Positions 1 to 32,285 of a stretch of 32,285 bases of DNA are shown here, piece by piece; the first letter of the stretch is position 1; each line of letters begins with the position of its first letter. A model generated the notes under the pieces. It did no database searches, had not been told where the DNA came from, and saw only the letters and a list, made by a program, of their open reading frames with translations. Location of the stretch: assembly GCA_020721645.1 (NCBI GenBank), contig DYMH01000029.1:1-32285 (forward strand), in the 5' to 3' direction. The DNA is from Draconibacterium orientale (GTDB lineage Bacteria > Bacteroidota > Bacteroidia > Bacteroidales > JAADGE01). The translations under genes and the position numbers were made by a program.

Positions 1-73
1 ATGCGGTTTGGGCATTTGCTCCTATGAGAGCAAGTCCTAATCCGAATGTAAAAATTAATCTTCGCATAAGCAT
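1..73 (-). CDS. Secreted protein, N-terminal fragment (runs off the left edge)
   Basis: On the minus strand an ATG at 73..71 opens a frame of 24 codons that stays open to the window edge. It reads MLMRRLIFTFGLGLALIGAN followed by AQTA: a basic start, a hydrophobic core and an A-N-A-Q end, which is a typical Bacteroidetes signal peptide cut before or at Q. A second ATG at 67..65 is an equally good start. Only the signal peptide is visible, so the mature function is unknown. The gene lies directly downstream of the AraC-type regulator on the same strand, with three 21-bp repeats between them, so it is probably that regulator's target. Confidence 0.7.
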   Translation of the reverse strand, partial: MLMRRLIFTFGLGLALIGANAQTA

Positions 74-111
74 TTGTATTTATTTGTTGACGTTAATTTA
101 TTGGTGCAAAT

Positions 112-128
112 AAAAGCATTATGCTTTT
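112..128. promoter_or_regulatory. 8-bp-arm palindrome upstream of the secreted-protein gene
   Basis: AAAAGCAT, one central T, then ATGCTTTT form a perfect inverted repeat. It lies about 40-55 bp upstream of the minus-strand start at 73, between the 21-bp tandem repeats and the gene. That position fits an operator or promoter-proximal site. The plus-strand T-run after it could also make it a weak terminator, but no plus-strand gene ends here. Confidence 0.35.
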
Positions 129-139
129 TTTTGACCTTA

Positions 140-202
140 TCAATACATACAAATACATTGTCAATACATACAAATTTATTGTCAAATCATACAAAAATGA
201 CA
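140..202 (-). repeat. Three tandem 21-bp direct repeats, candidate AraC-type operator
   Basis: Three adjoining 21-bp units occupy 140-160, 161-181 and 182-202. The first two differ at only two positions, and the third is more diverged. Read on the minus strand, the shared core is TTTGTATGTATTGACAAT. A 21-bp period is two DNA turns, so repeats face the same side of the helix, as AraC-family half-sites do. The array sits between the 7TM-AraC regulator gene and the secreted-protein gene, 67-130 bp upstream of the latter's start. The operator role is inferred. Confidence 0.6.
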
Positions 203-225
203 GATAAATTCAGTATTAAAATTTT

Positions 226-1365
226 CTATTGAAGAACAACAAATTTATGTTGCATTTTTTTTCGCCAAACCGAAGGCGATTCACCGGTGATGAGTTTAAA
301 CTGTCGACTAAAGTTTGAATGTTCGCTGAATCCGGTCATTTCTGCGATTCTGATTATAGAAAAATCGGGCTTTTCCAAAAAAAGTTTTTTTGCTTCTTCA
401 ACTCGTAAACGATTTATCCACGTATTAAAATTCACGTTTTCTTGGGAATTGATTATATTTGAAAGAGTTGTTCGCCCAACTTTAAGAAAATTTGCCATTT
501 CTTCGAGGGTAATTCCTTCTATCAAATAATATTGTTCGGAAAGGATTTTTGCTTTGTAGTTTCCCCAAACGGTATTAATTCTACTGTTTTCAGATTGAAT
601 TTTATTTTTTTGCTCTCCTAATTCTAAAACAGGTTCGATAATTAAATATAATTTGTTGTAATTAATATATTTAACAGCAAAAACAAAATAAAATACCGTT
701 ATAATCATCGGAAAGAGTATTTCAAACGTTTGTCGCGGAAATACTTGGAAACCCAACGCCAGCAATCCGATAAGCAGTGCTGAAAAGAATGCGTAAGTAA
801 GCCAATTTAATCGAAGTTGAGTTGTTTCGGAAAAATATTCGTTTAATTTTTCTTTAAATATCTTTCTTTCTTTCAAATAAAGGACAACGAAATAGACCAA
901 TTGTGCACAATAAAACAGAAAGAAAACAAATCGTAAAACAAAAGACGGCTTGCGAACGCACGTGTTGAGATTGGAAAAATTCTGAAATGTGCAATCTCCG
1001 AAAACCAGATATAAGATGAGATATGCAAACGGGAAAACAAAAACAGCAAATAAGTTATTTGTCAGTCTTTTTCGACCGACAAACTCGGGGTTTAAAAGTG
1101 TAATGAGAGTAAACGTGAATAAAAGTGCTTGCAGCGATGAAATTAACAAGTTTATAAAACTGAAATATTCCGGCACGCTTTTGTCGAGGTCATAAATTAA
1201 TAATACAAAATTAAGAAATGCAATAATTAAATATGCTGATGCAAGGAATTTAAGTGAGATTTTATAACTTTTCAGTCCTAAACTATTCGGGACAGGGAAA
1301 ACCAAGAATACCGTGCCCATTGATAATGTTACGATTATCAAAATCAGATTTACTAAAAAATACAT
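226..1365 (-). CDS. Membrane-anchored (7TM) AraC-family transcriptional regulator
   Basis: 379 residues. The first ~235 contain about seven hydrophobic segments (roughly 1-24, 36-60, 68-93, 103-125, 143-165, 187-210, 214-236), so the N-terminus is a membrane sensor module. A short linker leads to a C-terminal AraC/XylS double helix-turn-helix at about 275-379. Its first helix is around MANFLKVGRTTLSNIIN and its second follows RIAEMTGFSEHSNFSRQFK, ending in the typical GESPSVWRKK. This is a known Bacteroidetes layout in which a 7TM domain tethers an AraC DNA-binding domain to the membrane. The ligand is unknown. The gene is followed on the same strand by three 21-bp repeats and a secreted-protein gene. 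A palindrome overlaps its own promoter, which suggests autoregulation. Confidence 0.85.
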   Translation of the reverse strand: MYFLVNLILIIVTLSMGTVFLVFPVPNSLGLKSYKISLKFLASAYLIIAFLNFVLLIYDLDKSVPEYFSFINLLISSLQALLFTFTLITLLNPEFVGRKRLTNNLFAVFVFPFAYLILYLVFGDCTFQNFSNLNTCVRKPSFVLRFVFFLFYCAQLVYFVVLYLKERKIFKEKLNEYFSETTQLRLNWLTYAFFSALLIGLLALGFQVFPRQTFEILFPMIITVFYFVFAVKYINYNKLYLIIEPVLELGEQKNKIQSENSRINTVWGNYKAKILSEQYYLIEGITLEEMANFLKVGRTTLSNIINSQENVNFNTWINRLRVEEAKKLFLEKPDFSIIRIAEMTGFSEHSNFSRQFKLITGESPSVWRKKMQHKFVVLQ

Positions 1366-1394
1366 TCCGAAATTTCTTTAATATAACACAAATA

Positions 1395-1409
1395 ATATTT
1401 GCAAATATA
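1395..1409 (-). promoter_or_regulatory. Candidate araC-gene promoter with overlapping 14-bp palindrome
   Basis: ATATTTGCAAATAT at 1395-1408 is a perfect palindrome 30-44 bp upstream of the regulator's start. Its minus-strand reading TATATTTG (1409..1402) matches the Bacteroidetes -7 element TAnnTTTG. No clear -33 TTTG is seen. A palindrome over a -7 box would allow a bound regulator to block transcription. This is an inference from position. Confidence 0.4.
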
Positions 1410-1455
1410 GAATAAGTTGTAATTTTTCAGAGGAATTAATATTTTTATAATTTGT

Positions 1456-4400
1456 TTAAATTTTAGTCAAAATAGGAAATTCAACAAAAAATTCGGTTCC
1501 TTTTCCCACTTCCGACTCGAACCAAATTTCGCCGCCGGAATTGTTTACAATATTTTTTACAATTGCCAAGCCCATGCCCATACCTTTTGTTTTGGTGGTG
1601 AAACTGGGAATGAATAATTTTTCGCGACGGTCTTCGGGAATCCCACTTCCGTTATCCTTTACAGTAACTTTTACACGTGAGCCGTAAGCTGTTAATCCAA
1701 TTTCAATTTTTCCGTGAATGCCTTCGGGAACCGATTGTATTCCGTTTTTTACTAAATTAATAAACACCCGTGATATTTGTTCTTTATCGGCTATAATTTT
1801 TACGCTTTTAATTTGATTCAAGTTCAAAGAAATGTCGATATCTTTTGTATTTTCAAAAAGTTGTGCAATGGTAACTAATTTGGCAGCCAAATCTACTTCT
1901 TCGTCTTGTGCTTTGGGCATTTTGGCAAAAGCCGAAAACTCCGAAGCGATTGCTGATAATGTATCAATTTGTTCGATTAGAACGTTTGTTACTTTGGTCA
2001 TTCTCATATCGAAATCTTCTTTATTATCTTTCCAAGAGCGTTGTAAGAGCTGAACGCTTAATTTCATGGGTGTCAGCGGATTTTTTATTTCGTGGGCAAT
2101 TTGTTTTGCCATTTCGCGCCAAGCACTTTCGCGTTCGGTATCGGCAAGTTTACGCACGTTTTCCGACATTTCCTGCACCATTCGATTGTATTCTTTAATT
2201 AATCCACCAATTTCGTCTTTTTTATCGTATTGTATTTCTTGGTATAACTTTCCCAACTCCGTTTCCCTGAATTTATACTGCAACATTCTGAGTGGCTGTG
2301 TAATTCCCGAAGAAATTACAAAAGCAATAAAGATAACAATCAACAAGAGAACAACATACATATTTATTACGGTAACTAAAAGAGCCGAAATATCTTTTCT
2401 CAAATTTTCGGGATTTCCGAAGTAGGGTAAATTTATATATGCAATGATGTTGTTTTCACTGTTTTTCAACGGAATATAAACAGAAGAATACTTTAATTCG
2501 CCAATGGATTCGTTTTGTATGAACAATGTTTTTTTTCTGAAAACCAATTGCGTAAATGCCCGATTATTCATCTGCCGCCCAATTAAACCGCGAGTGAATA
2601 TCTCCGGACGTGAGGTTGCCAACAAAAATCCGCTTGGGTCATAGAGGTTGATATCAGAAAAAAAGACCTGCGATAATTTTATCATCAATTCATCGAGATG
2701 GTCGTATTTATTGCTCTTCCAATTTGGTTTTAATTCATTTTCATAGAATAATTTTTGTTCTGTTTCAACCAAAACCGACTGAATTTTATCGGTCATTTCT
2801 TTTTTTTGCACATCTTCGTGTCGTTTTATCGTATAATAAATTGTTACAGCACCAAAAAAAATAAATGTAAGCAACAAAATAAAAAGCATTCCGAAGCGAA
2901 TTTTATTGTTAAAATCCGGCACAAAATCAGTTTTTATCAATTTGACATCGAAGATAAAAATTGAAAACAACAAGAATATGTTTAAAAAAACGAATAAATA
3001 AGCAAACGATATCAACAAATCGATTGTGTGATGAGCAGGAATACTCAATACAATACAGTTTTGGCTGTCGGGGCGATAGACGGTATGTTCAAATTTTTCG
3101 TACGTGATGTTGCTAAATTCCTGTTTATCTGTTTGAAAGGAGGCATCACCCAAATCGTATGGAAAAATCCCCGAATGTGTTATCAATTTTCCATCGCGAT
3201 ATTTGGCAAAGGAATATTTTGTAAAAATTCTATTTTTTACGGTATTTTCGTCCAAAAGCAATTCAGGATAGCCTAATTCTTTGGAAATCAGCTTAGAAGA
3301 TAATTTAACATACAGACTGATTTTTCGTTCATCAACTTCTTTTGGAATGTTCAAAAAGCCAAAGTAGGTAATGGTTCCGTTGTGATTGTCTAAAAAATTA
3401 TAGTTGCAATTTTTAATTTTTTTTGAATTTTTAAGAATCTTCGTGTTAAAATAATTTTCGCAATTATCTGCTTGATTTTCGGAAGGAAAATTAGGATTAT
3501 TGCCGCAAACCGTAATTTCAAAATCAAATTTTTTCCAAAAACCTACAAAATATTTTTGATTTAGATGACTGTATATCAAGCTATCTTGATTATCCACCGG
3601 ATTTATTAAATAATGAAGCAGAACATCATCATTTTTCATGGCTTTTTCAATATCCGGAATCAATAATTCAGCCACATCGTCTCGTTCGTCGATTAATTGT
3701 GTTACCAAATTTGCACGAACATCTTTTTCTTTTTGTGTTGATACGTTTGTTACAAAAATAACGGTGTAAATTGATGCTAAAAAGATTAAAATTACAAAGA
3801 CAAAATATCTATATTTTTTACCAAAAAAGCGAATGTAGATAATGACAGAACTTGCCGGTAAAATAAATAAATACGTGCTTATTTCATTTATTTTCAGGAA
3901 AATAACAGCAACAATAGCCACAACTACGAAAACTGAGAAAAAAATGAGAATCATCTCAACAAATTTTACAACGGAAACAAATCGTTGTAATAGATTGTCG
4001 GCTACGTAAACATAAGAAACAATGAGCAATGTTATAATTAGATAAGCCGTCAAACTGTAAACATCCAGCTGAGGTAAATTATATATTTCAAGAGAAATAT
4101 TTGAATTGATAATCAGGCTATTGAAGAGATTTCTGATAAATAAAAAATAGGAAATCAGAAGTGAACTTACCAAAATACTTAAAATATATGGCAGAAATTT
4201 GATTTTTTTTGCCCATTCCGTCATTCTGTCGAAATCGAAAATTTTGAAAACAGAGACCACAAAAAACAATATGAGCATGGCATTGAGCAAAAAATCGCCG
4301 AGCAGCGGAAATAAAGCATTTCCTGCGTATATTTCGGGTTCAAAAAAGCTGAGCGAATACAAAAAAACCGGAAATTTGAATTTCAACATCAGAAATCGTA

Positions 4401-5211
4401 TGCCTAAAACTGTGAAAAGGAGTGCAAAACTGTAAAGTTTTCCATTTTTAAGAGTTGGCATCAATTCTATTAACTGATTGAAATACAATAATAAAAAAGC
4501 GATACTTAGAAAAAATAAAATGCTCGTAAAACCGGTTTCATCTCGTTTGAGCGAAATTCTATTAAACGGCACTATCGAGAAAACATAGACATCGTTTTTG
4601 TTGCGAATATTTTGCCCGTGTGCCAGCGGGACAGTCGATAAACGAACACTCGAAGGTAAATTCAATTCCTGACGAAAGGAATTTTTCAAATATTTATTTT
4701 CAAAAGAAAAATTGTTTTTCAATCGAATCAGCCCAATATAAGAGAGGTTTCCGATATTCTTGATGCGAAGCTCATACCAACCGTTGTTTGATTCAATAAC
4801 TCCCTCTTTCATAAAATTAGATTCTTTCAACGATTTGGGAGCATTTACCGAATTATCGGTCCAAAATCGAAGAGAATCGTCTTGATAAATAAAAATAAGT
4901 ATCCCTTTGTCGGATAATTCGCTGAAATCCTTGTCGATAAGAAATGTAGAGATGCTGTCAGAAAATGTTTCGGATTGGCTTTTGGCTTGATTTTCAATCT
5001 CAATCACTGCCGCATCGAAGCGATTTTCGAGCGAATGGAGGGTTTTTTCGATTTTTACGGAATTAATTTTATAGTCTTCCGGATACAGCAAACGCCTTTC
5101 CTTAGCCAAAGCAAGCGAAAAAAAAACAATAAATAACAGCAGAAACTTTAACTGTAAAAGTTGGGGCAACAAGGAATTTTTCGTCTTTTTAAAATCAATA
5201 AAATTATTCAT
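1456..5211 (-). CDS. Large multi-TM sensor histidine kinase (NtrY-like)
   Basis: 1251 residues, far longer than most sensor kinases. In order: an N-terminal membrane or signal segment (~13-35), an extracytoplasmic region (~36-225), a block of about eight membrane spans (~230-500), a second extracytoplasmic region, two more spans near 770-850, a sensory loop, a final span, a HAMP-type linker, then the kinase core. The phospho-acceptor is H1040 in AHEIKNPLTP. The N box is NLVKNGIQSV, and the G boxes are DNGSGIP and GMGMGLAIVKNIV, so the catalytic core looks intact. The HEIKNPLTP box and overall layout resemble NtrY-type kinases. The start codon overlaps the rlmH stop by 8 bp, which implies one transcript and translational coupling. 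No response regulator lies in the window. The signal sensed is unknown. Confidence 0.88.
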   Translation of the reverse strand: MNNFIDFKKTKNSLLPQLLQLKFLLLFIVFFSLALAKERRLLYPEDYKINSVKIEKTLHSLENRFDAAVIEIENQAKSQSETFSDSISTFLIDKDFSELSDKGILIFIYQDDSLRFWTDNSVNAPKSLKESNFMKEGVIESNNGWYELRIKNIGNLSYIGLIRLKNNFSFENKYLKNSFRQELNLPSSVRLSTVPLAHGQNIRNKNDVYVFSIVPFNRISLKRDETGFTSILFFLSIAFLLLYFNQLIELMPTLKNGKLYSFALLFTVLGIRFLMLKFKFPVFLYSLSFFEPEIYAGNALFPLLGDFLLNAMLILFFVVSVFKIFDFDRMTEWAKKIKFLPYILSILVSSLLISYFLFIRNLFNSLIINSNISLEIYNLPQLDVYSLTAYLIITLLIVSYVYVADNLLQRFVSVVKFVEMILIFFSVFVVVAIVAVIFLKINEISTYLFILPASSVIIYIRFFGKKYRYFVFVILIFLASIYTVIFVTNVSTQKEKDVRANLVTQLIDERDDVAELLIPDIEKAMKNDDVLLHYLINPVDNQDSLIYSHLNQKYFVGFWKKFDFEITVCGNNPNFPSENQADNCENYFNTKILKNSKKIKNCNYNFLDNHNGTITYFGFLNIPKEVDERKISLYVKLSSKLISKELGYPELLLDENTVKNRIFTKYSFAKYRDGKLITHSGIFPYDLGDASFQTDKQEFSNITYEKFEHTVYRPDSQNCIVLSIPAHHTIDLLISFAYLFVFLNIFLLFSIFIFDVKLIKTDFVPDFNNKIRFGMLFILLLTFIFFGAVTIYYTIKRHEDVQKKEMTDKIQSVLVETEQKLFYENELKPNWKSNKYDHLDELMIKLSQVFFSDINLYDPSGFLLATSRPEIFTRGLIGRQMNNRAFTQLVFRKKTLFIQNESIGELKYSSVYIPLKNSENNIIAYINLPYFGNPENLRKDISALLVTVINMYVVLLLIVIFIAFVISSGITQPLRMLQYKFRETELGKLYQEIQYDKKDEIGGLIKEYNRMVQEMSENVRKLADTERESAWREMAKQIAHEIKNPLTPMKLSVQLLQRSWKDNKEDFDMRMTKVTNVLIEQIDTLSAIASEFSAFAKMPKAQDEEVDLAAKLVTIAQLFENTKDIDISLNLNQIKSVKIIADKEQISRVFINLVKNGIQSVPEGIHGKIEIGLTAYGSRVKVTVKDNGSGIPEDRREKLFIPSFTTKTKGMGMGLAIVKNIVNNSGGEIWFESEVGKGTEFFVEFPILTKI

Positions 5212-5677
5212 GGTGATAAGGCTCTCCGTTAATAATAGTAAATGCTCGGTACAGTTGTTCCATGAACAAAAGCCTGACTGTTTGATGCGAAAACGTCATT
5301 TTTGAAATCGAAATTTTGTCAGCAGCACGCTCGTAAACAGAATCGCCAAAACCATAAGCACCGCCGACAAGAAAAACCAATTCTTTGACAGATGTAATCC
5401 ATTGATTTTCTACATATTTAGAAAATTCGACTGAACTTAATATTTTGCCTCGTTCGTCGAGCAAAATAAGTTTGTCGGTTTTCGACAGTTTGGCAATAAC
5501 CGCTTCGGCTTCTCTTGCTTTTTGTTCGGAAACCGACAAATTTTTGGTATTTTTCAGTTCGGGAATCACAAGCACTTCAAAATCTATATATTTCTTAACT
5601 CGCCCTGCATAAAGCAGTATGCCTTCATCAATGAATTTTTGCGTTGTTTTTCCTATCAATATCAATTTTATTTTCAA
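5204..5677 (-). CDS. rlmH: 23S rRNA (pseudouridine1915-N3)-methyltransferase RlmH
   Basis: 157 residues, the usual length of the SPOUT-fold RlmH family. RlmH uses S-adenosylmethionine to methylate pseudouridine 1915 in helix 69 of 23S rRNA on the assembled 70S ribosome. Family marks are the start MKIKLILIGKT, the SAM-binding LVFLVGGAYGFG, and the C-terminal trefoil-knot signature ISKMTFSHQTVRLLFMEQLY followed by RA and NGEPYHHE at the extreme end. The stop overlaps the start of the histidine kinase gene by 8 bp. A good promoter match lies about 95-120 bp upstream. Confidence 0.96.
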   Translation of the reverse strand: MKIKLILIGKTTQKFIDEGILLYAGRVKKYIDFEVLVIPELKNTKNLSVSEQKAREAEAVIAKLSKTDKLILLDERGKILSSVEFSKYVENQWITSVKELVFLVGGAYGFGDSVYERAADKISISKMTFSHQTVRLLFMEQLYRAFTIINGEPYHHE

Positions 5678-5769
5678 AACTCAGTTATTTCGGAAACGTT
5701 TGAATATGCGATTATTTTATATGCCCCTCAACAAATTGTGGTAACATATATCATGTACAAAGTTAATGT

Positions 5770-5799
5770 CAAAGATACTTTTAAAAAAGTATTTTCAAA
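5770..5799 (-). promoter_or_regulatory. Bacteroidetes-type promoter for rlmH and the kinase
   Basis: On the minus strand TTTG (5799..5796) is followed after 18 bp by TATCTTTG (5777..5770), close to the Bacteroidetes consensus. A second -7-like match, TAACTTTG, lies at 5765..5758 without a clear upstream box. The site is about 95 bp upstream of the rlmH start. Confidence 0.55.
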
Positions 5800-5910
5800 A
5801 CACAATTAACGGTTATTTTTTTGATTTATTCTTGTTCCGAAGTAACCAAACCTTCGAAAATGGATTCCGGTTTAATTTTTGTGTGTTAAAATAGATTTTG
5901 CACTTTTTTA

Positions 5911-6309
5911 ATGAAAAAAATATTAATATATCTGTTTCTTACAATCACAGTAGCGTTTAACGATTTCATGAAAGCCGCCCACGCCGATGGTATTCCTACG
6001 TACATACAAAATGCTGTAAAACAAGGTAATGCCTCTGAATTGTCGCGATATTTTAACAATATTATCGAACTTACAATTTTGGACAACAGCAACGTTTACA
6101 GCAAAATCCAAGCGTCTCGCATTTTGTCAAACTTCTTTTTGAGCAACCCTCCTCGGGATTTTGTAATTTTGAGCCAACGCGAAAGTCGAAATTCGCTAAT
6201 CATTATCGGGAAAATGACAACCGAAAAATCAAATTTTCGTATTTCTTATGTTTTATCCGAAATAGGCGGTGAAACTTTGATAAACAAATTTCAAATTGAA
6301 AAGATTTGA
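5911..6309 (+). CDS. Secreted DUF4783 family protein
   Basis: 132 residues with an N-terminal signal-type hydrophobic stretch (~1-25). The body fits DUF4783, a small Bacteroidetes-specific family: an N-terminal IQNAVKQGNASELSRYF helix, then a central YSKIQASRILSNFFLSNPP, then a strand-rich C-terminal half with IIIGKM. The fold resembles NTF2/SnoaL-like small proteins, but no active site can be named. The family's function is unknown. It is divergent from rlmH. I recall DUF4783 genes near rlmH and nadC in other Bacteroidetes, but no nadC follows here. Confidence 0.8.
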   Translation: MKKILIYLFLTITVAFNDFMKAAHADGIPTYIQNAVKQGNASELSRYFNNIIELTILDNSNVYSKIQASRILSNFFLSNPPRDFVILSQRESRNSLIIIGKMTTEKSNFRISYVLSEIGGETLINKFQIEKI

Positions 6310-6491
6310 AATTTCCCATCTTTATGAAAACAAAAATATCTAATTTTGAAAAATAAAGTAGGAAAATTTGAAAATTCTGAAAAAAAACAGCATCTTAGGG
6401 TTTTAATGATTTTTAGCTTTCGATAATATTTTGTATTATTGCCTAAAATCAATGAATTTCATAGATCTTTTTAATGCTTATTAAAAACCCC

Positions 6492-6514
6492 AATTGAGTA
6501 TATTTTTCTCAATT
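6492..6514. promoter_or_regulatory. Inverted repeat upstream of the helicase gene
   Basis: AATTGAG (6492-6498) and CTCAATT (6508-6514) form a 7-bp inverted repeat with a 9-bp AT spacer, 34-56 bp upstream of the helicase start. It could be an operator or an mRNA leader hairpin. The rest of the 238-bp gap after the DUF4783 gene shows no gene and no convincing promoter. Confidence 0.3.
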
Positions 6515-6547
6515 TGAAGTACATCGACAATACCCCAAAGTCTAAAC

Positions 6548-9500
6548 ATGAACCGGACAGCAGCAGCAGGTTACCTTATCGAAACCATTAAAAGCCTTTT
6601 TACGAAAAAACAAATCGATGAAAAACTGGCATATTTGTGGGCAAACCTTTCCTATTTCGATATTTACACCCAAGAATCTTTCGTATATAAAAATCCGGAC
6701 CCGGCAAGTGCAGTGATATACAATATGATAACTCGCGGCTTGCCGGTATCACTGAGTGTTTTTGGCGAAGAATTTTTCTCGAACACTTTTCAAGCAACCG
6801 AAAAACAAATTGATACACAAGGTACAATAGAATGGAAATTTACAAATAATCAAGTATCAGATACAATATTTAGGGCGTTACATATCATTTCACCGGATAA
6901 AAACGATTCTCAATTTGTTTTCAAAGCCACAGCACGAGACCTTTTCAATAAAGATATTATTGAAAAAATTTTTATCAACAAGCTTGGAAAACATTTTCTT
7001 CAATCAATACAACAAAATGTAAATTATAAAGAATTAGCCGAATTGGATTTTGAGTTTTTACAAAATACCAATTCAACACTTTTAAGTGAATTTTCTGAAA
7101 AAACAATAGATTTTCTTATCAATTTTCCATACCCCTACAACGGTTTCAAGGGTATTATCGTTGAAAGCAACCCCGAGGCGGGAGAATCGGGAACCGACTA
7201 TATTGCACTGAATAAAAAGAAATTACTTGCCGAATCGCTCAAATACGATTTTGTTTACATCAAAAAGGGAAAAATAGAAGATGCCGCCAAACAATTTCAA
7301 AAATATACCTATATCGAACCGTTTGAAATATTGAAAAAAAATTTTCAAACACCACTTTATCAACGTGAAACCGGACGCGATGCAATGCAAATGGCACTCA
7401 GTCCGTTTGGCATGGCACGAATACAGGCAACACTTTTGAAATTGATATTGAGCAAAAAACTCGATTTGAATGCCGAAAAATGGTCGATAGCAGTTATCGA
7501 ACGCGACATTCCCGCAGCTTTTGCAGCTATTGAAGACTTAAAAAAATATTACGAAAATCTCTACACACTGCGCGAAGGCGAATATAAATTCCCAAAAATA
7601 AACTTTACTCTATACACATCAAGCGATTTTGCTGAATCAAAACTCAATAAAACTTTCAAAGGAAAAATTTACACTATTTCAGATTTTCACAGCACCAGAG
7701 AATTTGATGTACTTCTCGATTTTTCGATGCTCAGCCGTTTTTTTAATGATGACGAAAAAATTCCGAATGCTGCAAAAAATTATCTTGCAATTCGTTCATC
7801 TTCCTCGGCAAATACACAACACAGCTTTGTATTTTCAAGCCCGATAAAGTATCAAACACTCGAAACAAACAGTAAAGCTCAAATAGCCGCCGAATATTTT
7901 CTTCAAAGCATTTTCAGGAAAGAGCATTTTTTTGAAGAACAGATTTCAGCCCTGAACTTAATTCTTAATTGCAAAAGTACAATAATTATTACCCCACCAA
8001 ACACCGGAAAATCCATGATGTGGCAGTTTTCGGCGATGCTTCAAGCCGGATTGACAATTGCTGTACAATCTACGCAATCATTAATGTATGAGCAATTTAT
8101 CAAACTTAAAAAACATCTTCCCGACAGTTGTTTTTATCTGAATAACTCGAAACTTAAAATTAATAGAAAACAAGAAGTTATCCGCCGAATAAGTAACAAA
8201 CAAGCACTTATATTACTTGCAACTCCCGAAATATTTGCAGAATCATCGTTTCGGTCATTCATATCCGAATTAAAAAATAAATCAACAATTTTTGCAGGCT
8301 TGGTTTTAGACGAAGCTCACTGTTTGTCGGAATGGTCGCACGATTTCAGAGTTCTGTATGCCAATTTGGCAACAAATTTTTATCAACAAATACAAGGTGT
8401 CGAAAAAACAGAAATTCCGGTTTACGCATTTTCATCTGGTGCATCGTATGATGTTCGGAAAGATATTGGCGAAAAATTTAAAATAGAAGCAGATTCTGTA
8501 TATATCAGCGATAAAATAAAATTAAATCATCATCTAAAAATCCAAATTGCAAATGAAGGTCCCAGAACACGCGATATTGATTTAGCTCTAAAAATAAGCC
8601 TTCAAAACAAACTCAAAGAACTGTCGGAACTTCTGAAAACACTCACGGCATCGCAAGATAAAACAATAATCTTCACTAATAATTCTTCGGATTTTGCAAA
8701 AGTTTTCGAGATTTGTAAATCGCAACAGCCCAATACCTTACCGGCTCAATATTCGAGCTGCCGGCAAAACGAAATGAATCCAATTTCGGGAGTGGATTTT
8801 GACAGAATGCAACAGAATTATCTCGATTTTAACTTAGGCAACAAACAAATATTGATTTGCGATGAATCGACAAGCATTGGATTAGATTTTGAAGCTGTGC
8901 GAAACATCGTTTTTTTTAATTTGCCCTACTCAATCGAAAATTTCATACAAATTTCGGGCAGAGCCGGTCGAGGGACAAGCGATGCTTATATTTATTTGAT
9001 ATTCGATAAAACAGCTCTGAGTTTTAACGAAAATATCGAAATACAAAAATCACAAGGTGAAACTGAAACCATAGAACAAGCAAGCGATACAATACCTGAT
9101 GCCGTAGTTACAAGAAAAAAAATCAAACAAAAATATCCCGGACAAAAAAAAGAACTTATCCTTTTCGATGAGTTGATGACACAAATCAACAATCCGGATT
9201 TCAGCCCTAATCAACTGATTGTAAATAAAATAAACGAAACATTCGGCGAAAAAATCAGTTTAATTTCTCAACCAACACACAATCCGTATCAGATAGCGAT
9301 TCTGAAAAAAGATAAAACATTTGGGCATATTGATTTTAAGACCGATACAATAAATTTCGAACATTCGGTTTTCGATAAACACCTGTCATATTTAATTCTT
9401 AATACAGTTAAATCCGAGATATTAAATCTGCTACCCGAAAAAGATTCTATTTTTAACAAACTCGACAAGCCGATAAATAATATTGATAATGAAGGCATTG

Positions 9501-10618
9501 AAATAAAACTTGAGCAGATACAAATTGGTGAAACAGCTTCAATTGAATTTTATTTAAACAACAAAATAGCCGATGAACTATTGGAGATATTAACAAAAAA
9601 TATTTCGGAAGAATTTAAAAAAGAAAATTTAATATCTGAACTCGAAAACAACACCCATCATGTTCGGTTTATCGAAAATTTGAATAAAACAGCCAATACA
9701 AATCGTGTTACAAAACAAATAGACGTTCCTCTAACCATAGAATCAATGTTTTATCGTTATCGAAACGAAAATCAAACATTAACACTCTTGCATCGCCTTA
9801 TTTTATTGAAAATAATAGATAATTTTGAAATTGATAACACTAAACATTCTGTAAAAATATATTTTCAGAAAAAAGATGATGAAACCTATAAAATATCACT
9901 TTTTCAATTTCTCGAAAATTTTGTTGCAAAAGAAAAAGCCATGTCATTTTTCGATTTTTTCGACACCCTGAGCGGAAAAAATACTATCAGAAAATGTTTC
10001 AATTTCTTAATATATTTCACTTACGACACCATATTAGAAAAAAGAATCAACTGTGCCGATGAAATGGTTGATTTTTACAAAGCACTCGCACAAAATAAAT
10101 CGGCACGCAAAACCTTAGACTTCAAAGTAACAAGCTATTTTGAACAAGTTAATTCTGCCAAATTTCTCAATACTTTGGTTATTCCCAGTCTGAAAATAGG
10201 CACATTTAACCTTAAAATTTCGAGCTTTGAAACAGTAATGAAATATATCAATTTAGCAAAAAATTCGAATGATACTCGTGAGCATATCAAAGAAAGCACA
10301 GAATTTTTATTGAAACAAAACGAAAAAAATTATACGATATTATTACTCAACGCCTACACGCATCTTTGGTCTGATTTTAAAAATCAGAATATCTTTGAAT
10401 TAGCTTACGACCGGCTTTCCGAAGGTTTTTTATTAATGGAAACGAGTGAACGATTGGATTATTCCGAACTGAATGCCCGAAAAACACAATACCTCAAAGA
10501 ATTATATCAACGCAATAGCGAAATACAGGAAATTGTTGAACCCGTAATATATATCAAAACACACGCAAACTGGCTCAAAAATTTTAATAAATCATTTCTT
10601 GAAGGATTTTGCGCATAA
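6548..10618 (+). CDS. Large divergent RecQ-like DEAH-box helicase with N- and C-terminal extensions
   Basis: 1356 residues, roughly twice the length of housekeeping RecQ. The motor lies at about 450-830: motif I as TPPNTGKS (482-489), a TPEIF segment, motif II as DEAHCLSEWSHDFR (from 588), which is the RecQ signature, a motif III-like SSGASYDVRKDI, motif V in ESTSIGLDFEAVR, and motif VI QISGRAGRG (801-809). ATP-binding and hydrolysis residues look intact, although motif I lacks the usual GGGKS form. I see no RecQ zinc-binding cysteines or HRDC domain after it. The N-terminal ~430 residues include FLINFPYPYNGFKGIIVESN (near 190-210) and WSIAVIERDIPAAFAAIEDL (near 315), which recall the front ends of other large bacterial helicases with nuclease-like domains. 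The C-terminal ~520 residues are unrecognised and look helical. Likely role: DNA unwinding in repair or anti-phage defence, not proven. Confidence 0.8.
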   Translation: MNRTAAAGYLIETIKSLFTKKQIDEKLAYLWANLSYFDIYTQESFVYKNPDPASAVIYNMITRGLPVSLSVFGEEFFSNTFQATEKQIDTQGTIEWKFTNNQVSDTIFRALHIISPDKNDSQFVFKATARDLFNKDIIEKIFINKLGKHFLQSIQQNVNYKELAELDFEFLQNTNSTLLSEFSEKTIDFLINFPYPYNGFKGIIVESNPEAGESGTDYIALNKKKLLAESLKYDFVYIKKGKIEDAAKQFQKYTYIEPFEILKKNFQTPLYQRETGRDAMQMALSPFGMARIQATLLKLILSKKLDLNAEKWSIAVIERDIPAAFAAIEDLKKYYENLYTLREGEYKFPKINFTLYTSSDFAESKLNKTFKGKIYTISDFHSTREFDVLLDFSMLSRFFNDDEKIPNAAKNYLAIRSSSSANTQHSFVFSSPIKYQTLETNSKAQIAAEYFLQSIFRKEHFFEEQISALNLILNCKSTIIITPPNTGKSMMWQFSAMLQAGLTIAVQSTQSLMYEQFIKLKKHLPDSCFYLNNSKLKINRKQEVIRRISNKQALILLATPEIFAESSFRSFISELKNKSTIFAGLVLDEAHCLSEWSHDFRVLYANLATNFYQQIQGVEKTEIPVYAFSSGASYDVRKDIGEKFKIEADSVYISDKIKLNHHLKIQIANEGPRTRDIDLALKISLQNKLKELSELLKTLTASQDKTIIFTNNSSDFAKVFEICKSQQPNTLPAQYSSCRQNEMNPISGVDFDRMQQNYLDFNLGNKQILICDESTSIGLDFEAVRNIVFFNLPYSIENFIQISGRAGRGTSDAYIYLIFDKTALSFNENIEIQKSQGETETIEQASDTIPDAVVTRKKIKQKYPGQKKELILFDELMTQINNPDFSPNQLIVNKINETFGEKISLISQPTHNPYQIAILKKDKTFGHIDFKTDTINFEHSVFDKHLSYLILNTVKSEILNLLPEKDSIFNKLDKPINNIDNEGIEIKLEQIQIGETASIEFYLNNKIADELLEILTKNISEEFKKENLISELENNTHHVRFIENLNKTANTNRVTKQIDVPLTIESMFYRYRNENQTLTLLHRLILLKIIDNFEIDNTKHSVKIYFQKKDDETYKISLFQFLENFVAKEKAMSFFDFFDTLSGKNTIRKCFNFLIYFTYDTILEKRINCADEMVDFYKALAQNKSARKTLDFKVTSYFEQVNSAKFLNTLVIPSLKIGTFNLKISSFETVMKYINLAKNSNDTREHIKESTEFLLKQNEKNYTILLLNAYTHLWSDFKNQNIFELAYDRLSEGFLLMETSERLDYSELNARKTQYLKELYQRNSEIQEIVEPVIYIKTHANWLKNFNKSFLEGFCA

Positions 10619-10666
10619 ATTTTATAAAAAAACATCTATTATTACAACAGATTACTATAATAAAAA

Positions 10667-10694
10667 GTAGTTAGTAAATAGTAGTTAGTATTTA
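10667..10694. repeat. Two tandem 14-bp repeats
   Basis: GTAGTTAGTAAATA (10667-10680) is followed at once by GTAGTTAGTATTTA (10681-10694), 12 of 14 identical. They lie in the 256-bp gap between the helicase and the coiled-coil gene. A -7-like TATATTTG sits further on at 10752-10759 without a clear -33 box. Confidence 0.6.
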
Positions 10695-10874
10695 GAAAAA
10701 AGCTGATAATGAAGCGATTGTATGTTAATCAAGAGTATTAATGTCGTTAATTATATTTGAATAAATTTTAAAATATTAACAAGAGCTAAAAATTGAATAA
10801 AATTTTCTTAAAATTGCATTATTTTTCTAAATATTAAACATTTACATTCTAAAAAACGGCAACAAAGTAAAATT

Positions 10875-11573
10875 ATGAAAGACCAAATAAACCAAGAATT
10901 AATAAAACTTCAAACCGAATTAGGCAATTTGGGAAGTGCGGTAAGTCAAATTTCAAAAGCCGAAAAATTATCGAGCGAAATCGTTGCAGCAGTGCAAGCT
11001 ATGCAAAGTAAATACGAAGCTCAATTCGAGAAAATTTCAGGACATTTTGAAAACTACCTTTCACAATTAACAAAAAATAGTGAAGATAATTTTCAAAAAT
11101 CTGTCGAAAAAAACGCAGCCGACTCCGAAGAAATTCATAAAATCGTTGCTCAAATCAGTGCCGAAGCACATAATCTGTTGAGCGAAACCCAATCGCAGGT
11201 AGGTATTTTAGTTGAACATCACAGCTCACAAATTACCGAAATCAACAACCTGTTACAAAGTTATCTTCAATTAGCAAAATCGACCACCGCACTTTCGGTT
11301 CAAATCGAAAAAGTCGATTTTCCGACACGCATGGACAAAATAACAGTCAATATCGGTGAAATGAACTCCGAAATACGCCAAATACAAGCTCATCTCAAGT
11401 CAATAGCCGACAATCCGGTTTTGGCAAATTTGGAAAATCGTATCCGAAAAAACAACAAGAAAATCAACTTCATTGCCGGTTTAGCAATAATTGCTCTACT
11501 CTTATTACTTGGTTTGACCTACGAAATAATTATCCTCAAATATTTTCCACAATTAGGCCTCAAAATGCAGTAA
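10875..11573 (+). CDS. Coiled-coil protein with C-terminal membrane anchor, unknown function
   Basis: 232 residues. From 1 to about 185 the sequence is helical, rich in E, Q, K, S and A with heptad-like spacing, and lacks proline in long stretches, as expected of a coiled coil. One hydrophobic span follows (~194-215, around FIAGLAIIALLLLLGLTYEI), with a basic RKNNKK just before it and a ~12-residue tail after it. There is no signal peptide, so the coil should be cytoplasmic and tethered by its C-terminus. No enzymatic motif is visible. It follows the large helicase gene on the same strand after 256 bp and may have its own promoter, so membership in one system with the helicase is only suggested. 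Confidence 0.7.
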   Translation: MKDQINQELIKLQTELGNLGSAVSQISKAEKLSSEIVAAVQAMQSKYEAQFEKISGHFENYLSQLTKNSEDNFQKSVEKNAADSEEIHKIVAQISAEAHNLLSETQSQVGILVEHHSSQITEINNLLQSYLQLAKSTTALSVQIEKVDFPTRMDKITVNIGEMNSEIRQIQAHLKSIADNPVLANLENRIRKNNKKINFIAGLAIIALLLLLGLTYEIIILKYFPQLGLKMQ

Positions 11574-11666
11574 GATACATTTTTTCGATTCGGATTAAAC
11601 CATTCGACTCGTTTCATAAAAAAATAAAAAATAATCAAAAAAAACTTTTTTTCAGAAAAATAAAGT

Positions 11667-11674
11667 TATCTTTG
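11667..11674 (+). promoter_or_regulatory. -7 promoter element of the RRM gene
   Basis: TATCTTTG matches the Bacteroidetes -7 box TAnnTTTG exactly and lies 34 bp upstream of the start codon. Only a T-run, not TTTG, is present at the -33 position. Confidence 0.5.
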
Positions 11675-11708
11675 CGAATCACATTTTATTAATTTTTTAC
11701 TATTTATT

Positions 11709-12038
11709 ATGAATATTTTCGTCGGAAGCCTTCATTATGACATCAATGAAGCAGATTTAAAAGAAATTTTTGAAGAGTACGGTGCAGTTAGCTCGGTTAA
11801 AATCATTACTGACAAATTCACAGGAAAAAGCAAAGGTTTTGGTTTTGTCGAAATGGCAAACGCAGAAGAAGCCAAAAAAGCTATCGAAGAATTGAACGAA
11901 GCTGAATTAGAAGGCAGAAAAATGGTTGTAAACGAGGCTCTCGAAAAGAAAGACGATCGAAAAAGACCCAATAACAATCGAGGCGGCGGAAGCGGCGGTT
12001 ATCAAAAACGCGAAGGTGGTTACAAACCACGAAGCTAA
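11709..12038 (+). CDS. RRM-domain RNA-binding protein
   Basis: 109 residues: one RNA recognition motif (~1-78) and a short glycine/arginine-rich tail. RNP2 is IFVGSL (3-8) and RNP1 is KGFGFVEM (42-49), with the aromatic residues that stack on RNA present in both. The tail (RGGGSGGYQKREGG) resembles RGG boxes. Small single-RRM proteins of this type are common in Bacteroidetes and cyanobacteria, where they bind single-stranded RNA and are often linked to cold or stress responses and to global post-transcriptional control. It has its own -7 box and terminator, so it is monocistronic. Confidence 0.95.
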   Translation: MNIFVGSLHYDINEADLKEIFEEYGAVSSVKIITDKFTGKSKGFGFVEMANAEEAKKAIEELNEAELEGRKMVVNEALEKKDDRKRPNNNRGGGSGGYQKREGGYKPRS

Positions 12039-12057
12039 TTCGATTCCCTTAAAAAAA

Positions 12058-12083
12058 GGAAACCGCTGTAAGCGGTTTTTTTT
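12058..12083 (+). terminator. Intrinsic terminator of the RRM gene
   Basis: AAACCGCT, loop GTA, AGCGGTTT form an 8-bp stem (12060-12067 / 12071-12078) that runs into a T tract, 20 bp after the RRM stop codon. Confidence 0.9.
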
Positions 12084-12136
12084 ATTTTTAACCACCGAAT
12101 CCAATTTTCTCAATTTTCGCAGCGTTAAAAATAATT

Positions 12137-12174
12137 ATACTTTGATTGATTGATATTTTGATGTGCTGATATGC
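12137..12174 (-). repeat. Dispersed ~35-bp repeat, copy A
   Basis: Read on the minus strand it contains ATCAGCACATCAAAA, then a variable stretch, then CAATCAAAGTATA. This matches copies at 24101-24134, 28681-28714 and 29944-29980. All four lie between genes. Function unknown. Confidence 0.55.
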
Positions 12175-12239
12175 TGTTTGCTTTTAATATCAAATAGTTA
12201 ACCAATTTGCAAACGCAGTTTATAATCGTGCTTAGGGTT

Positions 12240-12396
12240 TGTAACGAAATAACATGGTTATTTTTAAAAACAGATTCGCTTTGTTTTGATTGTATTTATT
12301 CGAGGCAAAGCCTCTTTTAAAATATTCGACTAAGGCAGAGCCTTAGCCGAACGTTACAGCAAAATTATTACTAAATGAATAACTTATTTCGTTACA
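12240..12396. mobile_element. MITE-like element with 13-bp terminal inverted repeats
   Basis: TGTAACGAAATAA (12240-12252) and its exact complement TTATTTCGTTACA (12384-12396) bound a 157-bp non-coding stretch. GTT directly flanks both ends (12237-12239 and 12397-12399), a possible 3-bp target duplication. Inside are two GC-richer hairpins: GAGGC-AAA-GCCTC (12302-12314) and CTAAGGC-AGA-GCCTTAG (12330-12346). There is no transposase, so it would be non-autonomous. Alternatively it is a structured regulatory RNA. It fills most of the gap before the riboswitch promoter. Confidence 0.55.
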
Positions 12397-12499
12397 GTTC
12401 ATTAGTATAATAAAATTTTTTACAATAATCTCAATTAACCACTCTTTACATTACCATTGTCTTTTCAAAAAATTGTATATTTTGTACGAAAAAAACTAC

Positions 12500-12529
12500 T
12501 TGACAATTTCTTTTTTTTCAATATCTTTG
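12500..12529 (+). promoter_or_regulatory. Bacteroidetes-type promoter of the B12 operon
   Basis: TTG (12500-12502), a 19-bp spacer and TATCTTTG (12522-12529) match the consensus closely. Predicted transcription starts a few bases later, right at the 5' strand of the riboswitch P1 stem, which supports both calls. Confidence 0.75.
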
Positions 12530-12535
12530 TAAAAA

Positions 12536-12721
12536 AATTATTCGGAAACGGAATCCTGTTGAAAGCAGGAGCTGTCCCCGCAGCCGTAATCTCGACTTTT
12601 CACAGTAAAAGTAAAAAATTTCAAACACAAGCCACTGTTTAGTAAATGGGAAGGCGTTTGAGAAGCGAGAAAGCCGGAAAACCTACCTAATAATTGATTT
12701 TTCGTGGCTTTCGGGTGAAAG
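12536..12721 (+). promoter_or_regulatory. Cobalamin (B12) riboswitch
   Basis: The conserved B12-element core is present: GTTGAAAGCAGGAGCTGTCC continuing CCGCAGCCGTAA, then GCCACTG...GGGAAGGC, then AGCCGGAAAACCTACC (the B12 box). The P1 stem pairs AATTATTCGG (12536-12545) with CCTAATAATT (12686-12695), 9 of 10 pairs. The P5 hairpin GCTG-TCCCCG-CAGC presents a C-rich loop. A downstream hairpin CTTTC-GGGT-GAAAG (12708-12721) offers the G-rich partner for the L5-L13 kissing loop typical of these riboswitches. No intrinsic terminator follows, so control is probably of translation or by another route. High cobalamin should repress the surface protein, btuB and btuG genes downstream. Confidence 0.93.
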
Positions 12722-12819
12722 GTCGGGTGAAAAATTATTCCCCATACCGCATTCCTCAGCCTCAATATTATTTCAATAATTTCAAAATCTATTTTTTGGA
12801 ATTGAAAACACTAAATACA

Positions 12820-13833
12820 ATGGCTTCAACGAGGGTTTTTGCGGCATTTTTACTCATTTTACTTTTCAAAATTCATTTATCTGCTCAGAATTTTGAAAAT
12901 TTCATTTCAAAAGACAATCCCGAAATACAGGAATGGGCTTCGGGTTGCATTATTAACAGAGGCTATATCAACATTTCGGATACTTCGGAAACTTTCTCTG
13001 CAAACGGTATCACATCAAATCACGCATTTTTTGGAACAGACTCCATGGCACTTGGAATCGCCGACGGCTCTCAAAATGTTGTGAGTTTGGGTGATGCAGG
13101 TTGGGCTGTTTTAACATTTCAATACCCAATTGCAAACGGCGAAGGAACGGACTTTGCAGTGTTTGAAAACGCCATGGAATCACTAACACAAAGCGGTCAA
13201 TATTTTATCGAACCTGCATTTGTCGAAGTCAGTTCCGATGGATTGAATTATTTTCGTTTTCCTGCACGTACCGAAATTCCAAATACACAACAACTTGGAT
13301 CATTTGGGCTAAACTCTCCCGACTTATTACATAATCTTGCAGGAAATGCCCCACCTGATTTGGGAACACCTTTTGATTTAGAAGAAATGAAAAATATTTT
13401 CGGTTTGGATATTACACGAATAACACACGTAAAAATTATAGATATTCCGGGAAGTATTTTGCCCGAATTTGCTAAATTCGATGCTTTGGGGAACATCATC
13501 AACGCCCCTTTCCCCACGCCATTCAATACTTGCGGATTTGATTTAAACGCTTTGGCAGTAATTCATATTGCTGATAACTCGGAATCCGAAGAACAGATTT
13601 TGGTTAAAATTTCCCCGAATCCGTCCAAGACATCAAAAAATTTGGCAATTACAATCCAATCCGAAAGTCGAATAATTGCACAAATTTTTGATATTTACGG
13701 ACATTGTATCTACCAAATCATATTGCCGGCTTGCGAATCATCATTAAAAATACCTGATTTAGCAACCGGTGTTTACATTCTGTCAATTACATCGAAAACA
13801 AAAAGTCGAAAATTAAAATTCATCATCAGATGA
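12820..13833 (+). CDS. T9SS-exported surface protein of the B12 operon
   Basis: 337 residues from the ATG at 12820. An in-frame TTG at 12694 would lie inside the riboswitch and is rejected. A signal peptide ends LSAQ (~1-23). The body carries a domain with GDAGWAVLTFQYPI, GTDFAVFENA and EPAFVEVSSDGLNYFRFPA, a pattern I know from bacterial 'cell surface protein' families with a beta-sandwich fold. The last ~75 residues (from ISPNPSKTSKN to KSRKLKFIIR) are a type A T9SS C-terminal sorting domain, so the protein should cross the outer membrane through the Por system and be attached outside. First gene after the cobalamin riboswitch and upstream of BtuB and BtuG homologues, so it most likely helps capture cobalamin or a cobalamin-bearing protein. 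That role is inferred. Confidence 0.85.
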   Translation: MASTRVFAAFLLILLFKIHLSAQNFENFISKDNPEIQEWASGCIINRGYINISDTSETFSANGITSNHAFFGTDSMALGIADGSQNVVSLGDAGWAVLTFQYPIANGEGTDFAVFENAMESLTQSGQYFIEPAFVEVSSDGLNYFRFPARTEIPNTQQLGSFGLNSPDLLHNLAGNAPPDLGTPFDLEEMKNIFGLDITRITHVKIIDIPGSILPEFAKFDALGNIINAPFPTPFNTCGFDLNALAVIHIADNSESEEQILVKISPNPSKTSKNLAITIQSESRIIAQIFDIYGHCIYQIILPACESSLKIPDLATGVYILSITSKTKSRKLKFIIR

Positions 13834-13853
13834 ACCAAAAAACTAATTTTTGA
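13830..13853 (+). other. Seven-codon micro-ORF linking two genes
   Basis: ATG at 13830 overlaps the upstream gene's TGA stop (ATGA, 13830-13833). The frame encodes MNQKTNF and stops at TGA 13851-13853, overlapping the TTG start of the btuB-like gene (TTGA, 13850-13853). A terminating ribosome could pass from one to the next by reinitiation. The arrangement may also be chance. Confidence 0.3.
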
Positions 13854-15850
13854 AAAAAATTTATATTAATTTGATTTTATGCTTAATAAGCGTTGATTTA
13901 TCGGCACAAATCTCAAAAGATACGCTTAGCATCGAAGTAATTCCCGTTTTTGGAAAACGATCTCTCGATGACGCCGGCATTCATAAAATATCAATCGACA
14001 CGCTGATTATTCAACAAAATATAAATACAAGTTTGTCTGATATTTTATCAAAAGGGAGTTCTGTTTTTGTCAAATCGGAAGGTCGCGGTGCATATTCTAC
14101 TGTTTCGATACGCGGAGCATCTGCAAGCAATACAGAAGTGCTGTGGAACGGCATAAGTATTAAATCTCCGATGCTCGGAGTTGCTGACTTTTCATTGATT
14201 CCGACCTTTGCCGCAGATAATATTTCACTTTTTTATGGAGGCAGCTCGTTGCAAAATTCTTCCGGAGCTCTCGGCGGTTCGGTCAATATTGAAAATTATG
14301 CCGATTTCGGAAATCGTTTCACTCTATCCTTTATACAAGGAATTGGAAGTTACGGAACGTTTCAGGATTTTTTGCGTTTCGGCATCGGGAATCGAAAATT
14401 TCAGACAAAAATTGGAATTTTTTATAATTTCTCCGAAAACGATTTCAAATTCAGAAATAAAAACAATGCCGAAATCGACACAGCAACAGGTAATTACATT
14501 TATCCAACTCAAAAAAATAATCATGCCGATTATCTGATTTTTGGTTCGACACAGGAATTTTATATGAAAATCGGAAAAAAAACAAATTTATCGATAAATA
14601 ATTGGATTCAAAGAAGTAAGCGAAGTCTTCCGAGATTGAATACTTTTGAGGGTAACGATTATTCAAACATCAACTTACAAAATGATTTTTCCGAAAGACT
14701 CACAGCTGAAATTTCAAGAATCAACGGAAAAATAAGTATAAAATATCGAATTGGAATTTCTGTAGAAAATTCTTCTTACAAACTACAAAATTTTGTATCC
14801 GGGCAAGGACTTCAAAATGCTGTATATTCGACAGATACGTATTTTGTGTGGTATCATAAAATTCAGACAGAATATCGATTTTCAACAAAGTCGAAACTAA
14901 AAGCTGATGCCGAAATAAATTATTATCAGGCACTTACTTACGACAGTATCAAAAGAACAGGGTATTCCGAAAATAGAATCGAAAAATTGTTTTTCATTTC
15001 CTATTCCCGACAAATTACTGAAAAATTGTCAGGCTCTGTGCTGTTACGCCAAAATTTTGTAGATAATACGTACATTCTGCCAATTCCATACCTTGGAATC
15101 GATTTTTTATTGGTAAAGAAAATGCAACTTTTTGTAAAAGGAAGTGTTACACGAAATTATCACTCGCCATATCTGAACGAAATGTTTTGGCAGCCCGGCG
15201 GTAATCCTAAATTAAAACCCGAAAAAGGAATTTTGACTGAGGTTTCGCTGAATGGTGAATTTGCTGCAAAAAAACTGAAAAACTCTATTTCATTCGCTTG
15301 TTTTTATTCCGATATTTCCGACCGAATTTTATGGTTGCCCTCTGCCGGAGGTTGGTGGGAGGCTCGAAATATTACGAAAGTTATATCGAAAGGCATTGAA
15401 TTTCAAAATAATACAACAATTACTTTTTCCAAAACGATTCTGAGATTGATATTGAATTACAGCTTTACAAAATCCGTGAATATCACCGGATTTGGTATCG
15501 CAAACGACGAGTCTATCGGTAAACAATTGCCTTACACACCTTTACATTCGATTAATACGATTATCGAAATCAAATACAAAAAATGGACTGTTTATTACAC
15601 AAACACTTTTTACAGCGAACGATTTACAACATCTTCAAACGATTTAACCCGTCGAGACCGTTTGTATCCGTACATAATGAATAACGTTTCGTTTGGAAAA
15701 TCTATCAATTTAAAAAAAGTAGAGATAGGTTTGCAAGTAAAGGTTGAAAACTTGTTCAACGAAGAATATCGTTCGGTTTTGCAACGACCGATGCCCGGTA
15801 GAAATTATTTACTTTTAATCTCATTAAAATTTCAGAAACAATCTGAATGA
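13850..15850 (+). CDS. btuB: TonB-dependent outer-membrane receptor, BtuB-type
   Basis: 666 residues. The start is TTG at 13850: an in-frame TAA lies two codons upstream, no in-frame ATG precedes it, and it gives a normal signal peptide (MKKIYINLILCLISVDLSAQ). After the signal peptide a TonB-box-like stretch (SIEVIPVFGK) precedes the plug domain, with STVSIRGASASNTEVLWNGI and SSGALGGSVNI, followed by a ~520-residue beta-barrel with alternating aromatic strands. It ends in NLFNEEYRSVLQRPMPGRNY and LLLISLKF, a usual C-terminal barrel signature. It should import cobalamin across the outer membrane using TonB/ExbBD energy. Specificity is assigned from the riboswitch upstream and the BtuG-type gene downstream, since the barrel alone does not reveal it. 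Confidence 0.88.
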   Translation: MKKIYINLILCLISVDLSAQISKDTLSIEVIPVFGKRSLDDAGIHKISIDTLIIQQNINTSLSDILSKGSSVFVKSEGRGAYSTVSIRGASASNTEVLWNGISIKSPMLGVADFSLIPTFAADNISLFYGGSSLQNSSGALGGSVNIENYADFGNRFTLSFIQGIGSYGTFQDFLRFGIGNRKFQTKIGIFYNFSENDFKFRNKNNAEIDTATGNYIYPTQKNNHADYLIFGSTQEFYMKIGKKTNLSINNWIQRSKRSLPRLNTFEGNDYSNINLQNDFSERLTAEISRINGKISIKYRIGISVENSSYKLQNFVSGQGLQNAVYSTDTYFVWYHKIQTEYRFSTKSKLKADAEINYYQALTYDSIKRTGYSENRIEKLFFISYSRQITEKLSGSVLLRQNFVDNTYILPIPYLGIDFLLVKKMQLFVKGSVTRNYHSPYLNEMFWQPGGNPKLKPEKGILTEVSLNGEFAAKKLKNSISFACFYSDISDRILWLPSAGGWWEARNITKVISKGIEFQNNTTITFSKTILRLILNYSFTKSVNITGFGIANDESIGKQLPYTPLHSINTIIEIKYKKWTVYYTNTFYSERFTTSSNDLTRRDRLYPYIMNNVSFGKSINLKKVEIGLQVKVENLFNEEYRSVLQRPMPGRNYLLLISLKFQKQSE

Positions 15851-15864
15851 AAAATTTTTAAAAA

Positions 15865-16971
15865 ATGAAAAATAACTATTTTTCACTTTCATTTTTAACA
15901 ATATTTTTGGCAGTTTCGTGTATGAACGATGATTCAGCACAAGATTTTCAGAAAAATTTAAAACATCACGGAATTGGCGTTTTTATTGTAAACGAAGGAA
16001 ATTTCATGTACGGAAACGCCTCTCTTTCGTTTTACGATGCCCGAAATAAAACGGTTGAAAACGATATTTTCTATAACACAAACGGACTGCCGCTCGGCGA
16101 TGTTGCACAATCGATGGTAATCGTTGATTCAACGGCTTTTGTTGTAATAAATAATTCGGGCAAAATATACATGCTCAACTTAAACACTTTTAAATATATC
16201 GGAAAAATTACGGGGCTGACTTCTCCTCGATATTTCCTCCCCATTTCTTCAACAAAAGCCTATATTTCAGATTTATACGCAAAATCAATAAGCGTTATCA
16301 ATCCAAAAACGGGGTTTAAAATTGGTTCGATTGATGTAAATAATAACAATCTGCAATTTTATCAACACCCAACCGAACACATGGTGATTTCCGGAAAATA
16401 TGTTTATGTAAATTGTCATTCGTTCGACGATAAAATTCTTAAAATCGACTCGGAAACCGATAAACTTACTGATTCATTAACAGTTACAAAGCAACCAAAC
16501 AGCATGGTTTTGGATAAAAACGACAAACTTTGGGTTTTGTCCGACGGCGGATTTCCGGAAAGCCCTTACGGACAAGTAAATGCAGCCATTTCGCTTGTCG
16601 ATTTAAGTACATTTTCAACCGAAAAAACAATGGTTTTTACAGATTCCCATTCGACACCTAAATCCCTGTATATCAATAAATCAAAAGACACACTCTACTA
16701 TATTATCAACAATTCAGTTTCTCCGAACATTTCGGGTGTTTACCGTTTGGCGATTGATGAAAATTCTCTTCCCCAACAAGCAATTATTCCGTCCGACAAC
16801 CATCTTTTTTACTCTCTTGCAATCGACCCCGAAAATTCGGATATATATGTTGCCGATGCCAAAAATTATATGCAACGCGGTGATATTTACCGATTTTCGC
16901 CAAACTGCACACCAATAGATACATTTCAGGTTGGAATTATTCCGGGCGGCTTTTGTTTTAAAGCAAAATAA
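15865..16971 (+). CDS. btuG: Surface lipoprotein with YncE-like beta-propeller, BtuG-type
   Basis: 368 residues. The lipobox LAVSC gives a lipidated C19, and the acidic MNDDS after it resembles the Bacteroidetes surface-export signal, so the protein should face outward. From ~35 on there are repeated propeller blades, for example GKIYMLNLNTFKYIGKITG, then AKSISVINPKTGFKIGSIDV, then NDKLWVLSDGG, as in DUF5074/YncE-like proteins. In Bacteroides, BtuG is such a lipoprotein, binds B12 very tightly and sits as a lid on BtuB. It starts 14 bp after the btuB stop, in the riboswitch-controlled operon. Function is assigned from family and context. Confidence 0.85.
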   Translation: MKNNYFSLSFLTIFLAVSCMNDDSAQDFQKNLKHHGIGVFIVNEGNFMYGNASLSFYDARNKTVENDIFYNTNGLPLGDVAQSMVIVDSTAFVVINNSGKIYMLNLNTFKYIGKITGLTSPRYFLPISSTKAYISDLYAKSISVINPKTGFKIGSIDVNNNNLQFYQHPTEHMVISGKYVYVNCHSFDDKILKIDSETDKLTDSLTVTKQPNSMVLDKNDKLWVLSDGGFPESPYGQVNAAISLVDLSTFSTEKTMVFTDSHSTPKSLYINKSKDTLYYIINNSVSPNISGVYRLAIDENSLPQQAIIPSDNHLFYSLAIDPENSDIYVADAKNYMQRGDIYRFSPNCTPIDTFQVGIIPGGFCFKAK

Positions 16972-16994
16972 GTTTACAAAGTCGAAAAAATTAA

Positions 16995-17002
16995 TACATT
17001 TG
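16995..17002 (+). promoter_or_regulatory. Candidate -7 element for the PAP2-ROK gene pair
   Basis: TACATTTG matches TAnnTTTG and lies 46 bp upstream of the PAP2 gene, after the btuG stop. The upstream box is only TTTA. If active, it would separate this pair from the B12 operon. Confidence 0.35.
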
Positions 17003-17048
17003 AATTTTATTTCAGCAATATTACGAACACTCATATTAACTGTTCAAA

Positions 17049-17606
17049 ATGTTAGAAACATTACTAAATTTAGATACCGACTTATTAATATTCATCAACA
17101 GCCACCACAATTCATTTTTCGACGGATTTATGAGTTTTATGAGCTCTATTTCGGTTTGGATTCCTTTATATGTTGCGGTAGCCGTTTACTTTTTTGTTAA
17201 AAATTCTTTAAAAACTTCACTCTATATTTTACTTGCTTTTGCAGTCGTATTTGCCATTTCCGATTTTGGCTCGGTACATCTGTTTAAAGAAGTTTTTAAA
17301 CGCTTGCGACCATGCTACAACCCTGAAATTGTGGACCAACTGCATCTTTTAAAAATGCCCGGCGGACACTACGGTTTCATTTCATCTCATGCCGCCAATG
17401 GTTTTGGCTTTGCCGTATTATCGCTTTTGTTTATAAAGGATAAAATCTTCACAATTATTATACTTTTATGGGCATCGACAGTGGCTTTCAGCAGAGTTTA
17501 CCTCGGCGTACATTATCCCGGCGACGTGTTGTTTGGAGCGTTGTGGGGAATTTTAGATGCTTTTTTGGTTTATTATTTGTATAAATTGTTTGTACGAAAA
17601 AAATAA
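17049..17606 (+). CDS. PAP2-family membrane phosphatase
   Basis: 185 residues with about five membrane spans. The three phosphatase motifs are KEVFKRLRP (the K-x6-RP motif), SSHAANGF (usually PSGH; here SSHA with the catalytic histidine kept) and SRVYLGVHYPGDV (the SR-x5-H-x3-D motif). Members remove phosphate from lipid pyrophosphates such as undecaprenyl pyrophosphate, or from phosphatidic acid or phosphatidylglycerol phosphate, on the outer face of the inner membrane. The substrate cannot be told from the sequence. It ends 8 bp before the ROK kinase gene, so the two are probably co-transcribed. Confidence 0.92.
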   Translation: MLETLLNLDTDLLIFINSHHNSFFDGFMSFMSSISVWIPLYVAVAVYFFVKNSLKTSLYILLAFAVVFAISDFGSVHLFKEVFKRLRPCYNPEIVDQLHLLKMPGGHYGFISSHAANGFGFAVLSLLFIKDKIFTIIILLWASTVAFSRVYLGVHYPGDVLFGALWGILDAFLVYYLYKLFVRKK

Positions 17607-17614
17607 ATTGGGCT

Positions 17615-18562
17615 ATGGAAAATAAATTGACAGTCGGCATAGACATTGGAGGCACAAATACCGTATTTGGCATTGTAGATAACAATGGAAATATAACATT
17701 TCGTGGCGAAGTAAGAACTGCCGAATATCTTGATGTTGAAGAATTTGTAAAGACAATTTCGACAAAAATAAAACATTTTTTGAGCAACGACCAACGCAAA
17801 AATCTTGTTGGTGTTGGTATTGGTGCACCAAACGGAAATTTTTTTACCGGGAATATCGAATTTGCACCAAACCTACCTTGGAAAGACATTGTTCCGCTGG
17901 CAGAAATGTTTCGCAAAGAATTAGATGTGCCCGTTACCATTACCAACGATGCCAACGCAGCGGCTATCGGCGAAAAGATTTTTGGCGGTGCCAAAGAAAT
18001 GAACGATTTTGTGGTGCTGACTTTGGGCACCGGACTGGGAAGCGGAATATATGTAAACGGTAAAATTATGTACGGTGCCGACGGAAATGCAGGCGAATAC
18101 GGACATATCACATTTGTTCCGGGCGGAAGGCTTTGCGGTTGCGGTCGCAGAGGCTGTTTGGAAACCTACGTTTCGGCAACCGGAATAAAACGCAATGTCC
18201 TTCAAATACTTGCAGATACAAACGAAAAATCGATGCTTCGCAATAAATCCATCGAAGATTTATCGGCAAAGGACATTGCATCATTTGCCGATAAAGGCGA
18301 TGTATTGTCAATAAAAGTTTTTCAATATACAGGCGAAATGCTTGGCAAAGCAATCGCGGATATCTTCTCAATTTTCAGCCCGGAAGCCGTATTCCTGTTT
18401 GGCGGCTTGGCAAATGCCGGCGATTTGATTATTGAACCTGCTCGCATGGCTGCCATTCAAAATGCTTTGGAAATACACAAAAACCATATCAAAATCTTAG
18501 TCTCCGAGCTCAACGGGTCAGATGCTGCTATTCTGGGGGCTTCGGCATTAGCTTTTCAGTAA
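17615..18562 (+). CDS. ROK-family sugar kinase (probable glucokinase)
   Basis: 315 residues, full length for ROK kinases. The ATP phosphate-binding loop is IDIGGTNTVFGIVD near the start, the sugar-binding NDANAAAIGE lies near 110, and the second glycine loop is LTLGTGLGSGI. The ROK zinc site is present: H164 in EYGHI and the cysteines of CGCGRRGC (about 175-182). The E-x-GH segment binds sugar hydroxyls. There is no N-terminal helix-turn-helix, so it is an enzyme and not a ROK repressor. Likely reaction: ATP-dependent phosphorylation of glucose at C6, though other hexoses, including N-acetylmannosamine, are possible. It lies 8 bp downstream of the PAP2 gene and ends before a bidirectional terminator. 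Confidence 0.92.
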   Translation: MENKLTVGIDIGGTNTVFGIVDNNGNITFRGEVRTAEYLDVEEFVKTISTKIKHFLSNDQRKNLVGVGIGAPNGNFFTGNIEFAPNLPWKDIVPLAEMFRKELDVPVTITNDANAAAIGEKIFGGAKEMNDFVVLTLGTGLGSGIYVNGKIMYGADGNAGEYGHITFVPGGRLCGCGRRGCLETYVSATGIKRNVLQILADTNEKSMLRNKSIEDLSAKDIASFADKGDVLSIKVFQYTGEMLGKAIADIFSIFSPEAVFLFGGLANAGDLIIEPARMAAIQNALEIHKNHIKILVSELNGSDAAILGASALAFQ

Positions 18563-18732
18563 TTTTATAAGTAATGGTTAATTATAAAATGGTTAATGAA
18601 ATAATAATTTGATTTTTGAAAGAATACGGACATTAAAAATTCAAATAAATCTGTTCATTACTTATCGAGGACCTTTTTTTACTACCATTAAAACTAAATC
18701 TACTGATGAGTCGATCGCAACAAACAAAAATA

Positions 18733-18763
18733 AAAAACGCCCCAAAAAGGAGCGTTTTTTTTA
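18733..18763. terminator. Bidirectional intrinsic terminator between the ROK kinase and gdhA
   Basis: AAAAACGC-CCC-AAAAA-GG-A-GCGTTTTT forms a stem with one mismatch, with A and T runs on either side so that it works on both strands. It lies 15 bp from the gdhA stop and 170 bp from the ROK kinase stop. The 215-bp gap holds nothing else recognisable. Confidence 0.75.
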
Positions 18764-18777
18764 ATACTATATAAAAT

Positions 18778-20118
18778 CTAAACTAATCCTTGAGCAAGCA
18801 TTGCATCGGCAACTTTAACGAAACCTGCAATATTGGCACCTTTTACATAATCGACAGTTCCGTCGGCTTGTTTTCCAAATTTAACACAAGCTGCGTGAAT
18901 ATCAATCATAATTTTATGTAATTTTTGATCAACTTCTTCGGCAGTCCAATTGTATCTCATCGAATTTTGGCTCATTTCCAAACCTGATGTTGCAACACCG
19001 CCTGCGTTTGAAGCCTTTCCGGGAGAGAACAAAATTTTTGCTTTATGAAATACTTCAACAGCTTCGGGCGTACAAGGCATATTAGCCCCTTCGCCAACGC
19101 ATATAACTCCATTTTTCACCAAAGTTTTTGCATCTTCCTCGTTCAATTCATTTTGAATAGCACAAGGTAAAGCAATATCAACTTTTTGTTCCCAAGGACG
19201 TTTGCCTGCTACGAATTTTGCTCCGAATTTTTTAGCATAAGGTTCAACAATATCATTGTTAGAAGCTCTTAATTCGAGCATAAATTCAATTTTTTCGCCC
19301 GAAATACCGGCTTCATCATAAATATATCCATCGGGACCCGAAATTGTAACAACCTTTCCGCCCAATTGTGTTGCTTTAATTGTTGCACCCCAAGCAACAT
19401 TTCCAAAACCCGAAACAGCAACAGTTTTGCCTTTGAAACTTTCGCCTTTGGTAGCTAACATTTCCTGTGAGAAATACACATTACCAAATCCCGTAGCTTC
19501 CGGACGAATCAAGCTTCCGCCCCATTCCAATCCTTTTCCTGTCAATACGCCCGAAAAATCTTTCGATAATTTCTTATATTGACCAAATAAAAATCCTATT
19601 TCGCGACCGCCAACGCCGATATCACCTGCCGGAACATCAATATTCGGACCAATATGACGGTATAATTCCGACATGAAAGATTGGCAAAAACGCATCACTT
19701 CATTGTCCGATTTACCTTTCGGATTAAAATCCGAACCACCTTTTGCACCGCCCATGGGCAAAGTAGTCAAACTGTTTTTCAAGATTTGCTCAAAACCTAA
19801 AAATTTCAATATGCTCAAATTCACACTCGGATGAAAACGTAATCCACCTTTGTATGGACCGATTGCACTGTTAAATTGAACACGGTATCCGCGATTCACT
19901 TGTATTTCGCCGTTATCGTCCAACCACAACACTCTGAAAGAAATTGTTCTTTCCGGCTCGGTCATCCGTTCCAAAATCTTGGCGGTTTTGTACTTCGGAT
20001 TTTCTTCGATAAAAGGAATTATAGTTTCAGCTACTTCTCTAACTGCTTGATGAAATTCTTTTTCACCCGGATTTTTGGCAATAACGCCTTCCATGAATTT
20101 ATTAACTTTTTCTACCAT
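18778..20118 (-). CDS. gdhA: NADP-specific glutamate dehydrogenase
   Basis: 446 residues, matching the hexameric class I bacterial enzymes (E. coli GdhA is 447). It makes glutamate from 2-oxoglutarate and ammonium with NADPH. The glutamate-binding region reads GPYKGGLRFHPSVN and PMGGAKGGSDFNPKGKS, with the catalytic lysine in the second. PAGDIGVGGREIGFLFGQYK is the conserved hinge region, and a Rossmann nucleotide-binding motif appears as VAVSGFGNVAWG. The gene stands alone on the minus strand, divergent from the dehydrogenase operon, with its own promoter match. NADP preference is inferred from similarity to GdhA, not from a diagnostic residue. Confidence 0.95.
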   Translation of the reverse strand: MVEKVNKFMEGVIAKNPGEKEFHQAVREVAETIIPFIEENPKYKTAKILERMTEPERTISFRVLWLDDNGEIQVNRGYRVQFNSAIGPYKGGLRFHPSVNLSILKFLGFEQILKNSLTTLPMGGAKGGSDFNPKGKSDNEVMRFCQSFMSELYRHIGPNIDVPAGDIGVGGREIGFLFGQYKKLSKDFSGVLTGKGLEWGGSLIRPEATGFGNVYFSQEMLATKGESFKGKTVAVSGFGNVAWGATIKATQLGGKVVTISGPDGYIYDEAGISGEKIEFMLELRASNNDIVEPYAKKFGAKFVAGKRPWEQKVDIALPCAIQNELNEEDAKTLVKNGVICVGEGANMPCTPEAVEVFHKAKILFSPGKASNAGGVATSGLEMSQNSMRYNWTAEEVDQKLHKIMIDIHAACVKFGKQADGTVDYVKGANIAGFVKVADAMLAQGLV

Positions 20119-20218
20119 AACTGTAAATAATAAATAAATAAATTAATTGGTTGTTATTTAGTCTTTTGTGTATTCTAACGCTTGCTTTTGTGTTTGGCAT
20201 GTCGATTGAAATACAACG

Positions 20219-20248
20219 CAAAAATAGATTTTTTTTCACAATTGCAAA
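20219..20248 (-). promoter_or_regulatory. Candidate gdhA promoter
   Basis: On the minus strand TTTG (20248..20245), an 18-bp spacer and TATTTTTG (20226..20219) fit the Bacteroidetes consensus. It lies about 100 bp upstream of the gdhA start. The 364-bp divergent region 20119-20482 otherwise holds only AT-rich sequence and the promoter of the opposite operon. Confidence 0.5.
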
Positions 20249-20424
20249 CGTTTTCGGGAATATTTTTTATTGTTTATATATCTTGTTTTTCAGACAATTA
20301 GCATTTTAAAAAGATGTTAAGAAACAGATATTGATATAAGTCAGATTTTTGACAGTGATTTTTTGTAAGGAATTTCCGATATCTAATAATATGCAAAAAT
20401 AAATATGTTACACAGCATATTTTT

Positions 20425-20455
20425 TTTGTATTAATAAAAATACATTATATCTTTG
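20425..20455 (+). promoter_or_regulatory. Bacteroidetes-type promoter of the pyruvate dehydrogenase operon
   Basis: TTTG (20425-20428), a 19-bp spacer and TATCTTTG (20448-20455) match the consensus exactly, 27 bp upstream of the first start codon. The -7 box is identical to that of the B12 operon. Confidence 0.75.
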
Positions 20456-20482
20456 TTTAGAATCAATCTAAATTAAAACAAC

Positions 20483-21574
20483 ATGTTCAACACGTATAAT
20501 CCACTGAATAACAGTATGTTCAGAATTATGGATAATTTTGGTAAAATCATTAATACTGATTATTTTCCGGATTTATTAGATGAAGAAATTCTGAAAGCCT
20601 ATCATGATATGCTTTTTGCACGTACTGCCGACCTGATGACAGTTTCGTATCAACGACAAGGTCGTATTTACACATATCCGCCCAATTACGGGCAGGAAGC
20701 AATTGCCGGAGCTGCCGGAAAAATTATTCAAGATGACGATTGGCTTGTTCCGGCTTTTCGCGAAATGGGAGCATATCTGGCAAAAGGTGCTACTTTGAAA
20801 GAAATATTCCTCGTTTTCATGGGATACGAAGACGGTTCAAAATTTGAATATGCCAAAAATATGTTGCCCACATCGGTTCCGATAGCCTCACAACTGCTTC
20901 ATGCCGTTGGAATTGGCTACGAAATAAAACTCCGGAAAAAAAATCAGGCAGTTTTTACCTTCGTGGGCGATGGCGGAACATCGGAAGGTGATTTTCACGA
21001 AGCTCTTAATTTTGCCGGGGTTTGGAAAGTTCCGGTGATTTTTATCGTTCAAAATAATCAATACGGAATTTCAACTCCGTTTCGAGTTCAAACTGCTTCC
21101 GACGGTATTGCAATAAAATCAATTGCATACGGAATAAAAGGAATTCAAGTGGACGGAAACGATTTTTTTGCAATGTTCGCAGCATTGAAAAATGCGTCTC
21201 AGTATGCCAAATCGGGAAACGGTCCGGTTTTAATCGAAGCCGTTACCTACCGCAAAGGCCCGCACACAACTTCCGACGACCCAACAAAGTACAGAACCAA
21301 AGAGGAAGAAACAGAATGGGACGAAAAAGACCCTCTGAAAAGATTAAAAGCATTTTTGAATGATAAAAAATTAATCGATGAAAAGGCTGAAGAAATTCTC
21401 ATCGAACAATATATAGCTGAAATAGACAGACAGTTCTCCGAAGCCGAAAATTATCCGAAATATCCTCTGAATGATGTTTTTGATTATCTCTACGATGAAA
21501 TGCCCGAAGATTTGAAAGAACAAAAACGCGAGCACGAAAAATTTCTGAAATGGAAGGAAAATTTGAAAATGTGA
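20483..21574 (+). CDS. pdhA: Pyruvate dehydrogenase E1 component, alpha subunit
   Basis: 363 residues. The thiamine pyrophosphate motif begins at G162: GDGGTSEGDFHEALNFAGVW and on to VQNNQYGIS. The front QRQGRIYTYPPNYGQEA and late GPHTTSDDPTKYR are close to Gram-positive-type PdhA, favouring pyruvate over branched-chain 2-oxo acids. With the beta subunit it decarboxylates pyruvate and passes the acetyl group to the E2 lipoyl arm. An ATG at 20483 is used; an internal ATG at 20516 also exists. The last codons (KWKENLKM) and the stop lie within a low-complexity GAAAATTTG-like repeat, suggesting that the C-terminus was reshaped by repeat sequence. A branched-chain 2-oxo acid dehydrogenase remains possible. 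Confidence 0.85.
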   Translation: MFNTYNPLNNSMFRIMDNFGKIINTDYFPDLLDEEILKAYHDMLFARTADLMTVSYQRQGRIYTYPPNYGQEAIAGAAGKIIQDDDWLVPAFREMGAYLAKGATLKEIFLVFMGYEDGSKFEYAKNMLPTSVPIASQLLHAVGIGYEIKLRKKNQAVFTFVGDGGTSEGDFHEALNFAGVWKVPVIFIVQNNQYGISTPFRVQTASDGIAIKSIAYGIKGIQVDGNDFFAMFAALKNASQYAKSGNGPVLIEAVTYRKGPHTTSDDPTKYRTKEEETEWDEKDPLKRLKAFLNDKKLIDEKAEEILIEQYIAEIDRQFSEAENYPKYPLNDVFDYLYDEMPEDLKEQKREHEKFLKWKENLKM

Positions 21575-21620
21575 AAATGCGGAAATTGGAAAATATGTGA
21601 ATGTGGAAATTTGAGAATGA
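21552..21620. repeat. Degenerate short repeat of GAAAATTTG / GAAAATGTG type
   Basis: About seven loosely repeated 8-10-bp units (GGAAAATTTG, AAAATGTG, AAAATGCGG and similar) run from the last codons of the E1 alpha gene to just before the E1 beta gene. A related stretch occurs near 25915-25940. It is non-coding apart from the first units. Confidence 0.5.
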
Positions 21621-21635
21621 ATAAAAAACAAAAAA

Positions 21636-22613
21636 ATGAAAATAATGAACATGGTCAACGCAATCAATGATGCGTTGGATATCAAACTAAAAGAAGATGA
21701 ATCTGTAATCGTTTACGGCGAAGATGTGGGTGTTGAAGGTGGAGTGTTTCGTGTTACGGAAGGACTTCAACTCAAATACGGTGCGGAGCGTGTTTTCGAC
21801 TCACCGCTTGCCGAATCAGGAATCGTAGGAACGGCCGTTGGCATGGCTGTTGCAGGTTTGCGTCCGGTAGTGGAAATGCAATTTTGCGGATTCGTATATC
21901 CGGCAATGAATCAAATCATTTCGCATGCTTCGCGAATGCACAATCGTTCGCGAGGACGTTTCAAAACTCCGATGGTTATTCGATTTCCGTACGGCGGAGG
22001 TATTAATGCCTTGGAACATCACTCCGAAAGTATGGAAGCACTGTATGGGCATATTCCGGGCGTAAAAGTTGTGATTCCTTCAACACCGCACGATGCCAAA
22101 GGTCTCTTAATATCCGCAATAGAAAGCAACGACACGGTTATTTTTATGGAACCAAAGAGAATTTATCGTGCAATAAAACAAGAAGTCTCGGAAGAAAAAT
22201 TTTCGATTCCGCTCGGAAAAGCACACATTGTATCACAGGGAACCGATGTTACGGTAATTGCATACGGAGCAATGGTTCGCGAAGTTCAAAAAGCCGCCGT
22301 GATGGCAAAAAATGAAGGAATTTCTGTTGAAATTATCGATTTACGAAGTATTTATCCCATTGATAAAGAAACAATCAAGGAGTCTGTAAAGAAAACAGGA
22401 CGGGTTATTACAGTAACAGAAAGTCCGCGAAGTTTTGGTGTGGCATCGGAAATTACTCAAATAGTGAACGAGGAAGTCTTTTTGTATCTCGAAGCCCCGC
22501 CAAAACGTGTTACAAGTTTCGACACCATTGTCCCTTTGCCCAAAGGAGAGCATCATTATATGGTTTCGCCCGAAAAAATTTTTTATGAAATCGAACGAAC
22601 GGTAAAATATTAA
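21636..22613 (+). CDS. pdhB: Pyruvate dehydrogenase E1 component, beta subunit
   Basis: 325 residues, the usual length for separate E1 beta subunits. Family marks are VIVYGEDVGVEGGVFRVTEG near the start, RVFDSPLAESGIVGTAVGMA and FPYGGGINALEHHSESMEAL, then VIAYGAMV and a transketolase C-terminal segment VEIIDLRSIYPID. It forms the heterotetrameric E1 with the alpha subunit encoded 61 bp upstream and contributes to the thiamine pyrophosphate site. The E2 gene follows 74 bp downstream in the same operon. Confidence 0.92.
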   Translation: MKIMNMVNAINDALDIKLKEDESVIVYGEDVGVEGGVFRVTEGLQLKYGAERVFDSPLAESGIVGTAVGMAVAGLRPVVEMQFCGFVYPAMNQIISHASRMHNRSRGRFKTPMVIRFPYGGGINALEHHSESMEALYGHIPGVKVVIPSTPHDAKGLLISAIESNDTVIFMEPKRIYRAIKQEVSEEKFSIPLGKAHIVSQGTDVTVIAYGAMVREVQKAAVMAKNEGISVEIIDLRSIYPIDKETIKESVKKTGRVITVTESPRSFGVASEITQIVNEEVFLYLEAPPKRVTSFDTIVPLPKGEHHYMVSPEKIFYEIERTVKY

Positions 22614-22642
22614 CAGACAAAAGATATGAGAAAATTATTTTT

Positions 22643-22684
22643 TCAATTATCAATTGTCAATTATCAATTGTCAATTATCAATTC
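22643..22684. repeat. Three tandem 14-bp repeats abutting the E2 start codon
   Basis: TCAATTATCAATTG occurs twice perfectly (22643-22656, 22657-22670) and a third time with one change at the end (22671-22684). Three bases later comes the ATG at 22688. The array therefore covers the whole ribosome-binding region. A related sequence lies at 26108-26137, over the end of dnaK. Confidence 0.85.
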
Positions 22685-22687
22685 AAA

Positions 22688-23974
22688 ATGAACTATATAT
22701 TCAAATTTCCTGATATCGGCGAAGGTCTCGATGAAGGAACAATCATCGAATGGCTTGTTAAAAAAGGACAAAAAGTAAAATCGGGCGATTTACTGGTAAC
22801 AATGGAAACCGACAAGGTTGTTGCCGAAATCCCATCGCCCAAAACAGGAACCATAAAAGCCCTTTTCGGCAAACAAGGAGAAATTGTGAAAGTAGGCGAT
22901 GCTCTGGTTGAAATAGAAATCGAAGGCATATCCGGGGCTGAGGCAATGGAGGAAGCTCAAAAATCGGAATTTTCGGCTGTCGAAGAAGAAGGTGCCGGCG
23001 TGGTAGGAACACTCGAAGTTGCCGGAAATAACGCTGTTCTGCCTTCCGGAAAAGAAGGTTTAGAAAATAGCTTGGCAGAGATAAATAAAATTTCGGAAAG
23101 AAAAATTCTTGCAACCCCTGTTGCCCGTGCATTGGCAAAAGATTTGGGAATCGATATCAATCTAATAAAAGGAACCGGACCGGCAGGACGTGTGATGAAA
23201 GAAGATATTTATTCGTTTTCGACGAAAAAAACGTCAATTCCACAACTTGCAGAACATAAAATAATTTCAGAACAAAATTTAACAGAAATTGAACCTCTTT
23301 CGCAAATTCGTAAAACGATAGCGAAAAACATGCTGCTGTCCAAACAGAAAGCCCCTCACATGACGGTTTTCGATGAAGTTGAAATCGGCGAACTCGAAAT
23401 AATCCGAACAAGATATAAAGCAAAATTTGCCGAAAAAGGTGTTAAATTAACTTACCTTGCTTTTGTTGTCAAAGCCGTTGCCCAAGCCTTAAAAATGTAC
23501 AAAAGTCTCAATTCGGAAATGGATTCGGAAAACAACCAAATGCTTTATAAAAAATATTACAATATCGGAATTGCGGTAGATACCGAACGCGGTTTGACGG
23601 TTCCCGTTATCCGAAACGCCGATAAATTAAGTATTTTTGAAATTGCGGATTCCTTACAAATCATTTCGGAAAAAGCACGATACGGTAAATTAACGATGGA
23701 CGACATGAAAGATGGCACTTTTACGATAACGAGCTATGGTTCAATCGGCGGAAAATTTGCTGTACCCATAATAAATTATCCGCAAGCGGGGATTCTCGGA
23801 GTCGGTCGTGTTGCCAAGCAGCCGGTTGTAAAAAACGATGCCTTGACTGTTGGTTTGGTAATGCCGATTTCGATAACTGTCGATCACCGAATTGTGGACG
23901 GCGGCGAAGTTACCCGTTTCCTGAATACGATTTTGGAGTTTTTGAGCGAGCCTGTGGCTTTGATGATGAATTAA
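22688..23974 (+). CDS. pdhC: Dihydrolipoamide acetyltransferase (E2) of pyruvate dehydrogenase
   Basis: 428 residues with the normal order of domains. One lipoyl domain (~1-80) has the lipoylated lysine K43 in METDKVVAE. A flexible linker (~85-135) follows, then a peripheral-subunit-binding domain around ATPVARALAKDLGIDINLIK followed by GTGPAGRVMKEDI (~140-175), then the catalytic acyltransferase domain ending in DHRIVDGGE, with H400 as the active-site histidine. It takes the acetyl group from E1 and gives it to CoA, and it forms the core of the complex. The E3 gene (lipoamide dehydrogenase) is not in the window and must be elsewhere. An intrinsic terminator follows. Confidence 0.93.
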   Translation: MNYIFKFPDIGEGLDEGTIIEWLVKKGQKVKSGDLLVTMETDKVVAEIPSPKTGTIKALFGKQGEIVKVGDALVEIEIEGISGAEAMEEAQKSEFSAVEEEGAGVVGTLEVAGNNAVLPSGKEGLENSLAEINKISERKILATPVARALAKDLGIDINLIKGTGPAGRVMKEDIYSFSTKKTSIPQLAEHKIISEQNLTEIEPLSQIRKTIAKNMLLSKQKAPHMTVFDEVEIGELEIIRTRYKAKFAEKGVKLTYLAFVVKAVAQALKMYKSLNSEMDSENNQMLYKKYYNIGIAVDTERGLTVPVIRNADKLSIFEIADSLQIISEKARYGKLTMDDMKDGTFTITSYGSIGGKFAVPIINYPQAGILGVGRVAKQPVVKNDALTVGLVMPISITVDHRIVDGGEVTRFLNTILEFLSEPVALMMN

Positions 23975-24002
23975 TGAATTAAATTTCAACATCTTTAAAA
24001 TT

Positions 24003-24032
24003 AAAAAACGTTCAGAATTTGAACGTTTTTTT
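24003..24032. terminator. Intrinsic terminator of the pyruvate dehydrogenase operon
   Basis: AAAAAACGTTC (24003-24013), loop AGAATTT, GAACGTTTTTT (24021-24031) is a perfect 11-bp stem with a T tail, 29 bp after the E2 stop. A- and T-runs on both sides let it also serve the converging minus-strand gene. Confidence 0.88.
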
Positions 24033-24100
24033 AATTTATACTAAAAACGGTTAATTTGTTTACTTATAGATGTTTGTAAGCATTTAAAATTCAACACAAT

Positions 24101-24134
24101 CATCACATCAAAAAATCAACCAATCAGAGTATAG
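24101..24134 (+). repeat. Dispersed ~35-bp repeat, copy B
   Basis: It contains CATCACATCAAAAAATCAAC and then CAATCAGAGTATAG. It ends two bases before the stop codon of the minus-strand polyproline protein. Same family as 12137-12174, 28681-28714 and 29944-29980. Confidence 0.6.
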
Positions 24135-24136
24135 TT

Positions 24137-25768
24137 TTAATGACACGTGATTTTATAATCCCAAGCTGTCAGGAAACCACCTCCAATCATTCTTACGGTA
24201 ACGTAACCATCGCTGCACGAAAGCGTTTTGCTTCCCGGGCCTTGTATTTTTACCTGCGAGTCGTAAAGTACCCTTCCGCCTGCACTCGGTCCGGCAAAAA
24301 CAGTGATTTGGTCCGGCAATGAGAGCATATCCCATCGAATTGTAAATTGCGATGATGTTCCCAAACTGTGAACATTAATGGTTGTTCCGAAACCTCCGGA
24401 TTTTTGAGGTGCATCACACGGTCGTACCACCACATTCGGCGGTGGCGGATTGATGTGCGGCGGTGGCGGCGGTGGCGGAGGAGGCGGTGGCGGTGGCGTT
24501 ACACCGAGCGGAATGGTTCTTTTATCGGGAGTATCCAATTCAATTAGTTTTTTTCCTGAAACCTTGCTGCTGTTTGTTACATAACCGTTTTTACTCGATA
24601 CGATACTGATTTTTTCATCGGCACGAACACCTGCAACAATAAACGAACCATTTGAATTACTGATTTGTGTTCCTTTCGATTGCCCGTTCACTGTTACAGA
24701 ATTGCTCACACCAGAAAGTGCTGTTCCTGTATTTCCGTCGATATTATTAAATGTGATATTTTGTGTTTCGGGACGCATTAAAATTGTGCGTTCTTTGTCG
24801 GTCAATTTCGTGTATTTTTCTACGATATACGTTTGTGTCAGTGTATCGTGATAGAAAGTACGTTTTGTTTCGATACGCATTTTTTTTATCACATGAACAT
24901 TTTCGAAAGCCCCCTTTCCTACTCCATCTGTATTTGTACTGATTTTTACCGTATCGTTTTCGATAATTAAAAGGGCTATTACATTTGGTATCGATTGATT
25001 AGAATACAAATCTTTCACCCAAAATTTCACCATACTTTTAATAGGTTTCAATTTTAAAATTCGGCTTTGCGGGTCTCCTTGTGCAACGATAACACCGTTT
25101 GCCAAAGTATCATTTTGGTAACCGTATTTTTGAGCTACAAGTTTTATATCGGAGCAAAATGCTACTTTTTCAAAGACAACGGTTCCGTCGGCATCTGATG
25201 TTTTTTCTACTTTGGTGCCGTCTTCTTTCAACCATTCGACTTTTGCTTCGGGAATTACTTGATTATCATCGGCATCAATCACTTTAAAATCGAGGTTGTA
25301 CGTGCGTTCGGGAAGTTTGAGGAGGGTTTCTTTTTCGTTTTTCAAATCAAAAAAACGAGGTTGCAGACTGTCGCCCATGAAACAACGGTTAATAGCCTGA
25401 ACTTCTGCTAAATCCGATGAGTGAAACAAGCGTGTGTAGAGAGAATAAGACACGTGGGCAAATATTGCTTTCCCTTCGGCATTTGCAGTATCTTGTCTAA
25501 AAACAGTATCTTTCGTAAAAAAACTGTGGGTTTTGAAACTGAAAAAATTACGGTCGAGAAATTCAAATTTAATCTCGGTTCCGCTCAAAACCTTTCCATC
25601 GTAGGCATTAACGGTTTTGAAAATTACGGTTTTTTCGAAGCGTATTAAGAGTAAAAGGGGCAAAAGCAAGAGCAGAAAGAGCAACAGCCACCAATAATTT
25701 CGTTTTTTAAATTGAAGAACATAGACTTCTGTATTTTCATTTTGAACGAATTGTACTGATTTTTTCAT
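24137..25768 (-). CDS. Membrane-anchored multi-domain protein with polyproline hinge, unknown function
   Basis: 543 residues. A short cytoplasmic head (~1-25, basic KKRNYWW at its end) is followed by one membrane span (~27-43, very leucine-rich). The outer part holds several Ig-like or carboxypeptidase-regulatory-like repeats, each with a pattern such as DADGTVVFEKV, TDGVGKGAFENV or SNGSFIVAGV (~50-420). A run of 13 prolines followed by HINPPPP (~425-445) forms a stiff hinge. The last ~90 residues (from CDAPQKSGG to the final TCH) are a separate strand-rich domain with three cysteines. The proline run is encoded by an impure GGC/GGT/GGA repeat (24435-24498), much richer in GC than its surroundings. 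It has no enzyme motif. Function could be envelope-spanning scaffolding or binding. Confidence 0.75.
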   Translation of the reverse strand: MKKSVQFVQNENTEVYVLQFKKRNYWWLLLFLLLLLPLLLLIRFEKTVIFKTVNAYDGKVLSGTEIKFEFLDRNFFSFKTHSFFTKDTVFRQDTANAEGKAIFAHVSYSLYTRLFHSSDLAEVQAINRCFMGDSLQPRFFDLKNEKETLLKLPERTYNLDFKVIDADDNQVIPEAKVEWLKEDGTKVEKTSDADGTVVFEKVAFCSDIKLVAQKYGYQNDTLANGVIVAQGDPQSRILKLKPIKSMVKFWVKDLYSNQSIPNVIALLIIENDTVKISTNTDGVGKGAFENVHVIKKMRIETKRTFYHDTLTQTYIVEKYTKLTDKERTILMRPETQNITFNNIDGNTGTALSGVSNSVTVNGQSKGTQISNSNGSFIVAGVRADEKISIVSSKNGYVTNSSKVSGKKLIELDTPDKRTIPLGVTPPPPPPPPPPPPPHINPPPPNVVVRPCDAPQKSGGFGTTINVHSLGTSSQFTIRWDMLSLPDQITVFAGPSAGGRVLYDSQVKIQGPGSKTLSCSDGYVTVRMIGGGFLTAWDYKITCH

Positions 25769-26136
25769 GTGTTTATAATTTTATTTTGGCTACATATTTT
25801 TGCGAAAGCAAAACCGCACATTTAGCAGGCTTTGCATCGGTAGCTTGATTTTTTTTAATATAATCATGCTCTTTTGTGCTTTACCAAAATCATGGTCGTT
25901 TCATAAAATCGGATTGGAAATGTAAAAATTTGAAAATGCAACAAATCAAAATCCATTTTTTTACATGATTTTTCGCAAAAAAACAGATATATTTCAGCAA
26001 GCCAAGTTACACATTTTAACGGGACAAAAAAATATCCGACAGAAAATTTCTATCGGATATATTTATTTGCTGAATTTAATTATTGTTAAAAAAGTATCAG
26101 ATTCATTGTAAATTATCAATTGTCCATTGTCAATTA
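25769..26136. other. Intergenic region between dnaK and the polyproline-protein gene
   Basis: The 368 bp contain the dnaK terminator (26025-26060), a hairpin TTTTGC-GAAA-GCAAAA (25798-25813) with a GNRA-type loop in the leader of the polyproline-protein gene, a short GAAAATG-type repeat near 25915-25940, and a TCAATTGTCCATTGTC-type repeat at 26108-26137. No gene or clear promoter was found. Confidence 0.5.
26025..26060 (-). terminator. Intrinsic terminator of dnaK
   Basis: On the minus strand ATATCCGA and TCGGATAT (26060-26053 / 26039-26032) pair, with AGAAA/TTTCT extending the stem inside. Seven T residues follow (complement of 26025-26031). It lies about 75 bp after the dnaK stop. Confidence 0.85.
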
Positions 26137-28074
26137 TTATTTTACTTCTTCATAATCAACATCAGTTACATCACCATCGGATTTTTTCTCATCGGTTTGT
26201 TGATTTTCTCCGGCATAAGGGTTGTTGATATTGGCATCTTGGAAATTTGCTCCTTGTTGGTCTCCGCCTTGTGCACCTTGGTTGTACATTTCTTGCGAAG
26301 CCGCTTGGAAAACGTTGTTTAATTCGGCAGAAGCTTGGTCGATGGCATTCAAATCCTGAATTTTATGAGCTTCTTTGAGCTTCACTAATGCAGCATCAAT
26401 GGGAGCACGCTTGTCGGCAGGAATTTTATCGCCAAATTCTTTCAGTTGTTTTTCGGTTTGGAAAATCAAACTGTCGGCATGGTTCAATTTGTCGATGCGT
26501 TCTTTTTCTTTTTTGTCGGTTTCGGCATTTGCTTTTGCTTCATCTCGCATACGTTGAATTTCGGCATCTGTAAGCCCCGAAGAAGCTTCTATTCTGATAC
26601 TTTGTACTTTGCCGGTTCCTTTATCTTTTGCCGATACATTTAAAATTCCGTTGGCATCGATATCGAAAGTAACTTCAATTTGAGGAACACCGCGTGGTGC
26701 GGGCGGAATATTATCCAAATGGAATTTTCCGATGGTTTTGTTATCGCGTGCCATAGGACGTTCGCCTTGCAGGATATGAATTTCGACCGAAGGTTGATTA
26801 TCAACGGCTGTTGTGAATGTTTCCGATTTTTTTGTAGGTATTGTGGTGTTAGATTCTATCAAACGTGTCATCACACTTCCCATGGTTTCGATTCCTAAGG
26901 ATAGTGGTGTTACATCTAACAAAAGGACATCTGTAACATCGCCTGACAGTACACCTCCTTGAATTGCGGCTCCGACAGCAACGACTTCATCGGGATTGAC
27001 ACCTTTTGAAGGTACTTTACCGAAAAATTCTTCTACTTTTGCCTGAATTGAGGGCATACGAGTCGAACCTCCGACTAAGATGACTTCGTCGATATCGGCA
27101 GTTGTTAATCCGGCATCTTTTAAAGCCAATCGACAGGGTTCGAGGACTTTTTGAATGAGTTTGTCAGCCAATTGTTCAAATTTTGCACGCGATAAGGTGC
27201 GAACCAAATGTTTCGGAATGCCGTCCACCGGCATGATATATGGTAAATTTATTTCGGTTGATGTTGAACTTGATAATTCGATTTTCGCTTTTTCGGCAGC
27301 TTCTTTCAAGCGTTGCAAAGCCATGGGGTCTCTTCGCAGGTCGATCCTTTCATCATTTAAAAATTCTTCGGCAAGCCAATCGATAATGACCTGATCGAAA
27401 TCATCGCCTCCCAAATGAGTATCGCCGTTGGTTGATTTTACTTCAAAAACGCCGTCGCCCAATTCGAGTATCGAAATATCGAAGGTACCTCCACCCAAGT
27501 CGAATACTGCAATGGTTTCGTCTTTGCCTTTTTTGTCGATTCCATAAGCTAACGATGCAGCTGTGGGTTCGTTAATGATTCTGCGAACATTTAATCCTGC
27601 AATTTCTCCGGCTTCTTTTGTTGCTTGGCGTTGCGAATCGCTGAAATATGCAGGAACTGTAATAACAGCATCGGTAACTTCTTGTCCGAGATAGTCTTCG
27701 GCAGTTTTTTTCATTTTTTGTAAAACAATCGCCGAAATTTCCTGCGGAGAATAAAGTCTGTCTCCGATTTTTACGCGCGGAGTATTGTTATCGCCTTTGA
27801 CAACATCATACGGAACGCGTTTAATTTCTGTCAAAACGTTATCATAATTTTCGCCCATAAGTCTTTTGATAGACGAAATGGTGTTTTTTGGATTGGTTAT
27901 TGCCTGACGTTTTGCCGGGTCGCCGACCTTTCTTTCGCCGCCTTCGATGAATGCAACGATTGAAGGTGTTGTTCGTTTTCCTTCGCTGTTGGGTATTACA
28001 ACAGCTTCATTTCCTTCCATGACAGACACACAAGAATTTGTTGTGCCTAAGTCGATTCCGATTATTTTTCCCAT
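26137..28074 (-). CDS. dnaK: Chaperone DnaK (Hsp70)
   Basis: 645 residues, normal for bacterial DnaK. The ATPase domain (~1-385) has phosphate loop 1 [17 protein letters not shown], the connector around [15 protein letters not shown], phosphate loop 2 [14 protein letters not shown] and the adenosine motif [14 protein letters not shown]. The linker [16 protein letters not shown] leads to the substrate-binding domain and helical lid. The tail is rich in G, N and Q and ends TDVDYEEVK. DnaK binds exposed hydrophobic segments of client proteins and releases them with DnaJ and GrpE. Neither gene is adjacent, so dnaK stands alone here with its own terminator. An inverted repeat about 140 bp upstream might be regulatory. 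Confidence 0.98.
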
Positions 28075-28414
28075 TTTATAGAATATTTTAAATTGATTAT
28101 TTCTTGATTTCCACTTTTTATTTCAAGGATTGTGCCGAAGCAATATTGTGCAATTTTACATGAAATATCGGCATATATTTTGATTTTTCGGACATTTTCT
28201 TTCCGAAATTCTGACAAATCGTCAGACGATATTCTTTTGAATTTTATCTTTGTCAGTATTTTTAATTTTATCGACAAAAAATTACAACTATTTGCAGCCG
28301 AAATAAAATATCAACACGTGGATAAAAATCATATAATTTTTTACTTTTGTTCGGTTTATTTTTTTGTGAGCTGTCAAATTAACAGAAAAATGAGACTAAT
28401 TGCTTATTATCAAG
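28075..28414. other. dnaK upstream region with inverted repeat
   Basis: In these 340 bp the clearest structure is TCTGAC-AAATC-GTCAGA (28210-28226), a perfect 6-bp inverted repeat, 136-152 bp upstream of dnaK. It may be an operator for heat-shock control. A plus-strand TATCTTTG (28245-28252) has no -33 partner and no near gene. No minus-strand TAnnTTTG box was found. An open frame of 98 codons here (28132-28428, plus) has no coding character and runs into a mobile element. Confidence 0.35.
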
Positions 28415-28570
28415 TGAGTTCGGTTTAAAAAGTTAGAAAGTAGAAAGTTTATAAAGTTATAATATTGAAAATAAGGACTTTAACTTAAATTCATATTTTT
28501 ATATAATTTACTGATTATTAATAATTTACACTTTTAACTTTCAAACTTTATACTTTTTATACTTGGCTCA
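28415..28570. mobile_element. MITE-like element, copy 1, with 5-bp target duplication
   Basis: A 156-bp AT-rich non-coding element begins TGAGTTCGGTTTAAAAAGT and ends ACTTTTTATACTTGGCTCA. The ends are imperfect inverted repeats (24 of the outer 35 positions match, including the terminal TGAG/CTCA). TCAAG lies directly on both sides (28410-28414 and 28571-28575), a perfect 5-bp duplication expected of transposition. A second copy lies at 32129-32285. No transposase is present, so it is non-autonomous. Confidence 0.75.
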
Positions 28571-28680
28571 TCAAGTTAAAAGAAACGAAAAAACAAGACC
28601 AAATAATATTATACAATGCACTGCGGTAAATTGCGTTTTATAAATTATATAACTATTTGATATTAAAAATAATCAGCATA

Positions 28681-28714
28681 TCAGCACATCAAAAAATTAA
28701 CCAATCAAAGTATA
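28681..28714 (+). repeat. Dispersed ~35-bp repeat, copy C
   Basis: TCAGCACATCAAAAAATTAA followed by CCAATCAAAGTATA lies 75 bp upstream of the LptF/LptG gene. Same family as copies A, B and D. The rest of 28571-28788 is AT-rich with no gene seen. Confidence 0.6.
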
Positions 28715-28788
28715 TTTTCTGCAAACAAAAATTTCCTTTGCAGTATAAAATAAATGATAGCAAAAATCGAAAGCCATAACACAAAAAC

Positions 28789-29865
28789 ATGAAAATATTA
28801 GACAGATATATCATCAAAAAATTTCTGGGAACCTTTATTTTTGCAATTGTCCTAATAATCGGCATTGCAGTTTTGTTTGATTTAACCGAAAAAATGGACG
28901 ATTTTATTGAAAAAAAAGCACCGATTAAAGCCATAATATTTGAATATTATTTGAATTTTATTCCTTTTTATGTTAATCTGTTCATGTTTCTGTTTATTTT
29001 TATTGCGGTGATTTTTTTTACATCGAAAATGGCAGGAAATTCGGAAATCATCGCAATAATAAGCAGTGGCGTGAGTTTTAACAGATTGATGTACCCTTAT
29101 TTTCTTTCGGCATTGATTTTGGGGATATTTTCTTTTTTTCTTACAAATTTTATTATTCCTCCTGCCAATAAGGTGCGACTGAATTTCGAGAATATTTATA
29201 TCAACGGCACTTATTACAACGAAGAACGCAATATCCACCGACAAATAGAGCCGGGCACTTTTATTTTTATGGAAAGTTTTAATACGATAAACAATACGGG
29301 TTACAAATTTTCGATTGAAAAATTTCAAAACAAGGAATTAAAATACAAAATGATGTCGGATTTTATCCGCTGGGACAGTGCAAAAGGGACGTGGAATATC
29401 AACATCTATCAAGTCAGGAAAATAAACGGTTTGCACGAAACCCTGTATCACGGCAGGTCGCTCGACACGTCTTTGGCAATAAGCCCCAATGATTTCAAAC
29501 GTCGCGATACCGACAAGGCAACCATGAATTTTTTGCAACTCAATCAATTTATCAAAGAACAAACCATGCGGGGGGAAACTAATATTTCGAGTTATCTGAT
29601 TGAAAAACATCAACGTTTGGCATTTCCTTTTTCGGCTTTCATTTTAACATTAATTGGTGTTTCAATTTCTTCGCGTAAAACACGTGGCGGCGTTGGTGTT
29701 CATATCGGAATTGGATTGATATTGAGTCTTTCGTACCTGCTTTTTATGCAGGTATCGCAGCAATTTTCGATAAAAGGAAACCTGTCGCCTGCCCTTTCGG
29801 CGTGGATTCCAAATATTATTTTTACATTTATCGGAGCATATCTTTATAAAACGGCTCCGAAATAA
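28789..29865 (+). CDS. LptF/LptG-family permease (lipopolysaccharide export)
   Basis: 358 residues, typical of the YjgP/YjgQ family. Layout: start MKILDRYIIKKFLGTF, three N-terminal membrane spans (~15-37, ~60-80, ~100-122), a central periplasmic beta-jellyroll domain (~125-265), and three C-terminal spans (~268-355) around FPFSAFILTLIGVSISS and LSAWIPNIIFTFIGAYLY. LptF and LptG pair with the ATPase LptB2 and pull lipopolysaccharide out of the inner membrane onto the LptC/LptA bridge. The sequence does not say whether this is the F or the G subunit. It stands alone on the strand, followed 136 bp later by an OmpA-like gene with its own promoter. Confidence 0.92.
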   Translation: MKILDRYIIKKFLGTFIFAIVLIIGIAVLFDLTEKMDDFIEKKAPIKAIIFEYYLNFIPFYVNLFMFLFIFIAVIFFTSKMAGNSEIIAIISSGVSFNRLMYPYFLSALILGIFSFFLTNFIIPPANKVRLNFENIYINGTYYNEERNIHRQIEPGTFIFMESFNTINNTGYKFSIEKFQNKELKYKMMSDFIRWDSAKGTWNINIYQVRKINGLHETLYHGRSLDTSLAISPNDFKRRDTDKATMNFLQLNQFIKEQTMRGETNISSYLIEKHQRLAFPFSAFILTLIGVSISSRKTRGGVGVHIGIGLILSLSYLLFMQVSQQFSIKGNLSPALSAWIPNIIFTFIGAYLYKTAPK

Positions 29866-29931
29866 TTTAAACGAAACAACAAGAAGAAGCAGATTACAGT
29901 ATCAAGATTTTTTAAATTATTAAAAAAAAAC

Positions 29932-29939
29932 TAACTTTG
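29932..29939 (+). promoter_or_regulatory. -7 promoter element of the OmpA-family gene
   Basis: TAACTTTG matches TAnnTTTG, 62 bp upstream of the start codon. The -33 position is a T-run. Repeat copy D lies just downstream and would fall in the leader RNA. Confidence 0.45.
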
Positions 29940-29943
29940 GAAT

Positions 29944-29980
29944 AATCAACACATCAAATAATCAACTAATCAGAGTATAT
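29944..29980 (+). repeat. Dispersed ~35-bp repeat, copy D
   Basis: ATCAACACATCAAATAATCA then ACTAATCAGAGTATAT, within the predicted 5' leader of the OmpA-family gene. Same family as copies A-C. Confidence 0.6.
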
Positions 29981-30001
29981 ATCATTTTAAATTAAAAGAA
30001 A

Positions 30002-31177
30002 ATGAAAAAACAACTTTTCCTAAGCTCCTTATTACTGATACTATTCGGATTTTCTGTATCTGCACAAGAACTTGTGGATATTAATAACACCTCGATATGC
30101 GAAAAGGCTCTCGATATATCACGTTTTCAGCGATTTGGACCGACAACGGCACCGGTTGCTTTGGGTACGGAAAAACCCAACAGTTTTCAGCACACACCAC
30201 ACCCGGCTTGGTATAAATTTACGGTAAATAAAGACGGAATTTTGCTGTTCGATATTTTGCCCAACAATCCGAAAGACAATTACGATTTTATGCTCTTCAA
30301 AGACGAACCGGATTTTTGCAAAAAATTTGCCGAAGGGAAAATTGCTGCTCTCCGCGAAAATAAAGACGGTCGCATCGATTCGCTTTCGGGTGCCACCGGA
30401 TTATCATTCAATGGGCAACAGCAAGGATATTTGAAAGGTATTGACGTAAAAACCAATGAAACCTATTATTTAGCTCTCAACAATGTTTACGACAAGGGCA
30501 GCGGGCATACTATTGTCTTTAAAAATCTTATAACCTACACCATTTCCGGAAATGTATTGAATCAAAAAAATGACCACACACTTACGGCAAATGTAACACT
30601 TCGCAATATCAACAGTCCGGAAATTTCGACTTCGACCGAAACCGATAAGAAAGGCTCGTTCAGTCTGAAAATTGGATTAAGTAACGAAAATTCGGCAAAC
30701 GCTCAATACGAATTGTGTGCTTATGCCGATAAATTTTTCCCGCTTATCAAATTATTCACCGCCGAAGAAATTAAAAATCTCTGTTCAAAACCCTACGATT
30801 TACAACTTACAAAACTCAAGAAATCGTACAACGAAGACGAACTGAAACCGATTTATTTTGAACCGAATGATATGGAAATTGTTCCCGAATCTCAAATATC
30901 ATTAAACAAACTCCTTCGACTGATGAGCCTGAATACCAAAATTGAAATCCTGCTCGAAGGACACACCAACGGAATTTATCCCAGCACGGCTGTGGATATG
31001 CAACTTTCCGAAAGCCGATCGAATGCGGTCAAAACATATTTAACAGAAAACGGTATCGACCCGACACGAATCCAAATCAAAGGTTTCGGCAGCACAAAAG
31101 AAATGTATGAAATGCCGGAAACCGAAGAGCAGGAAGGTTTTAACCGCAGAGTGGAAATAAATATTTTAAAATTTTGA
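30002..31177 (+). CDS. OmpA-family outer-membrane / peptidoglycan-binding protein
   Basis: 391 residues. A signal peptide ends VSAQ (~1-22). Next is a ~150-residue domain with HPAWYKFTVNKDGILLFDI and DNYDFMLFKD, a jelly-roll type seen in Bacteroidetes surface proteins. A carboxypeptidase-regulatory-like Ig domain follows (~178-265, with TDKKGSFSLKI). The C-terminus is an OmpA domain (~280-391): IYFEPNDMEI, ILLEGHTNG, QLSESRSNAVKTYL and GFNRRVEINIL, which hold the usual diaminopimelate-contacting region. It should link the outer membrane to peptidoglycan. Layout is like proteins found beside gliding or T9SS components, but nothing here assigns it to them. The DUF3108 gene follows after 71 bp. 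Confidence 0.9.
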   Translation: MKKQLFLSSLLLILFGFSVSAQELVDINNTSICEKALDISRFQRFGPTTAPVALGTEKPNSFQHTPHPAWYKFTVNKDGILLFDILPNNPKDNYDFMLFKDEPDFCKKFAEGKIAALRENKDGRIDSLSGATGLSFNGQQQGYLKGIDVKTNETYYLALNNVYDKGSGHTIVFKNLITYTISGNVLNQKNDHTLTANVTLRNINSPEISTSTETDKKGSFSLKIGLSNENSANAQYELCAYADKFFPLIKLFTAEEIKNLCSKPYDLQLTKLKKSYNEDELKPIYFEPNDMEIVPESQISLNKLLRLMSLNTKIEILLEGHTNGIYPSTAVDMQLSESRSNAVKTYLTENGIDPTRIQIKGFGSTKEMYEMPETEEQEGFNRRVEINILKF

Positions 31178-31248
31178 TATTCCTTTTTATCACAAAATCA
31201 GGTATTTTCAAATTCTGAATCAAATTTTCAATAAAATCATCATTTAAT

Positions 31249-32103
31249 TTGCAAATCGATAGAATTGCTCTGTTGAAAATCGGGCTGATTGTTTTTTGTT
31301 TTTTTTTCAATTTTAAGCTTTATTCACAAGAAAATGACAGTATAAAAATTGAAAAAGACAATTTTGCAAAAACTCTCACAAACATTACCAATACGGCATT
31401 TCAGCCCGGAGAACGACTCAAATATCGAGTTCGTTACGGTATTATTAACGGCGGTGAAGCCGAAATGACGGTGGGCATGCAAACTGTTGGTTACGATGTG
31501 TACTATCATGCAATTGCTACGGCAGGCACGACCGGAATTACTAAGTCAATAGCCTTAATACAAGATATTTACGAAAGTTATTTCGACATTACCTCTGGTT
31601 TACCCATCAAATCGATTCGTAACATTCACGAAAACGATTACCGAAAATATACCGAAACTCTTTTTCGGCACAGCGACAATGTGGTTCTCGATTTATTATC
31701 GGGTACACATTCCGTTCCGCCTTCGACATTCGATATTTTATCAGCTTTTTATTATGCCCGAAGGTATATTTTTCAAAACAAAATCGAAAAAGACGAAATC
31801 ATCGTCCTGACCACTTTTTTCGATGATGAAATTTATAACATCAAAATTCGATACAAAGAAACAGAAGATTACAAAACTGATTTCGGAAAAATTCACTGCC
31901 TTCGATTCGCACCTTATATCGAACCCGGCGGAACTTTTAAAACCGAAGATGATATGAAAATATTGGTCTCCGATGACGGAAATTACATTCCTGTTTTTAT
32001 TAAAATGAAACTGCCCGTGGGCTCATTGAAATGTGAATTGTCCGGTTTTGAAAACCTGATGAATCCTTTCGGAAAATATTTTCTGAGAAATTCAAAAAAA
32101 TAA
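31249..32103 (+). CDS. DUF3108 secreted protein
   Basis: 284 residues. The start is TTG at 31249: no in-frame ATG precedes the hydrophobic signal (IALLKIGLIVFCFFFNFKLY then SQ, ~6-27), and later ATGs would cut into the domain. The body matches DUF3108: FQPGERLKYRVRYGIINGGE near the front, then a DIYESYFDITSGLPIKSIRN segment, FDILSAFYYAR, and a C-terminal PVFIKMKLPVGSLKCELSGF. The fold is a beta-barrel-like periplasmic module of unknown function. It is encoded next to an OmpA-like gene on the same strand, in keeping with an envelope role. Confidence 0.85.
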   Translation: MQIDRIALLKIGLIVFCFFFNFKLYSQENDSIKIEKDNFAKTLTNITNTAFQPGERLKYRVRYGIINGGEAEMTVGMQTVGYDVYYHAIATAGTTGITKSIALIQDIYESYFDITSGLPIKSIRNIHENDYRKYTETLFRHSDNVVLDLLSGTHSVPPSTFDILSAFYYARRYIFQNKIEKDEIIVLTTFFDDEIYNIKIRYKETEDYKTDFGKIHCLRFAPYIEPGGTFKTEDDMKILVSDDGNYIPVFIKMKLPVGSLKCELSGFENLMNPFGKYFLRNSKK

Positions 32104-32128
32104 ACAGCTTTTTATTTAAACAAATTAA

Positions 32129-32285
32129 TGAGTTCAGTCTAAAAAGTGAAAAAGTAGAAAGTTTCTAAAGTTATTGTGCTGAAAAAAAGGACATTTACAT
32201 AAATTTGAATTTTTACCTAAATTGTTGATTATAAACAATATACACTTTTCACTTTACAAACTTTATACTTTTTATACTTGGCTCA
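32129..32285. mobile_element. MITE-like element, copy 2, ending at the window edge
   Basis: 157 bp, roughly 75-80% like copy 1 at 28415-28570 by eye, with the last 29 bases identical. It begins TGAGTTCAGTCTAAAAAGTG and ends ACTTTTTATACTTGGCTCA at base 32285. The left flank is ATTAA; the right flank is outside the window, so target duplication cannot be tested. Confidence 0.7.

Follow-up and report, generated by a model that had tools for sequence, protein, structure and literature searches.

A RecQ-like helicase and its tail-anchored partner in Bacteroidales: possible descendants of an antiviral helicase-nuclease domesticated as a DNA-tethering or DNA-sensing complex at the membrane

Do the giant RecQ-like helicase of Draconibacterium orientale and the coiled-coil protein encoded next to it form an undescribed anti-phage system driven by a DNA motor, as an initial annotation of this locus had proposed? 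The window analysed here is the whole stretch of 32 285 nucleotides (contig DYMH01000029.1), and the features of the locus are collected in Table 1. Both reading frames were recovered as that annotation gave them, the shorter being the next gene on the same strand. An anti-phage motor is nevertheless not the best-supported role for the window copy, because the nuclease has lost its active site and the motor has decayed in part. It seems to us, on balance, probable that a membrane-tethered defence helicase-nuclease was domesticated in the window's branch into a membrane-anchored DNA-binding scaffold or sensor.

Table 1. Features of the helicase–partner locus and their positions in the window.
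Feature	Positions	Strand	Evidence
Giant RecQ-like helicase relative, 1356 aa	6548–10618	+	ORF, Pfam, profile against RecQ structures, full-length homologues
Predicted PD-(D/E)XK (DUF559/Vsr-like) nuclease fold, residues about 121–260, active-site signature lost	6908–7327	+	AlphaFold2 model, structural neighbours, DUF559 in relatives
Predicted Rossmann-like domain, residues about 261–430	7328–7837	+	AlphaFold2 model, structural alignment, column conservation
RecQ-type motor, residues about 451–830	7898–9037	+	Pfam, profile comparison
Motif I TPPNTGKS (first G of GxGK lost, GKS kept)	7991–8014	+	Motif alignment
Motif II DEAH, kept	8309–8320	+	Motif alignment
Motif VI QISGRAGR, kept	8948–8971	+	Motif alignment
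C-terminal mixed region, no clear match	9038–10102	+	C-terminal model
Putative TPR-like helical domain, residues about 1189–1345	10112–10582	+	Weak structural matches only
Tail-anchored coiled-coil partner, 232 aa	10875–11573	+	ORF, homology searches, pairing count
One membrane span at the C-terminus of the partner, from residue 194	11454–11525	+	Hydropathy
RRM protein gene; possible third gene of the transcription unit	11709–12038	+	Pfam, cross-locus comparison
Terminator-like site 3′ of the RRM gene	12055–12083	+	Intrinsic-terminator scan

Pfam recognised only DEAD (residues 464–618) and Helicase_C (688–808) in the helicase, and RecQ structures aligned to residues 468–850 of the profile. DEAHCLSEW (D588) and QISGRAGRG (Q801–R808) are both retained, and the Pfam scan of the window protein returned neither an RQC zinc nor an HRDC domain, in agreement with the initial annotation; RQC and HRDC are not universal among RecQ proteins. 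About 430 residues before the motor and about 520 after it had been left unassigned, a description that stands only in part: the former can be ascribed to a degraded nuclease fold and a Rossmann-like domain, both predicted, while the latter end in a possible TPR-like stack. The C-terminal model (pLDDT 85) places this stack at its end, with weak structural matches (Z up to 7.4).

A profile of the N-terminal part found no match among PDB sequences. The corresponding AlphaFold2 model (pLDDT 87, from 27 aligned N-termini) gave VRR_NUC (4qbl, Z 7.7) and TnsA (1f1z, Z 6.0) as VIA-align neighbours of residues about 122–258, middling scores that are backed by DUF559 Pfam matches in seven relatives and by E-I-D-G-x-x-H...RD in many, so that the modelled fold is assigned as DUF559/Vsr-like PD-(D/E)XK. 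Matches of the N-terminal model to Rsm22 (8d8l, Z 8.9) and PRMT5 indicate a fold of the Rossmann/methyltransferase-like kind, with Z values near those of chance matches; model and VIA-align place the Rossmann-like domain at residues about 271–427. Foldseek hits of the same model to phosphoglucose isomerase (TMq 0.12–0.16) were discarded as not meaningful. A sub-branch of the family carries an extra N-terminal methyltransferase-like domain (L176, 6391–11400; L113, 7763–12262; L172, 9227–13072), with DWGCGQG in L176 and L113; in L113 the nuclease segment is deleted outright.

Directly 3′ of the helicase and on the same strand, 70 of the 73 non-redundant loci with downstream room have a gene for a protein of fewer than 500 amino acids with exactly one membrane span, at its C-terminus. 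The same rule was satisfied by 4 of 510 other genes in these loci, so the pairing is far beyond chance, and the proposed co-occurrence of the two genes in other genomes is borne out. Two of the three exceptions (L175 and L109) narrowly miss the rule; the third (L042) is without any such gene. Searched by itself, the partner was found in 25 of 291 genomes, and in nearly all of them, G010 and G256 not being counted, the hit adjoined a relative of the helicase.

The window partner was confirmed as a coiled coil with a single C-terminal hydrophobic span; the basic residues RIRKNNKK that precede this span agree with an N-terminus in the cytoplasm. The gap between the two genes (256 nt) is the widest of the family, where the median is 1 nt, and no + strand intrinsic terminator-like site was found within it or upstream of the RRM gene in the window; helicase, partner and RRM genes possibly form one transcription unit. 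An RRM gene also lies directly downstream of the pair in three loci of two other families (L121, L124 and L129). Further along the window, a Cobalamin riboswitch (12510–12704; Rfam RF00174, 60.7 bits) precedes a TonB-receptor operon with a DUF5074 gene (12694–16971), probably for B12 uptake; because the TTG start at 12694 falls inside the riboswitch, the true start lies downstream.

Of 78 full-length relatives, 38 retain the nuclease signature together with motor motifs I, II and VI. The other 40 are missing the signature; the motor motifs are also eroded in 35 of these, and all three are kept in five. No signature-positive nuclease with an eroded motor was seen among the 78, and the states of nuclease and motor are linked. 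All intact copies keep the nuclease E, G and R as well as every motor residue counted (38/38). In the eroded branch the motif I lysine persists in 32 of 37 copies, the DEAH glutamate in 27 and the second motif VI arginine in only 10; of the nuclease E-x-D, the E is kept in 14 of 37 and the D, counted separately, also in 14 of 37, a graded erosion that counts against domestication. The window nuclease site retains E206, with D replaced by N208, G by P209, H by G212 and RD by KK, and thus departs from the catalytic signature E-x-D-G-x-x-H plus RD (E206-S-N-P..G, KK). In its motor, motif III is gone, as is the first glycine of the P-loop; ATP binding is plausible given that GKS, DEAH and both motif VI arginines are retained.

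At least three changes of nuclease state were required on a tree built with the nuclease active-site columns excluded, and grouping all nuclease-less rows as one clade was rejected (p-AU 1.7e-49, on a quick tree and for a group named after the alignment had been seen). Copies from Tannerella forsythia and a relative nest among intact ones, with L176 (intact) as their neighbour; the end of the motor is missing from them as well. These two results indicate that catalysis was lost at least twice, Tannerella representing a separate loss. The reversed direction, from core gene to defence, was ruled out: the motifs of intact copies match unrelated RecQ and DUF559 proteins, which makes the eroded state the derived one. 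The ancestor was a nuclease-helicase.

Seven pairs of eroded proteins gave dN/dS values of 0.06–0.20 in the motor and 0.05–0.29 elsewhere, resembling those of intact pairs, by simple counting and with dS near saturation in several pairs; the eroded branch is under purifying selection rather than decaying. Intact copies have 96 motor columns conserved at 90% or more and the eroded branch has 4, against 10 and 24, respectively, in the Rossmann-like domain. Conservation has therefore moved from the motor, now the least conserved part, to the Rossmann-like domain, now the best conserved (L284, P286, R291, E318, D320, P349, D391 and R416 among its conserved residues). Identity over the N-terminal part is 34–42% within the window's family, a fast sequence change that would also suit an arms race and in that respect counts against domestication.

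Full-length helicase relatives occur in a minority of the genomes of the order Bacteroidales. A single-protein scan of genome contigs found no relatives and the broad alignment A3 was too poorly conserved for pattern scans, whereas the closer N-terminal alignment A5 did find them. When GTDB genomes were scanned for the N-terminal domain, 60 loci were recovered, from Bacteroidales, Hymenobacter, Flavobacteriales, Ignavibacteria, Kapaibacteria, Cloacimonadota, Vampirovibrio, Lachnospiraceae and Betaproteobacteria. The collection consists mostly of metagenome bins, and mis-binning may explain a CPR record (L142) that hardly differs from an Ignavibacteria copy; the family is absent from all phage records of the collection. 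Proteins of roughly 1600 amino acids in L044, L045, L047 and L048 were rejected as members, being exonuclease-RecQ-UvrD fusions; such fusions (1578–1660 amino acids, domains read from sequence) are found in several genomes of the order.

Intact relatives are sporadic and cross phyla and plasmids. Some are nearly identical between different families of the order (L063/L066 and L068/L070), as transfer would lead one to expect. The eroded-branch gene is single copy. One family has it in 16 of its 18 genomes (8/8 of high quality; the two genomes without it are 64% and 72% complete), and it was found in 5 of 7 genomes of a second (4/4 of high quality), in 3 of 3 of a third and, outside genus g2, in 7 of 7 of the window's own family, erosion having been scored for only part of these genomes. 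Genus g2 has it in 0 of 14 genomes, one member carrying an intact copy instead. Universal conservation as a Bacteroidales core gene, which the initial annotation had named as one case against its proposal, was thus found for some families and not for the order as a whole. The position of the locus differs between genera of the window's family, so rearrangement or some transfer has occurred there too.

Taking up to four nearest neighbours per locus, 133 proteins beside intact copies matched 192 PADLOC models at 1e-20, and 128 proteins beside the eroded branch matched seven candidate models, otherwise belonging to housekeeping families; since these figures count models, several of which may match one protein, the contrast is qualitative. 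A handful of eroded loci that lie off the main branch (Tannerella and L113) were sorted by relatives or by state and do not drive it. Matches near intact loci include HmaA, DrmD, BrxH, GajB, type II/III methyltransferases and reverse transcriptases, and Pfam agrees with the PADLOC contrast, adding GmrSD, Fic and others. Plasmid-borne intact copies were found in Haliscomenobacter hydrossis (pHALHY02) and Salinibacter ruber (pSR56), the latter adjoining type I restriction genes. The suggested defence neighbourhood therefore exists around intact relatives, which lie near defence genes or on plasmids, but not in the window's branch, which has housekeeping neighbours. Across families, eroded loci share the RRM gene as a neighbour, as well as an OmpA/PD40 gene near eight loci. 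Contexts have moved from mobile defence to inherited core.

Other neighbours were observed in passing. A DUF1848-type gene lies directly upstream of the helicase in L161, L167 and L176. In L035 (504–6794) two same-strand genes follow the pair, one for a UvrD-like helicase and one for what is probably a DNA methyltransferase, and an integrase-like gene lies close by; these functions were read from sequence. In the window, a 1251-amino-acid multi-span histidine kinase (1456–5211) adjoins rlmH; a homologue adjoins rlmH in L200 and a partial one lies near a DUF4783 gene in L196.

Under domestication, the ancestor would have been a two-gene defence system in which a RecQ-type helicase with an N-terminal PD-(D/E)XK nuclease, tethered at the inner membrane by its tail-anchored coiled-coil partner, seized and cut invading DNA. 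In a Bacteroidales branch the nuclease signature would have been lost and the motor eroded in most members, the pair becoming an inherited single-copy gene set outside defence islands. Its present role would most likely be non-catalytic: the large protein would bind DNA, in the window perhaps still ATP-dependently because GKS, DEAH and the motif VI arginines survive there, and would be docked on the membrane protein by its Rossmann-like and TPR-like parts, one or other of which may contact the coiled coil, to give a membrane-bound DNA tether or sensor. The key ATPase residues kept in the window mean that this motor may be active, which counts against such a role. A broader version, in which Bacteroidota twice or more domesticated an antiviral helicase-nuclease with its membrane-anchored partner, the outcome being a core complex devoid of catalysis that would tether or sense DNA at the membrane, is put forward only tentatively.

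It is fairly unlikely, in our assessment, that the eroded branch is still anti-phage, its helicase part sensing foreign or damaged DNA and its tail-anchored partner opening the membrane, with the nuclease dropped because the partner became, or always was, the killing effector. Such a role would suit the span-bearing partner kept in every eroded member with room, the tolerated loss of the nuclease, the fast divergence and the defence islands of intact relatives, but single-copy, family-wide and vertical-looking inheritance among housekeeping neighbours is unusual for defence genes, many members have eroded ATPase motifs and would have lost a helicase sensor switch with them, and the partner, with its single short span, shows no known pore fold. 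A more specific form of the domestication reading, that the pair anchors host DNA or a replication or segregation complex to the membrane as a chromosome or nucleoid tether, fits the combination of a DNA-binding fold with a tail-anchored coiled coil, the core status and the loss of catalysis; it is unlikely as it stands, given that many related families lack the pair, as does genus g2 of the window's own family.

The accessory defence block with an active DNA motor, inserted between housekeeping genes, that was proposed initially does describe the intact relatives; for the window copy it is very improbable, as this branch is single copy, near-universal in several Bacteroidales families and present in all sampled genera of the window's family but one, with housekeeping and shared neighbours and eroded catalytic residues. 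That the protein is a variant housekeeping RecQ repair helicase beside an unrelated membrane gene is scarcely credible: its motor profile matches RecQ structures, but the pair is conserved across phyla, the TIGR00614 cut-off is missed, the same genome has other RecQ-like genes and in this branch no part is less conserved than the motor.

If domestication is correct, the pair represents a two-gene defence family not described before, which includes a tail-anchored partner and spans several phyla, and also a clear example of a bacterial immune machine that shed its enzymes while the scaffold persists as a core gene; intact and eroded forms existing side by side would make the functional shift directly testable.

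The pair had not been recognised from named systems, and it fits none in PADLOC 2.0 or NCBIfam 20, nor was a description found in the open-access literature searched. Compared with RecQ (TIGR00614, cut-off 219.8 bits), the window protein scores 132.4 bits while the motor of the intact relative L063 reaches 244.3; unlike RecQ it has no RQC/HRDC, carries nuclease, Rossmann-like and TPR-like parts and belongs to a family in which the tail-anchored partner is near-universal. PADLOC's best-scoring label for the window motor is DpdF of the Dpd (7-deazaguanine) system (PDLC02861, 1.9e-38), but the match is confined to the motor and the NCBIfam DpdF score is 64.3 bits against a cut-off of 550. PsyrTA (the RecQ-like PsyrT with its antitoxin) also places a RecQ-like motor in a two-gene unit; the match is again limited to the motor, PsyrA gave no hit and the partner here is a tail-anchored coiled coil. 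Zorya (ZorA/ZorB with ZorD) would resemble the pair only in manner of working, by combining a coiled-coil membrane component with a helicase-nuclease: homology was not found, there is no MotA/ExbB-type or ZorB-type protein and no SNF2 motor, ZorA/ZorB membrane motor genes are absent among the window neighbours scanned and the partner's ZorA match (E 0.002) spans the coiled coil only. In YprA-family helicases (ARMADA, Druantia I/II) a Vsr-like PD-(D/E)XK domain is fused to the helicase and predicted to be inactivated in some types (PMC12458937). These systems share with the present family the fusion of a defence helicase to such a domain, but use another motor family with the nuclease at the C-terminus, whereas here an N-terminal nuclease is joined to a RecQ-type motor and accompanied by a tail-anchored partner. 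In layout, and by analogy only, an SF2 helicase paired with a tail-anchored adaptor resembles the RIG-I-like helicases and MAVS.
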